Shown here piece after piece: positions 1 to 64,000 of a stretch of 64,000 nucleotides of DNA (positions within the stretch are counted from its first letter, which is position 1; every line of letters begins with the position of its first letter). The DNA comes from an uncultured Opitutaceae bacterium. Lineage in GTDB: Bacteria > Verrucomicrobiota > Verrucomicrobiia > Opitutales > Opitutaceae. Below the pieces are notes generated by a model. It worked only from the letters and a program-made list of their open reading frames with translations, made no database searches and was not told the DNA's origin. Position numbers and translations under genes: made by a program. The stretch lies in assembly GCA_903890485.1 (NCBI GenBank), contig CAITBM010000034.1:1-64000 (forward strand), in the 5' to 3' direction.

Positions 1-830
1 ATGGGCTGGCCTGCCTTCACGCTCTTTCCCAGGGGAACTCGCAGGGCCTCGTAAATGCCGTTGTTGGCCTCATCCAGCTTGAGGCTGATCTCCTCTATCT
101 GTCCGGCCTGGGCGGCGCGCTGGACCTGGGCCATCAAGGCGGCGCGGTCCGGGAAATAGGTGTCAAAGACCACGTCGTCAAAGTCGCTGAAGTCGGCCGG
201 CACCTGGACCGACGCCGGCGCACCGTCGACGTAGAAGGTGTACTCCTTGACCCGCGACGGCAGGACAAGCCAGGACCGGCCCTTGCGGATCGTGTAGGCC
301 AGGCTCACCTTGTCCCCGCGGATGACGAGCGGCGCCGAGATCTGCCCGTCCTGGGGCGCAACCATCGTCCGCCTCTGGGCCCCGTAGGCCAGGAACCTAA
401 AAACGCTTTGCGGGAGGTTCGGGGCCTCCCCCCCGGGCGGGAAATTCTCCTTCGTCATCCCGTAGTAGGTCGGCCACATCGAATTGGTGGGGATCTTGAA
501 GGGCTGGACGAAGTAGGTGCGGATCCCGAGGATCACAATGGCCGCCACCAGGAAGAATTCCACGTTCTCGACCAGCGAGGTCTTCGGGTAGACTGCCCCG
601 CCGGTCCTCGCTAGGATCCCCTCGAGCGACTCGATTCCGAGCTTAAGCCTGGCCGCGTCCGCCCGCTCCTTCAGGAGCTGCTTCAGGTTCTTGGTTCGCT
701 CGACCAGCTCGTCCGACTCCTGGACCGTCAACCTGTCCCTGCGGTAGTTCCAAACCTTGGACGCGAGCTCGAGCCAGTTTGACGCGTTGTCGCGCATCTT
801 CTTTTCCTGGGATTCAAAAAATCCGAACAT
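1..830 (-). CDS. lepB: Signal peptidase I, 3' end cut by window edge
   Basis: Serine-lysine endopeptidase that removes signal peptides from proteins leaving the Sec or Tat pathway; acts on the outer face of the inner membrane. An unbroken frame of about 276 codons runs from the ATG at 828-830 off the left edge. Residues 1-90 are a charged, probably coiled-coil extension, residues 91-108 one membrane segment, and then comes the family motif with catalytic Ser in FKIPTNSMWPT (Ser117). The catalytic Lys region is present only in part, because the C-terminus is missing. The long N-terminal extension before the membrane anchor is unusual for the short E. coli-type enzyme. It lies 22 bases after lepA on the same strand, the same order as the E. 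coli lepA-lepB pair. The motif makes the identity firm. Confidence 0.9.
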   Translation of the reverse strand, partial: MFGFFESQEKKMRDNASNWLELASKVWNYRRDRLTVQESDELVERTKNLKQLLKERADAARLKLGIESLEGILARTGGAVYPKTSLVENVEFFLVAAIVILGIRTYFVQPFKIPTNSMWPTYYGMTKENFPPGGEAPNLPQSVFRFLAYGAQRRTMVAPQDGQISAPLVIRGDKVSLAYTIRKGRSWLVLPSRVKEYTFYVDGAPASVQVPADFSDFDDVVFDTYFPDRAALMAQVQRAAQAGQIEEISLKLDEANNGIYEALRVPLGKSVKAGQP

Positions 831-852
831 GGGCCGGTGGGTGTTTCTAGGG

Positions 853-2649
853 TCAGTTGTTCCTGAGAACCTTGATGAAAGTGTCGGGAGGGATGGATAC
901 TTTTCCGATCAATTTCATCTTCTGTTTTCCTTCCTTCTGCTTATCAAGCAACTTGCGCTTTCTTGAGATGTCACCGCCGTAGCATTTCGCCGTCACGTCC
1001 TTGCGCATCTCGCGGACGCTTTCACGGGCGATGATCTTGCCGCCAATGGCCGCCTGGAGCGCGATCCGGAACATCTGCGGCGGAATGATCTCGGAGAGGC
1101 GCTTGCAGAGGTCGCGGCCACGGGTCTCGGCCTTCTCGCGGTGCACGATGCTGGCGAAGGCGTCCACCGGGTCGCTGTTGACCAGGATCTCCATCTTCAC
1201 CAGGTCTGCGGGCCGGTAGTCGCCGAGCTCATAGTCCATCGAGCCGTATCCGTGCGTCAGGCTCTTGAGGCGGTCGTTGAAGTCGACCAGGATCTCGTTG
1301 AGGGGGAGGACGCAGCTGATCATGACACGTGTCGAGTCGAGCGTGTGGGTGTGCTCCACGACGCCGCGCTTTTCCATGACAAGGGCCAGCATGTCGCCCA
1401 TCGCGTCGTTAGGGATATGGATCGAGGCTTTAAGCGTCGGCTCCAGGATCTGCTCAACCGTGCCCGGGTCGGGCATGTTGACGGGATTGTCGACCTCGAC
1501 CGTAACGCCGCCGTGCTTGACGATCTTGTAGATCACGCTCGGGTACGTGGAGATGATCTCCACGTCGTGCTCCCGCCTGATGCGCTCCTGGATGATCTCC
1601 ATGTGCAGCAGCCCGAGGAAGCCGCAGCGGAAGCCGAAGCCAAGAGCCACCGAACTCTCCTGGGAGTAGACGAAGGCCGAATCGTTCAGCCGCAGGCGCC
1701 CAAGGGCCGCCTTCAGCTTCTCGTAGTCGGAGCTCTCGATCGGGTAGAGCCCGCAGAACACCATGGGCCGGACCTCCTTGTAGCCGGGAAGCATCTCCTG
1801 AGCCGGCTTGGCCGCCATCGTGATCGTGTCGCCCGTCTTCACCTCGCTCGTGTCCTTGATGTTGGAAACGATGTAGCCCACGTCGCCCTGGCTCAGGAAG
1901 TCGCGCTTCTCCATCTTCGGCGTGAAGACGCCCACCTCCTTGATTTCCGACTTTTGGCCCGTGCTCATGAGCATCATGACCTCCCCGGCTTTCAGGGTCC
2001 CGGAGAACACGCGGGCATAGGCGATCACGCCGCGGAAAGAGTCGTAAATCGAGTCAAACACGAGCGTCCGCATCTGCGGGTAGTCGGTCCAGCGGGGGGC
2101 CGGGATCCTGGCGACGACCGCCTCGAGGATCTCGACGATCCCGATTCCCGATTTCCCGCTGGCCAGGATGGCCTCCTCGGCAGGGATGGTGAGGATGTCC
2201 TCCATCTGCTTCAGGCAAAGGTCCAGGTTGGCGCTCGGCAGGTCGATCTTGTTGATGACCGGGATGATCTTCAGCTTCTGGGCGAAGGCCAGGTGGGCGT
2301 TGGCGACGGTCTGCGCCTCCACACCCTGGGAGGCGTCGATCAGCAGGAGGGCGCCCTCGCATGCGGCCAGGCTGCGCGAGACCTCGTAGGAGAAGTCGAC
2401 GTGCCCGGGCGTGTCCATCAGGTTGAGCTTGTAGGTGACCCCGCTCAGGGCCTTGTAGCTCATGGTGACCGGGTGGGACTTGATCGTGATCCCCCGCTCC
2501 CGCTCCAGGTCCATCGAGTCCAAGTGCTGGGCCGTCATCATGCGGTCCGAAACCGTGTGGGTCTCCTGGAGCAGCCGGTCGGAGAGCGTGGTCTTGCCGT
2601 GATCTACGTGGGCAATGATGCAGAAATTGCGTGTGAGCGGAGCGTCCAT
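853..2649 (-). CDS. lepA: Elongation factor 4 (LepA), ribosome back-translocating GTPase
   Basis: Translational GTPase that binds the ribosome and is thought to remodel stalled or mis-translocated complexes. The 598-residue protein has the G1 loop AHVDHGKTT (13-21), switch I RERGITIK near 49-56, G3 DTPGHVDF near 76 and G4 NKID near 131. EF-G-like domains follow, then the LepA-specific basic C-terminal domain (CYGGDISRKRKLLDKQKEGK). The frame is open further upstream, but the ATG at 2647-2649 gives the family N-terminus (MDAPLTRNFCIIAHVDHG), and the extra 38 residues would lie inside fabD. It sits between fabD (19-base gap) and lepB, probably one transcript. Very secure. Confidence 0.97.
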   Translation of the reverse strand: MDAPLTRNFCIIAHVDHGKTTLSDRLLQETHTVSDRMMTAQHLDSMDLERERGITIKSHPVTMSYKALSGVTYKLNLMDTPGHVDFSYEVSRSLAACEGALLLIDASQGVEAQTVANAHLAFAQKLKIIPVINKIDLPSANLDLCLKQMEDILTIPAEEAILASGKSGIGIVEILEAVVARIPAPRWTDYPQMRTLVFDSIYDSFRGVIAYARVFSGTLKAGEVMMLMSTGQKSEIKEVGVFTPKMEKRDFLSQGDVGYIVSNIKDTSEVKTGDTITMAAKPAQEMLPGYKEVRPMVFCGLYPIESSDYEKLKAALGRLRLNDSAFVYSQESSVALGFGFRCGFLGLLHMEIIQERIRREHDVEIISTYPSVIYKIVKHGGVTVEVDNPVNMPDPGTVEQILEPTLKASIHIPNDAMGDMLALVMEKRGVVEHTHTLDSTRVMISCVLPLNEILVDFNDRLKSLTHGYGSMDYELGDYRPADLVKMEILVNSDPVDAFASIVHREKAETRGRDLCKRLSEIIPPQMFRIALQAAIGGKIIARESVREMRKDVTAKCYGGDISRKRKLLDKQKEGKQKMKLIGKVSIPPDTFIKVLRNN

Positions 2650-2668
2650 CGTTGGTTGGACCCCGTTC

Positions 2669-3574
2669 CTAGACGCCAAGGTCCGCGTATTCGGAGAAGC
2701 TGCGCACGTTCCAGGTTTTTTCGGTCCTGCGCGCGAGGCCGGCGAGGACGGCGCCGGGCCCAAGCTCCCAGAACTCGGTGGCCCCGGCGGCGGCGGCGCT
2801 CCTCATGCAGTCCTCCCAGAGGACCGGGGAGACCACCTGGCGGACCAGCGCCCTCTTGATCGCGTCGGGCTCTGAAACGGCGGAGCCCGTCGTGTTCGTA
2901 AAGACCCTGAACCTCGGGGCTGCAAAGGTGATCGCCGAGAGAAACGCCTCAAAACGGGCCCGGGCCGGCTCCATCAGCCGGCTGTGGTATGCGCCGGCCA
3001 CGTTAAGCGGGATCACCTTCTTGATCCCGCGGCCCTTGGCGGCCTCGACCGTTGCGGCTATCTTCGCTTTCTCTCCGGATATGATAATTTGCCCCGGTGC
3101 GTTGAAATTTGCGGCCTCGACGCCGAACTCGGCGCAGAGCGCGACGACCGTCTCGCGGGACTCGCCGATAACCGCGGCCATCGATCCCGAGCTCTGCTCG
3201 CAGGCGCCCTGCATCAAGGAGCCGCGCTCGGCGACGATCCTGAGACCCGTGGCATAGTCGAACACCCCGGCCGCCGCGTACGCCGTCACCTCGCCCAGGC
3301 TTAGGCCGAGGGCAAAATCGACCGCGGGGAGCTTGTCCTTCTCCCTGAGGGCGGCGATCAGTGCCATTCCGTGGACATAGAGCGCCGGCTGGCAGACCCG
3401 GGTCTGCGTCAGCGTATCCTCGGGCCCCTCAAAACTGGCCTTCGCCAAGTCCCAACCGAGCACCTTAGTGGCCTCGTCATAGAGGCCCCTGGCCGCCGGG
3501 GATGACTCGTATAGCGACTTTCCCATGCCCACCCTTTGGGCGCCCTGACCTGCGAATAGAAATGCGATTGGCAT
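2669..3574 (-). CDS. fabD: Malonyl-CoA:ACP transacylase
   Basis: Transfers malonyl from CoA to acyl carrier protein, the committed step feeding type II fatty acid synthesis in the cytoplasm. The 301-residue protein has the N-terminal GQGAQ motif (10-14) and the nucleophile elbow at 90-95. The catalytic His197 is in AGAYHSRLM. The elbow reads GLSLGE rather than the usual GHSLGE, so the His before the nucleophile Ser92 is Leu. The start at 3572-3574 gives the standard MPIAFLFAGQGAQ beginning; an upstream extension of 14 codons is unlikely. No other fab genes or acpP are adjacent, so the fatty acid cluster is split. Confidence 0.95.
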   Translation of the reverse strand: MPIAFLFAGQGAQRVGMGKSLYESSPAARGLYDEATKVLGWDLAKASFEGPEDTLTQTRVCQPALYVHGMALIAALREKDKLPAVDFALGLSLGEVTAYAAAGVFDYATGLRIVAERGSLMQGACEQSSGSMAAVIGESRETVVALCAEFGVEAANFNAPGQIIISGEKAKIAATVEAAKGRGIKKVIPLNVAGAYHSRLMEPARARFEAFLSAITFAAPRFRVFTNTTGSAVSEPDAIKRALVRQVVSPVLWEDCMRSAAAAGATEFWELGPGAVLAGLARRTEKTWNVRSFSEYADLGV

Positions 3575-3672
3575 TGTAGAACCGACTAGGCAATCCCCCG
3601 GAGGCTTCGAATCCAAGCCAAATAAAACGCCCGAGAGCGCAAGGGGTCCATTTTGCGCACCCCAGGGGGGAT

Positions 3673-4572
3673 TCAGAACTTCTTCATCTGCTTGAAGTAC
3701 TTGTCGTCGTCGGACGGCTGGGCGAAGTCAGGGATGACGGAGCGGCCCCCCTCCGCCTCACGGGCCGAGGACCCCGGTGAGGAAATCCCCCGGGAGAAGT
3801 CGGCCGGCCCCGGGGATTGCGGGCCCAGGCCTTCGGGAGCCGCGAACCCCTTAAGCTGCGGAGCGGCTGAAAGCTCGAAAAGCGCCACATAGGGGTTCGG
3901 GCCGGGCTTCGCCGACTCCGAAAGGCCGGAAACCTCTGCGGGGTTGATCAGGCTCTCGACTGCGGAGGCCGATGCCCCGAGATCGAGCCCAGGAAGGAGG
4001 TCGTTGCGGCCCCTGCCCGACTCCACCCCGGGAAGCGGCTCCACCTTGGTCGAGCCGAGGAGGAGGTCGTGGTCCTTGGCCGAGATCCATCCCCCCATGA
4101 ACGAGTCCAGGGGGTTGTAAACCGAGACGGCCGCCTCCTTCGGGTCGGCCTTTTCGCGGGAGGCTCCCAGCTGCCCGTCCCTTTCCCCTTCCTTAAGGAT
4201 ATCCGCGTCCGCCTTCAGGAGGTCGTCGCGGCCCCTCCCGCCGGTGTCCCTTCGCGAGTCGGATTTCTTCTCCATGGCGTCCACGAGCCAGTTGCCCGTC
4301 CCTTGCTTCCTCTTGGTGGGGTCGAGGGCGTCGGCCTTCTCTTGGTCCGAGAGCTTGGGGAGGGAGATCGTGGGGGCTCCAGGAAGCGGTCCCAAATCCT
4401 TGAACTGGAGGGAGGGCAGCGAGGACGCGGGATCGGAGGGGGACTGCGGCCCCCGGATCGAAGAGAGGTCCTTCTTCGCCTGAGCGATTGAGTCGCCGTC
4501 CTGCGGCGCCGGGTCGGAGGCCCTCGCCAACGCGGCCAGCAGGACCCAGGCAATGATTCCCTTCAGGCGCAT
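3673..4572 (-). CDS. Secreted protein of unknown function with repeated GRGR-DLL motif
   Basis: I do not recognise a named family. The 299-residue product begins with a short signal peptide (MRLKGIIAWVLLAALARASD), so it should leave the cytoplasm. The mature part is rich in Pro, Ser, Asp and Lys and looks largely disordered. A motif GRGR(D/N)DLL occurs twice, near residues 112-119 and 197-204, and a more ordered patch YNPLDSFMGGWISAKDHDLL lies between them. No Cys or membrane segment is seen after the signal. It lies 23 bases downstream of pilT and upstream of fabD on the same strand. A link to pilus or envelope function is only positional inference. Confidence 0.8.
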   Translation of the reverse strand: MRLKGIIAWVLLAALARASDPAPQDGDSIAQAKKDLSSIRGPQSPSDPASSLPSLQFKDLGPLPGAPTISLPKLSDQEKADALDPTKRKQGTGNWLVDAMEKKSDSRRDTGGRGRDDLLKADADILKEGERDGQLGASREKADPKEAAVSVYNPLDSFMGGWISAKDHDLLLGSTKVEPLPGVESGRGRNDLLPGLDLGASASAVESLINPAEVSGLSESAKPGPNPYVALFELSAAPQLKGFAAPEGLGPQSPGPADFSRGISSPGSSAREAEGGRSVIPDFAQPSDDDKYFKQMKKF

Positions 4573-4595
4573 CGCTTTGCTTTGCGCCCCGGTCC

Positions 4596-5693
4596 CTAGC
4601 TCTTGATGAAGATCCCCTTGAGGTTCATCTCCAGCTGCTGAGGATTGGGCGAGAAACGGACCCCGTCGGCCTTGCTGATCCGGCCCGCCTTGATCAGGCG
4701 GTAGAGATCCTTGTTGAAGGAGTAGCTGCTTCCGTCCAGGCCGCTCTCGAGCAGCGAATTTATCTTCTCGAACTGGCCCTCGAGGATCAGGTTTCGGATC
4801 GTGGCGTCAGTGTTGAGCACCTCGTTACTGGGAACCCGCCCTCCTCCCTCCAGGCTCGGGATCAGCTTCTGGCAGATGAATCCGCGAATCGAGCCCGAGA
4901 TCTGCCTGCGCGCCTGGGCCATCTGGTCCGGCGGGAAGAACTCAAAGAGGCGGGTGAGCGACTGGGCAACGGTCGCCGCGTGCATCGTGGAGAACACAAG
5001 GTGGCCTGTTTCTGCCGCCGATATTGCCGTCTCGAAGGTCTCCCGGTCGCGCATTTCACCGATCAGGATGATGTCGGGGTTCTGGCGCAGAACCGATTTG
5101 ATCGCCAGTTCAAAGGTCGGCACATCCAGGCCGATTTCGCGCTGCTGGAAAACCGACTTGTCGTCCTGGAACGTGTACTCGATCGGGTCCTCGATCGTCA
5201 CGATGTGCTTATCCATGTTCTGGTTTATCCAGTTGAGCATGGCGGCCATGGTCGAGCTCTTGCCGGAGCCAGTCGCACCGCAGATGAGCAAGATCCCGTC
5301 CTTGGCATTCGCGAGTTTGAGGAGCGGCTCGGACTGAAGGCCCAGGTCCTCGAAATTGGGCACCTTGCTCTTGATGTGACGGAAGACGATGCTGACCAGC
5401 CCCCGCTGGTGGAATGCGTTCACGCGGAAGCGGCCGATCCCGTCCGAGGCATAGGCAAAGTCGATCTGGCCCAGTTCGTCCCACCTTTTCCGGAAGATCT
5501 CCGGAACATGCTCGTCGACGAAGGCCTGGGCCTCGGGGCTCGTGATCGGGTCCATGTCCACGGGCTTTAGCCGGTTCGAAATCCGCACGTATCCCGGCTT
5601 GTTCGACTTGATCACGATGTCACTGGCGCCGCTATCGACCGCGAGCTTCAAGAGGTCGTTGAAAATCTCGGTGTGGGGAGTCACTTCGTTCAT
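4596..5693 (-). CDS. pilT: Type IV pilus retraction ATPase PilT-like
   Basis: Hexameric secretion-type ATPase that depolymerises type IV pili for twitching, at the inner-membrane base of the pilus. The 365-residue protein has Walker A GATGSGKSST (139-148), an Asp box TIEDPIEYTF, Walker B region DIILIGEMRDRET and a His box GHLVFSTMH. Near residue 300 it has TIRNLILEG, matching the AIRNLIRE retraction signature that marks PilT. The ATG at 5691-5693 is preferred over a TTG two codons upstream. No pilB, pilC or pilin gene is in the window. A PilU paralogue is possible. Confidence 0.9.
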   Translation of the reverse strand: MNEVTPHTEIFNDLLKLAVDSGASDIVIKSNKPGYVRISNRLKPVDMDPITSPEAQAFVDEHVPEIFRKRWDELGQIDFAYASDGIGRFRVNAFHQRGLVSIVFRHIKSKVPNFEDLGLQSEPLLKLANAKDGILLICGATGSGKSSTMAAMLNWINQNMDKHIVTIEDPIEYTFQDDKSVFQQREIGLDVPTFELAIKSVLRQNPDIILIGEMRDRETFETAISAAETGHLVFSTMHAATVAQSLTRLFEFFPPDQMAQARRQISGSIRGFICQKLIPSLEGGGRVPSNEVLNTDATIRNLILEGQFEKINSLLESGLDGSSYSFNKDLYRLIKAGRISKADGVRFSPNPQQLEMNLKGIFIKS

Positions 5694-5781
5694 GGGCAAG
5701 AATAGCGTTGCTCTGGATTTTGTAGCTTGGCCTGCTTCTCGCGGCAGGGCATCTTTGCCCTTTTAGCCGTCCCCCCTCCCT

Positions 5782-6669
5782 ATGAAGCCACGCACCCTGA
5801 CAGGCGCGATCACAGCACTCGTAACTCCCTTTCGCGGGAAGGATGTTTCATTTGGAGACCTGAAGAAACTGATCGACCACCAGATCCGGGGCGGGATCGA
5901 CGGGATTGTCCCGGTCGGCACGACCGGGGAATCCCCCACCCTGACCTCGGAGGAGCACCTCGACGTGATCCGTGCCTCGATCGAGTTCGCCAGGGGCCGC
6001 GTGCCGGTGATTGCCGGGACGGGCTCCAACTCCACGGCCGAGGCCCTCGAGTACACCCGGCTCTCCGACGAGGCCGGCGCCGACGCGGTCCTGGTCGTCA
6101 CCCCCTACTACAACAAGCCGAGCCAGGAGGGCCTCTACCGGCACTACGCGGCAATCGCCGACGCGACCGACCTGCCCATCATCCTCTACTCGATCCCATC
6201 GCGCTGCTCGGTTGAGATCGGCGTTCCCCTGGTGGAGCGCCTGCGCTCGAAGTATTCGAACATTCGGTGGATCAAGGAGGCCGGCGGATCGGTCGACCGG
6301 GTCGACCTGCTGAAGCGCGCGCTGGGCGACGACATCACGGTCCTCAGCGGCGACGATTCCCTGACGCTCGCCTTCATGGCGTCGGGTGCCGAGGGGGTCA
6401 TCAGCGTTGCCTCCAACCTGATTCCCAGGGAGGTGACCCGCATGGTGCGTTTCGCCCAGAAGAACGACTTTGCGAGCGCCACCAAGCTCCACCGCAGGCT
6501 CTACCCGCTCTTCAAGGCCCTTTTCGTCGAGCCGAACCCGGTTCCCGTGAAGGCGGCCATGGCACGGGCCGGGATCATCGCAAGCGACGCTGTCCGCCTG
6601 CCGCTTAGCCCCATGGAGCCGGCCAGTACGGCAACCCTGTTGAAGGCCCTCAAGGGCGCGGCGCTTTGA
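5782..6669 (+). CDS. dapA: 4-hydroxy-tetrahydrodipicolinate synthase
   Basis: Condenses pyruvate with aspartate semialdehyde in the diaminopimelate/lysine pathway, supplying peptidoglycan and lysine. The 295-residue protein is of normal size. It shows PVGTTGESPTL, the YYNKPSQEGLYRHY segment with the active-site Tyr, and the Schiff-base Lys in RWIKEAGGS. The start ATG at 5782 fits the usual N-terminus (LTGAITALVTPF). It is divergent from pilT with an 88-base shared upstream region and is followed directly by dapB, so two consecutive pathway steps are co-transcribed. Confidence 0.97.
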   Translation: MKPRTLTGAITALVTPFRGKDVSFGDLKKLIDHQIRGGIDGIVPVGTTGESPTLTSEEHLDVIRASIEFARGRVPVIAGTGSNSTAEALEYTRLSDEAGADAVLVVTPYYNKPSQEGLYRHYAAIADATDLPIILYSIPSRCSVEIGVPLVERLRSKYSNIRWIKEAGGSVDRVDLLKRALGDDITVLSGDDSLTLAFMASGAEGVISVASNLIPREVTRMVRFAQKNDFASATKLHRRLYPLFKALFVEPNPVPVKAAMARAGIIASDAVRLPLSPMEPASTATLLKALKGAAL

Positions 6670-6674
6670 CCGCC

Positions 6675-7406
6675 ATGGGCTTGTCCATATTACTCAACGG
6701 AGCGAAGGGCCGGATGGGAGCCGCCATAGCGGCGGCGGCCCCGCGGATGGGGGTCACGGTCGCAGCCTCGACGGACCAGGGGGACGACGTGGCGTCCGCT
6801 ATTGCGGGCGTGGACGTGATCGTCGATTTCAGCTCTGCGAAGGCAACCCAGGGCCTCCTGGAGTTGGCCGTGGCCGCGCGAAAGCCCCTGGTGATCGGCA
6901 CCACCGGGCATTCGCCCGAGGAAAAGGCCCTCCTCCTTAAGTCGGCGGCCAAGGTCCCCTGCGTCTGGGCAGGCAATTTTTCTGTAGGGGTCAATCTCCT
7001 CTATGCGCTCACCCGACGGGCCTCGCGAACCCTGGGTGAGGACTACGACACGGAGGTCGTCGAGATGCACCACCGCCTGAAGAAGGACGCCCCGAGCGGC
7101 ACCGCGGCGCGGCTCCTGGAAATCATCCTCGAGGAGCGCAAGCTAGGCCGGGAGAACCTGCGCCACGGGCGCGAGGGAATTACCGGCGAACGGCCCCACT
7201 CCGAGGTCGGGGTCCATTCGCTAAGGGGCGGAGACGTGATCGGCGACCACACGGTTATCTTTGCCGGAAGCGGCGAGCGCCTCGAGCTCACCCACCGGGC
7301 GAGCGACCGGGCGGTTTTCGCAAACGGGGCGCTCAGGGCGGCCAAGTGGGTCGTCGCGCAGAAGCCGGGTGTCTACGACATGCAGGACGTCCTGGGTCTC
7401 ACCTAG
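6675..7406 (+). CDS. dapB: 4-hydroxy-tetrahydrodipicolinate reductase
   Basis: NAD(P)H-dependent reductase for the step after DapA. The 243-residue product has the dinucleotide-binding GAKGRMG near the N-terminus, DFSSAKAT, and the catalytic HHRLKKDAPSGTA. The C-terminal NGALRAAKWV region is also family-typical. Two starts are possible: a TTG at 6666 that overlaps the dapA stop, or the ATG at 6675 chosen here, which places the beta strand LSILLNGAKGRMG at the N-terminus as in homologues. It lies between dapA and ruvA. Confidence 0.95.
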   Translation: MGLSILLNGAKGRMGAAIAAAAPRMGVTVAASTDQGDDVASAIAGVDVIVDFSSAKATQGLLELAVAARKPLVIGTTGHSPEEKALLLKSAAKVPCVWAGNFSVGVNLLYALTRRASRTLGEDYDTEVVEMHHRLKKDAPSGTAARLLEIILEERKLGRENLRHGREGITGERPHSEVGVHSLRGGDVIGDHTVIFAGSGERLELTHRASDRAVFANGALRAAKWVVAQKPGVYDMQDVLGLT

Positions 7407-7414
7407 CCCCCCCC

Positions 7415-8014
7415 GTGATCACCTCGATCCAGGGCCTGTTGGCCGAGTCGGGTCTTGTGCGGGCGATCGTCGAGTTGGACGGTTTCGGCTATGAGGTGAA
7501 CATCCCGGTCACGACTGCCGAGAGGCTGCCGCCGGTCGGCAGCACCGTTAAGCTCCACACGCTCGTCATCTACCGGGAGGACTCCCAGACCCTCTACGGC
7601 TTCGCCACGGCCGAGGACAGGGACTTTTTCCGGCTGATGATCGAAAACGTGACGGGCATCGGCCCAAAGATGGCGCTCTCCATCATGAGCCGCCTTTCGC
7701 TCCCCCTGCTTCAGGGCGCCATTGGTGCAGGCGACATCTCCACCCTTTCCAAGTGCCCGGGAATCGGCAAGAAGACGGCGGAACGACTCGTTATCGAACT
7801 AAAGAGCCGCGTCGGGGCGCCGGGGGGAGCACCCCAGGGTCTTCCTTCCTCGGGCGGCGCGCAGGGGGCGGGTGCGCCCCACGCCGACGCCGTCGCGGCG
7901 CTGGTGGCCCTGGGCTACAAGGTGGGCGACGCCGACGAGGCGGTTCGCCGGGCGAGCCTTGCCTTGGGGGCCGGGGCGACCACGGAGTCCCTGATAAAGA
8001 AGGCCCTGGCCTAG
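7415..8014 (+). CDS. ruvA: Holliday junction branch migration protein RuvA
   Basis: DNA-binding subunit that targets the RuvB motor to Holliday junctions. The GTG at 7415 gives 199 residues, the normal length, with an OB-fold N-terminus (ITSIQGLLAESG). Two helix-hairpin-helix motifs follow, NVTGIGPKMALSIM and KCPGIGKKTAERLVIELK, then a Gly/Ala-rich linker and the RuvB-binding domain III (AVAALVALGYKVGDADEAV). An upstream extension would lie in dapB and is rejected. ruvB and ruvC are not adjacent. It ends convergently with the anti-sigma gene 22 bases away. Confidence 0.95.
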   Translation: MITSIQGLLAESGLVRAIVELDGFGYEVNIPVTTAERLPPVGSTVKLHTLVIYREDSQTLYGFATAEDRDFFRLMIENVTGIGPKMALSIMSRLSLPLLQGAIGAGDISTLSKCPGIGKKTAERLVIELKSRVGAPGGAPQGLPSSGGAQGAGAPHADAVAALVALGYKVGDADEAVRRASLALGAGATTESLIKKALA

Positions 8015-8036
8015 CCTGGGCCGTTGGGTCCCGAGC

Positions 8037-8690
8037 CTAGCGCTGGAAGCGAAACGCCGCCATCTCCGCCGGCTCCTGATCGTCGTGATTGGCCTGGGGA
8101 TCTGTGATCGCGGCCGCCTTAAGGTCCGTCTTCGGGTTAAGGAGAAAATCCTTGCCCGTGGTCGAAAACACCGGGGTCATGTGGACATCGCCAATCCAGT
8201 TGAGCTGCGCATACCGGGACGCGGCGTCCACGGGAGCGAGCACCACGGCGCCTTGGCGGCCGGTATCGGCCCCCGCCGGCGAGCGCCCGATCAAAAACAC
8301 GGGCTTCATGGCATCGGACGAAACCTGGGCAACCGGGGCAACGCCGGCGGAAGCGGGATTGGAGAACGTGACGGTCTCGGGCCTTGAGCCTCCCTTTTCC
8401 CTCAGGCCCACGACGATTGCCACCGCGGCGGCGGCGGCCAGGGCCCCGAACATCGGGCCCATCCGCCAGGTCCGTGTGGAGGGGAACTCGACAAGCTGGG
8501 GTTCGCCGGCCGGCTCGGCCGCCTGCTGGGAAAGCTCGGCGCAGGCCTTCTGCATGCGGCAGTACTGGTCGTAGACCTCGCGGCGCTTGGGGTCGGCGAT
8601 AACCTCCGCCTCCAGCCTTAGCGCATCTTCGGCGCTGATCTCGTGGTCGACGTAAAGGTTAAGCAGTTCGATGAATTCCCGGTCGTTCAT
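8037..8690 (-). CDS. Membrane-anchored anti-sigma factor-like protein
   Basis: Probable inner-membrane protein that holds the partner ECF sigma factor inactive. The 217-residue product starts with an anti-sigma-type helical domain (NLYVDHEISAEDALRLEAEV) in which His and Cys are spaced like a variant zinc-binding anti-sigma domain (HEIS, then YCRMQKAC). It has one membrane segment near residues 80-97 (MFGALAAAAAVAIVVGL) and a periplasmic tail of about 115 residues. Its ATG overlaps the sigma gene stop by ATGA, a strong functional link. The canonical HxxxCxxC is not intact, so zinc binding is uncertain. The name is an inference from context and topology. Confidence 0.75.
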   Translation of the reverse strand: MNDREFIELLNLYVDHEISAEDALRLEAEVIADPKRREVYDQYCRMQKACAELSQQAAEPAGEPQLVEFPSTRTWRMGPMFGALAAAAAVAIVVGLREKGGSRPETVTFSNPASAGVAPVAQVSSDAMKPVFLIGRSPAGADTGRQGAVVLAPVDAASRYAQLNWIGDVHMTPVFSTTGKDFLLNPKTDLKAAAITDPQANHDDQEPAEMAAFRFQR

Positions 8691-9289
8691 TTGAAGTCCT
8701 CGCCGAGTTTCGAGCGCAGGCTTTCGCGCGCCCTCGCAATCCGGCTTTTTACGGTTCCTACGGAAATGCCGAGAACCACGGCGATCTCCTCGTATGATAG
8801 GTTCTTGATGTTCCGCAAGGTCAGTATCTCGCGGTGTTTAGAGCCAAGCCGATCCATGCCTTTGCCGATGCGTGCGACGAATTCCCGGGTCACGGTAATG
8901 TCGTCGGGCGTCTCGACCTCTGCAGGGATCATGTCCGCCAATGTGGTCTCATTGTCGGGTCCCATGGGGGCGTCGAAAGACACGGATTTGTCGCGCTTGC
9001 GCCGCCACCAATACCAATACCGATTGCGGGCTAGGTTTGTCGCAATCTGGTAAAGCCACGTGGAGAATGCGGATTCTCCTCTGAAATTAGCCAAGCCCCT
9101 ATGGGCCCGTATAAATGCATCCTGGGTAACCTCTTCCGCATCCTGTGGGTTCCTCAGAAGCTGGTTAACCATCGAGAAGATACGGTCCCAATACCGGGAT
9201 ACCATCTCGTCGAACGCGGACGCGTCGCCGCTTTTGAAGCGGTCGACGAGAAGACGGTCTAGGGCCACCTCATTAGCTTTTGTCGACAT
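8687..9289 (-). CDS. ECF-family RNA polymerase sigma factor
   Basis: Alternative sigma factor directing RNA polymerase to a stress or envelope regulon. The 200-residue protein has a region 2 core (DAEEVTQDAFIRAHRGL, then FSTWLYQIATNLARNR) and a region 4 helix-turn-helix (LSYEEIAVVLGISVGTVKSR). The start is decided by GGAAGA four bases upstream of the ATG at 9287-9289; the frame is open further upstream but has no such site. It overlaps the anti-sigma gene by four bases. Target promoters are unknown; self-regulation is common in the family. Confidence 0.92.
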   Translation of the reverse strand: MSTKANEVALDRLLVDRFKSGDASAFDEMVSRYWDRIFSMVNQLLRNPQDAEEVTQDAFIRAHRGLANFRGESAFSTWLYQIATNLARNRYWYWWRRKRDKSVSFDAPMGPDNETTLADMIPAEVETPDDITVTREFVARIGKGMDRLGSKHREILTLRNIKNLSYEEIAVVLGISVGTVKSRIARARESLRSKLGEDFK

Positions 9290-9536
9290 GCGGTCTTCCA
9301 AGCTCTGACGGGCGTATCTCTGAATTGTTCCCACTGAATTGAATATGGACCTGGTATACAAACGGGCGGCCGCGCGCCGGGTCAAACCCTTCGGCCCGGA
9401 CGTCTGGCCGCCGCAACCCATGCAGACGTCCAAAACGGGCTGAAGTTCCAGTCGGGCATAAACTTGGGTGTTCCCCGCCGTTTTTTGGCCTTGCGGCTAC
9501 AGGGCGGCTTACCCTTAAAGGCTCCGACCCCGTCGC

Positions 9537-10412
9537 ATGCTACCCCAAGTCGATTTCAACAGTGCATCCGCCGTCGGGGGTTTTGTTCGGGAGAAATTCG
9601 CAGCATTGCACCCTTCCGCGGGCGACGCCCTGCTGGTGCGACTTTTCGACGACGTCGAAGCCCTCTTTCTCGGCAAGGGCGAGGTGTACGGCGCGATCGA
9701 CCTGAAATACCACAACCTCAGGCACACTCTGATGGCGACCGTATGCATGGCGCTGCTGCTGGAGGGACAGCGCGCCGAGCCCGATGAGCGCCAGGTCAAG
9801 CCCCGGGACTTCGAGTTGGCGATCGCAGGGATTCTGCTCCACGACACGGGCTACTTGAAGATCAAGTCGGACACGAAGGGAACCGGGGCCAAGTACACCT
9901 TCTGCCATATCCTCAGGAGCTGCGCGTTCGCCGCATCCTACCTTCCGCAGCTCGGCGTCACCGACGTCGAGGTCGAGAACGTGCTCTCCGCAATCAACTG
10001 CACCGGCCCCAACTCGGAGATCAGCCGCCTGAGGTTCCGCGACCCGGTGAGCCACATGGTCGGCTGCGACCTGGCGACCGCTGACTACATCGCCCAGCTT
10101 GCCGATCCATTATATCCCGACAAGTTGGGTGAGCTCTTCGCCGAATTCCAGGAGTCGGACGACTTTGCAAACGTGCCGCTTGAGCGGCGTGTATTCAAAT
10201 CTGAGGAGGACCTTGTTCTGCGCTCGCAGGACTTCTGGCAGCATTTCGTGAAGCCTAAGCTCGATAACGATTTCCAGTCGGTATACCGGTTCCTCGAACG
10301 CCCCCTCCAGTCGGGCAGGAACGCCTATTTGGAGGCGATTGAGGCGAATTTCGCGCGGATCAGGAAGCGAATATCGGCGATACGGGCTGCAAAGGGCACG
10401 CCAACGGGTTAG
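9537..10412 (+). CDS. HD-domain metal-dependent phosphohydrolase-like protein
   Basis: Probable metal-dependent phosphohydrolase or phosphodiesterase; the substrate is not known. The 291-residue protein shows the HD-superfamily ligands in order: YHNLRHT near residues 58-64, then the HDTGY signature near 101-105, and further His/Asp in CHILRSC and CDLATADYI. No signal peptide, transmembrane segment or sensor domain is seen. It stands alone between the divergent sigma operon and a tRNA gene, so context does not suggest a substrate. Similarity to cyclic-nucleotide or (p)ppGpp-type HD enzymes is only at the motif level. Confidence 0.75.
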   Translation: MLPQVDFNSASAVGGFVREKFAALHPSAGDALLVRLFDDVEALFLGKGEVYGAIDLKYHNLRHTLMATVCMALLLEGQRAEPDERQVKPRDFELAIAGILLHDTGYLKIKSDTKGTGAKYTFCHILRSCAFAASYLPQLGVTDVEVENVLSAINCTGPNSEISRLRFRDPVSHMVGCDLATADYIAQLADPLYPDKLGELFAEFQESDDFANVPLERRVFKSEEDLVLRSQDFWQHFVKPKLDNDFQSVYRFLERPLQSGRNAYLEAIEANFARIRKRISAIRAAKGTPTG

Positions 10413-10539
10413 CGGCCCCGGGGGGTGGGCATCCCACGGGTGCTGCGCAGCCCATTTGGTCTTGCCGGGTCCTCGGTCGGCCCCCTACAACCTTCCTCTT
10501 GGCACGCTCCAACGGTGGAGTGGGAATTCTTGCGTGGTA

Positions 10540-10558
10540 CATTGTGTTGGCCACAATG
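10540..10558. repeat. Inverted repeat upstream of tRNA-Lys
   Basis: Perfect 7-base arms CATTGTG and CACAATG around a 5-base loop, in the 238-base gap between the HD gene and the tRNA. It could be a weak terminator for the HD gene or an operator. No T-run follows. The rest of this gap shows only a second small hairpin (CTCCA-ACGG-TGGAG near 10507) and no convincing gene. Confidence 0.4.
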
Positions 10559-10650
10559 CCTCCAAGTTCAGCTATTGTTTGAGTGAGGGGACTTTAGGGT
10601 CGGGCCAAAGGCCAGGTTCCCGGAAAACATCTTTCAAAAATCAATTTATC

Positions 10651-10725
10651 TGGTTGGTAGCTCAATGTTAGAGCAGTTGCATTTTAAGCAATTGGTTCTG
10701 GGTTCGAATCCCAGCCAGCCCACCA
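10651..10725 (+). tRNA. tRNA-Lys (anticodon UUU), with unusual positions
   Basis: Cloverleaf read by hand. Acceptor TGGTTGG/CCAGCCC, D stem GCTC/GAGC, anticodon stem GTTGC/GCAAT with loop ATTTTAA (anticodon TTT). Variable loop is 5 bases, T arm CTGGG-TTCGAAT-CCCAG, discriminator A and an encoded CCA (10723-10725). Two things are odd: base pair 1-72 is T-C, a mismatch, and the D loop is AATGTTA, so the invariant GG is GT. Everything else is canonical. It may be a working tRNA with edited or tolerated positions, or a decaying copy. The following response regulator begins 30 bases downstream. Confidence 0.82.
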
Positions 10726-10755
10726 ACTTACCTCGTCTGCCCGCAACACCGCGCG

Positions 10756-11391
10756 ATGCACCGACTTGTCATCATCGAGGACCAGACCGCCATTCGCGAG
10801 ATGTTGGCCGAGATCCTGGCGCTCGATAAGAACTACGACCTGGTCGGGCAGTGTGGAGACGGCCAGGTGGGCCTGATGATGTGCCTTGAGCTGAAGCCCG
10901 ACGTGGTTGTCCTGGACGCAAAACTCCCGAGCTTAAACGGGGTCGAGCTTCTCCGGCGGCTGAAGCGGCAGCTGCCGAGCCTGCGAGTGTTGGTCTTTTC
11001 AGCCCACGAGAACCCCGTTCTGGTCCGCCAGATGCTTGAGGCGGGGGCCCACGGCTTTGTCGAGAAAACCGCCGGCTTGACGGATTTCAGGAAGGGCCTG
11101 GCCACCATAGCCATGGGCGGGACGTATTTTGGCCCCGCCGTCACCGGTGTCCTCAGGACCGTGGTGGCCAACCCCGAATCGGGCAGATCGCCCGATTTCC
11201 TCACCGAGCGGGAAAGGGAGATCCTTCAATTGGTCGCCGAGGGCCATTCCACGAAGGCCATTGCCGCCAAGCTCGGGATCAGCGCCAAGACCGTGGACAA
11301 CCACCGTACCAACCTGATGCGCAAGTTGAACATCCACGATGTCGCCAGCCTGACGCGCCACGTTTTGGAACAGGGCGTGCTTGAGGACTAG
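10756..11391 (+). CDS. NarL/FixJ-family response regulator
   Basis: Cytoplasmic two-component transcription factor. The 211-residue protein has a receiver domain (about 1-120) with acidic pocket Glu8-Asp9, phospho-acceptor Asp54 in VVVLDAKLP and the Ser/Thr switch in VLVFSAHE. A LuxR-type helix-turn-helix follows at about 145-205 (LTEREREILQLVAEGHSTK, then KLGISAKTVDNHRTNLMRKL). No histidine kinase is adjacent, so it is an orphan here. The kinase at about 31 kb belongs to a different gene arrangement. Target and signal are unknown. Confidence 0.92.
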   Translation: MHRLVIIEDQTAIREMLAEILALDKNYDLVGQCGDGQVGLMMCLELKPDVVVLDAKLPSLNGVELLRRLKRQLPSLRVLVFSAHENPVLVRQMLEAGAHGFVEKTAGLTDFRKGLATIAMGGTYFGPAVTGVLRTVVANPESGRSPDFLTEREREILQLVAEGHSTKAIAAKLGISAKTVDNHRTNLMRKLNIHDVASLTRHVLEQGVLED

Positions 11392-11479
11392 GGTATGCCC
11401 TGAATTCCCAGCTTAATTTCTTGCGGCAAGCCAAAGGTTGCCCAAAACATACGCTTTCAATACCGATATTTAACCACAC

Positions 11480-12037
11480 ATGAAACTCGCCTCCAAGTCG
11501 CTCTGTATCATCGCCGCCAGTGCTGCCGCCCTCCTTGCGGGCTGCTCGAAGAAGCCCCTGCGGCCGGATCCGAGCTCCACGGCCCTTGGACCCCAAAGCG
11601 GCGGAGCGGGCAACCTGACCCCCACGGACGTCACCACGGCGCCCGATTCCACCCTTACCCAGCGCGACCCGAACATCCTCGAGGATGCCAACACGATCCG
11701 CGGGCTCCTGCAGCCGGTCTACTTCGACTTTGACCGCTCCAGCGTGAAGGCCGCCGAGCGCCCGAAGCTCCAGGCCGCCAAGGACTACCTTGAGAAGAAT
11801 CCCCAGTACCGCCTGCTGGTCGAGGGACACTGCGACTGGCGCGGAACGAGCGAGTACAACCTCGGGCTCGGCGACCGCCGCGCGAACGAGGCGAAGAAGT
11901 ACCTGATCCAGATCGGCGTCGCCGCCGACAAGATCGAGACCCTCTCCAAGGGAGGCGAAGAGGCGAAGAAGAACGCCGACGACGCGACGACCGCAAAGGA
12001 CCGCCGCGACGAGCTGGTGATCCTCAAGAAGTCGTAA
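11480..12037 (+). CDS. pal: Peptidoglycan-associated lipoprotein Pal
   Basis: Outer-membrane lipoprotein of the Tol-Pal system that binds peptidoglycan through its OmpA-like domain and supports envelope constriction. The 185-residue product has a lipoprotein signal with lipobox LLAGC (Cys22). A Thr/Ser/Pro-rich linker and an OmpA domain (about 74-183) follow, with YFDFDRSSVK, EGHCDWRGTSEYNLGLGDRRA and AKKYL. tolA, tolB, tolQ and tolR are not adjacent, so the usual tol-pal cluster is not intact here. It overlaps the convergent M20 peptidase gene by 14 bases at the 3' end. Confidence 0.92.
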   Translation: MKLASKSLCIIAASAAALLAGCSKKPLRPDPSSTALGPQSGGAGNLTPTDVTTAPDSTLTQRDPNILEDANTIRGLLQPVYFDFDRSSVKAAERPKLQAAKDYLEKNPQYRLLVEGHCDWRGTSEYNLGLGDRRANEAKKYLIQIGVAADKIETLSKGGEEAKKNADDATTAKDRRDELVILKKS

Positions 12038-13397
12038 TTCCCGACAGGATACGTTTGGCGGTCTCCACGCCCTTCCTCATCACATCGAGGTTGAAGCTCT
12101 CATTGGGGGCGTGGAGGTTGTCCTCGGGCAGGAACAGACCGATCATGACCGAGTCCAGGCCCGTGGACTTCTTGATCTGGGCTATGATGGGCACGCTGCC
12201 CCCTTCCCTGAGGTAGAGGGGCGGACGGCCCCAGACCGCGGTGACCGCCGCATCGGTGGCCCGAAACGCGCGCGCCAGGACCGGGGACTGGTCCTTGGGC
12301 GTGTTCGGGCGCCCGGGCGGAACAACGACATACGGGTCGCCCTTGTGCTGGTCGACAAACTCGATCTTAACCCCCTTCGGGGCGCGGGCCCGGATCGTAT
12401 CCATGACAAGCGCCTTGATCCGGTCAGGCTCCTGGTTGGGAACCAGCCGGCAGCTGATCTTCACGAATGCCTTGCTCGGGATCACGGTCTTTGTCCCCTC
12501 GCCCTGGTAGCCGCCTCCGATCCCGTTGAACTCGAGGGTCGGCTGGAAACGCACCGACTCAAACGGCGAGAAGCCGGGTGTCGTGTAGAAGGTGTCGACC
12601 CCCAGGAATTCCATGTAGGCCTTCCCGTCCCCGGCCAACTTTGCGAGCTCGGCTCGCTCCCAGGGCTCGACGTTCAGGACCCCGTCGTAGAATCCGGGCA
12701 CGTTCACGGCTCCCTCCGGGGTGTGCAGGGTCGAGAGGATCTCGGAGAGCGCCTGGATGGGATTGCGAAACACGCCGCCGTGAAGCCCCGAGTGCAGGTC
12801 CCCCTTGGCGGCAGTCACGACCAGGTCCAGGAGCGCGAGGCCGCGTAGCCCGCAGGTCACCACCACCTGCTGCTCGTTGGGGAGGGCCGTGTCGGAGAGG
12901 TAGACGAAGTCGGCCTCCTTCAGGCGGCCGACGTATTTATCGAGGAATGCCGGAAAGCTCGGGCTTCCCATCTCCTCCTCACCCTCAACCAGGAACGTTA
13001 TCCGCAGGGGCAGCTTGGGGTTCTCCTCCAGGAGCTGCGCCACGGCGGCGATATTGGTCATCAGGGGGCCCTTGTTGTCGGCCGCCCCGCGGCCATAGAT
13101 CCGGTTCCCGATGATCGTGGGCTCGAACGGTGGGGTCTTCCAGAGCTCGACCGGGTCCGCGGGCTGGACGTCATAGTGGCCGTAGATGACGACGTGCGGC
13201 CACGACGGGTCGCCGCCGCGAGTCGCAAGCACGATTGGGTGCACCTCGGTCTTCACGACCTCGACGGTGAATCCCATGGAGGCCAGGAGATCGGAGACGA
13301 ACTTCTGCGAGCCGGCCATGCCCTCCTTGTACGAGGAGTCGGTGGAGACGCTCGGGAAGCGGATGAATTCCTTCAGCTTTTCGACGGGATCAAACAT
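12024..13397 (-). CDS. M20-family metallopeptidase (dipeptidase type)
   Basis: Di-zinc exopeptidase that hydrolyses dipeptides or other small amides. The 457-residue protein shows the metal-binding YGHYDVQPAD (His74), the bridging Asp in GRGAADNKGP, and the catalytic and ligand Glu pair in VEGEEEMGSP. An inserted dimerisation domain and a C-terminal His region follow. The ATG at 13395-13397 gives the normal MFDPVEKLKEFIRFPSVST start; longer readings run into purH. No signal peptide, so cytoplasmic. Substrate is unclear. It may be co-transcribed with purH, which ends 61 bases upstream. Confidence 0.9.
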   Translation of the reverse strand: MFDPVEKLKEFIRFPSVSTDSSYKEGMAGSQKFVSDLLASMGFTVEVVKTEVHPIVLATRGGDPSWPHVVIYGHYDVQPADPVELWKTPPFEPTIIGNRIYGRGAADNKGPLMTNIAAVAQLLEENPKLPLRITFLVEGEEEMGSPSFPAFLDKYVGRLKEADFVYLSDTALPNEQQVVVTCGLRGLALLDLVVTAAKGDLHSGLHGGVFRNPIQALSEILSTLHTPEGAVNVPGFYDGVLNVEPWERAELAKLAGDGKAYMEFLGVDTFYTTPGFSPFESVRFQPTLEFNGIGGGYQGEGTKTVIPSKAFVKISCRLVPNQEPDRIKALVMDTIRARAPKGVKIEFVDQHKGDPYVVVPPGRPNTPKDQSPVLARAFRATDAAVTAVWGRPPLYLREGGSVPIIAQIKKSTGLDSVMIGLFLPEDNLHAPNESFNLDVMRKGVETAKRILSGITTS

Positions 13398-13458
13398 CCG
13401 AAAACGCTGCCGCATCGCCCCCCAGCTGCCAATCCAGAACCGGGCACTCCCGCCAAGT

Positions 13459-15009
13459 TTAGTGCCGGAAGTGCCGGATCCCCGTGAACACCATGGCGAG
13501 CCCACGGTCGTCCGCGGCCTTGATGACCTCGGCGTCGCGCACCGAGCCCCCGGGCTGTATGGCCGCTGTGGCACCGGCTTCGGCCGCGGCTATCAGGCCG
13601 TCGGCAAAGGGAAAGAGCGCCTCGCTCACGACGACCGAGTCCTTCAGGTCGAGCTTCGCCTCGCTGGCCTTCCAGACCGCGATCCGCGAGCTGTCGACTC
13701 GCGCCATCTGGCCGGCGCCGATGCCGAGCGTCTGCTCGCCGCGGCAGTAGACAATGGCGTTTGATTTGACGTGTTTGCACACCTTCCAGCCAAAGAGCAT
13801 GGACTCCCACTCCTCTGCGGTCGGCTGGCGTTTCGTGACGACCTTGAAGTCGCCGGGCTTCCCAAGGGTCCGGTCCCGGTCCTGCACGAGGACCCCTCCC
13901 ACGACGCTGCGGATCTCCTGAAGCGCGTCGGCCCCGAGGCCCTCCTTCGCCACCATGAGCCTAAGGTTCTTCTTCTTCTCCAGGACCGCGAGCGCCTCGG
14001 GACTGAAGCGCGGCGCGATGATGACCTCGGTGAAGATGTCCTTGATGAGGGCCGCAAGGTCGCCATCGAGCGTGCGGTTCACGATGATGATTCCCCCGAA
14101 GGGGGCCTGGCGGTCCGTAGCATAAGCCTTCTCCCAAGCCTCCACGAGCGTCTCGGCGCTGCCGAGCCCGCAGGGATTGGTGTGCTTTAGGATCGCTACG
14201 GTGGGCTTCTCAAACTCGCCGATCAGGTAGGTCGCCGAGGTGATGTCGAGGATGTTGTTGTAGCTCAGCTCCTTTCCCTGGAGCTGCGTGTAGTGCTCGT
14301 GGAATGTCCCGTAAAGGGCCGCCTTCTGGTGGGGGTTCTCCCCGTAGCGAAGCGACTGCGCCTTGGTCCAGGACAGCGAAAGCTTGCCGGCAAATCCGCC
14401 CAGGGCGTCCATGTCGGGACCGGCGGCCTCGAGCTCCAGGTAGCGGGCGATTGCTCCGTCATAGGATGCCGTGCGCTGAAAGACCTTGAGGGCAAGGCGC
14501 CGGCGCAGCGCCAGGAGCTCCGGCCCGCCGGCCTTCAGCGCGTCCAGGACCCCGGCGTAGTCCGCGGGGTCGCACACGACGGTCACGCTTTCGTGGTTCT
14601 TTGCCGCGCTGCGCAGCATGGACGGGCCTCCGATGTCGATGTTCTCGATGGCCTCCTCAAAGGAGACGCCCGGCTTGGCCACCGTCTCCTCAAACGGGTA
14701 GAGGTTCACCACCACCAGGTCGATCAGCTCGATGCCGTTCTTCTCGGCCTGGAGCAGGTGCTCGGGCTTGTCGCGGCGGCACAGGAGCCCGCCGTGGATC
14801 TTCGGGTGGAGCGTCTTAACCCGGCCCTCCATGATCTCCGGGAAGCCCGTGTGCTGGCCGACCTCGGTGACCGGCAGACCCTTCTCCTGGAGCATCCGGG
14901 CCGTCCCGCCCGTTGAGAGCAGCGTGTAGCCGTGGTCCCGCACGAGGCTTGTGGCGAACTCCACGAGGCCATGCTTGTCGCTGACCGAGAGAAGGGCGAG
15001 TTTGCGCAT
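13459..15009 (-). CDS. purH: Bifunctional AICAR formyltransferase / IMP cyclohydrolase
   Basis: Catalyses the last two steps of de novo IMP synthesis. The 516-residue protein has the N-terminal MGS-like cyclohydrolase domain ([30 protein letters not shown]) and a C-terminal formyltransferase domain with the active-site KHTNPCG. The length is typical. The ATG at 15007-15009 matches the family N-terminus; an in-frame extension of 35 codons is rejected. It is divergent from the apaG-like gene. No other pur gene is nearby. Confidence 0.97.
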
Positions 15010-15095
15010 GTTTCCCGCGTTTGTGCGGCCCCGGGCTCCGGGCATCAAGCGGAAAGCCTCTTGCGGAGCCCGGCAAGGGGAGCACTGTTGCACGT

Positions 15096-15485
15096 GTGAA
15101 GTGCGGCTCCTCAAGAGAATTACCCGGCCTAACGGCCCATTTGGACAAGCTCGTCCACCACCACGGCGGGGCGAGCCTGCCGGAGGACAAGCCGCACGCG
15201 TTCGTCTATTACATCACGATCCGCAACGGGTCCGATCGCACAGTGACCCTTCTCGGGCGAAAATGGGTGATCGACTACGGCAAATGCGACCGGCAGGTGA
15301 TCGAGGGGGACAAGATCGTCGGCGAGACGCCCCGGTTGGCCCCAGGCGAGGAGTTCTCCTATAACAGCCACCACATCACCGGCACCCATGCCCGCGTGCA
15401 GGGAAGCTTCCACGGCGTCGACGATTCCGGGGCAAAAGTGCACGTTATCCTGCCCCCTTTCGACCTAATCGTGCCCTGCTCGTGA
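15096..15485 (+). CDS. apaG: ApaG-domain protein
   Basis: Small beta-sandwich (FN3-like) protein of the ApaG family, whose biochemical role is not settled. The GTG at 15096 gives 129 residues. Core segments match the family: [47 protein letters not shown] and GSFHG. In E. coli apaG accompanies ksgA and apaH; neither is here. The start is uncertain because no strong ribosome-binding site is close and the frame is open upstream to 15021. The region divergent from purH probably holds both promoters. Confidence 0.8.
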
Positions 15486-15553
15486 TTAATTTTGGCGAAG
15501 CTGAGGGGCGGCGCTTGAATAGTTCGGATTCCCCCTTCTAGATCGGGGCACTA

Positions 15554-16912
15554 ATGAAGCTCATTGATCTGAACCGCGACGGCGGCATCGGCGCCAACTC
15601 GCTGTTCATCCAGCTTGGGGACATCAACATCTTGGTCGACTCAGGGCTGCACCCCAAGAAGGTCGGCCGGGCCGCTGCGCCGGACCATGCTCCCCTCCGG
15701 GGCAAGAACGTCGACCTGATCATTGTAACTCATTGTCATTTGGACCACATCGGAAGCCTGCCGGTCACGATGAGGGAGTTCCCGAATGCGCCGGTCATCA
15801 TGTCGACCTCGAGCAGGATGCTGATCGAGCGCATGCTGCACAATTCGGCGAGCGTGATGATGCGCCAGCGCGAGGACCAGAACATCCCCGACTACCCTCT
15901 TTTCACGCACGAGGAGATCGACCGCATCTCTAAGCGCATGACCCCCGTGCAGTTCGGACTCGTCAAGAAGTTCAAGGCCGGCAAGGACGAGATCGAGGTG
16001 ATCCTGCACCACGCCGGCCATGTCGCGGGAGCCGCGGCGGTCGAGATTCGCCACAAGCACCGGGCCATCTTCATCACCGGCGACGTGCTTTTCGAGAATC
16101 AGCGGACCCTCCAGGGGGCCAAATTCCCGGCGGGGCATTTCGACACCGTTATCATGGAAACGACCCGCGGCACCACGGAGCGCCACCCCGACAAGACCCG
16201 GGGCCACGAGATGGCGCGTCTGGTCGAGTCCATCAACGATACGATCCAGAAGGGCGGGTCGTTCCTGATCCCGGTTTTCGCCCTCGGCCGTATGCAGGAG
16301 ATCCTCTCGATCATCCACGACGCCCGGAAGTTCCGGCGCCTGGTGGAGTGCCCGATCTACGGCTCGGGCCTCGGAATGGACCTGGTCGACTATTTCGACG
16401 AGATCAGCCGGAAGACCAAGCACATCCAGTTTAACCGCGGCATGGTGAAGGATCTTAAGGTACGGCCGCTGCCGCGCGTCCTCACGCCGGGCGAGGATCC
16501 CCAGCAGAACGCCCTCTACATCATCAGCTCCGGCATGCTCGTGGAGCGGACGCCGAGCTACACCCTGGCCTCCGGGCTCTTGGGGCATGCGCGCAACACG
16601 ATTGGATTTGTCGGCTACTGCGATCCGGACACCCCGGGCGGTGTCCTGCTGGGCTCAAAGCCCGGGGACACCTTCCTTTTCAAGACCGCCAACGTGAAGA
16701 CCAAGATCAAGGCCCGCGTCGAGCGCTTTGAGCTGAGCGGCCACGCCGACCGCGAGGAGCTCCTGCAATTCGCACTCCAGACCCAGGCCCGGAGCATCGT
16801 GCTCACCCACGGGGACCCCGCCGCGCGCAAGTGGTTCGCCCAGCAGCTCGCCGAGAAACTCCCGTCGTCCCACGTGTTCGACCCGGTGCCGCTCCAGCAG
16901 TACCAAGTCTAG
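15554..16912 (+). CDS. Metallo-beta-lactamase / beta-CASP RNase-like hydrolase
   Basis: Predicted zinc-dependent nuclease of the CPSF/RNase J-like group, acting on RNA in the cytoplasm. The 452-residue protein has the motif THCHLDHIGSLP near residues 59-70, HHAGHVAGAAAVEI and ITGDVLF. A beta-CASP insert (VFALGRMQEILSIIHDARK) and a C-terminal RMMBL-type segment (FELSGHADREELLQFA, then LTHGDPAARKWFAQQL) follow. It ends 4 bases from the convergent IMPase gene. Bacterial members are poorly characterised, so RNA processing is inferred from domain architecture. Confidence 0.88.
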   Translation: MKLIDLNRDGGIGANSLFIQLGDINILVDSGLHPKKVGRAAAPDHAPLRGKNVDLIIVTHCHLDHIGSLPVTMREFPNAPVIMSTSSRMLIERMLHNSASVMMRQREDQNIPDYPLFTHEEIDRISKRMTPVQFGLVKKFKAGKDEIEVILHHAGHVAGAAAVEIRHKHRAIFITGDVLFENQRTLQGAKFPAGHFDTVIMETTRGTTERHPDKTRGHEMARLVESINDTIQKGGSFLIPVFALGRMQEILSIIHDARKFRRLVECPIYGSGLGMDLVDYFDEISRKTKHIQFNRGMVKDLKVRPLPRVLTPGEDPQQNALYIISSGMLVERTPSYTLASGLLGHARNTIGFVGYCDPDTPGGVLLGSKPGDTFLFKTANVKTKIKARVERFELSGHADREELLQFALQTQARSIVLTHGDPAARKWFAQQLAEKLPSSHVFDPVPLQQYQV

Positions 16913-16916
16913 GGGC

Positions 16917-17723
16917 TCAGCGGATCGCCACTAGGCGTGCGAGGATCTCGGCTGTGCCCGGGGGCCCGGCCACGTACATGATCCGCTTCATCTTCAGGTC
17001 GAAGACCCTCATCGGCAGTTGCTCTCCATTGATGAACCGGACCTCGCCCCCGGCGGCCCTGCACAGGGGAATGGCTGCCGCAAGGTCCCAAATCTTCACG
17101 TTGAAGTCCACGGTGCCCCCGAACAGCCCTGCTGCGACGTAGGCCAGATGCAGGGTCGCGCTCCCGAGACCGCGTATCTTGAAGTGCGCGATGATCGCCT
17201 CGGCCGCCGGAACGAGCGTCTTGTCGCTCGGGCTGTGAAACCCAATGATCGTCTCGGTGGTCGGCTTCTCGGCCGAGACCACGGCCTGCCGCTCGCCGTC
17301 AAACATTCCAAATCCCGGGCCCCCGTGCATGAGGACCCGCCTGCTCAGGTCGTAGACGATCCCGTAGACCGGCTCACCGTGGACCGCCAGCGCGAGGGAT
17401 ATGGCGCAGTAGGGGATCCCGAGTGCAAAGTTGTTCGTGCCGTCGATCGGGTCCAGTATCCATGAGAAACGCGCCGTGACCGCCACGGGCCCGTCGCCCT
17501 CGGGCAGCTCCTCGCTGAACATCTGGTCGTCCGGGAAACTCGCGCGAAGGCGTCGGAAGATGTTCTCGGAAATAGCAATGTCGATGGCCGTGACCCGGGT
17601 GCCATCGCTTTTCCATCGGCTCTCGGCCCTGCCGAACTCGCGGTGCAATAGGCCCGTCTCGGCCATCACCGCGGCCTTACCGGCTTCGATTCGTTGGGTC
17701 AGTTCGGCAAGGTAGTCGCTCAT
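16917..17723 (-). CDS. Inositol monophosphatase-family phosphatase
   Basis: Mg2+-dependent sugar-phosphate phosphatase. The 268-residue protein has the metal site FSEELPEGDG, the signature ILDPIDGTNNFALGIPYC and the C-terminal WDLAAAIPLCRAAGG. These are enough for the family but not for the substrate: inositol phosphate, histidinol phosphate or a nucleotide such as PAP are all possible. It overlaps the upstream FmdB-like gene by ATGA (17720-17723), so the two are translationally coupled. The ATG at 17721-17723 is clear. Confidence 0.88.
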   Translation of the reverse strand: MSDYLAELTQRIEAGKAAVMAETGLLHREFGRAESRWKSDGTRVTAIDIAISENIFRRLRASFPDDQMFSEELPEGDGPVAVTARFSWILDPIDGTNNFALGIPYCAISLALAVHGEPVYGIVYDLSRRVLMHGGPGFGMFDGERQAVVSAEKPTTETIIGFHSPSDKTLVPAAEAIIAHFKIRGLGSATLHLAYVAAGLFGGTVDFNVKIWDLAAAIPLCRAAGGEVRFINGEQLPMRVFDLKMKRIMYVAGPPGTAEILARLVAIR

Positions 17724-18232
17724 GTAAATTCGTAAAGCACGGGGTCTCTGCGGGGCGCAGAACCAAGCCCGCTCGCAGGACGCCTACTCGACAGGACGTC
17801 AGTGTTCTCGAAATGAACTTCATCTTCGATTTCATCGTCGAGGGACTCCGGGTCGGTGCCCTCTTCGAGCTTGCGGACCACATGCTCCATAGCCCCATCG
17901 AGCTTCTCGCCCGTCAATTCCGCCATCCGGCGCATCAATCGTCCCATCGCGCGCGGGTCGTTTTCGTCTGCACCCGCGAACTCCCTTTCCATGCGGCCCA
18001 TCGCCTCACCCAAATCGGGCGGAGCCTCGCCTTCGGCCTTGCCCGCCCCCTCTTCCACCGACTTGTTCCACTCCGATCCGCTCCTTGAAACCGAAAAGGA
18101 GGAAAGGAGCTTCCTCATCTCGTATTTCGGGTTTTCGGGGCACTTTGGGATGGCGTTAACCTGCGCCAGCGTCCGTGCATAGAACTGGTAGATGCGGTGG
18201 TTCTGCGGGCAGTAGAATTCGTAGATCGGCAT
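17720..18232 (-). CDS. FmdB-like zinc-ribbon protein with acidic tail
   Basis: Small regulatory-type protein of 170 residues. The N-terminus MPIYEFYCPQNHRIYQF resembles FmdB/CxxC zinc-ribbon proteins. Only one Cys of the first knuckle (Cys8) and one of the second (Cys31, in KCPENPKYEM) are visible, so the ribbon is degenerate and may not bind zinc. After residue 60 the protein becomes acidic and helical (GEAMGRMEREFAGADENDPR). Its ATG at 18230-18232 and its coupling to the IMPase gene are clear. Function is unknown. Confidence 0.7.
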   Translation of the reverse strand: MPIYEFYCPQNHRIYQFYARTLAQVNAIPKCPENPKYEMRKLLSSFSVSRSGSEWNKSVEEGAGKAEGEAPPDLGEAMGRMEREFAGADENDPRAMGRLMRRMAELTGEKLDGAMEHVVRKLEEGTDPESLDDEIEDEVHFENTDVLSSRRPASGLGSAPRRDPVLYEFT

Positions 18233-18344
18233 TTCCGGCGGTCGCGTGGAGCCACACTAGGGCCGCTGGCTGGCGCAGTCAAACTTCGGCGCGGCGGGCC
18301 AAGCGAGGATTGCCATTTCGGGTGGGGCCCGATCAGTCTAGAGA

Positions 18345-20012
18345 ATGAGATTTATTCCCTTAGCGGGCCTGGCCTTTGCAACCCTGCTTGCAGCTTCAGC
18401 GCAGGAAACCCCGTCGAGCCAAGAGCAGGCGGCAGCTCGGATCATGGACCACATCCGGACCCTCGCCTCCGACGAGTTCGAGGGGCGTGCCCCGGGGTCT
18501 GCCGGCGAGGAGAAGACGGTGGCCTTCATGCAGCAGGAATTCCAGAAGCTCGGCCTTAAGCCCGGGAATCCCGACGGGACTTTCGTGCAGAATGTCCCGA
18601 TGGACGGGATAATCTCGATTCCGAGCACGACGTTCGATTTTGGAGGCTCCTCCCTCACCCCCCAGGTGCTCAATGACTATGTCGCCGTGTCCCGGCACAC
18701 GACCGACCAGGTGAACGTGAAGGACAGCGACGTCGTTTTTGTCGGCTACGGCGTCGTAGCCCCGGAGTACGGATGGGACGACTTCAAGGGAGTGGACGTC
18801 CGAGGAAAGACCGTCGTGATGTTGATCAACGACCCGCCGGTTCGCGATCCGAACGATCCCTCGAAGCTCGACCCAAAGATGTTCAAGGGAAAGGCCATGA
18901 CCTACTACGGCCGCTGGACCTACAAGTACGAGGAAGCGTCCGAGAAGGGCGCGGCGGCATGCCTGATCGTGCACGAGACGGGCCCTGCGGGCTACCCCTA
19001 CGCCGTCGTCTCGGGCAGCTGGGGCCGGGAAAACTTCGCGCTTTCAAGCAAGGACGGCAACGCGGGGCGGGTGGCGGTCGAAGGGTGGCTCACACTCGAT
19101 TTCGCAAAGCGGCTTTTTGCGGCTGCGGGCCAGGACTTTGATGCCCTCAAGGCTTCCGCCGTCAGCAAGGACTTCCACCCCGTCGCATTCAAGGCCAAGG
19201 CCAGTTTCTCGATCACCAACAAGGTCCGCCATCTCGCGTCGAGAAACGTGGTCGCCCTCCTCGAGGGCGCCGATCCGGCGCGGCGCGGCGAATTCGTCGT
19301 GTACACCGCGCATTGGGATCATCTCGGCAGGAACCCCCACCTCAAGGGCGACCAAATCTATAACGGGGCCCACGACAACGCCTCCGGCAGCGCGGCCCTC
19401 ATCGAGATTGCCGGGGAGTTCTCGGCCCTGCCGGAGGACCGGCGCCCAAAGCGCTCCATCGTGTTCTTATCGGTGACCGGGGAGGAGCAGGGCCTCTTGG
19501 GCGCAGAATACTATTCCATGCATCCCCTTTACCCGCTGACCAAGACGCTGGCGGACATCAATATGGACGGCATGCAGTCCTCCGGGCCCTCCCGGGACAT
19601 GGAGATCGTGGGCTACGGGAACTCGACACTCGATGACGTCGCCACCGACCTGCTGAAGGCCGAGGGCAGGGTCGTCGTTCCGGACGTCCAGCCGGAAAAG
19701 GGCAGTTTCTACCGCTCCGACCATTTCGAATTTGCGAAGGTCGGGGTACCCGCCCTCTACATGGCTGGCGGTATCGACATCATCGGAAAGCCCGAGGGCT
19801 ACGGCCGGGAGAAGCGCGAGGAGTACGTCGCCAACGACTACCACAAGGTCACCGATGTCATCAAACCGTGGTGGGACCTGCGCGGTGCCGCCCAGGACGC
19901 CGACCTCCTCTTCCAGGTCGGACTGAACGTGGCCAACGCCACGGCCTGGCCCGAATGGAAGCCCGGGTGCGAATTTAAGGACCGCCGGGATGCGATGATG
20001 GCCCGGCGCTAA
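18345..20012 (+). CDS. Secreted M28-family zinc aminopeptidase with PA domain
   Basis: Extracytoplasmic di-zinc peptidase. The 555-residue protein has a signal peptide ([20 protein letters not shown]). A protease-associated domain lies around residues 120-240 ([16 protein letters not shown]). The M28 catalytic core follows: [18 protein letters not shown], the Glu pair in [15 protein letters not shown] and a last ligand in [18 protein letters not shown]. All five metal/catalytic positions look intact. It is divergent from the FmdB-like gene (112-base gap) and is followed 116 bases later by peptide-type ABC permeases, consistent with peptide scavenging, although that link is inference. Confidence 0.9.
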
Positions 20013-20128
20013 AGGCCCCCCCCTCCCCTCCTACCCACGATGAAGAGCTCCTCGCCTGGATCCCCACTCCCGACCCGCGGCGGGGACTCGGCGTCCCGGG
20101 GCTTCGCAGAAGGGAGAGCCAGCCTCCA

Positions 20129-21046
20129 ATGATCCGATTTGTGGCCCAACGACTTCTCCAGACCATTCCGGTGGTCTGGGTGATCATCACGGCGACCTTC
20201 TTCATGATCCGATTTGTGCCCGGGGGGCCGTTCACGGCCGAGCGGGCGGTCGCGCCGGAGATCATGCGCAACCTGGAGGCGCACTACGGGCTCAACAAGC
20301 CGCTCTACGAGCAATACTTCGACTACTGCGGGAAGATCCTGCGCGGGGACCTGGGACCGTCGTTCAAGTACCCGACCCGAACCGTGAACGAGATCATCGC
20401 GGACAAGCTGCCCGTCAGCATTGAGCTAGGCCTCTTGTCCCTTGCCGTGGCCCTTGGCCTCGGCCTTCCGCTCGGGGTACTGGCCGCCGTGAAGCGCAAC
20501 ACCTGGGTCGACTACGTCTGCTCCGCGTTCGCCATGATCGGCATCTGCATCCCGACGTTCGTGATGGGGCCGATCCTGATCCTTGTTTTCGCAATTCACT
20601 TCGGTTGGTTCAACGCCTCGGGATGGTACGGCCCCATAGACCGGGTGCTGCCGAGCCTTACCCTGGGCCTGGTCTACGCGGCCTACGTGGCCCGCCTCAC
20701 CCGGGGCGGGATGCTCGAGGTGCTCAGCCAGGACTACATCCGCACGGCGCGGGCCAAGGGAGCCAGCGAGACGCGGGTCATCCTGAAGCACGCCCTCAGG
20801 GGAGGCCTCACTCCCGTCGTTTCATTCCTGGGGCCCGCGATCGCGGGGATCGTGACCGGCTCCTTCGTGATCGAGACGATATTCCAGATCCCCGGGATCG
20901 GCCGCGAGTTCGTGAACTCCGCCTTCAACCGCGACTACACGCTGGTCCTTGGGACGGTGGTCCTCTACGCCGGGTTCATCATCGGGATGAACCTGGCCGT
21001 GGACATCGTGCAGGTCTGGCTCAACCCCAAGCTCAAATTCGAATGA
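20129..21046 (+). CDS. oppB: Oligopeptide-type ABC transporter permease (OppB/DppB family)
   Basis: Inner-membrane permease half of an ABC importer for peptides or related solutes. The 305-residue protein has the family N-terminus (one membrane segment then FFMIRFVPGGPF), five further hydrophobic segments and the EAA coupling loop IRTARAKGASETRVILKHAL. A 15-base sequence encoding MIRFV occurs at the start codon and again 75 bases later. It overlaps the next permease gene by ATGA. No substrate-binding protein and no OppD/OppF-like ATPases are nearby, so the rest of the transporter must be elsewhere. Confidence 0.92.
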   Translation: MIRFVAQRLLQTIPVVWVIITATFFMIRFVPGGPFTAERAVAPEIMRNLEAHYGLNKPLYEQYFDYCGKILRGDLGPSFKYPTRTVNEIIADKLPVSIELGLLSLAVALGLGLPLGVLAAVKRNTWVDYVCSAFAMIGICIPTFVMGPILILVFAIHFGWFNASGWYGPIDRVLPSLTLGLVYAAYVARLTRGGMLEVLSQDYIRTARAKGASETRVILKHALRGGLTPVVSFLGPAIAGIVTGSFVIETIFQIPGIGREFVNSAFNRDYTLVLGTVVLYAGFIIGMNLAVDIVQVWLNPKLKFE

Positions 21047-21909
21047 GCACCGCCGAAACAGAGCGCGGGCAATCCCTCTGGAGCGACGCCTGGCACAGGC
21101 TCAAGAGCAACCGCCTGGCGATCGCGGGGGCCTTGGTGCTGGTCGTCCTGGCGCTCGCCTGCGCCGCCGGCCCCGTGTTTTCCCAGTCCTATGAGGAGCA
21201 GAACCTGGACCTTGGGGCCATGCCGCCCTCCCCCCAGCACTGGCTCGGGACCGACACCCTGGGCCGAGACCTCCTGGCCCGGATCCTCTATGGCGGGCGG
21301 ATTTCCATAACGGTGGGATTGGTCGCGACCTTTGTCGCCCTCGCCATCGGCGTCACCTACGGGGCCGTCGCGGGGTTCATCGGGGGAAAGGTTGACGCCG
21401 TCATGATGCGCGTGGTCGACATCCTCTACGCCCTGCCGTTCGCCATCTTTGTCATCCTCCTGATGGTGTTCTTCGGAAGGAATATCTTCCTCCTGTTCTT
21501 CGCGATCGGGGCCGTCGAATGGCTCACGATGGCGCGTATCGTTCGGGGCCAGGTGATGTCCATCAAGAAAATGGAGTTCATCGAGGCAGCGCGGGCACTG
21601 GGACTTGGACGCCGAAGGATCATCTTCAAGCACCTGATCCCCAACGTCCTCGGCCCGGTGATTGTCTATACAACCCTCACCATTCCCGCCGTGATGCTCC
21701 TCGAGGCCTTCCTCAGCTTCCTCGGCCTCGGGGTCCAGGCGCCCATGAGCTCCTGGGGCGTCCTCATCAAGGACGGCTCGGAGAAGATGGAGGAGTACTG
21801 GTGGCTCCTGGTCTTCCCCGGCGCGCTCTTCTCCCTGACGCTTTTCTCGCTCAATTTCCTCGGCGACGGCCTTCGCGACGCTTTGGATGTGCGCGCCTCC
21901 AAAGACTGA
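21043..21909 (+). CDS. oppC: Oligopeptide-type ABC transporter permease (OppC/DppC family)
   Basis: Second permease half, pairing with the OppB-like protein. The 288-residue product starts at the ATG inside the ATGA overlap. It has the OppC N-terminal domain (WHRLKSNRLAIAGALVLVV), LGTDTLGRDLLARILYGGRIS, six membrane segments in total and the EAA loop FIEAARALGLGRRRIIFKHL. Length and architecture are normal. The peptide assignment rests on family; other solutes such as microcin-like compounds cannot be excluded. Confidence 0.92.
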   Translation: MSTAETERGQSLWSDAWHRLKSNRLAIAGALVLVVLALACAAGPVFSQSYEEQNLDLGAMPPSPQHWLGTDTLGRDLLARILYGGRISITVGLVATFVALAIGVTYGAVAGFIGGKVDAVMMRVVDILYALPFAIFVILLMVFFGRNIFLLFFAIGAVEWLTMARIVRGQVMSIKKMEFIEAARALGLGRRRIIFKHLIPNVLGPVIVYTTLTIPAVMLLEAFLSFLGLGVQAPMSSWGVLIKDGSEKMEEYWWLLVFPGALFSLTLFSLNFLGDGLRDALDVRASKD

Positions 21910-21930
21910 CGCCCCGCCAACAGGCCACCC

Positions 21931-23679
21931 ATGCTCGGACGCTTTAAGCCCTACCTTCCCTACCTGCGACCCGTGAGGGGAACCCTCGTGTGGGCAATCC
22001 TGGCGGGAATCATCTACGGGGCGTCCAACGGCGCGGGCCTGCCGCTGATGATCAACTACGTCTTCCCGCGGGTCTTCGGCGACAGCCCGGCGGCAATGAC
22101 GGCCTGGAAGGTCGTCGCCGTGGCCATGTGGCTGCCCCTCGTCTTCACCGTACGGGGCGTCGCCGGGTACCTCAACAGCTACCTGATCCAGTCGGCGGGC
22201 GTGCGGATCCTGGAGGCCATCCGGCTCGATTATTTCCGCAAGCTCCAGGTCCTCTCGCTCTCGTTTCTCCAGAAGCAGACCACGGGGGACCTGATCTCCC
22301 GTGGCCTTGCCGACACCAACCAGCTGCAGACGACCCTGACCACCGTGGCCAACGACGGCATGAAGCAGCCGGCGACCCTCCTCTTCGCGCTCGGCTCGGT
22401 CGTCTACATCACCTCCCATGAGAAGGGCAGCGCCCTGATGGTGGCCTGCCTGGCCATCATCCCCCTGTGCGTGTTCCCAATCCGGTTCGTCGGCAAGAAG
22501 CTCGTGAAGCGCGCCTACCAGATGCAGACGCAGATGGGATCGGTCACGAACAGCCTCTCCGAGAACCTGGGCGCGGCCAAGGAGGTCAGGGCCTTCGGAC
22601 TTGAGGAGCGCCAGGCACGGGCCTTCTCCCAGGAAACCTCCGCCCTGATCAAGGTGCAGCTTAAGGTCGCCAAGTATGCCCAGTCCCTCACGCCCGCCAT
22701 CGAGATCATCTCCGCCTTCGGCATCGCGGTCGTCTTCATCTACGCCTACTACGCCGGCGTCCAGCTGAAGTCCTTTCTGACGATCGTCGCGGCCCTCTAC
22801 ATGAGCTACGACCCTGTGAAGAAGCTCGGCGCCATCAACAACGAGATCAAGCGGGGCGAGGCGGCGCTCGACCGCCTGGAGGTCGTCTTCAACGAGCCGG
22901 TCACGATCCGGGACCCCGAGCACCCCTCGGAAGTCGGCCGCGCGCGGGGAGACATCGCCTTCCGGGACGTCACCTTCGCCTACAAGTCGGACGAGCCTGT
23001 CCTCACGAGCGTGTCCGCCGAGATTCCCGCCGGGACCGTTTGCGCCCTGGTGGGCCCGAGCGGCGCGGGAAAGACAACCTTCGCCAACCTGGTGCCGCGG
23101 TTCTTCGACGCCGAATCGGGCACCATCACGATCGACGGGGTCGACATCCGCAGCATGCGCCTCTCGGACCTTCGGCGAAACATAGCCCTGGTTTCCCAGG
23201 ACCCGATGCTCTTTAACGACACGGTCTACAACAACCTGCTCCTGGGGCGGCTTGACGCCACTCCCGAGGAGGTGAAGGCGGCCGCCGTCCAAGCCCATGC
23301 CGACGAGTTCATCCGCTCCTTCCCCGATGGCTACGACACGGTGGTCGGCGAGCGAGGCGCCCGCCTTTCCGGGGGGCAGAAGCAGCGCCTGGCGGTGGCG
23401 CGAGCCTTCCTGCGGAACGCGCCGATCCTTATCCTCGACGAGGCGACCTCGGCGCTCGATTCCCAAAGCGAACAGATGATCCAGGATGCACTCCGGAAAT
23501 TGGTTGTGGGAAAGACCGTGCTGATCATCGCGCATCGCTTCAGCACGATCCGCGACGCAAGCCTGATCCTGGTCTTCGACAAGGGCCTCATCGTCGCCCG
23601 GGGCAACCACTCGGAGCTCTACGCCTCCGAGGGCCTCTACCGGACGCTCTACGACCGGCAGCGCACCGAGGCGGCCTGA
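21931..23679 (+). CDS. msbA: MsbA-type ABC exporter (fused membrane and ATPase domains)
   Basis: Half-transporter that flips lipid A-core or other lipids across the inner membrane. The 582-residue protein has six membrane segments (about 15-310) and a nucleotide-binding domain with Walker A GPSGAGKTT, signature LSGGQKQRLAVARAF, Walker B ILILDEATSALDSQ and the H-loop IAHRFSTI. It is followed after 10 bases by a GT9 heptosyltransferase-like gene, as often seen in LPS loci, which supports an MsbA-like role. A multidrug or peptide exporter role remains possible. Confidence 0.85.
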   Translation: MLGRFKPYLPYLRPVRGTLVWAILAGIIYGASNGAGLPLMINYVFPRVFGDSPAAMTAWKVVAVAMWLPLVFTVRGVAGYLNSYLIQSAGVRILEAIRLDYFRKLQVLSLSFLQKQTTGDLISRGLADTNQLQTTLTTVANDGMKQPATLLFALGSVVYITSHEKGSALMVACLAIIPLCVFPIRFVGKKLVKRAYQMQTQMGSVTNSLSENLGAAKEVRAFGLEERQARAFSQETSALIKVQLKVAKYAQSLTPAIEIISAFGIAVVFIYAYYAGVQLKSFLTIVAALYMSYDPVKKLGAINNEIKRGEAALDRLEVVFNEPVTIRDPEHPSEVGRARGDIAFRDVTFAYKSDEPVLTSVSAEIPAGTVCALVGPSGAGKTTFANLVPRFFDAESGTITIDGVDIRSMRLSDLRRNIALVSQDPMLFNDTVYNNLLLGRLDATPEEVKAAAVQAHADEFIRSFPDGYDTVVGERGARLSGGQKQRLAVARAFLRNAPILILDEATSALDSQSEQMIQDALRKLVVGKTVLIIAHRFSTIRDASLILVFDKGLIVARGNHSELYASEGLYRTLYDRQRTEAA

Positions 23680-23689
23680 GCGGCGGCCC

Positions 23690-24721
23690 ATGGAGACCAC
23701 CCCGAGGATCCTCGTGATCAGGCGCCGGTACCTGGGCGACGTGGTCCTGCTTGGCTCGCTCCTGAGGAACCTCCGCCTTCACCGGCCTGAAGCCCACCTC
23801 TCCGCCCTGGTGGAGCCCCGGTGGTCGCCGATCCTTTCCCTTAACCCCGATCTCGACCAAGTGATCGAGCTACCCAAGGGCCTGTCGGCCTGGCCCGGGT
23901 TCGTGCGGAAAGTCCGATCGGATGGATTCACCCACATCCTCGACATCGACAACACCGAGAAGACGGCCTTGGTGTCGCGCCTGAGCGGGGCGCCGGTGCG
24001 CGTGGCCTTGCACCACGGACACCATTCCCTCAAGCTGAGGGGCCTCTACACGCACGTGGCCTACGAGCCCGAGGCCGAGCACGAGGCCCAGCCGATCAGC
24101 GAGTACTACCTCAAGGCGCTCGGCCCCATCGGGGTCCCGGTGTCGACGCGCGAGGTGCGCCTCGTTCCTCGCCAGGAGGACGTCCAGGAGTGGCGCCGCT
24201 TCGTGGGCGCCCAGGGCAGGACGCTCCTCGTTCACCCGGGCAGCCGAAGCGCCTGGAGAATCTGGCCAACCGACCGCTTCGCAGCCCTTTGCGACAGGGT
24301 CCAGGACCTGCTCGGCATCCAGGTGGTCCTGGTCGGAGGCCCCTCGGAGAGCGGGTTGGTCGCCTCGATTCGCTCCAAGGCCAAGACCCACCTTCTGGCG
24401 GTGGACCAAACCCTTTCACTCCCCCAGTTCGCCGCCCTCGCGACCGCCTGCTCGGTGATGCTCTGCCACGACAGCGGCCCCATGCATGTCGCTGCAGCCG
24501 TGGGTACGCCGGTGGTTGCCCTCTACGGATCCCAGAACCCCGTGCTCTTCAGGCCCCACGGGGACGGCCATGCGCAGCTTGTCCCGCCCTCGCCCTGCGT
24601 CGCGTGCGTGGCCCCGGAAAAGTGCATTCCCGGCGACTCCTACCACAACTTCTGCGTTCGCATGCACAGCGTCGACCAGGTCTTTGCGGCGGTCAGCTCC
24701 TCACTGGGGAGAACGCATTAA
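23690..24721 (+). CDS. Glycosyltransferase family 9 (heptosyltransferase-like)
   Basis: Likely adds ADP-heptose to the LPS inner core on the cytoplasmic face of the inner membrane. The 343-residue protein begins with the GT9 signature ILVIRRRYLGDVVLLGSLL. The C-terminal domain has VHPGSRSAWRIWPTDRFAAL and the nucleotide-sugar site CHDSGPMHVAAAVGTPVVAL. It lies between the MsbA-like exporter and a DUF721 gene with minimal spacing. The heptose-precursor genes at about 52.1-53.7 kb support heptose use in this organism. The exact acceptor is unknown. Confidence 0.88.
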   Translation: METTPRILVIRRRYLGDVVLLGSLLRNLRLHRPEAHLSALVEPRWSPILSLNPDLDQVIELPKGLSAWPGFVRKVRSDGFTHILDIDNTEKTALVSRLSGAPVRVALHHGHHSLKLRGLYTHVAYEPEAEHEAQPISEYYLKALGPIGVPVSTREVRLVPRQEDVQEWRRFVGAQGRTLLVHPGSRSAWRIWPTDRFAALCDRVQDLLGIQVVLVGGPSESGLVASIRSKAKTHLLAVDQTLSLPQFAALATACSVMLCHDSGPMHVAAAVGTPVVALYGSQNPVLFRPHGDGHAQLVPPSPCVACVAPEKCIPGDSYHNFCVRMHSVDQVFAAVSSSLGRTH

Positions 24722-24724
24722 GCC

Positions 24725-25111
24725 ATGTCGGACGAGCCGCACAGACTGAGCCGGTTGGCAGAGGACCTGATCGCCTCCCTTCGCAGGATACCTTCGGAGG
24801 ACCCGAGGGGTATTCGGCGCAAGCCGTCCAAAGGGGTATCGGAGGTGATTGAGGCGCTGAAGGCCAAATACGGCATCGGGGTGCCGACCGCCGAGCAGGC
24901 CATCCGCGACGTTTGGCCCGAAATCGTGGGGCCGGCGAACGCCTCCTATTCGAACGCGGTGCGGATCGACGAACGCGGACGGCTGATCATTCATGCGACC
25001 CACGCCGTCGTGCGCAACGAGCTGTTCCTCAATAGGGCCGAGATTCTGGGGCGGATCCGCAAGGTACCCGGCTGCACGGCCGTCAAGCAGCTGCACCTGA
25101 TCCAGGGTTAA
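24725..25111 (+). CDS. DUF721-family protein
   Basis: Small cytoplasmic protein of 128 residues related to the DUF721/DciA-like group, some members of which load the replicative helicase. The sequence has the conserved core: VWPEIVGPANASYSNAVRI, then RLIIHATHAVVRNELFLNRAEIL. The N-terminus is basic and Pro-rich. It starts 4 bases after the glycosyltransferase stop, so it is probably co-transcribed. A DNA replication role is family-based inference. Confidence 0.75.
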   Translation: MSDEPHRLSRLAEDLIASLRRIPSEDPRGIRRKPSKGVSEVIEALKAKYGIGVPTAEQAIRDVWPEIVGPANASYSNAVRIDERGRLIIHATHAVVRNELFLNRAEILGRIRKVPGCTAVKQLHLIQG

Positions 25112-25339
25112 CCCCCAAAAGGGGGTGAATTTTGGCCTTGCGCCTAGGAGCCGGGTTTTTGAAGTTATTCCCTTGCGTCAGTGGGTTCCCGTCAGTTGAG
25201 GGGCCCGCCATGACTGGTCCGGCATCCCGCCGGGCTGGAACGGTGACGCCGGCTGCGCCGGGGCGAACCCCCGGTGGGGCTGGTGGCACGGGGCTCTGAA
25301 AGGAGTCTCCTACAGTCATGCAATCCAACTACATACAAA
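25112..25339 (+). promoter_or_regulatory. Structured rpsO leader with competing hairpins
   Basis: This 228-base gap before rpsO is very GC-rich in its second half. Two hairpins compete for the same bases: CCGGC-TGC-GCCGG (25249-25261) and an 8-bp stem (25256-25276) with loop CGAAC. An AGGAG at 25301-25305 is followed one base later by CTCCT, which could mask it. A small hairpin CCCCC-AAAA-GGGGG opens the gap at 25112. S15 is known to control its own mRNA through leader structures in several bacteria, each with a different RNA fold, so an autoregulatory site is plausible. No promoter could be fixed with confidence. Confidence 0.5.
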
Positions 25340-25356
25340 ATGCCTACAGTCGTTAA
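25318..25356 (+). CDS. Possible 12-codon leader peptide overlapping rpsO start
   Basis: ATG at 25318 opens a frame of 12 codons ([12 protein letters not shown]) ending in TAA at 25354-25356. AGGAG lies 12 bases upstream. The frame runs across the rpsO start codon at 25340, which itself has no ribosome-binding site. It may therefore deliver ribosomes to rpsO by coupling, or regulate access. The nine bases CCTACAGTC occur just before this ATG (25309-25317) and again just after the rpsO ATG (25343-25351). Speculative, as such short frames arise by chance. Confidence 0.3.
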
Positions 25357-25603
25357 GCCCGAGATCATCGCAGAGTACAAAATCCACGAAAAGGACACCG
25401 GATCGAGCGAGGTGCAAATCGCTCTTCTCACCGCACGCATCAACCACCTGACCGAGCACCTTCGGACCCACCGGAAGGACTTCCACTCCCGCCGCGGACT
25501 GCTCCAGATGGCGAGCCGCCGTCGCAAGCTGCTCGATTACCTCAAGCACCATAATCTGCCCAAGTACAACGAACTGCTGCAGAAGCTAAATCTGCGCAAA
25601 TAA
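25340..25603 (+). CDS. rpsO: 30S ribosomal protein S15
   Basis: Primary 16S rRNA-binding protein of the small-subunit platform. The 87-residue product has the S15 signature: [22 protein letters not shown], then [25 protein letters not shown] (given here as two stretches of the four-helix fold). The start is the ATG at 25340 because [21 protein letters not shown] matches the family N-terminus. No Shine-Dalgarno precedes it directly. It is followed by a strong hairpin terminator and then pnp, the conserved rpsO-pnp order. Confidence 0.97.
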
Positions 25604-25615
25604 CGCTTTCGCCAC

Positions 25616-25650
25616 ACAGGCGACCCGATCCGCGGGTCGCCTGTTGTCAT
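25616..25650 (+). terminator. Hairpin terminator or attenuator after rpsO
   Basis: A perfect 12-bp stem, ACAGGCGACCCG paired with CGGGTCGCCTGT, with a 5-base loop, begins 13 bases after the rpsO stop. It is followed by TGTCATT rather than a pure T-run. It probably terminates or attenuates readthrough from rpsO into pnp. Confidence 0.75.
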
Positions 25651-25676
25651 TAGGACACTCGACACGGAAGCGGGAC

Positions 25677-25734
25677 ATTTCCGTTTGGCGCCCGGAGCCA
25701 GACCCACGGCACACCTGGGGCGCCAAACGGAAAT
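25677..25734 (+). promoter_or_regulatory. 17-bp perfect inverted repeat between rpsO and pnp
   Basis: Arms ATTTCCGTTTGGCGCCC (25677-25693) and its exact complement (25718-25734) flank a 24-base spacer. In RNA this is a long stable stem in the pnp 5' untranslated region. A second, smaller repeat, TCTCGA-8-TCGAGA, follows at 25736-25755. In E. coli the pnp leader forms a long stem that RNase III cuts, letting PNPase repress its own synthesis. An analogous role here is inference. The arms could also bind a protein as DNA. Confidence 0.6.
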
Positions 25735-25869
25735 CTCTCGAGTCTAGTATCGAGACCGACGCAAGCACGCAGGGCCCGCGCGCCCTGTGCCGTAGCTATC
25801 CAGAAACCCAGAGACCGGCACCCCAACTCTTGCCGGCAGTTGATACTTAAGAAGAAAGAAATCAAAGAC

Positions 25870-28071
25870 ATGAATCAGAAACACAACGTTATCGTCCCGG
25901 AATACGGGATTACATTCTCAACTGGCTCGATCGGCAAACTCGCCAACGGCGCCGTAAACGTGACCGTGGGTGACACCAACGTGTTTGTCGCCACGACCGT
26001 GGCCGCCACCACCAAGCCCGGCCAGGACTGGTTTCCCCTCACGGTGGACTACCGCGAGAAGTACCACGCGGCCGGCCGCTTCCCCGGCGGCTACTTCAAG
26101 CGCGAGGGCCGCCCGAGCGAGAAGGAAATCCTGACCTCCCGCCTGTGCGACCGCCCCTGCCGCCCGCTCTTCCCCGAGGGCTTCCTGAACGAGGTCCAGA
26201 TCGTCGGCATCCTCCTCTCGGCCGACCAGAAGAACGAAGCCGACATTGCGATGGTGAACGGCGCAAGCGCCGCACTCGCGATTTCCGACATTCCCTGGAA
26301 CGGGCCGATCGCGGCCTCACGCATCGGCCTGATCGACGGACAGTTCATCGCCAATCCCACGATTGAGCAGATGTTCTCCTCGTCGCTCGACCTGATCTAC
26401 GTCGGCAACGAGAAGGACATGCTGATGATCGAGGGCAGCGCCGACCAGCTTCCCGAGGAGCGCTTCATCGAGGCCCTCGAGTTCGCCCACAACGCGATCC
26501 AGCCGATCATCAAGGCGATCAAGGAGCTCGTCTCCGTCGCCGGCAAGGCGAAGGCCGTGTTCCCGATCGTGGGCGCCTCGCCCGAGGCCCGCGCGATCAT
26601 TGAGCGCATCGCCGGACCCAAGATTCCCGATGCCATCTTCGGCAAGGAGAAGGCCGCCCGCGGGGCCAACGTGAAGGCCATCAAGGAAGAGGCCAAGGCC
26701 GCGCTCGTCGCCGAGCTGGGCGAGGGCAAGTTCTCGGACGTCGACCTGAACGTCGTGTTTGAGGATCTCCAGTACAAGGCCTACCGCAAGACCGTCCTGG
26801 AGCGCGGAGTCCGCGCCGACGGGCGCGACGCGAAGACCCTCCGCAACATCGGCTGCGAGGCCGGCGTCCTACCGATGGTGCACGGAAGCGCCATTTTCGA
26901 GCGCGGAGACACCCAGGCCATGGTCATCACGACCCTCGGGCCCACAAAGGAAGCCCAGGACATGGACGGCCTCACCGGCGGCGCCACGTCGAAGAGCTTC
27001 ATGCTCCACTACAACTTCCCGCCGTTCTCGGTGGGCGAGACCGGGCGCTTCGGCTCCCCGGGCCGCCGCGAGATCGGTCACGGAGCCCTGGCCGAGCGCT
27101 CGCTCGTCCCGATCCTGCCCCCGGAGGATGCATTCCCCTACTCGATCCGCGTCGTCTCCGAGATCATGGCCTCCAACGGCTCGACCTCGATGGCCTCGAT
27201 CTGCGGCGGCTGCCTCGCCCTGATGGACGCCGGCGTCCCGATCATCGCCCCGGTCGCGGGCATCTCCTGCGGCCTGATGACCGACAACGCCGCCGACGGC
27301 TCGATCGCAAAGTGGGTCACCATCACCGACATCATCGGTGAAGAGGACCATTTCGGCGACATGGACTTCAAGCTCGCCGGCACCACGAAGGGCATCACCG
27401 GCTTCCAGCTCGACCTGAAGATCAATGGCCTGCCGTTCGAAATCGCCAAGGCCGCGATCTTCCAGGCCCGCGACGCCCGCATCGAGATCCTCCGCAAGAT
27501 GCTCGCGGTCATGCCGGCTCCCCGCGCGGACCTGAGCAAGTACGCTCCCCGGATCCAGACGATCCAGATCGATCCCGAGAAGATCGGCCTGCTGATCGGG
27601 CCCGGCGGAAAGACCATCCGGCGCATCACCGAGACGACGGGCGCCCAGATCGACATCGCCGAGGACGACTCCGGCAAGGTCTTCATCTACTCCAACAACG
27701 GCGAGGCCATGGCCCGCGCCATCCAGGAGATCGACGGCCTTTGCGGCGGCGGCTCTGGCGGCGGTGGCGGCGGCGCGCCGATCGAGACGGGCAAGCTCTA
27801 CAACGGCCGCGTGACGGGCATCAAGGACTTCGGCTGCTTCGTCGAGTGCACCCCGGGCAAGGAGGGCTTGGTCCACATTTCCGAGCTCGCCGACTTCCGT
27901 GTGCGCCGGACCGAGGACGTCGTCAAGATGGGCGACATGATCTGGGTCAAGTGCATCGGCATCGACGAGCGGAGCGGAAAGGTCCGTCTCTCGCGCAAGG
28001 CTGCGATGAAGGAAATGGAAGCCCAGAAGCAGGGCGAAGCCGCTCCCGCGGCAGAGCCAACCCAGTCCTAA
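25870..28071 (+). CDS. pnp: Polyribonucleotide nucleotidyltransferase (PNPase)
   Basis: Phosphorolytic 3'-5' exoribonuclease of the RNA degradosome. The 733-residue protein has two RNase PH-like domains (about 10-230 and 300-550), a KH domain with [16 protein letters not shown], a Gly-rich linker and a C-terminal S1 domain ([29 protein letters not shown]). The ATG at 25870 is chosen over a TTG ten codons upstream because [13 protein letters not shown] fits the family start. The Ala/Glu-rich tail ends three bases before surE. The leader carries a large inverted repeat. Confidence 0.97.
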
Positions 28072-28074
28072 AGG

Positions 28075-28851
28075 GTGAGGCTGCTCGTAACGAACGACGA
28101 CGGCATAGGCTGCGTCTTCTTGCACGAACTGGTCCGCGCGCTGATCGCCGCGGACCACCAGGTCTTTGTCGTCGCTCCGAAGATTGAGCAAAGCTGGACC
28201 GGGGCGTCCAAGTCCCGGCACCGGCCCGTCCGGTCGGAGAGCGCCGACCTCGGCCTTCGCTGCCCGACCTGGATCGTGGACGGGACGCCAAGCGACTGCG
28301 TCAACATTGGGATAGACCACCTCCTGCCCGAGCCCCCCGAAGCGGTCCTCAGCGGAATCAACGTCGGGCTGAACGCCAGCCTGGGGTTCATCCTGGGGAG
28401 CGGAACCGTTGCCGGGGCCTGCGAAGGATCCCTTCATGGATTGCCCGGAATCGCGCTCTCCCAGGCCCTGGACGTGAGCGTCTACGAGCGGGTGAAGGAC
28501 GCCGGGTGCCAGCCCGACGCCGAGTTGCTCGAGATCCTCCGGTCAAGCGCCCGGCATGCGGCCCGCCTTGCGCCAACCCTGGCCGCTGAGACCCCGGCGC
28601 GGAGCTTCATCGTCCACAACCTCAATTTCCCCTACCCCTGCACCGACAAGGCGCAGGTGCGGCGCACCATACCGGCGCGGGTCATGCTCCCGGGGCTCTT
28701 CAGCCCTCAGCCCCAGGACGGGGCCCACCAGCTTGTCTTCAAGCTTGGGGAGGACACCTCGCCCGAGTCGCCGCTCACCGACCGGGCCGCCCTGGAAGCG
28801 GGCTATATCAGCCACACGGTCCTCGATTTCTCCAAGCTGGGTTCGATCTAG
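28075..28851 (+). CDS. surE: 5'/3'-nucleotidase SurE
   Basis: Metal-dependent nucleoside monophosphate phosphatase linked to stationary-phase survival. The 258-residue protein starts with the GTG at 28075. It shows the metal site LLVTNDDGIGC (Asp8-Asp9), APKIEQSWTGASKS with the ligand Ser, and INVGLNASLGFILGSGTVAGAC with the Asn ligand. Typical SurE has more of the APxxxQSG form; here it is QSWTG, a small variation. It lies 3 bases after pnp and probably shares its transcript. Confidence 0.92.
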   Translation: MRLLVTNDDGIGCVFLHELVRALIAADHQVFVVAPKIEQSWTGASKSRHRPVRSESADLGLRCPTWIVDGTPSDCVNIGIDHLLPEPPEAVLSGINVGLNASLGFILGSGTVAGACEGSLHGLPGIALSQALDVSVYERVKDAGCQPDAELLEILRSSARHAARLAPTLAAETPARSFIVHNLNFPYPCTDKAQVRRTIPARVMLPGLFSPQPQDGAHQLVFKLGEDTSPESPLTDRAALEAGYISHTVLDFSKLGSI

Positions 28852-28872
28852 GCCGGGTATTGTGCTTCCTTC

Positions 28873-29856
28873 ATGACGCCGATGATCGAAGTAAAGAATC
28901 TCACCCGCGTATTCCGCACCTACAAGAAGCTTCCCGGCTTCTGGGGCGGCGTTAAAGGGCTCTTCAACAGGACCTATGACGAGACGGCCGCGGCAAAGGA
29001 CGTGACCTTTTCAATAGCGGAGGGCGAGTTCGTGGGGTTCCTTGGGCCCAACGGCGCCGGAAAGACCACGACCCTGAAGATGCTCTCCGGGCTCATCTTC
29101 CCGACCTCGGGGACGGCCCGCGTGGCGGGATTTGACCCGACGAAGCGTGAGAACGCCTACCGAAGGATCTTCGCGCTCGTCCTCGGCCAGAAGAACCAGC
29201 TCTGGTGGGACCTGCCCGCCATCGAGTCGTTCGCCCTGCTGCGGGCCATCTACGGCCTGCCCGCGGACGACTATAAGAAGAACCTGGATGAACTGGTGAC
29301 GCTTCTCGGCGTCACGGACAAGCTGAACGTGATGGTCCGGGAGCTCTCCCTTGGGGAGAGGATGAAGATGGAGCTGATCGCGGCGCTGATCCACCGCCCA
29401 AGGGTCCTCTTCCTTGACGAGCCGACGATCGGGCTCGACGTCGTCTCCCAGCGGGCCGTCCGCCTATTCCTGCGCGACTACAACAAGCGCCACAAGGTGA
29501 CCATCGTCCTCACCAGCCACTACATGGCCGACATCAAGGAGCTCTGCGAGCGGGTGATCGTGATCCACAAGGGCCACAAGATCTACGACGGGGCCCTAGA
29601 CCGGCTGGAGTCGGGCTCGGGGAGCCGGAAGAAGATCGTTCGCTTCATCCCGAAGGACGCGGCCTTTAACGAGGCCTGGCGCTCGAAATACGGGGAGACC
29701 ACGCGCGGCGACGACGGCACCTTCACCCTGCGTGTCTCAAGCGACGACGTGGTCGCCGTGGCCCAGGAGGTCCTGGCGACCGGCCCCGTGGCGGATATCA
29801 CGATTGAGGATGTCCCCCTTGAGGACATCATTGCTGAGCTTTTCCAGTCGAGCTGA
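28873..29856 (+). CDS. ABC-2-type transporter ATP-binding protein, no adjacent permease
   Basis: ATPase subunit of an ABC exporter. The 327-residue protein has Walker A GPNGAGKTT, a variant signature LSLGERMKMELIAAL, Walker B RVLFLDEPTIGLD and the H-loop LTSHYMADI. About 100 C-terminal residues follow the ATPase domain. It resembles ATPases paired with ABC-2 permeases that export polysaccharides, lipids or drugs. No permease follows: the next gene is on the opposite strand and overlaps it by 29 bases. The partner must be elsewhere. Confidence 0.87.
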   Translation: MTPMIEVKNLTRVFRTYKKLPGFWGGVKGLFNRTYDETAAAKDVTFSIAEGEFVGFLGPNGAGKTTTLKMLSGLIFPTSGTARVAGFDPTKRENAYRRIFALVLGQKNQLWWDLPAIESFALLRAIYGLPADDYKKNLDELVTLLGVTDKLNVMVRELSLGERMKMELIAALIHRPRVLFLDEPTIGLDVVSQRAVRLFLRDYNKRHKVTIVLTSHYMADIKELCERVIVIHKGHKIYDGALDRLESGSGSRKKIVRFIPKDAAFNEAWRSKYGETTRGDDGTFTLRVSSDDVVAVAQEVLATGPVADITIEDVPLEDIIAELFQSS

Positions 29857-30724
29857 GCGCGAATTCTCGGAGCCAGGCCCGGAGGGCCTGGGGCTCCCTG
29901 ACCTCCCACCCCCGCTTCGCCGCTACGGCCAGGGACGACGACAGGAAGGTGTCGGCGGCGCACTGGAGAGCCGCAAAGAGAGGTTCGGCGCTTGGCTCCG
30001 ACCTGGATCCCGTGCCCAGCAGCTGTGCCGGCTCTAGCCAGTTCTCGGCCCGTCGGGCCAGTGGGAAGGACTTGCGTCCCTCAAGGCGCGCCTCCTCCTG
30101 GAGCATCCGAAAAGTGTTTTCAAGCAGGTGCACGTGGAGGGCACGCTGGCTAGCTCGGTACTCCCCGCGGGCCGTCTTCTTTGCGGCCCAGACCAGCTGC
30201 GTCCAGAACTCGCCACAGAGGACCTCGAACTCGGCCTTGGAAAGCACGATGGCCAGGGGCGCCATCCGGCTGTAACGCCTCTCCCAGGCAGGTCCGCCCT
30301 TGATCACCTTCCAGCCCGGCGCCGCCACAATCCTCAGGCTGTCGACGCCCCTGCGCAGGATGCCGGGCCAGATACCCCGGGTCCCAGGCCATTTCATGGC
30401 CGCCGTCGCCACCCGCAGCTCAAGCGAACTGAGGATCACAAAGTCCGCCTCGAGCGCCTCCTCGTAGACCGCGGAGACCTTCACGGCATTGCCAAATGCC
30501 ACCTGGACGCCCGAGGCCCAGCACTCGGCGATTTGCCGGCAGAAGGAGCCGGTTCGGTACCGGCCTGGACGGGAGGTCACCAGGTGGTAGTCGTAATCGG
30601 ACCACCCATCGCTCTGGGCCGTGGCTTGTACCCGCGAGCCGATCTGCACCAATGCCTCGATGTCCGCCTGGGCATCCGCCCACGAGGAGACCGCGGCGGC
30701 CCATCGGTCATCGCTCCCGCTCAT
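29828..30724 (-). CDS. Nucleotidyltransferase-fold protein of unknown substrate
   Basis: The 298-residue product looks like a nucleotidyltransferase (NTP_transf_2/aminoglycoside-adenylyltransferase type). It has the GSR of the active site at 29-31 and the metal pair in WSDYDYHLV (Asp43, Asp45). The remainder is helical, with no second recognised domain. It begins in a four-base ATGA overlap with the end of the upstream sensor-kinase gene, so the two were expressed together. Candidate roles are modification of a small molecule or of a protein. Drug resistance is not supported by anything in context. Function unknown. Confidence 0.7.
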   Translation of the reverse strand: MSGSDDRWAAAVSSWADAQADIEALVQIGSRVQATAQSDGWSDYDYHLVTSRPGRYRTGSFCRQIAECWASGVQVAFGNAVKVSAVYEEALEADFVILSSLELRVATAAMKWPGTRGIWPGILRRGVDSLRIVAAPGWKVIKGGPAWERRYSRMAPLAIVLSKAEFEVLCGEFWTQLVWAAKKTARGEYRASQRALHVHLLENTFRMLQEEARLEGRKSFPLARRAENWLEPAQLLGTGSRSEPSAEPLFAALQCAADTFLSSSLAVAAKRGWEVREPQALRAWLREFALSSTGKAQQ

Positions 30725-32375
30725 GCCGATGCGGGAAACTCCTCCGGGTCGGCGGAGGCGACGTCACGGGGCGTTCCGAAGGGCAGCTCGGACTCCGAGC
30801 CCCCCTTCTTGGCCCCGCCGGCCAGCTCAGTGATGGCGTTCACACGGCGCGACTTGAGCGCGATCATCAGCTCCGGCCCGTCCAGGCCCTGGCCGACATG
30901 GATCGTCCCATAGTGGAAGCGGATCACCTCTCGGGCGAGGTAGACGGGCACCGTGGGGTACTCCTCGGTCGACGTCGCCTCCCCGACCTTGATCTGGTCC
31001 ATCCTGAGCCCGGGATAGGATATCGTGACCAGGCAGATGGATTCGTCATCCCGCCTGCGCTGCTGGAGGGAAAGGGTCAACTTGGAGTCCCTGGCAATCG
31101 ACTCCACCTTCTCCTTCGTGTCCAGAATCTCGCGGCAGAGCCAGAGGAGCGCATCCTGGAGGTTCTTCTCGTGCCCCCAGATGACGGGCCCGGTCTCCGG
31201 GGTGTTCGCTATGCCGCCTACTTCCCTGGCCACGGTCTGGATCACGCGTTTCATGTCCACCTGGCTTGTCGGCTGCTTGGACATCTCAAATAGGGTGCTG
31301 AGCAGGTGCGGCATCGCCTTCATCCTCTCCATGTCCTTGCCGACCCTGTCGATCAGCGGATGGACGGCCTCCTCGGGCGCTTGCTGGCGCTTGATGTGCT
31401 GGAAATAGGTGCTCACCGAGAACATGGCGTTGGCCAGTTCGTGGGAGATCATGATTCCGAGGTCGTGGAGGATCTGGTGCCGCTCGGCTTCTCTCTTCTG
31501 GGCCGTGGACTCCGCCGTCATCGCCGACTCGTCCCACCACACCCAGCAGCCCCCGGCCCCGGGGATCGGTCCCGCGGCGACCCTGATCCTGCCGTACTCC
31601 CGCTCGATCCGCTTTCCCTCCCTGAGGGCCAGGGAGGCCATCTCCCGGGCCTCGACCGGAAGCGCCTCCTCCGTCTTGCCTGAGGCTCCGATCACGCAGA
31701 ACTTCGGGCCAAATTTCTGGAGCATCCCCACGTCCCGCTGCAGGACCAGGGCCTTCTGGAGCATGCGATGCTGGCCGAGCAGCCTGGAGAGCCGATCACG
31801 ACCGTAAGGGGGTTGTTGAGGTCGTGCACGAGCTCGACCGACGCCCTCGCCTGCCAGATCTGCGGCTGGTTGGAGTCGATCTCCTTCTTCAGGGCCGAAT
31901 TGAGCGCAATGGCATCCTGAGACATCTTGGCCTGCTGGCGGCGGAGCTGGGCCGCCTCGGCCTGCAGGCGCACGGCATCCAGGAGCTCGGTCACGTCGGG
32001 CGGTTTCCGCATGTACTGGTTGGCTCCCCCAACCATGGCCTGTTGGGCCGTCGAGAGCATGCCGTATCCCGTGAGGATGATGACGGAGACGTGGGGATCG
32101 ATCTTGCGGAGCTCCTCGAGGGCCTTGATGCCGTCCATTTCGGGCATCCGGATGTCCAGGACTATCACGTGGTAGTGCTGGTCCTTGATCTTCCTCAAGG
32201 CCTCGGCCGCACGGTCCGCGGTCTCCACCGAGAAGGAACTGGCCAGCGTGTAGGCTATCGACTCCCGCGGACCGTATTCGTCGTCGACGACGAGCACGCG
32301 CCGGGGTTGAACAGCCCCGTCTTGGCTGGTGGGAGTGTGGGTGACCAGCAAGCCGATTTTGTCCCCTGCTGGCAC
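30721..32375 (-). pseudogene. Response regulator-histidine kinase gene with a frameshift
   Basis: Two frames together read as one two-component protein. The first, from 32375, has a receiver domain with Asp31-Asp32, phospho-acceptor Asp74 in VIVLDIRMPEMDG, then a linker and the H-box VELVHDLNNPLTVVIG. At about 31785-31793 the reading moves to the next frame, which continues SRLLGQHRMLQKALVLQ, a sensor-like region and a second H-box-like ISHELANAMFSVSTYF. A C-terminal ATPase-like region follows, ending at 30721. Adding one base in GGCTCTCC restores IG(Y)SRLL, the expected motif. Either the gene is broken or the base is a sequence error. It overlaps the nucleotidyltransferase gene by ATGA. Confidence 0.78.
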
Positions 32376-32431
32376 GGCAAGAACATGATGTGTGTTTGCA
32401 GAGGGACACCTCGACTGTCAAACCTCCTCGC

Positions 32432-33757
32432 GTGACCACAGCCCTTACTCTTGTCGGCCTCGTCGTTGGCTTCGGCCTGGCCTGGATCATCCTGACCGGC
32501 CGCAGGGCCGCGCTGGTCGAACGCCTTCGGTCCGCCGAGGCGGAAAATGCGCGGCTAACGGGCGAGCTCGCCGCGGAAAAGGCCGCAAGGGCCGAGCTCG
32601 CTGCATCGAATGCCCGGATCGGCGCAGAGCTGGCGGCGGAGAAGGCGGGAGCCGAGGCGCGGGTGGCGGAACTCAGGTCCGCACACGAGAGACTGAAGGG
32701 CGAGTTTGCAGAGCTCTCCGCCACGGCCCTCAGGGCAAACCGCGACGATTTCCTCAAGCTCGCGGAACAGTCTTTTGCCCAGCTCCATGACAAGTCGGCC
32801 GGCGACCTGGCCTCGCGCCAGCAGGCGATCGACTCCCTGGTGAAGCCCCTGAAGGAATCCCTGGAAAAGGTGGACTCCAAGATCGCCGAGCTTGAGCAGC
32901 GCCGCGAGCGGGCCTACGGCGAGCTTGGGAAGCAGCTTGAGTCGCTCAGTTCGGAGCAGGTCCGCATGCACGCCGAGACAACCAAGCTCTCCAACGCGCT
33001 CAGCACGACGCGGACGGCCGGAACCTGGGGCGAGGTGCAGCTGCGCCGCGTTGTGGAGCTCGCGGGTATGATGGAGCACTGCGATTTTGCCGAGCAGCAG
33101 GTGTTCAGCGACGAATCCGGTCCCAGCCGGCCCGACATGGTCGTGCGCCTTCCCCGCGGCCAGCAGATCGTGGTCGACGCGAAGGCTCCTACCCAGGCCT
33201 ATCGGGAGGCCGCATCGGAGTCCGACCCCGCCAGGCGCCTGGCAAAGCTTGCGGAGCACGCCCTGAAGGTCCGCGGCCACATCGACGCGCTCGCCAGCCG
33301 CGAATACTGGTCGAAAATCAGCCCTTCCCCGGAGTTTGTGGTTCTCTTCCTGCCGGGGGATTCCTTCCTGTCGGCGGCGATCGAGTCCGATCCCTCGATC
33401 ATGGACCGCGCGATCAACCAGCGGGTTCTGTTGGCGACCCCGATGACGCTTGTCGCGCTGCTCAAGGCGGCAAACTACGGCTGGACCCAGGACGCCCTCT
33501 CGCGCAACGCGCAGGAGATCAGCCGCCTGGGGCGCGAGCTCTACGACCGGGTGTCGGGCTTTGCCGAGCACCTGGGCAGGGCGGGAGGCGGGCTCACCAG
33601 CGCCGTGAAGCATTTTAACGCAGCGGTTGGCGCATTCGAACAGACCCTGCTGCCGGGCGCCCGCAAATTTGCCGAGCTCGGAGCCAAGGGATCGAAGGAG
33701 CTTGCCGACCCCGAAAGGGTGGAGCTAGAGGTGCGCGAGGTCACAAAGAGGAGCTGA
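32432..33757 (+). CDS. rmuC: RmuC-family DNA recombination protein
   Basis: Membrane-anchored protein with a nuclease-like fold that limits inversion at short inverted repeats. The product of about 441 residues starts with a membrane segment (TALTLVGLVVGFGLAWIIL). A long coiled coil (about 25-180, Ala/Glu/Arg-rich) and the RmuC domain follow: GTWGEVQLRRVVELAGM, PDMVVRLPRGQQIVVDAKAP, EFVVLFLPGDSFLSAA and LATPMTLVALLKAANYGW. The GTG at 32432 places the membrane segment first; another GTG at 32390 is possible. It is divergent from the sensor-kinase gene. Confidence 0.92.
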   Translation: MTTALTLVGLVVGFGLAWIILTGRRAALVERLRSAEAENARLTGELAAEKAARAELAASNARIGAELAAEKAGAEARVAELRSAHERLKGEFAELSATALRANRDDFLKLAEQSFAQLHDKSAGDLASRQQAIDSLVKPLKESLEKVDSKIAELEQRRERAYGELGKQLESLSSEQVRMHAETTKLSNALSTTRTAGTWGEVQLRRVVELAGMMEHCDFAEQQVFSDESGPSRPDMVVRLPRGQQIVVDAKAPTQAYREAASESDPARRLAKLAEHALKVRGHIDALASREYWSKISPSPEFVVLFLPGDSFLSAAIESDPSIMDRAINQRVLLATPMTLVALLKAANYGWTQDALSRNAQEISRLGRELYDRVSGFAEHLGRAGGGLTSAVKHFNAAVGAFEQTLLPGARKFAELGAKGSKELADPERVELEVREVTKRS

Positions 33758-33771
33758 TCCCCAACCCGCGC

Positions 33772-34593
33772 ATGCACCTTGCGAGCCTGCATGTCTATCC
33801 CGTGAAGTCCCTTCGCGGGCTTTCCCCTTCGGCCCTCGAGGTCGACGCGCTGGGAGCCGTTGGCGACCGCCGGTTCATGGCGGTGGACCCGACCGGGACA
33901 TTCCTGACCCAGCGCACCCATCCGCGCATGGCTAGGGTCGGCGCCTTTCTTGAGCCCAGCCACCTCATCTTGCGCGCGGAGGGGCTCGGTGAAGTGAGGG
34001 TCGCCAGGAACCCTGACCGCGGGGCGGCGGTTCTGCCCGTGATCGTGTGGAGGAGCCAAGGCCTGCAGGCCGAGGATTGCGGGGACCTTGCGGCGACTTG
34101 GCTTTCCGACGCGATAGGTTCGCCCTGCCGGCTCGTTCGGATTGGCCACGCCTTTGACAGGCCGATCCTTAAGCCGGGGGCGGGCGTGGGTGACCGGGTC
34201 TCCTTCGCCGATGCGGCACCGTTCCTGGTCACCACCCTAGCTTCGCTCGACCAGCTCAACGCCCGCCTGATGGAGGCCGGCAGCGAGGCCGTCCCCATGG
34301 ACCGCTTTCGGTCCAATCTGGTAATCGCAGGCTCGGAGGCCTTTGCCGAGGACCGCTGGAAGCGGATTCGGATCGGAACCGTTGTGTTCCGTTCCCTAGG
34401 GCCGTGCGCGCGCTGCGTCGTGACGACGACCGACCAGCTGACCGGGGAGCGGGGAAACCAACCCCTGACAGCCCTCGCCGCCTTCCGGCGCGACCCGATC
34501 GAGACCTCGCATGTCAATTTCGGGCAGAATCTCGTCAATGAGAGCAAGACGGGAACCCTGCGCGTCGGCGACCGGGTGGATATCCTCGAATAG
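33772..34593 (+). CDS. MOSC-domain oxidoreductase-like protein
   Basis: Molybdenum-cofactor sulfurase C-terminal-type protein, probably carrying a molybdenum cofactor and reducing N-hydroxylated compounds, as YcbX does. The 273-residue protein has the MOSC N-terminal beta-barrel (LASLHVYPVKSLRG), DRRFMAVDPTGTFLTQRTHP and the MOSC core with MDRFRSNLVIAG. The likely molybdenum ligand Cys is in GPCARCVVTTTDQLTGER. No ferredoxin domain is fused, unlike E. coli YcbX. It starts 14 bases after rmuC. Substrate unknown. Confidence 0.85.
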   Translation: MHLASLHVYPVKSLRGLSPSALEVDALGAVGDRRFMAVDPTGTFLTQRTHPRMARVGAFLEPSHLILRAEGLGEVRVARNPDRGAAVLPVIVWRSQGLQAEDCGDLAATWLSDAIGSPCRLVRIGHAFDRPILKPGAGVGDRVSFADAAPFLVTTLASLDQLNARLMEAGSEAVPMDRFRSNLVIAGSEAFAEDRWKRIRIGTVVFRSLGPCARCVVTTTDQLTGERGNQPLTALAAFRRDPIETSHVNFGQNLVNESKTGTLRVGDRVDILE

Positions 34594-34688
34594 GGGAACC
34601 ATTTTCTCGCAGACAAGGTCCGCTCTCACCAATCTCCCCCGCAAACCCAGACTCACCGCAAACGCAACCTCCCCCCAAGAGCCACTTT

Positions 34689-35651
34689 ATGTCCTCAGGT
34701 CCCGCTTGGTCCCAAAAACTCCGCGATGAAATCGGCAAGGCCGTGATCGGCCAAGAAGCCACCGTCGAGCGTCTCCTTGTCGCTCTCCTGGCCGGAGGCC
34801 ACGTTCTTTTGGAAGGCATGCCGGGATTGGCCAAAACCCTTTTGGTCAAATCGTTAGGAGCTTCCCTTGGGGTGCAATTTGAGCGCATCCAGTTCACTCC
34901 CGACCTGCTCCCGAGCGACGTCGTCGGCACCATGGTCTTCCAGCCCAAGACCGGGGAATTTAGCCCGCACCGCGGCCCCGTCTTCGCAAACCTGCTCCTT
35001 GCCGACGAGATCAACCGGGCCCCGGCCAAGGTCCAGAGCGCCCTCCTGGAGGCCATGCAGGAGAAACAGGTGACGATCGGCGGCCAGACGCACCCTCTGC
35101 CCAGCCCCTTTTTCGTAATGGCGACCCAGAATCCTATCGAGCAAGAGGGAACCTATCCCTTGCCGGAAGCGCAGACCGACCGTTTCCTGTTCAAGCTCCT
35201 GGTCGCCTACCCGAGCGCCTCGGAAGAGGCGTCGATGATGCAGCGCTGGGGGCAGATCACCCAGCAGCCGACGGTTTCGGCGGTTTCCAGCGGCCCTGAA
35301 CTGCTCTCCCTGAGGGCCGAGGTCGACCGGGTCCATGTTTCGCCGGTGGTCCAAAATTACATCCTGACACTGGTCCGGGCGACGCGGGCGTTGGCGGAAA
35401 ACCCGGACCCCTCGGCGAGGCGCCTAAATTTCGGGGCGTCGCCCCGGGCCTCACTCGCCCTTTACCAAGCGGGCCGCGCCCTGGCCTGGCTGCGGGGATT
35501 GGATTACCTCTCCCCCTCCCTGGTGCAAGAGCTCGCCCCCGACGTGCTCCGCCACCGCCTTGGCCTGACCTACGAGGCCGAGGCCCAGGAGATCACCTCC
35601 GACACCGTGATCTCACAGGTCGTCTCCACGACTCCGGTGCCACCCGTTTGA
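34689..35651 (+). CDS. moxR: MoxR-family AAA+ ATPase
   Basis: AAA+ chaperone-like ATPase, thought to activate partner VWA-domain proteins. The 320-residue protein has Walker A GMPGLAKTLL, Walker B LLADEINRAPAKVQSALLEA and sensor region ATQNPIEQEGTYPLPEAQTD. It heads the operon moxR-DUF58-batA-batB/C-batD/E, in which most junctions overlap, the classic Bat (Bacteroides aerotolerance) order. Its stop overlaps the next start by one base (TGATG). The 95-base upstream gap shows no strong promoter to my eye. Confidence 0.93.
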   Translation: MSSGPAWSQKLRDEIGKAVIGQEATVERLLVALLAGGHVLLEGMPGLAKTLLVKSLGASLGVQFERIQFTPDLLPSDVVGTMVFQPKTGEFSPHRGPVFANLLLADEINRAPAKVQSALLEAMQEKQVTIGGQTHPLPSPFFVMATQNPIEQEGTYPLPEAQTDRFLFKLLVAYPSASEEASMMQRWGQITQQPTVSAVSSGPELLSLRAEVDRVHVSPVVQNYILTLVRATRALAENPDPSARRLNFGASPRASLALYQAGRALAWLRGLDYLSPSLVQELAPDVLRHRLGLTYEAEAQEITSDTVISQVVSTTPVPPV

Positions 35652-36556
35652 TGGCGCTCACCTCCCCCCAGGCCAAGAATCCGCTGGCGCTCCTTCGGCA
35701 GCTGGAGTGGCGGGTAAGGCACGCCGTCGAGAACATCCTCAGCGGCGAGTACCGCTCGGCTTTCCGAGGCCGCGGCATGGAGTTCGACCAGGTGGTCCGG
35801 TACGAGTTTGGCGATGACGTGAGGGATATTGACTGGAACGTGACCGCCCGTCTGGGCGAACCCTACCGCAAGAAATTCGTCGAGGAGCGCGAGGTGACCC
35901 TGCTCCTCGTGCTCGAGGATTCACCGAGCCTGGACTTCGGCTCGGGCAACCAGTCCAAGCGGGAGGCCCTGATCGAATTGGCGGGGCTGGTGATGCTTCT
36001 GGGCGCCGTAAACGGCGACCGCGTCGGCTTCGTCCACGCGACACCGGAGGGTCCTGTTTTCCGCGAGCCGGTGCGCGGCAGGGGACCCATCCTCCAGGCC
36101 GCCGCCTCGCTGATGGGCCGGGCCGCCCCGCCGCCGGGGTCCGCGGCTCCGGTGATCCCCTGGAAGTTCATCGCAAAGGCCGCACCCAAGCACAGCGTCC
36201 TGCTTTGGCTCGGGGACTTTCCCCCGAGGCCCGAGCCCGACGGGTGGCTGGTGATCCGGCGCCGCTACCAGACCATGGGCTTCCGCGTCGACGATCCCTG
36301 GGAGCGCGAGCTTCCGGGCGAGCGCAGCCTCACGGCGTATGACCCGGCTTCCGGAAGGCTCGTGACCCTGGAGGGAAGCGCCGCCGACCGGGAGGCCCAC
36401 CTGCAGTGGCGCAACCAGCGCGCCGAGAACTTTGAGTCCCTCTTCCCCGACTCGCTCAGCCGCCTGGTGGTTTCCACCGAGGAGGACCGCTTTGACGCGC
36501 TGGTCCGGTTTTTCCACACCCGCATGAGGGCGGGCGGCAGCCGGGGGCGCTGGTAG
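35651..36556 (+). CDS. DUF58 protein of the MoxR/Bat operon
   Basis: Probable VWA-related adaptor of the MoxR system; function unproven. The 301-residue protein has the DUF58 signature GRGMEFDQVVRYEFGDDVRD followed by IDWNVTARLGEPYRKKFVEE. It then has a VWA-like stretch LLLVLEDSPSLDFGS that keeps DSPS in the position of the MIDAS DxSxS. No signal peptide is seen. The ATG at 35651 overlaps the moxR stop. It is followed 15 bases later by batA. Confidence 0.9.
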   Translation: MALTSPQAKNPLALLRQLEWRVRHAVENILSGEYRSAFRGRGMEFDQVVRYEFGDDVRDIDWNVTARLGEPYRKKFVEEREVTLLLVLEDSPSLDFGSGNQSKREALIELAGLVMLLGAVNGDRVGFVHATPEGPVFREPVRGRGPILQAAASLMGRAAPPPGSAAPVIPWKFIAKAAPKHSVLLWLGDFPPRPEPDGWLVIRRRYQTMGFRVDDPWERELPGERSLTAYDPASGRLVTLEGSAADREAHLQWRNQRAENFESLFPDSLSRLVVSTEEDRFDALVRFFHTRMRAGGSRGRW

Positions 36557-36571
36557 GCGACGTCGACGGCC

Positions 36572-37603
36572 ATGCTCACCGCCGAACCCACCCTCGCGCT
36601 CGCCGCCTTCAACTACCGGCTCGCAGATCCGCTCTGGCTGCTGGCGCTGGCACTCCTGCCGGCAACGGTCTGGCTCCGGGGTCGCGCTCGGGTGCCGGTG
36701 ATGCTCGTGCCCTTTGCGGCGGCCTGGCACCGCTCCTCCCTCGCGGCCGCCTCAAACTGGACCGCCGGCCTCGCGGTGGCGGGCCTCGTGCTCCTGGTCG
36801 GGGCCCTGGCCCGACCCCAGAAGGTCGAGGACAAGCGCGAGGTGCGCTCCAAGGGCTACGACATCATGCTGGCCGTCGACCTTTCCGGGTCGATGCTGAG
36901 CGAGGACTACGAGAAGGATGGCGAACGGATAAACCGGTTGCAGGCGATAAAGCCCGTGATCCAGGCCTTCATCGAGAGGAGACCCTCCGACCGTATCGGG
37001 GTCGTCCTGTTCTCGTCGCGGGCCTACACCCTGGCTCCGCTAACAACCGACCACGCCTGGCTCTCCCGCCAGCTCGAGCGCGTGAAGATTGGGCTCATCA
37101 AGGACGGCACGGCCATTGGCGACGCCCTTGGAATCGCGCTCAGCCGACTGGACCAGGCGGCGCGCGAGCCCGGCGGGAAGAGGAAGGGAGCCTTCATCGT
37201 GCTCCTGACCGACGGCGCGAACAACATGGGGGCGCTGGCCCCGATGCAGTCGGCGCAGCTCGCGAAGGCCCGGGGGGTCCCGATCTACACGGTCGGCGCG
37301 GGCAAGGACGGATTGGTCCCCTTCCCCATCTTTGACGAACGCGGCAAGAAGGTGTCCTACAGCTGGGTCGAGGCGGACCTCGACGAAGGGGCGCTCAAGG
37401 ACATCGCCGAAACCACGGGCGGCCGGTTTTTCCGCGCGGCGGACACCGGGACGATCGAATCGGCCTTCGCCTCCATCGATGCCAGCCAGAAGATCGAGTT
37501 CCAGTCCAAGAGCTACCTCCTGACAACCGAGCTGTTCGCCTGGCTCGCCGTGCCGGGGCTCGCGCTCTTCGGCGCCGGCGCCTGGCTCTCCCGCCAACGA
37601 TGA
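36572..37603 (+). CDS. batA: BatA-like VWA-domain membrane protein
   Basis: Inner-membrane protein with a periplasmic von Willebrand A domain, implicated in oxidative-stress tolerance. The 343-residue protein has an N-terminal pair of hydrophobic segments. The VWA domain (about 95-300) carries the MIDAS motif VDLSGSMLSED, the Thr loop and LTDGANNMG, and a C-terminal membrane segment (FAWLAVPGLALFGAGAWL) follows. It overlaps the next VWA gene by ATGA. The metal site is intact. Confidence 0.92.
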   Translation: MLTAEPTLALAAFNYRLADPLWLLALALLPATVWLRGRARVPVMLVPFAAAWHRSSLAAASNWTAGLAVAGLVLLVGALARPQKVEDKREVRSKGYDIMLAVDLSGSMLSEDYEKDGERINRLQAIKPVIQAFIERRPSDRIGVVLFSSRAYTLAPLTTDHAWLSRQLERVKIGLIKDGTAIGDALGIALSRLDQAAREPGGKRKGAFIVLLTDGANNMGALAPMQSAQLAKARGVPIYTVGAGKDGLVPFPIFDERGKKVSYSWVEADLDEGALKDIAETTGGRFFRAADTGTIESAFASIDASQKIEFQSKSYLLTTELFAWLAVPGLALFGAGAWLSRQR

Positions 37604-39441
37604 GCTTCGCCTGGCCCCACCTCCTCTGGCTCCTCCTGCTCCCGGCGTGCCTCCTCGCGTACGAGCTCAAGCGCTCGCGGCGCGCGACCGGGACCGAGCA
37701 CCCCAAGATCCTGAGGGCCGAGGCCGGGCTCAACAGCGTGAACCTGGTCAGCGGAGCCCAGGGCTACGCCGCCCGGCGCAGGCGGTTCCTGCTGTGCGCG
37801 GGAATCGCACTCGGTGTCGTGGCGATCGCCCGGCCCCGCTGGGGCCGCCTTGAGGAGCCGATGTTCGACCAGTCCCGCGAGATCATCATCGCCCTCGACC
37901 TTTCGCGCTCGATGCTCACGCCCGACGTGAAGCCAACCCGACTCGACCGATCGAAGCTGTTGATCCAGTCCCTCCTCGACCAGCTCAAGGGCGAGCGCGT
38001 GGGCCTAGTGGTGTTCTCCGGCACCGCTTTCCTCCAGGCCCCTCTGAGCGCCGACTACGAGATCCTCCGGGAATTCCTCCCCAGTCTCGGGCCCGACTTC
38101 CTGCCTGAGGGCGGGACTAACTACCGCCAGCTGATCGACGCGTCGATCGAGGCATTCGGGGACAGCGCAGCCGCCGACCGCTACCTGATCATCCTGAGCG
38201 ACGGCGAGGCGACGGACGACGATTGGAAGTCCAGGGTGCCCGAACTCGAGAAGAAGGGCATCCGGGTGATCGGCCTGGGCGTGGGAACCTCGACGGGGGC
38301 GATGATCCCGGACGGCGCCGGCTCGTTCATGAAGGATGAAAACGGGGCCGTTGTCCTTTCAAAGCTGGAGAGCGGGACCCTCAAGGACTTGGCCGGGGCG
38401 ACTCATGGGGTGTACCGCGACGCGAGCGAGTGGGTCGACCTCTCCAAGGTGCTCTCAGCCACGGTGGAACAGGGCAAGAAAGGTCGCTTCGTCGAGCAGA
38501 GCACCGTGCGCTACGTTGAGCGCTACCAGTGGGCCCTGGCGCAGACCCTCGTTTGCCTGGTTGCAAGCTTCTGGCTGGAATTCCCGGTGCGCCCCAAGTC
38601 GCGCGAGATAAAGCTGAACGCTCCGGCGTTGCCCAGGTCCGCCGTGGCGCGCGCGGTGTCGGCGTTCCTCATAGCGCTCGTTTGGGCCTCGGCCGCAAGG
38701 TCGGCCCCGACCGTATCCGCGGAAAGCCCCCAGAGCCCCGCGGCCAATCTGTCGAAGGTGGTGGCCCGGCTCTCCTCAGCGGATCGCCGGAGCGCGGTCG
38801 ACTGGGTGGAACTAGGCAACGAAACGCTCTCGTGGGGCCAGCGGGTGAAGTCGGCGGGCCAGGAAGTGCAGGAGGGCCCGGTCCTCGATGCACTGGCTGG
38901 AGTCGACCTCGGTGAGAAGGCCGACCCTAAGGCCACCGACTGGGCCAAGATGCGCTCCGGGCTCCAGGACCTGCTGCGCAAGAGCGAGGACCAGAACAAG
39001 AAGGATGACCAGCAGAAGCAGGACCAGAACAAGGACCAAAAGCAACAGCAGCAGCAGGACCCGAAGGACGGCGAGCAAAAGAACCCCCAGGAGCAGCAGG
39101 GCAAACCCGACGACAAGGACAAGAAACCCCAGCAGCCGGCGCAGAACAAGGAGCAACGGGACGACCGGAATAGCACCCCCGACCGGCAAAACGCCTCTGG
39201 GGACATGAAGACGACCCCGACGCCAGCTCCCCAGCGCAGGGAGTCCCAGGAGCCAATGCAAAAGGTCGGAGGAATGAAGAAGAAGGAGGACGAGGATCCC
39301 GCCCGCAAGAACCCGGAGCTTGCCGTACCCCTGGAGAAGCTCGAGCAGATCAAGTCCGATGACTCCCCGGCCGAGCTCTTCGAGATGCTGCGCCGCGGGG
39401 AACCCATCCCAACGCCCACGAAAACGGGCAAGAATTGGTGA
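37600..39441 (+). CDS. batB: BatB-like VWA protein fused to a BatC-like region
   Basis: The 613-residue protein starts with two hydrophobic segments (about 5-20 and 62-75). A VWA domain (about 90-290) follows with MIDAS ALDLSRSMLTPD and LSDGEATDD, then membrane segments near 307-325 and 350-370. The last 240 residues resemble a BatC-type module: a short helical part (WVELGNETLSWGQRVKSA), then a long Gln/Lys/Asp/Asn-rich low-complexity tract (about 465-540) and an acidic, Lys-rich end. In most Bat operons BatB and BatC are separate genes, so this looks like a fusion. TPR repeats are hard to see in the BatC part. Confidence 0.85.
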   Translation: MSFAWPHLLWLLLLPACLLAYELKRSRRATGTEHPKILRAEAGLNSVNLVSGAQGYAARRRRFLLCAGIALGVVAIARPRWGRLEEPMFDQSREIIIALDLSRSMLTPDVKPTRLDRSKLLIQSLLDQLKGERVGLVVFSGTAFLQAPLSADYEILREFLPSLGPDFLPEGGTNYRQLIDASIEAFGDSAAADRYLIILSDGEATDDDWKSRVPELEKKGIRVIGLGVGTSTGAMIPDGAGSFMKDENGAVVLSKLESGTLKDLAGATHGVYRDASEWVDLSKVLSATVEQGKKGRFVEQSTVRYVERYQWALAQTLVCLVASFWLEFPVRPKSREIKLNAPALPRSAVARAVSAFLIALVWASAARSAPTVSAESPQSPAANLSKVVARLSSADRRSAVDWVELGNETLSWGQRVKSAGQEVQEGPVLDALAGVDLGEKADPKATDWAKMRSGLQDLLRKSEDQNKKDDQQKQDQNKDQKQQQQQDPKDGEQKNPQEQQGKPDDKDKKPQQPAQNKEQRDDRNSTPDRQNASGDMKTTPTPAPQRRESQEPMQKVGGMKKKEDEDPARKNPELAVPLEKLEQIKSDDSPAELFEMLRRGEPIPTPTKTGKNW

Positions 39442-41936
39442 AACGCATGCCACGGAAAATCATCCATTGCCTCGCACTCGCCCTGGTCGGGGCCGCAACC
39501 TGCCCCGCCCAGTCCGCGCACTGGGAGCCCCCTGGCGGGGCGCTCCCGGTGGGCGAGGTTTCATCGCTCCAACTCGTTTTCGACGACTGCACGCCCGATG
39601 ACGTCCCGGTTCCACCCAAGGTCGAGGGCCTCCGCGCCGATTACCAGGGCCAATCGAGCAACATCTCGATCATCAACGGGACGTACTCAAAGAACGTCAC
39701 CCTGACCTTTGCGGTCCTAGTCTCCAAGCAGCAGGACATCACGATTCCCGAATTCTCGGTTAAGACCAACAAGGGGCCTGTGCGCATCCCGGCCGCCCAC
39801 TACAGCCCGGCGGGCGCCACGGTCGGATCGACCGGGGTTTCTCTCGGGGACGCCGCCGCCGCCCGGCTTCAGCCCTCCCCCGAGACGGTCTGGGCGGGCG
39901 AGGTGTTCGGCCTCACCTACACGATCGACGTGGCCGACGGCTACTATCCGAGCTGGGGACGCGGCAATTTTGAATGGGACCCGAGCCCGCTCGTGGTCGA
40001 GGACTGGTCCCAGCCGGAACCCTACACCACCCGTGCGGCGCCCCCTCGTTCGGGGCTGTCGTACAAGACCCGCGCAATCGCGCCCACCCCCGGGCACCTG
40101 AGGCTCAACCCCACCAGCCAGCTCATCAACCTGAGCGTCGGGGTATCCGGGTTCGGTTTCTTTCAGCAGCGCCAGTACCAGCAGTTCGCCGTTCCCGATG
40201 CGCTCGCCTCCGTGGACGTGAGGCCGCTGCCTCCCGCCCCTTCCGGCTTCTCGGGGGCGGTGGGCGACTTCAAGATCGCGTCCAAGATCGTGCCTCGGGA
40301 GGTCAAGGCCGGGGAGCCCGTCACCTGGACCATCGAACTCTCGGGCTCCGGCAACTGGCCGGAGATCCGGGGCCTCCCGTCGCGCGAGGCGCCCCGGGAC
40401 TTCCAGGTCATCCAGCCCAAGCCCAAGCGGACGCAGCCCGCGGGCAAGCTTTTCGAGGGCACGCTGTCCGAGGACGTGGTCCTTGTGCCTACCCAGGCGG
40501 GGACCTTTGAGCTTCCTTCCCTGGACTTCATCTTCTTCGACCCGAGGAGCGGCACGTACAAGACGATCACGGCCCCCGGGGGCAAAATCACCGCAGACCC
40601 GACGGCTACCGCCCCTGCGCCCGAGCAGACCCCGCCCGCGGCCCCCGGGGTTCCCCGGATCTCGGTGGCAAGCCCGACCACCGAGGCGAAGGCCCCGGAA
40701 TTGCCCACCTCCGGGCTGGGCTCCCCGCTTTCCCTCACGGATGCGGCGCCCGCGCCGCTAAGGAGGCGCACCGTGGCCTTGGCCTGCGCCGCGCCGTTCC
40801 TGCTGGCCGCCGCATTCTGGTCCCTCCTCGCCTTCCGCAGGGCCGTCCTCACCGATCCCCTGCGCCCGCAGCGGGAGGCTAAGAAGCGCCTGAAGGGGAC
40901 GATCGATGGGCTCCGGGCGGCACCCGTTTCCGAGCGGACCGCCCTTCTCCTTTCCTGGCAGAAGGACTCCGCGGTCCTCTGGAACGTCGAGCACGCGGCC
41001 CCTGCGCCCGCAGCGATAGGAGACGAGGCGTGGGCCCTCCTGTGGTCGGAGGCCGACCGCTTTCTCTACAGCGCCGAGAAGGTGCTCGCGGCGGACTGGC
41101 CGGCTAGGGCGCAGTCAGCCCTCGACGCAAAGGTCCTCAGGCCCTTCAGCCCGGGCCTCCTCCTGCTGCCGCGCAACCTCTTGCCCTTCCTCCTTCTCGC
41201 GCTGGCCTTCGGCGCAGGTCCGCTTGGGGCGGAGCCCGACCCTTACAACAGCGGCGATTTTCCAGCCGCCGAGAAGCAGTGGCGCGCCCGGATCGCCGCC
41301 AACCCGCTCGACTGGGCCGCACACCACAATCTCTCTCTGGCCCTTTCCCAGCAGGATCGCTGGGGGGAGGCGACCGCGGAGGCGGCGGTGGCCTTCATCC
41401 AGGAACCCCGCGACCCGGCGACCCTCAGGCAGGTGGCTGTCACCGGCGACAAGGCGGGCTTCCTGCCCGAGCCCGTCGATGCCCTGATCAAGCAGGGTCC
41501 CCTGGAATCCCTCGCCAAGCTCGAGTCCCCGGCGGGCTGGCAGCGGGTCGGCATGGTCGCCGCCGTCCTTCTCGCCGTATCGCTATCGCTCCTTCTTGCC
41601 CTGGCGTACGGGACGGTCCGTCGCTCGTGGGCGATCCCGGTTGCTTCGGTCATCGGCGCCGTGGGCCTGGCCGCCGCAGCGGCCTCCCTCGCCGGGTACA
41701 GGGCCTATGGGATTGCCGCCGATCCGCGGGCCGTGATCGTCTGGAGCGCGGGCAGCCTGCGCTCCATACCGACCGAGGCCGACGTTTCGCAGAAAACCAC
41801 GGCCTTGTCCGCGGGCACCACGGCGATCGCCGACAAGGCCTACCTGCGCTGGATCCGGGTCAGCTTTCCGAACGGCCAGAGCGGCTGGGTGCTCCGCAGC
41901 GAGGTGACCTTCCTCTGGAAGTCGCCGCCGAGCTAG
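39438..41936 (+). CDS. batD: BatD fused to a BatE-like TPR and SH3 module
   Basis: About 832 residues, with a signal peptide (IIHCLALALVGAATCPAQS). The N-terminal 400 residues have the beta-rich BatD folds (YTIDVADGYYPSWGRG, VTWTIELSGSGNWPEIRGL). A membrane segment lies near 450-470, another hydrophobic stretch near 575-595, and then comes a TPR-like unit (FPAAEKQWRARIAANPLDW, AAHHNLSLALSQQDRWGEAT). The protein ends with two membrane segments and an SH3-like domain (IRVSFPNGQSGWVLRSEV). TPR plus SH3 is the usual BatE design, so BatD and BatE appear fused. The start is GTG at 39438, overlapping the batB stop, or the ATG at 39447. Confidence 0.85.
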   Translation: MKRMPRKIIHCLALALVGAATCPAQSAHWEPPGGALPVGEVSSLQLVFDDCTPDDVPVPPKVEGLRADYQGQSSNISIINGTYSKNVTLTFAVLVSKQQDITIPEFSVKTNKGPVRIPAAHYSPAGATVGSTGVSLGDAAAARLQPSPETVWAGEVFGLTYTIDVADGYYPSWGRGNFEWDPSPLVVEDWSQPEPYTTRAAPPRSGLSYKTRAIAPTPGHLRLNPTSQLINLSVGVSGFGFFQQRQYQQFAVPDALASVDVRPLPPAPSGFSGAVGDFKIASKIVPREVKAGEPVTWTIELSGSGNWPEIRGLPSREAPRDFQVIQPKPKRTQPAGKLFEGTLSEDVVLVPTQAGTFELPSLDFIFFDPRSGTYKTITAPGGKITADPTATAPAPEQTPPAAPGVPRISVASPTTEAKAPELPTSGLGSPLSLTDAAPAPLRRRTVALACAAPFLLAAAFWSLLAFRRAVLTDPLRPQREAKKRLKGTIDGLRAAPVSERTALLLSWQKDSAVLWNVEHAAPAPAAIGDEAWALLWSEADRFLYSAEKVLAADWPARAQSALDAKVLRPFSPGLLLLPRNLLPFLLLALAFGAGPLGAEPDPYNSGDFPAAEKQWRARIAANPLDWAAHHNLSLALSQQDRWGEATAEAAVAFIQEPRDPATLRQVAVTGDKAGFLPEPVDALIKQGPLESLAKLESPAGWQRVGMVAAVLLAVSLSLLLALAYGTVRRSWAIPVASVIGAVGLAAAAASLAGYRAYGIAADPRAVIVWSAGSLRSIPTEADVSQKTTALSAGTTAIADKAYLRWIRVSFPNGQSGWVLRSEVTFLWKSPPS

Positions 41937-41953
41937 CGCGAACGTGACGCGTG

Positions 41954-42511
41954 CTAGGCCTTGGGCCAGGCCGCCACCGTCTTGCGGACCATCCGGGACA
42001 TGGATTCCTCGGGATTGAGCGAGGCGACGTCCGCGACCGCCACCCAGGCAAGATCCTTGGACTCGCTCGTCACGACGAGGTCCTCCTCGGGGTCCGCCTC
42101 GAGCAGGAAACGCAGGTCGTGGTGCCAGTGGCCCGGCTCGCTTGCGCGGCCGGGGATCCAGTGCCTGTCGACGTCAAAGACGCTCTCCTCGATGACCCGC
42201 AGCCGCATGAGCCCGCTTTCCTCGCGGGCCTCGCGCAGGGCCACGGCAAGCAGGTCGCCGTCACCGTCGGCGTGGCCCCCGAGCTGGAGCCACTTGTCGA
42301 GCTTGCGGTGGTGGGTCAGGAGGACCCGCCTGCGATCCGGGCTCACGATCCAGGCCGACCCGGTCAGGTGCCCGGTAAGGCAAGTGCGCACGAGGCAGTC
42401 GACGTGCGCCTTGACGAAATCGATGGTCTCGGCAACCGCGAGCGATTCCTCGGGTCCCAGCTGCAAGAGCCTGTGCTCAAGCAAGAGCTCCATGACGCGG
42501 GCCCGGTGCAT
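41954..42511 (-). CDS. NUDIX hydrolase
   Basis: Hydrolyses a nucleoside diphosphate linked to another group; the specific substrate is unknown. The 185-residue protein has a NUDIX box around residues 79-101 (GGHADGDGDLLAVALREA followed by REESGL), including the catalytic REAREESG. The HHRKLDKWLQLGGH context is the form seen in a widespread bacterial NUDIX group. It is adjacent to the LOG gene on the same strand, with start and stop touching but not overlapping, and ends 17 bases from the convergent batD stop. Confidence 0.87.
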   Translation of the reverse strand: MHRARVMELLLEHRLLQLGPEESLAVAETIDFVKAHVDCLVRTCLTGHLTGSAWIVSPDRRRVLLTHHRKLDKWLQLGGHADGDGDLLAVALREAREESGLMRLRVIEESVFDVDRHWIPGRASEPGHWHHDLRFLLEADPEEDLVVTSESKDLAWVAVADVASLNPEESMSRMVRKTVAAWPKA

Positions 42512-43099
42512 CTACTTCTTGTGCTGATTCCTCCAGATGGCGTCGGCCTCGAATGACGCCGGGCAGTCCAGGAGCGGCCAGATCTCGTCAACGGCCTTCG
42601 CGACCGAGTAGAGGTCGCTTAGGCCCGTCGACTTGAACCGCTCCGCCGTCATGCGATCGAAGAACCTGATGAGGTCGTCGTAGTAGCCGTGGTGGTTGAA
42701 CACCACCACCGGCTTGTCGAGTCGATTGATGTAGCGAAGCGTCATGATCTCGGTCAGCTCCTCCAGGGTCCCGATCCCGCCGGGCAGGGCGAGGAAGGCC
42801 GTTGCCCGCTCCTCCATGACCCTCTTGCGCTCCCTCATCGAGTCCACCGTGATCAGCTCGTCGGCCTGCTCGTAGGCCAGCTCCCTCTCCTTCATGAAGT
42901 GGGGAATGACGCCCACCACGTGGCCCCCGGCGGCCTTCACGCTCCGGGCGACCGATCCCATCATCCCCGAGTTGCCTCCCCCGTAAACCAGGCCCCACCC
43001 ATTGGCCACCATGCTCCGGCCCACGGCCTCGGCGCCCTCATAATACCGGTCGTCGAGGTGCCGGGAGGAGCTGCAGTAGACGCATAGGAGCTTTGCCAT
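42512..43099 (-). CDS. LOG-family nucleotide-5'-monophosphate phosphoribohydrolase
   Basis: Likely releases a base from a nucleoside monophosphate (cytokinin-activation-type or salvage enzyme). The 195-residue protein has the TIGR00730 features: LCVYCSSSRHLDDRYYEGAE, GGGNSGMMGSVA, and the hallmark PGGIGTLEELTEIM. The ATG at 43097-43099 is better than a start six codons upstream. It is divergent from gluQ and upstream of the NUDIX gene. A lysine-decarboxylase annotation, common for this family, is a misnomer. Confidence 0.92.
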   Translation of the reverse strand: MAKLLCVYCSSSRHLDDRYYEGAEAVGRSMVANGWGLVYGGGNSGMMGSVARSVKAAGGHVVGVIPHFMKERELAYEQADELITVDSMRERKRVMEERATAFLALPGGIGTLEELTEIMTLRYINRLDKPVVVFNHHGYYDDLIRFFDRMTAERFKSTGLSDLYSVAKAVDEIWPLLDCPASFEADAIWRNQHKK

Positions 43100-43153
43100 G
43101 GTGGGTGAAGCCGCCACGATGAGGTCTGCAGTCCCTGAAATGAATCAAAATTC

Positions 43154-44026
43154 GTGAAATCTGTGAACCCCTACCGGGGCCGCCTGGCGCCCTCCCCGAC
43201 CGGCCATCTCCACCTCGGGCACGCGAGGACGTTTTGGATCGCTGCGCAACGGGCCAAGCGTTTCCAGGGAACCCTCGTCCTGCGCAACGACGACCTCGAT
43301 GCGGCGCGCTACCGCATGGATTTTGCGGCGGCGATGCTGGAGGACCTGCGCTGGCTGGGGCTCTCCTGGGCCGAGGGTCCGGACGTGGGGGGGCCCTTTG
43401 CCCCCTACGACCAGAGCCTGCGCCTGCCCCTTTACCGAAGGGCGCTGGAGGTCCTCCACGCCTGCGGCGCCATCTATCCCTGCTCCCGGTCGCGCCGCGA
43501 CGTGATCGAGGCCGCAGGGGCGCCCCACGAGGGGGGCTCCGACGACGAGCCGCTCTACCCGGCCTCATTCAGGCCCCCGGCAGGCTCCCCCCTTCCCCCG
43601 CTCGAGTCCAAGATCACGGTCAACTGGCGCCTGCGGGTGCCCGACGGCGAGGTCCTCCGGTTCGTCGACACGCGGCTCGGCGCCCAGCAGGCGGTCGCGG
43701 GAGTCGACTTTGGGGACTTTCCGGTATGGAGAAAGGACGACTGCCCGAGCTACCAACTGGCCTGCGCGGTGGATGACGCGGCGATGGGGATCACGGAGGT
43801 TGTGCGCGGAGAGGACCTGGTTCGTTCCACCTTCCGGCAGCTGCTCATCTACAGGGCGCTCGGAAAGCAGGCGCCGGAATTCCACCACTGTCCGCTCATG
43901 AAGGACGAGAAAGGGGTCAGGCTGGCTAAGCGCCACGACGCCCTGAGCCTGCGCTCGCTGCGGGACCGCGGCGAGCGGCCCGAGGAGATCCTCAAGTCCT
44001 GGGAGGTCCAGGAGCCGACCACCTAG
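43154..44026 (+). CDS. gluQ: Glutamyl-Q tRNA(Asp) synthetase
   Basis: Attaches glutamate to queuosine of tRNA-Asp. The 290-residue protein is a GluRS catalytic core without an anticodon-binding domain. It has the class I HIGH region in APSPTGHLHLGHARTFW, LRNDDLDAARYR and a KMSKS-like segment in GVRLAKRHDALSLRSLR. The length and missing C-terminal domain set it apart from GluRS. The zinc-site Cys pattern of E. coli GluQ is not obvious (only HACGAIYPCSRS). The start is GTG at 43154. It is divergent from the LOG gene. Confidence 0.9.
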   Translation: MKSVNPYRGRLAPSPTGHLHLGHARTFWIAAQRAKRFQGTLVLRNDDLDAARYRMDFAAAMLEDLRWLGLSWAEGPDVGGPFAPYDQSLRLPLYRRALEVLHACGAIYPCSRSRRDVIEAAGAPHEGGSDDEPLYPASFRPPAGSPLPPLESKITVNWRLRVPDGEVLRFVDTRLGAQQAVAGVDFGDFPVWRKDDCPSYQLACAVDDAAMGITEVVRGEDLVRSTFRQLLIYRALGKQAPEFHHCPLMKDEKGVRLAKRHDALSLRSLRDRGERPEEILKSWEVQEPTT

Positions 44027-44119
44027 TCCTCCCAAACCGCTCCTTGCCTCGCACCAGTTTCGCTGGTTGTTTCCCGGAGCACCTCAAGCGCCATCCCCGG
44101 TCTAACCCCGTCCGCGCCC

Positions 44120-44674
44120 ATGAAACGAATCATTCCCTGGATCGCCCTCTGCCTCCTGCCCATGGCAGCCTACCCCGACACCATCGACCTGGGCTCCCAC
44201 GGGTCCCTATCGCTCTCCGTGCCCAGCGGTTGGAAGCTCTCCTCGCACAAGGAGGAGGACAGCGGCTACGCCCTCACGCTCTCCCCGCCGGCATCGGAAA
44301 ACGCGAAGTGCCTGCTCAACATCACGTTTGTCCCCGAACCCAAGCCAGTGGCCAAGGAGTCCGTCGACGAGCAGGTGCTCTCCGTGTGCGACCAGTTCGT
44401 GGACCAATCCGTCGAGAAGAAGAAGGTCCTTCGCGAGTTTGGACTTTCGGGAGGCGCCTACGGCTCCTACTGCGTCTTTACCGACGCCTCGATGGTTGGA
44501 CAGCCCTCCAAGCATGACGAGTTCAAGGTCATCGGGATCGGCATCATCCATTTCAGGGACGATGTGATGGCCGCGGTCAGCATCGCGGCCGACCAGGAGG
44601 ATGGCGGCGACTTTTCCGCCATGCTCTCTGCGGTCCGAGGTGCGACCCTCTCGGCCGGAAAGACAACCCCTTGA
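44120..44674 (+). CDS. Secreted protein of unknown function
   Basis: No recognised domain. The 184-residue product has a signal peptide (MKRIIPWIALCLLPMAAYPD). The mature part starts with a beta-rich segment (GSLSLSVPSGWKLSSHKEE) that resembles small proteins with an uncharacterised periplasmic beta fold. Three Cys are present in the mature part. Context is a set of unrelated small genes on the plus strand, so no role can be inferred. Confidence 0.72.
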   Translation: MKRIIPWIALCLLPMAAYPDTIDLGSHGSLSLSVPSGWKLSSHKEEDSGYALTLSPPASENAKCLLNITFVPEPKPVAKESVDEQVLSVCDQFVDQSVEKKKVLREFGLSGGAYGSYCVFTDASMVGQPSKHDEFKVIGIGIIHFRDDVMAAVSIAADQEDGGDFSAMLSAVRGATLSAGKTTP

Positions 44675-44779
44675 GGTCGACGTCACCTACCCGAGGAAAA
44701 AGCTCCTCATTTGCAGCCTCGGGCCCCTGCAAGGACGCCAACGTGGCGGTATCCCCGCTCGCCCGGTATCCCCATTCCC

Positions 44780-45346
44780 ATGAGGCGCCCTGATCCCGAT
44801 CCGAAGCCGCAAGCCGCGCCCGTCCGGATAGGCGTCATCAATGTATCGGACCGCGCCAGCGCAGGGGAGTACGAGGACACCCCGGGCAAGGCCTGCGTCG
44901 CCCTGCTCCTGGAGTGGCTCGCGACCCCTTTTGACGTCGATTACAAGGTCGTTCCCGACGAGCAGCCGCAGATCGAGGCCGAGTTGAAGCGGATGGCCGA
45001 CCAAGCGGGGTGCTGCCTGATCGTCACCACCGGTGGGACCGGGCCCGCGCCGCGGGACGTGACCCCCGAGGCCACGTCCGCAGTCTGCCAGAAGATCCTT
45101 CCCGGCTTTGGGGAACTGATGCGCTCCACCTCACTCGCCTTCGTCCCCACGGCCATCCTCTCGCGGCAGACCGCGGGGATCCGCGGCGGGACGCTGATCG
45201 TGAACCTGCCCGGACGGCCGAAGGCCATCCGGGAAAACTTGGAGGCCGTCTTTCCTGCCATCCCCTATTGCATCGACCTGATCGGAGGGCCCCGGCTGGA
45301 GACCAACCCGGCCTCGATGAGCGCGTTCAGGCCGAAGGCCTCGTAA
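44780..45346 (+). CDS. mog: Molybdopterin adenylyltransferase-like (MogA/MoaB family)
   Basis: Adenylylates molybdopterin before molybdenum insertion. The 188-residue protein has IGVINVSDRASAGEYEDTPG, the TTGGTGPAPRDVTPEAT signature, RQTAGIRGGTLIVNLPGRPKAI and a final ETNP. The start is the ATG at 44780; an in-frame upstream extension lacks family similarity. With the MOSC protein at 33.8-34.6 kb this indicates that the cell makes and uses molybdenum cofactor, although no other moa or moe genes are in the window. Confidence 0.9.
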   Translation: MRRPDPDPKPQAAPVRIGVINVSDRASAGEYEDTPGKACVALLLEWLATPFDVDYKVVPDEQPQIEAELKRMADQAGCCLIVTTGGTGPAPRDVTPEATSAVCQKILPGFGELMRSTSLAFVPTAILSRQTAGIRGGTLIVNLPGRPKAIRENLEAVFPAIPYCIDLIGGPRLETNPASMSAFRPKAS

Positions 45347-45350
45347 GGGT

Positions 45351-45390
45351 CCGGGTTGCAAAGTCCAGGGGCCTTTGCAATGGTGCCCGG
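45351..45390 (+). terminator. Two-part hairpin after mog
   Basis: CCGGG-TTGCAAAG, a 9-base loop, then CTTTGCAA, a 5-base bulge and CCCGG form an outer 5-bp and an inner 8-bp stem in the 55-base gap before the DUF5069 gene. It may terminate mog transcription or sit in the DUF5069 leader. No T-run follows. Confidence 0.5.
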
Positions 45391-45401
45391 CAACATTTCC
45401 C

Positions 45402-45848
45402 ATGATTAATCTATCCTCCCCTGACCTCACTCAGCATCCCCCGCGCAGTGGCCGAGTCCTCCTCGGGGGCTACGCCCACCTTCCCCGCCTGCTTGACAAG
45501 GCGCGCGCCTCCCTCACGGGAAAGATTGGCGCCTACCATTACAACTGCGCGCTCGACCAGCACTTCTTCAAGTTCACGGGGATCTCTCACGAGGCCCTTC
45601 TCGCCGAGGTGAAGCTCGGCAAGTCCGACTCCGAGATGCTGGCCTGGGTCCGCTCCGCCACCAACCGCCTTCCGGCCGAGATCACTGCCTGGTCTCTATG
45701 GCTTGCGACGCATGGCCCGGGCGGTTCCGACGGCCACGAATGGTTTGGCGAAGTGATCAAGGCGAACGCACCGGACCGGGACGACGTCCGCGGCTTCTTC
45801 GACCTCCTGGACCTGGACGACTACGTGACGTTTGGCGGCAAGGCCTGA
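45402..45848 (+). CDS. DUF5069-family protein
   Basis: Small cytoplasmic protein of 148 residues with no known function. The sequence matches what I know of DUF5069: a start INLSSPDLTQHPPRSGRVLL, GGYAHLPRLLDKARA, GAYHYNCALDQHFFKFTGI and a C-terminal WFGEVIKANAPDRDDVRGFF. The ATG at 45402 is preferred to an upstream start. No partner is adjacent: the next gene is convergent. Confidence 0.8.
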   Translation: MINLSSPDLTQHPPRSGRVLLGGYAHLPRLLDKARASLTGKIGAYHYNCALDQHFFKFTGISHEALLAEVKLGKSDSEMLAWVRSATNRLPAEITAWSLWLATHGPGGSDGHEWFGEVIKANAPDRDDVRGFFDLLDLDDYVTFGGKA

Positions 45849-45863
45849 GACGCCGCCACCGGC

Positions 45864-46238
45864 CTAGAGCTCGGTGTATTTGGCGGATCGCCCCTTGGAC
45901 TTCTCGACGGGGTACTTGCGACCATTCTGCGCGATCTTCGCCTCGATGCTCGCCGCCACGTCGAGCCCGGTCGCATTGGCGAACTCAAGGGCGTAGATCA
46001 CCACGTCGGCCAGCTCCTCTGCGATCTTGGCCCGCTTCGCGGGATCCTTGGCCACGGTGCGCGACTCCTCGGGCGACGCCCAGAGGAAGTGCTCCATCAG
46101 CTCCGCCGCCTCGGCCGCCAGCGCCATGCTCAGGTTCTTGGGCGCGTGGAACTGCTCCCATTCGCGTTCCCGGACGAAGGCCATGACGCGGTCCCTGAGC
46201 TCGGATACTGTGGTTGTGGAGTCGGTTAAGGAGGCCAT
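45864..46238 (-). CDS. MazG-like nucleotide pyrophosphohydrolase
   Basis: Short (124-residue) all-alpha NTP pyrophosphohydrolase, possibly clearing non-canonical dNTPs such as dCTP or damaged forms. It has the metal-binding helices LSMALAAEAAELMEHFLW and the EELADVVIYALEFANATGLD motif, giving the EXXE...EXXD layout. The ATG at 46236-46238 matches the length of the family; longer readings are rejected. It is divergent from hsp20, across a 331-base gap. Confidence 0.85.
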   Translation of the reverse strand: MASLTDSTTTVSELRDRVMAFVREREWEQFHAPKNLSMALAAEAAELMEHFLWASPEESRTVAKDPAKRAKIAEELADVVIYALEFANATGLDVAASIEAKIAQNGRKYPVEKSKGRSAKYTEL

Positions 46239-46569
46239 GCGCACGAGCCTTGGCGCACGCGGCCCCGAGGGCAATTGCGGAGGGCCCCGGGGCATTAATT
46301 TGAAAATGACTTGGCACGGGGCCTGCAGTATGCATGGTGTACCACCGTTCCAATGGCCCAGACCCACAAACATCACTCCCGCCTCGCCGGCACTTCGTTT
46401 ACGAAGGCCTGCGGTTTTGGCTGCGCCGTGATGCGTCTGGTCGCCATTTCCAATTGGAACAAAACGGCCAGCGCGGGCTTCAAGGCCTAAACCCTCCCAC
46501 CCGGAAGACGTTTAGAAACCCAGAAGCCCGGAGGCCAAAAGCCCCCAGGAGGCACCTGCCTTTCCCACC
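46239..46569. other. 331-base divergent gap with a sigma-54 promoter
   Basis: The gap between the MazG-like gene and hsp20 contains the AT-rich stretch around 46290-46310 and the sigma-54 element at 46311-46327. No gene is supported: a 79-codon frame starting at 46334 begins before the likely transcription start and overlaps hsp20. The rest of the hsp20 leader, about 230 bases, shows nothing I can name. Confidence 0.6.
46311..46327 (+). promoter_or_regulatory. Sigma-54 (-24/-12) promoter upstream of hsp20
   Basis: TTGGCACGGGGCCTGCA matches the RpoN consensus TTGGCACG-N4-TTGCA at 16 of the 17 positions counted by eye, with exact GG-to-GC spacing. The start point should be near 46338, giving a leader of about 230 bases to hsp20. 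The only gene it could drive on this strand is hsp20, and no bEBP activator gene is in the window. This would be unusual control for a small heat-shock protein. Confidence 0.75.
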
Positions 46570-46971
46570 ATGAACACGAGACAACACACCACGAGCACAT
46601 CCAGCCGTCATCGCAGCGCTTACAGGGCGTCCAACGCCATGTTCCGCCAGCCGAGCTACGACTGCCGTGAGCTCCCTGACGCCGTCACCATCGTCGTCTA
46701 CGTACCCGGTGTGGGTGCCTCGGGCGTGGAGATCGAGGCGTCAGGACCCGACCTAGTCATCACCGCGCACAAGACCCGTTTTGTACGCGTGAACTTCCAG
46801 GCCCTGAACCTCGAGGGATCGCAGCGCGACTACCGCCTGAGGCTGCGGCTCGGCACCGGCTTCGATTACTCGAAGCTCGAGGCCGGGATCGACGACGGCG
46901 TTCTCACCCTGACCGTGCCGAAGCTCCAGGAGTGCCTGGCTCCGGCCCTACGCCTGGGACGGGTCGCCTAG
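46570..46971 (+). CDS. Hsp20 / alpha-crystallin small heat-shock protein
   Basis: ATP-independent chaperone that holds unfolding proteins. The 133-residue product has a short N-terminal arm (about 1-33, Thr/Ser/His-rich). The alpha-crystallin domain follows with CRELPDAVTIVVYVPGVG, an unusual VEIEASGPDLVITAHKTRF, then FDYSKLEAGIDDGVLTLTVP, the conserved A-x-x-x-n-GVL motif. A C-terminal IXI motif is not obvious. It is preceded by a strong sigma-54 promoter. Confidence 0.9.
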   Translation: MNTRQHTTSTSSRHRSAYRASNAMFRQPSYDCRELPDAVTIVVYVPGVGASGVEIEASGPDLVITAHKTRFVRVNFQALNLEGSQRDYRLRLRLGTGFDYSKLEAGIDDGVLTLTVPKLQECLAPALRLGRVA

Positions 46972-47000
46972 GGCGTCCCTCCTTGCTCCCGTGGGCCGCC

Positions 47001-47019
47001 CCGCCATCGCCGATGGCGG
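47001..47019 (+). terminator. Hairpin after hsp20
   Basis: Perfect 8-bp stem CCGCCATC-GCC-GATGGCGG, 29 bases after the hsp20 stop. There is no following T-run, so termination strength is uncertain. The rest of the 281-base gap to rlmJ includes an AT-rich patch at 47052-47078 and no supported gene. Confidence 0.5.
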
Positions 47020-47252
47020 CGGCCTGCGGGCGCCGGGCCGGCGCTCAAGAATTTTCAAATTTTTTGGGTACATTTTTTGTCACGCCGTGTCGTAGAAGTT
47101 ACCATGACACCGTACGCGCCCACCTTTCGCGCGAGACCGCTGACCGCCGACAACGCGACAGCTCGCGTAACCCCCCGTGAAGACGCAAGTTGGACCAGGC
47201 ACATCTTCAGGCCTCCCCCGCTTGCCGTCGAACCCATCCGTCCCGAACTCCA

Positions 47253-48110
47253 TCACTTGGGCACCACCCACCGCACCGAGCCCTGGGCCTGCTGGCCGAG
47301 GCAGAGCGTGGCCGCCAGGTAATTGACGATCGAACGCGCCTCCTCGTCGATCTTCCAAGGGGGATTGACGATGAGGACGCCGCACCCGGAGATTCCCGTG
47401 CCCTTGGGCACAAGCGTAAGTTCCGCCACCAGGCTGGGTTTGCCCGCGAGCCTGAGGGCATCAAGGTAGTCCTTTGCAGGTACCCGTTCGGAAACGGGAT
47501 ACCAAATCGCGTAGGTTCCCCCCGGAAGGCGCCTCATGCCCTCGTCCATGGCCGAATTGATGTGCTCCCACTCCGACTGTGACTCGAACGGCGGGTCGAT
47601 CAGCACCAAGGCCCTGCGCTCAAGGGGGGGCAGGCACGCCCTCAGGGACACGTAGCCGTCGGCCGGGTGCACGGAGACCCGGCGCTCGGCGTAAAACTCG
47701 TCGCGAAGCGCGGAGCATTCCTCCGGGTGTTTTTCCCAGAGCTCGAGCCGGTCCTGGGGCCGCGCAAGGGCCTTGGCGATCCTTGGGGATCCGGGATAGA
47801 AGCGCGGCTGCGGGGTCAGGTTGCCGTGCCTTAGGTCGAAGTCCCGCACCAAGCCCAGGTAGTCGGCGACCTCGGGCGGCGAGTCGGTTCGGCCCCAAAG
47901 CCGGCCGATGCCCTCGGGCCACTCCGGCGTCCTCGCCCGGCTGTCGCCTTCGCCGGCCGCCTCCAGGTCGTAGCTTCCCCGGCCGGCATGGCTGTCCACA
48001 TACACAAAAGGGGTCTCCTTTCGCTGCATGGACCGGATCAGCCGCACGAGGAGGGCATGCTTAAGCACGTCCGCAAAATTGCCCGCGTGGAATGCGTGTC
48101 TGTAATTCAA
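47253..48110 (-). CDS. rlmJ: 23S rRNA A2030 N6-methyltransferase RlmJ
   Basis: S-adenosylmethionine-dependent methylation of A2030 in 23S rRNA. The 285-residue protein starts with the family N-terminus MNYRHAFHAGNFADVLKHAL, encoded from TTG at 48108-48110. It continues with FVYVDSHAGRGSYDL as the SAM-binding motif I region and the catalytic DPPF in LVLIDPPFESQSEWEH. E. coli RlmJ is also about 280 residues. The TTG start is decided by the conserved N-terminus; no ATG or GTG is available upstream. Confidence 0.93.
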   Translation of the reverse strand: MNYRHAFHAGNFADVLKHALLVRLIRSMQRKETPFVYVDSHAGRGSYDLEAAGEGDSRARTPEWPEGIGRLWGRTDSPPEVADYLGLVRDFDLRHGNLTPQPRFYPGSPRIAKALARPQDRLELWEKHPEECSALRDEFYAERRVSVHPADGYVSLRACLPPLERRALVLIDPPFESQSEWEHINSAMDEGMRRLPGGTYAIWYPVSERVPAKDYLDALRLAGKPSLVAELTLVPKGTGISGCGVLIVNPPWKIDEEARSIVNYLAATLCLGQQAQGSVRWVVPK

Positions 48111-48165
48111 CCCAGTGGCCTTCTTTCATTGCACCGGCCCGCTGCAATCCGATAATGACGGCGCC

Positions 48166-48885
48166 ATGAAATTAATTCCAACTTTAGCGACCCTCTGCGC
48201 GGTGCTTCTGCCATGCGCGCTCCCGGCACAATCGTTCGAAGGCAAGGTTTCTATGAAGATCACCTCCTCAGGAAAGGAGGGGGGGCAGACCATCGACATG
48301 AGCATGAAGGACGGCTTCATGCGGACTGACATGGCGATGGGCCGGGGTGGCGCCGCCGGGATGATCATGGACTTCAAGAACCAGCAAATGATCATCCTCA
48401 TGGCCGCACAGAAGATGTACATGGTCAGGCCCATGCAGATGCCGACCGGCAGCCCGAGACCCGAGGCCTCGCAGGCCCCCAAGGCCGAGCTTGTGGACAC
48501 GGGCGTCAAGGAAACGATCCTCGGGTACACGTGCACCAAGTACACCTATACCGGCGCAAAGGAGACCTCGGAGATTTGGGTCACGGACCAGCTTGGCACT
48601 TTCGGCGGCCTCTTTCACGGCGGCGGACCGGGAGGCCCGAGCCAGAGGCCGGCGGCTTGGGAGGGCGCCCTGAAGGGCCGGGCTTTCTTTCCGATGAGGG
48701 TCGTCACCACCACCTCCGGCAGCAAAACCTTCACCCTGGAGGTCACCTCGGTCGAGAAGACGAGCCTGCCCGACTCCTATTTCAGTGCGCCAGCCGGATG
48801 GCAGAAATTCGACATGGGCGCCATGATGGGCGGGGCGATGCCGGGGGGATTCCCCGGAGCTCGCTCCTCGGACGGGAACAACTGA
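48166..48885 (+). CDS. Secreted Met-rich DUF4412-type protein
   Basis: Predicted periplasmic protein of 239 residues with a signal peptide (MKLIPTLATLCAVLLPCALPAQS) and a DUF4412-like beta-rich body. It is rich in Met, Gly and Lys (IDMSMKDGFMRTDMAMGRGG; MIMDFKNQQMIILMAAQKMYM). Met-rich exported proteins sometimes bind copper, but no metal ligand pattern such as MxxMxxM repeats is clear. Start ATG at 48166. It is followed without a gap by the metallophosphoesterase gene. Function unknown. Confidence 0.72.
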   Translation: MKLIPTLATLCAVLLPCALPAQSFEGKVSMKITSSGKEGGQTIDMSMKDGFMRTDMAMGRGGAAGMIMDFKNQQMIILMAAQKMYMVRPMQMPTGSPRPEASQAPKAELVDTGVKETILGYTCTKYTYTGAKETSEIWVTDQLGTFGGLFHGGGPGGPSQRPAAWEGALKGRAFFPMRVVTTTSGSKTFTLEVTSVEKTSLPDSYFSAPAGWQKFDMGAMMGGAMPGGFPGARSSDGNN

Positions 48886-49707
48886 GTGGGCTCCGCTCTC
48901 ACCCGCATCGTCTCGGACGTTCACTACGCGGACCACAGCAGCCGCGTGCGCTCACTCGAGGGGCTCAGGCCCCTTTGCGAGGGGGCGACGACGCTCGTTT
49001 ACAATGGTGACACGGTCGACACACGACCCCAAAAGGGCGGCCACAATCCCTCCGAGCTCCGCCTGGAGGTCCTGCAAACCTTGGGATCCTTTGGTACCCC
49101 GACGGTCTTCCTCACGGGCAACCACGACCCGGATATCTCCAAGGAACACGCCCTTGAGCTTGCGGGCGGACGCATTCTCGTCACCCACGGAGACGTCCTT
49201 TTCGACAACATGGTTCCCTGGTCCAAGGACGCGATCTTGATCCGCCAGCGAGTCATCGCGGCCTTGGCCGCGCTCCCCGAGGACGGCAGCTGCAAGCTCG
49301 ACAGCCGCCTGGCCGCCTTCCGGAAGGTCGCGGCGACCATCCCCCAGCACCACCAGTCTGAGAAGGACCCACTGCGCTACGCCATTAAGCTGGCCGGGGA
49401 CACAGTGTGGCCGCCAAAGCGCCTCCTCTCGATCCTTCAGGCATGGCGGGAGGCCCCGGGCCGCGCCGCGGCGCTCGCGGGACGGCACAGGCCAAAGGCA
49501 GAGTTCATCCTGATCGGGCATACCCACAAGCCGGGGGTCTGGAAGATGCCTTCCGGCATTGTCGTTGTGAACACGGGCTCGTTTTGCCGGCCCTTCGGGG
49601 CGCTGGCGGCGGACATAACGGCCGACAAGGTCCAGGTCAGGCTGGTCGAGTCCAAGCGCGGGGCGTTTCACGTCGGCAGGAAGATCGCTGAGTTTCCCCT
49701 ATTATGA
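48886..49707 (+). CDS. Metallophosphoesterase (UDP-2,3-diacylglucosamine hydrolase-like)
   Basis: Calcineurin-like di-metal phosphoesterase of 273 residues. It has the ordered metal motifs IVSDVHYADH, YNGDTVDT, TGNHDPD, VTHGDVLFDN and IGHTHKPGVW. Similarity in layout to LpxH suggests cleavage of a pyrophosphate bond in lipid A synthesis or a related lipid, but this is uncertain. The start is GTG at 48886, immediately after the DUF4412 stop. It overlaps the next small gene by four bases (ATGA). Confidence 0.82.
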   Translation: MGSALTRIVSDVHYADHSSRVRSLEGLRPLCEGATTLVYNGDTVDTRPQKGGHNPSELRLEVLQTLGSFGTPTVFLTGNHDPDISKEHALELAGGRILVTHGDVLFDNMVPWSKDAILIRQRVIAALAALPEDGSCKLDSRLAAFRKVAATIPQHHQSEKDPLRYAIKLAGDTVWPPKRLLSILQAWREAPGRAAALAGRHRPKAEFILIGHTHKPGVWKMPSGIVVVNTGSFCRPFGALAADITADKVQVRLVESKRGAFHVGRKIAEFPLL

Positions 49708-49949
49708 GCATGGAATTCGGTTGGTGGGTTAAGGATCCCGAGGAGGGAAAATACCAGGTGAAGGCCATAGTCCATGGGGGCAATCTTACCTGGTTTCGCA
49801 AGCAGGGCCATTTCACCTCATGGGAGGTCCACCGCCCCGGCGAGGAGGACTGGGACAAGCTCATTTCCGAGGCCGAGCGGCGCGTGCCCCGGCGCCTGCT
49901 CTCGCCAAAACAGTTCAACGACATCAAACACCTCCGCGAGCAACGCTAG
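49704..49949 (+). CDS. Small conserved-looking protein, 81 residues
   Basis: No family recognised. The sequence has a compact, Trp-rich character: MEFGWWVKDPEEGKYQVKAI, then LTWFRKQGHFTSWEVHRP, and a charged helical end. The ATGA overlap with the metallophosphoesterase gene and the high density of ordered residues argue that it is real. No signal peptide or membrane segment. It may be an accessory of the upstream enzyme. Function unknown. Confidence 0.65.
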   Translation: MSMEFGWWVKDPEEGKYQVKAIVHGGNLTWFRKQGHFTSWEVHRPGEEDWDKLISEAERRVPRRLLSPKQFNDIKHLREQR

Positions 49950-49962
49950 CCCCCCACCCTTT

Positions 49963-50400
49963 ATGCCTAAAATCGACGTCAACAAGGTCGCCGAAATCCT
50001 TAAGAAGAATCAGATCGATCCCGCGGTGCTTCGCCGCGTGGTCGAGGAGATGAATCTCGCTGTCCAGCCGGACCCCGGCGAGGAGGACCCCACCCCTCCG
50101 GTGAAGAAGCAGTTTGTCATCCTGGTGAGCGACCCGAACGGGAAGTTGCCCAAGGTCGACTTCACGGGCTGGGTGCTCCAGCTCCCCGAGGATGAGAGCC
50201 CGGCGTCGGTCCAGGAGCGGCTGCTCAAGGCCACGTACGACTTCAACGCCTCGAGGAAGGGGCGCCTCTACCCGGCCAAGACCGTGGGCGACGCCCTTGA
50301 GGCCGTTCCGTCCAAGTTCTTCAAGGAGGTCGAGCTCTGGGTGAAGACCAAGGAGCCCGTGATCGTGCTCCGGACGGACAACGAGATCCCCAAGGACTAG
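49963..50400 (+). CDS. Conserved-looking hypothetical protein, 145 residues
   Basis: No family recognised. It starts with a helical segment (DVNKVAEILKKNQIDPAVLR), then an acidic Pro-rich linker. The rest is a beta-alpha body (KKQFVILVSDPNGKLPKVDF, TGWVLQLPEDESPASVQERL, FKEVELWVKTKEPVIVLRTD). No membrane segment. It follows the 81-residue protein by 13 bases and its TAG stop interlocks with the convergent DUF192 gene stop in CTAG. Function unknown. Confidence 0.7.
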   Translation: MPKIDVNKVAEILKKNQIDPAVLRRVVEEMNLAVQPDPGEEDPTPPVKKQFVILVSDPNGKLPKVDFTGWVLQLPEDESPASVQERLLKATYDFNASRKGRLYPAKTVGDALEAVPSKFFKEVELWVKTKEPVIVLRTDNEIPKD

Positions 50401-50945
50401 GGGCTTTCCGCGGGCAGGTGGAACTTGGCAGGGTCGAAGCCGCGGGCCTTAAGGGCTCCGGCCACGGCCTTCAGGTCGATCCGGTCGCCCGCCTTGACCC
50501 CGTGGGAGGCGAACCAGCCCCGGGGAAGCTCAAGGGCGAACTGCATCGTGTCGCTGTGCGAGTTGACGGGCCGCTCGTCGAGCGGCAGGAGCCCGTACAT
50601 CTCCACCACGACCCCATCCGGAGTCAGGTAGGCCAGGTCCAGGGGCTCGGGCGTGTTGCGCATCCAGATGCTCATCGCCTGCGGCTCGGGATAGACAAAG
50701 AGCATGCCCTCGTCCGGGCCCAGGTCGGGCCGCTGCATGAGTCCGCGCTCCTGCTCCATCTGCGTGACGGCAATCTGCAGGCTGGAGGGGTGTCCGGCCA
50801 CGTTCACCGTGAAGTGCTCGAACACCGTCTTCGGGGTCGAGGCGCCCGCGGCGGGCTTGTCCGAACCGCATCCCGCCACGAGGGCGGCGACTAGGAGCGC
50901 CCCGGCGGCCCCGAACCTGAGTGAAACCGGATTTGCATTTTTCAC
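50397..50945 (-). CDS. DUF192-family lipoprotein
   Basis: 182 residues. It has a lipoprotein signal with lipobox LVAGC (the Cys becomes the lipid anchor, inner or outer membrane), a short linker, then the DUF192 core with QERGLMQRPDLGPDEGMLFVY, MSIWMRNTPEPLDLAYL and a C-terminal FASHGVKAGDRIDLKAV. The start is GTG at 50943-50945. DUF192 proteins are small secreted or lipid-anchored proteins of unknown function. Confidence 0.82.
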   Translation of the reverse strand: MKNANPVSLRFGAAGALLVAALVAGCGSDKPAAGASTPKTVFEHFTVNVAGHPSSLQIAVTQMEQERGLMQRPDLGPDEGMLFVYPEPQAMSIWMRNTPEPLDLAYLTPDGVVVEMYGLLPLDERPVNSHSDTMQFALELPRGWFASHGVKAGDRIDLKAVAGALKARGFDPAKFHLPAESP

Positions 50946-50997
50946 GCAGAAAAAGGTTAATTCAGCCAGGCCGGTCTAGACAACACCCGACTCACCC

Positions 50998-52140
50998 ATG
51001 CCTACCCTGAAACACCGCGATATCCTCCTTTACTCCGACACCGCCCGAAGCGCCGACGCCCTCTATTTCGGGAGAGTCGACGTCCCCGACGCCTTTGTTG
51101 CCCTGAGCGCCGGCGGCAAGAAGATCGCCATCGTCTCGGCGCTTGAATTTGGGCGCGTGAAGAAGGCGTCCGACTTCGACCTTGTCCTCCCGCTTGAGGG
51201 CTTTGTCGAGAAGGCTCGCCGCGCCTGGCCGGGCAAGAAGGCCGGAGCCGCCCGCGTGATCGTGCTGGCGGCCAAGGAGCTCAAGGTGCGCCTGCTGACC
51301 GTGCCCGAGGATTTTCCGGCGGGCCTCTACAAGGAGCTCAGCGACCTGGGCCTTAAGGTCTCGATCGCCGACGGACTGCTTTTCCCCGAGCGCGAGATCA
51401 AGACCCCTGCGGAGGCCCTGGCCCTCAAGGAGGGCAACCGCTGCAGCGCCGCTGGAATTGCCGCCGCCGAGCGCGTGCTCCGCGAGAGCAAGATCAAGGG
51501 AAGGCGTCTTTTCTACCGGGGAAGCGTCCTCACGAGCGAGCGCCTGAAGGTGGCGATCGAGACCGCATGCATCGAGCAGGGGGCTGTGTCCAGCAACACG
51601 ATCGTCGCGGGGGGCGACCAGGGGTGCGACCCGCACAACCGCGGGTCGGGCCCCATCTACGCAAACGAGATGGTGATCGTGGACGTGTTCCCGCGGGTGT
51701 CGGCAACCGGCTTCCACGGGGACATGACCCGGACATTCCTGCGGGGCCGCGCAAGTGACGCCCAGAAGAGGATTTGGGCCGCCGTCCGCGAGGCGCAGCT
51801 GGCCGCACTCTCCACGATTCGGGCCGGGGTCCCGGGCAATGAGGTGCACCGCCGGGTGTCGGAAACACTCGTTTCGCACGGATTTGAGACCCGCCACACG
51901 GCAAGCGGGTCGGTGGGCTTCTTCCATGGAACGGGACACGGCCTGGGCCTGGAGGTCCACGAGCCGCCCCGGATGAATGCGCACTCCGAGGCGCCCCTCA
52001 AGAAGGGCGCGGTCGTCACCGTGGAGCCAGGCCTGTACTATCCGGGCGTTGGCGCCTGCCGGATCGAGGACGTCGTCCAGGTCACCTCGGCGAAGCCCCG
52101 CATGCTCTCGAGCTACCCCTACCACTGGGAGCTCAAGTAA
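50998..52140 (+). CDS. M24-family Xaa-Pro aminopeptidase
   Basis: Cytoplasmic metallopeptidase that removes N-terminal residues next to proline, or a related prolidase. The 380-residue protein has the M24 metal ligands in EMVIVDVFPRVSATGFHGDMT, GHGLGLEVHEPP, VEPGLYYPG and CRIEDVVQV. The first 130 residues are a non-catalytic N-terminal domain typical of aminopeptidase P. The substrate specificity between prolidase and aminopeptidase P is not certain. Its stop codon overlaps the next start codon by one base (TAATG). Confidence 0.9.
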   Translation: MPTLKHRDILLYSDTARSADALYFGRVDVPDAFVALSAGGKKIAIVSALEFGRVKKASDFDLVLPLEGFVEKARRAWPGKKAGAARVIVLAAKELKVRLLTVPEDFPAGLYKELSDLGLKVSIADGLLFPEREIKTPAEALALKEGNRCSAAGIAAAERVLRESKIKGRRLFYRGSVLTSERLKVAIETACIEQGAVSSNTIVAGGDQGCDPHNRGSGPIYANEMVIVDVFPRVSATGFHGDMTRTFLRGRASDAQKRIWAAVREAQLAALSTIRAGVPGNEVHRRVSETLVSHGFETRHTASGSVGFFHGTGHGLGLEVHEPPRMNAHSEAPLKKGAVVTVEPGLYYPGVGACRIEDVVQVTSAKPRMLSSYPYHWELK

Positions 52141-53159
52141 TGCCCCAAAAACGGGCCCAAACCCCACCCATGTCGATTTCCCCCAGCAAGGCCAGGGCCC
52201 TCCTGAAGCGCATCCGGGGCCTGCGCATCCTCGTCATCGGCGACGTGATGCTCGACCATTACATCTGGGGCGACGCGACGCGCATCTCCCCCGAGGCCCC
52301 GGTTCCGGTCATCGACATCGCCCGCGACACGTGGACCGCGGGCGGAGCCGCAAACGTGGCGATCAACATCGCGGGCCTGGGCGCCCGATGCTCGGTCTTT
52401 GGGTTCATCGGCAACGACGTTGCCGGCACCCAGCTCCGCGAAATCCTGGGCTCAAAGGGGGTCGACGCCCTTTCGTCCTCGGGCAAGGGCATGACCATCG
52501 TGAAGACGCGCGTGATGGTGCAGCACCAGCAGCTCTGCCGGCTCGATAGGGAGTCTCCCGCCAAGGCCTACTCCGTGGACACCGCGGCGGCCGTTCGGGG
52601 CCTCTCCAAGGCGATCCGCGCAGCCGATGCCGTCGTCTTCTCCGATTACGCCAAGGGCCTGTTGACCGACGAACTGGTGGCCACGGTCACCGGGGCGGCG
52701 CGCGCCGCGGGCAAGTTCGTCGCCCTCGATCCGAAGCCCAAGAACCAGCTATCCTTCAAGGGCCTGGACCTGATGACCCCCAACAAGCGGGAAGCCCTGC
52801 AGTTGGCCGGCATCGAGTCGGCCCCCGGTGCTCCGTTTCCCGCCGCGGCCGTGTGCTCGAGGCTCCACGAAAAATACGGGACCCACTACATCGTCGTGAC
52901 CCTGGGCGAGGATGGGATGCTGCTCAGTTCCTCCGGGAAGGTCATCAAGACGATCCCCACCACCGCGCGTGAGATCTACGACGTCTCGGGCGCCGGCGAC
53001 ACGGCCCTCGCCTGCCTCGTCCTTGCGCTCACCTCGGGGGCGGGCCTTGAGGAGGCCGCGCATTTCGCCAACGCCGCGGCTGGAGTGGTCGTCGGCAAGC
53101 TCGGCACGGCGACCGTGAGCCCAAAGGAGATCCTCGACCACCTCTCCACCCTGCCGTGA
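52140..53159 (+). CDS. hldA: D-glycero-beta-D-manno-heptose 7-phosphate kinase-like (HldE kinase domain alone)
   Basis: PfkB-family sugar kinase for the ADP-heptose pathway of LPS. The 339-residue protein has GDVMLDHYIWGDATRISPEA with PVPVID following, GGAANVAINIAGLG, and the ATP/anion-hole signature YDVSGAGDTALACL. This matches the N-terminal half of HldE; the C-terminal cytidylyltransferase-like half (adenylyltransferase) is absent. The ATG at 52140 has GGGAG at -9 and overlaps the M24 stop; an internal ATG at 52170 is less likely. Coupled by GTGA to the heptose phosphatase gene. Confidence 0.85.
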   Translation: MPQKRAQTPPMSISPSKARALLKRIRGLRILVIGDVMLDHYIWGDATRISPEAPVPVIDIARDTWTAGGAANVAINIAGLGARCSVFGFIGNDVAGTQLREILGSKGVDALSSSGKGMTIVKTRVMVQHQQLCRLDRESPAKAYSVDTAAAVRGLSKAIRAADAVVFSDYAKGLLTDELVATVTGAARAAGKFVALDPKPKNQLSFKGLDLMTPNKREALQLAGIESAPGAPFPAAAVCSRLHEKYGTHYIVVTLGEDGMLLSSSGKVIKTIPTTAREIYDVSGAGDTALACLVLALTSGAGLEEAAHFANAAAGVVVGKLGTATVSPKEILDHLSTLP

Positions 53160-53686
53160 ACCGGGCGCTCTTCCTAGACCGGGACGGGACCCTGATCATC
53201 GACAAGGTCTACCTTTCCGATCCCGCGGGGGTTGAGCTCATCCGGGGCGCCGCTGAGGGGCTCAGCCGGGCGCGATCCCTGGGCTTCAAGATCTTCCTCC
53301 TCACTAACCAGTCCGGAATCGGCCGCGGCCTTCATTCAATCGAGGATACCCATCGGGTGAACGCCCGCATGGAGGAGCTCCTGGGCCTGCCCAAGCCGGT
53401 CTTTGACGAGATCTGCATCGCCCCGGAGGCCCCGGGCCAGCCGTCGGCCTACCGGAAGCCCTCGCCGCGGTTCATCCTGGAAAAAATCCAGCAGCACGAA
53501 CTGGATCCGGCCTCCTGCTTCATGGTGGGCGACGCCCCGGCCGACATCGGCGCCGCCCTGGCAGCCGGGATCCACGCCGCCGCGGTGCGGACCGGCAAGG
53601 TTCCCCCGGATGCGATCCCCGAGGTGGCTTCAGGCAAGGTGCCCGTCTTCGAGGACTTCGGTGCGTTTGCGGTGACGCTGCGATGA
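53156..53686 (+). CDS. gmhB: D,D-heptose 1,7-bisphosphate phosphatase-like HAD enzyme
   Basis: HAD-superfamily phosphatase that removes the C7 phosphate in the same ADP-heptose pathway. The 176-residue protein has the nucleophile motif ALFLDRDGTLIIDKVYL (DxD), LTNQSGIGRGL, and CFMVGDAPADIGAALAAG as motif IV. The usual zinc-binding Cys/His of GmhB is only partly visible (CIAPEAP). The start is GTG at 53156 inside the GTGA overlap with the kinase gene. The adenylyltransferase for the next step is not in the window. Confidence 0.85.
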   Translation: MNRALFLDRDGTLIIDKVYLSDPAGVELIRGAAEGLSRARSLGFKIFLLTNQSGIGRGLHSIEDTHRVNARMEELLGLPKPVFDEICIAPEAPGQPSAYRKPSPRFILEKIQQHELDPASCFMVGDAPADIGAALAAGIHAAAVRTGKVPPDAIPEVASGKVPVFEDFGAFAVTLR

Positions 53687-54432
53687 AGCGGCGCCTGGAC
53701 GAGATCCTTGTCGACCGCGGACTCGCCGAGTCGAGGACCCAGGCAAAGGCGCTCATCATGTCGGGCCGGGTCTTCAGCGGCACCGAGCGCCTGGATAAGC
53801 CCGGCCGGGAGTACCCCGATGACAAGGCCCTGAGCGTCGTCCAGCCGCCCCGTTTCGTGAGCCGTGGAGGCGAGAAGCTGGAAGCGGCCATCTCAGCGTA
53901 CGCTGTGGAGCTGAAAGGGGCCCACGTGCTCGACGTCGGCGCCTCGACGGGGGGATTCACCGACTGCGTCCTCCAGGCCGGCGCCGCTTCCGTCGTCTGC
54001 GTGGACGTGGGCCGGGCCCAGCTTCACCCGAGAATTTTGGCCGACCCACGAGTCTCCAACATCGAGAAGCTCAACGCCCGGTCGATAACCGCCGACCAGC
54101 TGCCGCGCGCTGAGTTCGACGCCGTCGTGATGGACCTCTCGTTCATCTCGCTTAAATCCGTGCTGCCCGCCGTCTGGCCGCTCCTGCGAAAGGGAGGAAC
54201 GCTGGTGGCCCTCGTCAAGCCGCAGTTCGAGGCGGGCAAGGCGGAGGCCGACAAGGGCCGCGGCGTGATCCGGGACAGGGCCGTGCAGCAGTCCGTTCTC
54301 GAGTCGGTGCGCGACTTCGCGCTCGAGCGCCTTCCCGGCGCGGCGCTTGTCGGAACCATGGACTCGCCCATCGAGGGGGCCGACGGGAACCGGGAATTCC
54401 TGTTGTGCCTTAGGCGATCGGTGGCACCTTAG
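53683..54432 (+). CDS. tlyA: TlyA-family rRNA 2'-O-methyltransferase
   Basis: S-adenosylmethionine-dependent ribose methyltransferase (16S C1409 and 23S C1920 in mycobacteria) with a proposed hemolysin role in some pathogens. The 249-residue protein has an N-terminal S4 domain (RRLDEILVDRGLAESRTQAK) and a Rossmann methyltransferase fold (HVLDVGASTGGFTDCVLQ, MDLSFISLKSVL, LVALVKPQFE) with the K-D-K-E set mostly visible. The ATG overlaps the gmhB stop (ATGA). Not evidence of pathogenicity. Confidence 0.92.
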   Translation: MKRRLDEILVDRGLAESRTQAKALIMSGRVFSGTERLDKPGREYPDDKALSVVQPPRFVSRGGEKLEAAISAYAVELKGAHVLDVGASTGGFTDCVLQAGAASVVCVDVGRAQLHPRILADPRVSNIEKLNARSITADQLPRAEFDAVVMDLSFISLKSVLPAVWPLLRKGGTLVALVKPQFEAGKAEADKGRGVIRDRAVQQSVLESVRDFALERLPGAALVGTMDSPIEGADGNREFLLCLRRSVAP

Positions 54433-54454
54433 GTTGCCTAGCCCAGGCACAGCA

Positions 54455-55290
54455 ATGAAGCCCATCCGATCGCTCGCATTCGTGATCAACGCCGAAAAGC
54501 TCGGCGCGGTGGACCTCGCCCGGTCCCTGGTCTCCGCGGCGAGGGCGAAAGGGGTCCGCCTGAAGGAGACCACCCGGTTCCCCTTGCGCCGGGGATTCCT
54601 GAAGGGCTGGGACGCCTGCTGCGTGATCGGCGGGGATGGGACCCTCCTCGGCGTGGCCCGCGAGGCCGCCGAGCAGCAGGTGCCCATCATCGGGGTCAAC
54701 CGGGGCAGCCTGGGTTTCCTGACGACCTTCTCCCCGGACGAGGCCAAGATGGAGTTCGACGAGATCCTGAAGGGTTCGTTCGGGGTCGACCGCAGGGCCA
54801 TGCTCGAGTGCGTGATCGAGCGGGGCAGCGGGACCCATGCCCTGAACGACGTCCTGATCAAGACCGAGCTCGGCACGGGCCTTGTGCACCTGGAGGTGTT
54901 TGCCGACGGGGAGCTGGTGACGGACTACCTGTGCGACGGACTCATTTTCTCCACGGCCACCGGTTCCACCGCCTACAACCTCTCGGCGGGCGGCCCGATC
55001 ATCCACCCGGCTGCCAACGTGATCGCGATGACGCCGATCTGCCCCCACACCCTGACCAACCGCTCGATCATCTTCCGGGACACCGTGAAACTGCGCGTCT
55101 TCAACCGCACGGCGGGAACCCGGGTCCTGGTCTGCGTGGACGGCCAGGTCGAGCTGAAGGCCTCGACCGACCAGCCGATCACCATCTCGATCGCCGACAT
55201 CCGGCTGCCCCTGGCCCAGCAGAAGGGCTACTCGCACTTCGCGGTCGTGCGGACGAAGCTCAAGTGGAGCGGCGGCGCCGCCGAGCGCCG

Positions 55291-55294
<4 letters not shown>
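54455..55294 (+). CDS. nadK: NAD kinase
   Basis: Phosphorylates NAD to NADP. The 279-residue protein has GGDGTLLGVAREA, the HALNDVLIKTELG region and CDGLIFSTATGSTAYNLSAGG, all family hallmarks. It starts at the ATG 54455, 22 bases after tlyA. Its stop TAG shares CTAG (55291-55294) with the convergent M16 protease gene. It ends the plus-strand M24-hldA-gmhB-tlyA-nadK series, which is probably one transcript. Confidence 0.95.
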
Positions 55295-57858
<2,564 letters not shown>

Positions 57859-57870
57859 CAAAAGGCGGCC

Positions 57871-58308
57871 TTAGGCGGACCCCACCGCCTCGGCGGTGGA
57901 GGTTCCGCGGGGACGCTTCGTGGGCAGAAACGGCTTAACGAACACGTCGTCAAACTGGTAGATATCCGCGAAATCTTCGCGGCGATCGTTCTCGGTTTTG
58001 CTGAAGGCGTTATACTCAATAAGGTTAAATACGATCTCGCCGAAGTCCTTGCACCGGTTCACCCCCCAGGAGTTGAGGACGGTCTTCGTGAGCGGCCCGA
58101 ATTGCTCGAGGGCATAGATCCTCAATCCATCGAGAAGCTCGGGACCGGTGACGTGCCGGGACTTGCCCGTCCGGGAGGCGTCCTTCTTGCGGATCTCCTT
58201 GACGGTGTGGTCCAAGCCGAGCCTCACAAAATCGTAGGCCTTCTTGTCGAACCGGGTGTCTTCTTTGCAGATGAGCGCAACAATGCGCGGAAAATCCGAA
58301 TCTTGCAT
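57871..58308 (-). CDS. Minf_1886-type PVC-restricted protein
   Basis: 145 residues with the features I associate with the Minf_1886 family, seen in Verrucomicrobia and Planctomycetes: FPRIVALICKEDTRFDKKAY, DHTVKEIRKKD, HVTGPELLDGLRIYALEQFG, then VLNSWGVNRCKDFGEIVFNL. No function is known. It begins at the ATG 58306-58308 and precedes the M16 gene by 12 bases, so the two are likely co-transcribed. This is the main lineage clue in the window, although the family match is from memory and needs a search. Confidence 0.75.
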   Translation of the reverse strand: MQDSDFPRIVALICKEDTRFDKKAYDFVRLGLDHTVKEIRKKDASRTGKSRHVTGPELLDGLRIYALEQFGPLTKTVLNSWGVNRCKDFGEIVFNLIEYNAFSKTENDRREDFADIYQFDDVFVKPFLPTKRPRGTSTAEAVGSA

Positions 58309-58454
58309 GTCTAAGCGGTCACGTTGGCAGTCTCCGCGGTGGGGCGCAACATTAGGGTGTAAATGCACTCTATCTGCGTCAATCAGGGCAAGTTGCAAAA
58401 GAATCGCTTCTGGGCTCGCAAAATGTGACGTTTATCAACACTCTTTCCCGAACA

Positions 58455-58988
58455 ATGATCGCCTCCACCCAGACCAACCACCCCATCGCAGGGGTCAAAA
58501 ATGGTAAGGACCAGAGTCCTGTCGAAATCGCTTGTTACAAGTTGAAGGAGGCCGGGCTGAGGATCACCCAGCCCCGCGTCGCGATTCTAGCTGCCCTGAT
58601 CAAGGCTGGGCACCCGACGAGCATTGATGCGCTCCACAGCGAGCTCGGGCCGAAGTCCTGCGACATCGTCACCGTTTACCGATGTATGGCGGCCTTCGAG
58701 TCGATCGGCCTTGTCCGCAGGGCCTTCCTGATCAACGGAACGAGCCTCTACGAAATCAACCTGGGAGACCCGAACCGCTATCACGTCGTCTGCAAGGAGA
58801 CCAACCAGGTCCAGGAGCTCGATGCCGCCTCGGCGGACGAGCTTCGGCGGGCCGTGCAGCTGGTCGAAGACTCGCTCCGCGCGCAGGGCTTCTCCGACGT
58901 CGGCCACATCGTCGAATTCTTTGTCAAGTCGCCGACCGTGAGCCGCACCCACGCCGAGGTGTCGGTGCCGGCCGTGCCCGTCTCCTGA
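58455..58988 (+). CDS. Fur-family regulator lacking the usual zinc Cys pairs
   Basis: Winged-helix transcription factor of 177 residues. The DNA-binding part is typical (KEAGLRITQPRVAILAAL, then SCDIVTVYRCMAAFESIGLV). The dimer domain keeps an H/C pair in RYHVVCKETNQVQELD and a His in FSDVGHIVEFFVK, but neither CxxC motif that binds structural zinc is present. The metal or signal sensed is therefore unclear. It is followed by a superoxide dismutase gene on the opposite strand 18 bases away. The start is ATG at 58455; a GTG at 58425 is possible. Confidence 0.85.
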   Translation: MIASTQTNHPIAGVKNGKDQSPVEIACYKLKEAGLRITQPRVAILAALIKAGHPTSIDALHSELGPKSCDIVTVYRCMAAFESIGLVRRAFLINGTSLYEINLGDPNRYHVVCKETNQVQELDAASADELRRAVQLVEDSLRAQGFSDVGHIVEFFVKSPTVSRTHAEVSVPAVPVS

Positions 58989-59006
58989 CGGCGCCAGGGC
59001 CGGGGT

Positions 59007-59756
59007 TTAGGCCTTGGCCGGGGCCGAGGAAACGGCGGATGCGTAGTTGCGCCCCGCCTGCTCCCAGTCGACCGCGCTCCAGAAAGCAGCCACGTAGTCG
59101 GCGCGCAGGTTCTGGTGCTTGAGGTAATAGGCGTGCTCCCAGACGTCGATCCCCAGGATTGGAACCGAGCCGTCGGTGATCGGCGAGTCCTGGTTGGCCG
59201 TGGAGTGGACGGAGAGAGTCCCGGCCTTTAAGGACAGCCAGGCCCACCCGCTTCCAAAGCGCTTGAGCGCTGCGTCGTTCACCTTGGTGCGGAGGACCTC
59301 CGTCGAGCCGAAGGCTTTCGTTATCGCGGCCGCCAGGTCCCCGGTCGGCTCGCCCCCACCCTTCGGTGAGAGGATCTTCCAGAAGAAGCTGTGATTGACG
59401 TGGCCCCCGACGTTGTTGCGGAGCGCCGTGCGCAGGGGCTCGTCGATCGCGGTTAGATTTGAGAGGATCTCCTCGGCGGTCATCTGGGCGAGCGCCGGAT
59501 GGGCCTCAAGGGCCTTGTTCGCGTTCTTGATGTACGCGGCGTGGTGCTTGGAGTGGTGGATCTCCATCGTCTGCGCGTCGATATGGGGCTCGAGGGCGCC
59601 GTAGGGGTAGCCGAGTTCGGGGAGCACGAAAGGTTGCTTTGTCCGGCTCGTTCCCAGGGGGAGCACCGCTTCCGCCCCCCGAAGCCCGGGAATCGCGCCC
59701 AGCCCGACCAGAGCTGCACCGCCGCCGATTACCTTGATAGCATCGCGTCTCGTCAT
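59007..59756 (-). CDS. Mn-type superoxide dismutase with Tat-like signal
   Basis: Destroys superoxide. The 249-residue protein begins with a twin-arginine signal ([20 protein letters not shown]), so it is probably exported, rare for a SodA/B-type enzyme. Mature part: [17 protein letters not shown] with the first metal His, [10 protein letters not shown] with the second, GSGWAWL and [13 protein letters not shown] with the Asp and third His. The Gly in GGHVNH and the Gln in TANQDSPI are the pattern of Mn-dependent forms. The start at 59754-59756 gives the signal; readings further upstream are not family-like. It is convergent with the Fur-like gene. Confidence 0.87.
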
Positions 59757-59850
59757 GGCGGCCACCGTAACCCAAAGGGTTGCCGTGGCAAGTCTCGGTG
59801 GGGTTTTGCCGCCCCATGGGGGCACGCGGCCCCTTCAAAGTGGCGACGGA

Positions 59851-61296
59851 CTATCCGGCCAGGAGCCGCCTGAGGGTCTCATCCACCCGCTTGGGGTCGG
59901 CCTTGCCCTTCGCCTGGCGCATCACCGGTCCCTTGAACGCGTTCAGCGCGCTCTCCTTGCCCCCCTTGTAATCCGCGACCGACTTCGGGTTGGCGGCGAT
60001 CGCCTCGGCGCACCACCGCTCCAGGTCCTCGAGGTTGGTCTCGGCCTTAAGCCCACGGCGTGCGACAACCGCCTCGGGCAGGTCCCCCGTGTTGAACATG
60101 TCGACGAAGACCTCCTTGGCTGCATTGCTGAGGATCGTGCCCTCCTCGACCAGCTTGACCAGGCCGGCCACATGCACCGGCTTCACCTTGGACTCCGAGA
60201 GGCTCTTCTTCGCCGCGCCCAATTCCCGGAGCAGGTCGTTCGTGATCCAGTTGCCCGCGGCCTGGGCCTTCCCGGAAAGGCGGGCAGCCTCCTCGAAGTA
60301 GTCGCCGAGGTCGCGGTCCGGCACGAGCACCGAGGTGATGGTATAAGGGATTCCGTACTCCGCCTGGAGGCGCCTCTGCCGGTCGAACGGCAGCTCGGGG
60401 CAGGTCGCCCGGATCGAGTCCTTCCACCGCTGGTCGACCTCGACCGGCATCAGGTCCGGATCGGGGAAGTAGCGGTAGTCGTGCGCCATCTCCTTTGAGC
60501 GGAGCGACTGCGACGTGCCGGTCTGGCCGTCATAGTCGCGGGTCTCCTGGACAATCTTCCCACCGGACTCGAGGACCGCCGTCTGCCGGCGGATCTCGTG
60601 GGCGATGCCGTCTCGGACAAAGGAGAACGAGTTCAAGTTCTTCAGCTCAACCTTGGTGCCCAGCGCCGCCTGGCCGACGGGGCGGATCGAAATGTTGGCG
60701 TCGCAGCGCAACTGGCCCTTCTCCATGTCGCAGTCGGAAATCCCGCCGTAGATCATGACCGTCTTAAGCGCAGTCAGGTAGGCGAAGGCTTCGTCGGCGC
60801 TGCGGATCACCGGCTCGGAAACGATCTCCATCAGGGGGGTGCCGGCGCGGTTGAAGTCCACAAGGGACGCCCCGTCGCCGTGGTTCAGCTTGCCGACGTC
60901 CTCCTCAAGGTGGATGCGCGTGAGGGCGACGCTCTTGTGCTCCCCCATGATGTTCCGCGCCGGACCCGGAAGCTCGATCTCGACCGAGCCCCCCTTGCAG
61001 ATCGGCTGGTCGTATTGGGATATCTGGTAGTTCTTCGGCGAATCCGGGTAGAAATAGTTCTTCCGGTCCCACTTGCACACAGGGGCGATCTCGCAGCCCA
61101 GGAGGAGCCCCGCCTTGATGATCTTGTCCAGCGCGTCCTTGTTCATGACCGGCAGCGTCCCGGGGAGGGCGAGGACGACGGGGTCGGTGAGGGTGTTCTC
61201 GGGGTGCCCGTAGCCGGCCGCGGCCCGGGTGAACATCTTGGACCGGGTCTTGAGCTGCACGTGCACCTCTAGACCTATGACGGCTTCGTAGGTCAT
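59851..61296 (-). CDS. gatB: Asp-tRNA(Asn)/Glu-tRNA(Gln) amidotransferase subunit B
   Basis: tRNA-binding subunit of the transamidase that makes Gln-tRNA(Gln) or Asn-tRNA(Asn). The 481-residue protein has the N-terminus [20 protein letters not shown] and [35 protein letters not shown] and the C-terminal YqeY-like helical tail (to [18 protein letters not shown]) follow. It overlaps gatA by four bases (61293-61296). The presence of GatCAB suggests that GlnRS or AsnRS is missing or limited, an inference. Confidence 0.95.
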
Positions 61297-62780
61297 AGCT
61301 TGGGAAACTGCATGCGCCAGGTGTTGCGCTCCTCATAGGCGCGGGCAACCGCGAGGAGCTCGGTCTCCCTGAAGGGCTGGCCGATGATCTGGAGCCCGAT
61401 GGGCAGGCCCGAGCTCGTGAACCCGCAGGGGATGCTGATGCCCGGAAGGCCGGCCAGGTTCACCCCGATCGTGTAGATGTCGTTAAGGTACATCGCCAGG
61501 GGGTTCGCAGCCTTCTCGCCCTTCTTGAAGGCCGGGGTCGGCGAGGTCGGGGTGACGATAGCATCGACCTGCTTGTAGGCCTCGAGAAAGTCCCGCCGGA
61601 TAAGGGTGCGCACCTTCTGGGCCCGCAGGTAGTAGGCGTCGTAGTAGCCGCTCGACAGCACGTAGGTCCCCAGGATGATGCGCCGCTTGACCTCGGGGCC
61701 AAAGCCCTCCGCCCGCGACTTGAAATAGAGGTCCAGGGCGTCCTTCGCGTCCTTTGAGCGGTGGCCGTAGCGCACTCCGTCAAACCGCGCCAGGTTCGAG
61801 GAGCACTCGGCCGTCGCGATGATGTAGTAGGCCCCGACCGCGTATTTGGTGTGCGGCAGCGACACCTCGTGGATCTCGCAGCCGAGCTTCTTGTACTCGC
61901 CGATCGCCGCCTGGACCGAGGCCTCAACCTCCGGGTCAAGTCCCTCGCCAAAATACTCCTTCGGGATCCCGAGCTTCCATTTGCGGCCCGACTTCACGAG
62001 CTCGGCCATGCCCCGCGCGTAGTGGGGAACCTCCAGCTTGAGGGACGTGGAGTCCTTCGGATCGTGGCCCGAGATCGCCTCCAGGACCGTGGCCGCGTCC
62101 TCGACGGAGCGCGCGAACGGCCCAATCTGGTCCAGGGACGAGGCAAACGCGATCAGCCCGTATCGCGACACCCGCCCATACGAGGGCTTAAGGCCGACGA
62201 TGTTGCAGAGCGCCGCGGGCTGTCGGATCGAGCCGCCGGTGTCCGAGCCCAGCGACGCGATGGCCTCGCCCGCCGCGACCGCCGCCGCGCTCCCGCCCGA
62301 GGAGCCGCCCGGCACGCGCGTGAGGTCCCAGGGGTTCGAGGTGACGCCAAAGGCGGAATTCTCCGTGGAGCTGCCCATGGCGAACTCGTCCAGGTTAAGG
62401 CGCCCCCAGCAGATCGCGCCGGCGGCCTTCAGCTTGCCGGTCACGGTCGCGTCGTACGGGGAGACAAAGTTCTCCAGCATGCGGCTGGAGGCGGTCAAGG
62501 GCTGCCCGGCGACCGAGATCACGTCCTTGATGCCGATCGGGATGCCCTCGAGAGCGGGGACGGCGGAGCCCGTGGCCTTCGCCCTGGCACGCCGCTGGTC
62601 GGACGCCGCCGCCTGCGCGAGCGCATCGGCCTCGTCCATCGAGTTGAAGGCGTGGACCCTGGGCTCAACCTGCCGCGTCCGCTCGGCGACGCTCTTCATG
62701 AGCTCAACGGCCGAGACCTCGCCCCTGGCGAGCATCTGCGAGAGTTCCGAAGCGGGCCTGTTGTAGAGTTCCTGGGACAC
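61293..62780 (-). CDS. gatA: Asp-tRNA(Asn)/Glu-tRNA(Gln) amidotransferase subunit A
   Basis: Glutaminase/amidase subunit. The 495-residue protein has the amidase-signature catalytic Lys in GIPIGIKDVISVAGQ, and the Gly/Ser-rich GGSSGGSAAAVAAGEAIASL with GSDTGGSIRQPAAL containing the catalytic Ser pair. The start is GTG at 62778-62780; longer readings upstream run into gatC and are low-complexity. It sits between gatC and gatB in a tight operon. Confidence 0.95.
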   Translation of the reverse strand: MSQELYNRPASELSQMLARGEVSAVELMKSVAERTRQVEPRVHAFNSMDEADALAQAAASDQRRARAKATGSAVPALEGIPIGIKDVISVAGQPLTASSRMLENFVSPYDATVTGKLKAAGAICWGRLNLDEFAMGSSTENSAFGVTSNPWDLTRVPGGSSGGSAAAVAAGEAIASLGSDTGGSIRQPAALCNIVGLKPSYGRVSRYGLIAFASSLDQIGPFARSVEDAATVLEAISGHDPKDSTSLKLEVPHYARGMAELVKSGRKWKLGIPKEYFGEGLDPEVEASVQAAIGEYKKLGCEIHEVSLPHTKYAVGAYYIIATAECSSNLARFDGVRYGHRSKDAKDALDLYFKSRAEGFGPEVKRRIILGTYVLSSGYYDAYYLRAQKVRTLIRRDFLEAYKQVDAIVTPTSPTPAFKKGEKAANPLAMYLNDIYTIGVNLAGLPGISIPCGFTSSGLPIGLQIIGQPFRETELLAVARAYEERNTWRMQFPKL

Positions 62781-62800
62781 GGTTGGGCGCAAGGGGGGGG

Positions 62801-63091
62801 TTATTCCACCACTTTCGGGACCACGAACATGTTGTCGCGCTTCTCCGGGGCGTTGCGAAGGGCGTCCTCGACCGAGAGCCCGGCCTCTGGCACGTCCTCT
62901 GCCCACACGTTGACGACCGGGAAGGCGTGGGCGGTGGGCTCCACGCCCTCGACGTTCACCTCGTTGAGCTGCGCTATGTACGTGAGGACATCCCCCAGCT
63001 GGGAGGCGAAACGGGCCTTCTCCTCCTCGGTCAGGTTGATCCGGGCAAGGTTGGCCACGTGGTCCAGATTGAAGTCTTCGGGCTTGGGCAC
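62801..63091 (-). CDS. gatC: Asp-tRNA(Asn)/Glu-tRNA(Gln) amidotransferase subunit C
   Basis: Small stabilising subunit of the GatCAB complex. The 96-residue protein has DFNLDHVANLARINLTEEEK, then LGDVLTYIAQLNEVNVEGVE with TAHAFPVVNVWAEDVPE and a C-terminal NMFVVPKVVE, all family-typical. The start is GTG at 63089-63091. It lies 6 bases after pheT and 20 bases before gatA, so pheT-gatC-gatA-gatB is probably one transcript. Confidence 0.95.
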   Translation of the reverse strand: MPKPEDFNLDHVANLARINLTEEEKARFASQLGDVLTYIAQLNEVNVEGVEPTAHAFPVVNVWAEDVPEAGLSVEDALRNAPEKRDNMFVVPKVVE

Positions 63092-63097
63092 GGTGTT

Positions 63098-64000
63098 CTA
63101 CTTTCGGATTTGGTAGGCGGTGGTCTTCTCGATCCGTTCCTGAATCGCGACGAGCACACCGTTCACCTCGTCGTCCGTCAACGTCCGTGACGGCGACCTG
63201 AACACGAGGGAGAAAGCGAGGCTCTTCTTGCCCTCGGGCAGTCCCTTGCCCTGGTAGACATCGAAAACCTTCACGCTCTCGACGGAGAACTGGGAGCCCG
63301 CCGCAGCCGCCGCGGCCTCGGCCACGCTCCCCTCGACCTCCCCGGCCCTGGCGGAAGAATCGACCACAAGGGCCAGGTCCCTGAGCGCGGAGGGAAAGAG
63401 GCTAAAGTCGCGGAAACGCCTGCGCGCGGCCGCCTGTCCCAGCAGCTCGGGCCTAATGGTGAAGGTCCCGGCGAGGACCGATCCCTCGATTCCGCGGGCG
63501 CGCAGCATCGCCAGGTTGACCAGGCCGAAACGGGCGATCCAGCTGTTGTCCTTTGCGGCGACCCCCACGGAGTGCCCCTCCTGCCAGCCGAACCCCGGTC
63601 CCGAAACCGGCTCCGCGGGCTCGCCCTCCAGGTCCACCCCAGCGGCGGCCGCCACCGCTGCCAGGTGGTGCTTCACCGTGTAGAAATCGGAGGGCTCCCT
63701 GCGCCTCCAGTGGCGCGAGGGGTCCTCGGCGATCACGAAGGCGACCGAGGCGCCCTCGTAGTTGTGTCCGTTGTATTCAACGAAGATCCGCCCGGCCTCG
63801 CAGAGCCGGCCGGCCGCCACGCCCCGAGACTGGTTCAGGAGAAGCGTGTCCAAGAGTCCCATGACCAGGGTCGGCCTCAGGTGCGACTGGTCCTCGACGA
63901 AGGGGTTGGCGAGCGCAAGCTCGGCTGCCGCCGTGTTGGAGACCCAGGTGGTGATCTCCGCTCCGGGCCTAAGCGTCAGGTTCACGCACTCGTGGAAGTC
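63098..64000 (-). CDS. pheT: Phenylalanine-tRNA ligase beta subunit, 5' part cut by window edge
   Basis: Beta subunit of the heterotetrameric PheRS. The 301 codons present run from the right edge to the stop at 63098-63100. They cover the B6/B7 catalytic-like module (NLTLRPGAEITTWVSNTAAA, ALANPFVEDQSHLRPTLVM) and the C-terminal anticodon-binding ferredoxin-fold (FDX-ACB) domain (FPSALRDLALVVDSSA, VKVFDVYQGKGLPEGKKSLA, LTDDEVNGVLVAIQERIE). The N-terminal B1-B5 domains lie outside the window. It is upstream of gatC. Confidence 0.95.
   Translation of the reverse strand, partial: DFHECVNLTLRPGAEITTWVSNTAAAELALANPFVEDQSHLRPTLVMGLLDTLLLNQSRGVAAGRLCEAGRIFVEYNGHNYEGASVAFVIAEDPSRHWRRREPSDFYTVKHHLAAVAAAAGVDLEGEPAEPVSGPGFGWQEGHSVGVAAKDNSWIARFGLVNLAMLRARGIEGSVLAGTFTIRPELLGQAAARRRFRDFSLFPSALRDLALVVDSSARAGEVEGSVAEAAAAAAGSQFSVESVKVFDVYQGKGLPEGKKSLAFSLVFRSPSRTLTDDEVNGVLVAIQERIEKTTAYQIRK

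Follow-up and report, generated by a model that had tools for sequence, protein, structure and literature searches.

A predicted sigma-54 promoter and a conserved structured leader containing a small open reading frame upstream of hsp20 in Opitutaceae

The stretch of DNA analysed here (the window; 64,000 nucleotides) is part of contig C34 in the 3.1 Mb genome of an uncultured Opitutaceae bacterium and contains a small heat-shock gene, hsp20, preceded by a sigma-54-type promoter element and a leader with a small open reading frame (ORF). The features of the locus are as follows.

45864-46238, minus strand: divergent MazG-like gene (PF12643, E 1.4e-18), given for context only
46311-46327, plus strand: sigma-54-type -24/-12 promoter element, TTGGC ... 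TGCA (direct reading, consensus score, conservation)
46338, plus strand: predicted transcription start, placed by sigma-54 geometry about 12 bases past the -12 GC
46351-46448, plus strand: 5' domain of the leader RNA, helices P1-P3 (covariation; 89.3 bits with the covariance model R1, which was built with the window sequence among others; leader fold z -3.5)
46353-46490, plus strand: conserved small ORF of 45 codons plus stop, MAQTHKHHSRLAGTSFTKACGFGCAVMRLVAISNWNKTASAGFKA (comparison across loci)
46467-46554, plus strand: 3' domain of the leader RNA, helices P4-P7 (weaker covariation; agreeing single folds)
46570-46971, plus strand: hsp20 / alpha-crystallin small heat-shock gene, 133 aa (PF00011, E 5.8e-10)

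The ATG that we chose as start codon of the MazG-like gene lies 72 bases upstream of the -24 element. The initial annotation had proposed -24/-12 elements with exact spacing upstream of hsp20, and this is borne out by direct reading of the window. TTGGCACGGGGCCTGCA is located at 46311-46327 on the plus strand, with GG at 46313-46314 followed by ten bases and then GC at 46325-46326, which is the sigma-54 spacing GG-N10-GC. It shares 11 of 12 letters with TGGCACG-N4-TTGCW, which was used for scoring and which we take to be the sigma-54 consensus, the sole mismatch being CTGCA for TTGCA. At sigma-54 promoters transcription starts about 12 bases after the -12 GC. The distance from the -12 place to the ATG of the small ORF is 27 bases in the window, between 24 and 31 bases in 29 of the 30 loci measured and 37 bases in the remaining one.

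Taken by itself, the site is compatible with a chance match. With one mismatch allowed, TGGCACN6TGCA was found twice in the window against 2.69 occurrences expected, and the genome-wide count of TGGCACN6TGC (19 matches, versus 73 for the reversed pattern) showed no excess over background. Filtering these 19 sites by ORF overlap proved useless, as all of them, including the hsp20 and glutamine synthetase sites, overlap an ORF of at least 100 aa. The window contains a single further TGGCACN6TGC match, at 62888-62902; it falls within ORFs (451 and 506 aa) and probably arose by chance. The hsp20 site stands above chance because it is conserved at the same place in relatives, and this conservation rules out a chance match as the origin of the motif.

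Some match to the window Hsp20 was found in 57 of the 61 family genomes and none in the other four. The best loci from 47 family genomes, together with L032, the locus of a related Opitutaceae MAG whose Hsp20 is 89% identical, made up a subfamily set of 48 loci, which excluded G036, whose match lies 28 bases short of a contig end, and nine genomes that gave nothing but weak matches (G008, G010, G012, G013, G019, G032, G033, G056 and G057). Twenty other hsp20 genes served as controls. The best upstream score was at least 10 of 12 in 33 of the 48 subfamily loci, in 1 of the 20 controls and in 1.7% of 1360 shuffles, and at least 9 of 12 in 40 of 48, 2 of 20 and 9.8%, respectively; the 48 loci share ancestry, so that the counts do not represent independent events. 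Among the controls, L108 (score 10) may itself be a divergent subfamily member, and L103 (G016:C30) is not independent because it comes second in a tandem of two hsp20 genes preceded by a single copy of this leader and promoter. A search of the hsp20 upstream regions of relatives, named as a check in the initial annotation, gave TGGC-N9-GC in place in 41 of the 48 subfamily loci versus 4 of the 20 other hsp20 genes, the -24/-12 element being missing in L028, L084, L087, L090, L091, L098 and L099. When the loci were anchored on TTGGC alone, 37 of 39 loci had GC at the spacing expected for sigma-54 (37 of 41 if L090 and L091, left out for having no GC at that spacing, are counted); this set is also without L012, L088, L092, L093 and L099, in which the anchor fell on another TTGGC or TGGC, and without L084 and L087, which had no anchor. 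The letters at the -12 place were T in 90%, G in 97% and C in 95% of the 39 loci, and the first T of TTGCA was replaced by C in 85% of them, as it is in the window.

In a comparison of the window with L032, 221 of the 232 leader bases (46338-46569) are identical, and the leader is more conserved than hsp20 itself (358 of 399), whereas the 70 bases ahead of the promoter are far less so (41 of 71). Strong matches to the promoter, the ORF and the RNA fold are limited to one Opitutaceae hsp20 subfamily, which was not found outside the family in 113 class genomes, other families matching at 24-36% identity. The outgroup hsp20 genes were set aside as a test of promoter age, since sigma-54-like sites were at background level in the group as a whole (scores of at least 10 in 1 of 19 and of at least 9 in 3 of 19). 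Three outgroup loci, L161 (score 9) and L162 (score 10), both of one genus, and L173 (score 8), which were picked by eye because the site lies a short way upstream of the gene or of an hsp20 gene preceding it, have credible-looking sigma-54-like sites and no leader; their hsp20 genes are of another type (MKLIRY... or MKLIQY...) and belong to other families of the class.

The initial annotation had named an absent rpoN as a result that would speak against its reading and had suggested a search for RpoN activators. The rpoN gene is intact, coding for 500 aa with the activator-interacting, core-binding and DNA-binding domains (PF00309, PF04963 and PF04552) and scoring above the TIGR02395 cut-off. 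As rpoN is present in 60 of the 61 family genomes, its co-distribution with the promoter is uninformative as a test of the sigma-54 link. Six PF00158 matches were found in the genome, three of which are full NtrC-type response regulators (E 1.2e-67 or better) that all carry GSFTGA, a variant of the GAFTGA-type loop, and two of these lie within a few kb of a histidine kinase gene. The other three matches are weak (E 2.5e-7 to 3e-4) and are taken for other AAA+ proteins, because the same search gives matches in all 14 control genomes. No activator gene was found near hsp20, the only PF00158 match on its contig being a weak one at 34989-35144 (E 3e-4). Near 56885-57379 of G000:C22 (L127), an NtrC-type response regulator gene is followed by a HAMP histidine kinase gene, and this couple is a candidate activator pair for the hsp20 promoter. 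Glutamine synthetase genes are typical sigma-54 targets, and TGGCACGCTTGGTGC, a TGGCACN6TGC site on the minus strand (G000:C8:2127-2141; L037 1501-1515), lies 112 bases ahead of a gene with PF00120 and PF03951 matches above cut-offs, for which the best NCBIfam model is the glutamine synthetase GlnII, below its cut-off. TGGCACGCTTGGTGC is likely a sigma-54 target site, which would speak for a functional sigma-54 system in the genome. The reading of a sigma-54 promoter ahead of hsp20 is very probably correct.

The promoter and the leader RNA can each be lost without the other. L084 and L087, from one genus, have kept the leader and lost both GG and GC, whereas L089, L092, L096 and L100 have kept the promoter (scores 11, 10, 11 and 9) in the absence of an R1 match; the motif is therefore separate from the RNA fold. 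In three genomes (G018, G022 and G044) the hsp20 match contains a stop. Two of these loci, L098 (G018) and L090 (G022), have lost the -12 box and have a small ORF that is interrupted or without ATG, and they look as if the whole unit decays together, but the promoter is intact in the third, L093 (G044).

In 20 of 42 loci (L012, L084, L087, L092, L093 and L099 left out), TTGGC is preceded at a distance of 35-40 bases by a box of 16 bases, GTCACGCAATCTTCAC or a variant differing from it at no more than 5 positions, compared with 1.5% of shuffles, a comparison that is not a blind test as the box was derived from the same loci. Its GTCAC/TTCAC halves are repeated at 11 bases and its distance is nearly fixed (e.g. 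in L005, L014 and L019). With at most 1 mismatch, the box gave 5 matches, all at the hsp20 locus, in 5 of the 14 genomes searched, and a Pho-type regulon box was rejected on this result; it may be the site of a dedicated regulator. Such a box, together with the A+T-rich patch ahead of TTGGC, would also suit a different reading, in which an activator bound at the box drives a transcript of sigma-70 type, the motif is the conserved 5' end of this transcript and no sigma-54 promoter exists. The window, however, has no match to the box better than 7 mismatches at that position, and TATAAT-like matches (at least 4 of 6) are only mildly enriched, in 22 of 39 loci against 33% in shuffles. A sigma-70-type scan gave a single weak hit, past the end of hsp20 (47077-47105), and an ordinary sigma-70 promoter was rejected on these two results. 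The invariant positions of the motif are, moreover, presumably those contacted by sigma-54, and the independent loss of promoter and RNA does not fit a conserved transcript end. We hold the sigma-70-type reading to be highly improbable and retain the sigma-54 promoter.

The initial annotation had described a 230-base leader followed by hsp20. The length held (46338-46569, with hsp20 from 46570). The leader also contains a conserved small ORF embedded in structured RNA, so that hsp20 is not the first ORF encountered downstream of the promoter. Of the 31 loci that have an ORF behind the promoter, 30 can be aligned. In this 30-locus set, for which L027 was left out, starts were hand-picked and the frame was chosen for being open, the ORF is 43-47 aa long, the ATG and stop are aligned in all loci (TAA in 23, TGA in 5 and TAG in 2) and none of the 30 has a stop in frame 0, versus 28 and 17 with stops in the other two frames. 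All 12 distinct gaps inside the ORF are multiples of three, compared with 6 of 25 just after it, and the same holds for 699 of 803 pairwise gaps inside versus 211 of 1476 after. This gap pattern makes it unlikely that the ORF is an accident.

Purifying selection on the peptide overall was not seen in these loci, the pN/pS ratio being 0.99 in the ORF frame and 0.84 and 0.86 in the other frames. The substitution score was no better in the ORF frame (0.39 versus 0.43 in the next frame), and third codon positions were no more variable than the others (0.226 versus 0.262 and 0.258). Since pN/pS is close to 1 and the substitution score favours no frame, an ordinary protein gene is not supported. Split by pairing, pN/pS was 0.78 for unpaired codons, a mild signal, and 1.24 for paired ones; the nearest pair, the window and L032, differs by 8 changes in the ORF, 4 synonymous and 4 other, too few to count. 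A profile of the ORF matched 41 of the 61 family genomes with one copy each (weakest E 0.009). Among 177 order genomes it gave 14 matches, 12 of them in family members, and the weak matches in G188 and G094 are probably due to chance. No useful match to the product was found in Pfam, NCBIfam or PDB. By eye, L089 and L092, which have no R1 match, still contain an ORF that is comparable in size and at its C-terminus. The predicted Shine-Dalgarno pairing at the ORF start was weaker than -5 kcal/mol in 29 of 31 loci and stronger in L014 and in the window (-5.4 kcal/mol).

The single-sequence fold of the window leader is 3.5 standard deviations below that of shuffles. RNAalifold on the whole alignment returned only 13 pairs, and the structure was then named from agreeing single folds before counting. 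In the 5' domain (L027 and L028 left out, as in R1), 13 double-sided pair changes were counted against 5.2 +- 1.6 in shuffles, none of 500 being as high, and 4-9 in slid versions, and covariation was 0.140 versus 0.085 in shuffles. The proportion of cells paired was 81.5% versus 77.2% in shuffled and 25-48% in slid versions, a measure that naming from single folds favours more than it does covariation. The whole leader had 22 double-sided pair changes versus 14.4 in shuffles, with one slid version reaching 23, and a covariation of 0.129 versus 0.094, further pair types not being in excess. Covariation of the 3' domain was weak, 8 of 500 shuffles being as high, and its double-sided pair changes were matched in 102 of 500. 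The start codon of the ORF is paired by helix P1 and its stop codon is enclosed by P4 and P5, and the leader is, from these comparisons, kept both as an open frame and as an RNA fold. R1 found 16 family genomes in a search of 288 phylum genomes; weak matches outside the family, in three genomes (E 0.005-0.009), and a weak additional one in G003 are probably due to chance. Rfam gave nothing at gathering score in seven relatives and no thermometer family match, and its ctRNA_pGA1 and IRES_mnt matches, downstream of hsp20 and far below gathering scores, were taken as chance.

Two further readings of the leader have to be weighed. The leader could be an RNA thermometer or a site of self-repression by Hsp20, with the ORF incidental. 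ROSE and fourU are RNA thermometers, structured 5' leaders of hsp20 genes, and the conserved and strong structure of the leader would fit such a role, as would the binding of IbpA to its own 5' UTR (PMC10474464), another known control of hsp20 mRNA. Predicted accessibility, however, changes little with heat. The median unpaired probability of the ORF AUG was 0.12-0.28 from 15 to 55 C in 31 loci, the AUG being predicted to be still mostly paired at 55 C in most of them, and that of the hsp20 start region was 0.57, 0.61, 0.64, 0.69 and 0.78 at 15, 25, 37, 45 and 55 C, respectively. Simple heat melting was set aside on these predictions. The lack of an Rfam thermometer match also speaks against this reading, and gaps in multiples of three are not needed by an untranslated RNA. 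We consider it quite unlikely, and a translated leader is favoured over a plain thermometer with moderate confidence, because little melting and, at most starts, weak Shine-Dalgarno pairing are predicted; for hsp20, pairing stronger than -5 kcal/mol within 18 bases of the ATG was found in 4 of 31 loci (L023, L025, L026 and L030).

According to the other reading, the locus is a sigma-54 operon whose first gene codes for a real small basic protein acting with or beside Hsp20, the RNA folds being secondary. The kept frame, start and stop, the narrow length range, the single copy per genome with one weak match among the 41 family genomes and the similar ORF of L089 and L092 without R1 match are all in its favour. 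Against it, pN/pS is no lower than in the other frames, synonymous sites are equally constrained, the databases hold no relative worth naming and strong RNA covariation lies within the ORF itself. We consider this reading unlikely.

The reading that we prefer, and consider reasonably likely, is that of a sigma-54 operon whose translated, structured leader would tune Hsp20. Transcription would start near 46338, carried out by sigma-54 RNA polymerase once an NtrC-type enhancer-binding protein has activated it; this step of the scheme is well supported by the conserved element, although sigma-54 transcription from it is predicted from sequence. The transcript would open about 15 bases ahead of the 45-codon ORF, run through the folded leader and continue into hsp20. 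The ORF is presumably translated, and the likeliest role of the leader would be regulatory, ribosomes entering or leaving the small frame against the folded RNA setting the amount of Hsp20. Sigma-54 promoters need an activator, and a chaperone gene under one would therefore respond to a specific signal; this chaperone appears to be induced by an environmental signal, its amount then being adjusted through the RNA. More tentatively, the locus could represent a family-wide Opitutaceae hsp20 operon in which signal sensing falls to sigma-54 and its activator and Hsp20 synthesis is gated by a novel type of leader that combines in one sequence a translated frame of about 45 codons with a multi-helix RNA, neither ORF nor RNA belonging to any family of the libraries searched. 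A conserved structured RNA that doubles as an open frame is an unusual combination and would offer a way into the study of stress control in Verrucomicrobiota. In open-licence papers, nothing was found on sigma54 and Hsp20 in Verrucomicrobia, on Opitutaceae Hsp20 or on RNA thermometers of Verrucomicrobia, and this leader was not described among the best 8 of 29 and the best 8 of 591 literature matches.

Compared with known systems, the leader resembles ROSE and fourU thermometers and IbpA autorepression in being a structured 5' leader ahead of hsp20, but it is longer, contains a conserved in-frame ORF, shows little predicted melting and has no Rfam match. It shares with leader-peptide or upstream-ORF attenuators a short ORF over conserved helices and a stop codon inside a hairpin, ORF and helices both being conserved; it differs from them in that no run of regulatory codons was seen in the ORF, no terminator-like site was found between the ORF and hsp20 and no alternative fold is shown. 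The promoter itself is like other sigma-54 -24/-12 systems in its GG-N10-GC spacing, its TTGGCAC and TGC boxes and the presence of rpoN and response-regulator activators in the genome, whereas its target is a small heat-shock gene and neither an enhancer site in the window nor an adjacent activator was found. The initial annotation regarded sigma-54 control of a small heat-shock gene as unusual; the promoter is upheld by its conservation, by rpoN and by the activators, but the arrangement is not without precedent, as cases have been reported for ibpB and for a chaperone cluster. In a 2025 survey, a cluster comprising COG0071 (IbpA) and other chaperones was described as enriched among the predicted sigma-54 targets of Planctomycetota and Bacteroidota (PMC12316311); the relevant passages of that survey name these phyla, not Opitutia, and mention neither a leader RNA nor a small ORF. 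E. coli ibpB, also a small heat-shock gene, is cited as having a sigma-54 promoter (PMC4370416, PMC4316790), but this has been disputed, as ChIP mapping gave a background signal only (PMC4591121). That proposed promoter lies upstream of ibpB within the sigma-32 ibpAB operon, whereas the promoter described here is kept across the family and thus offers a cleaner case than the disputed one of E. coli.
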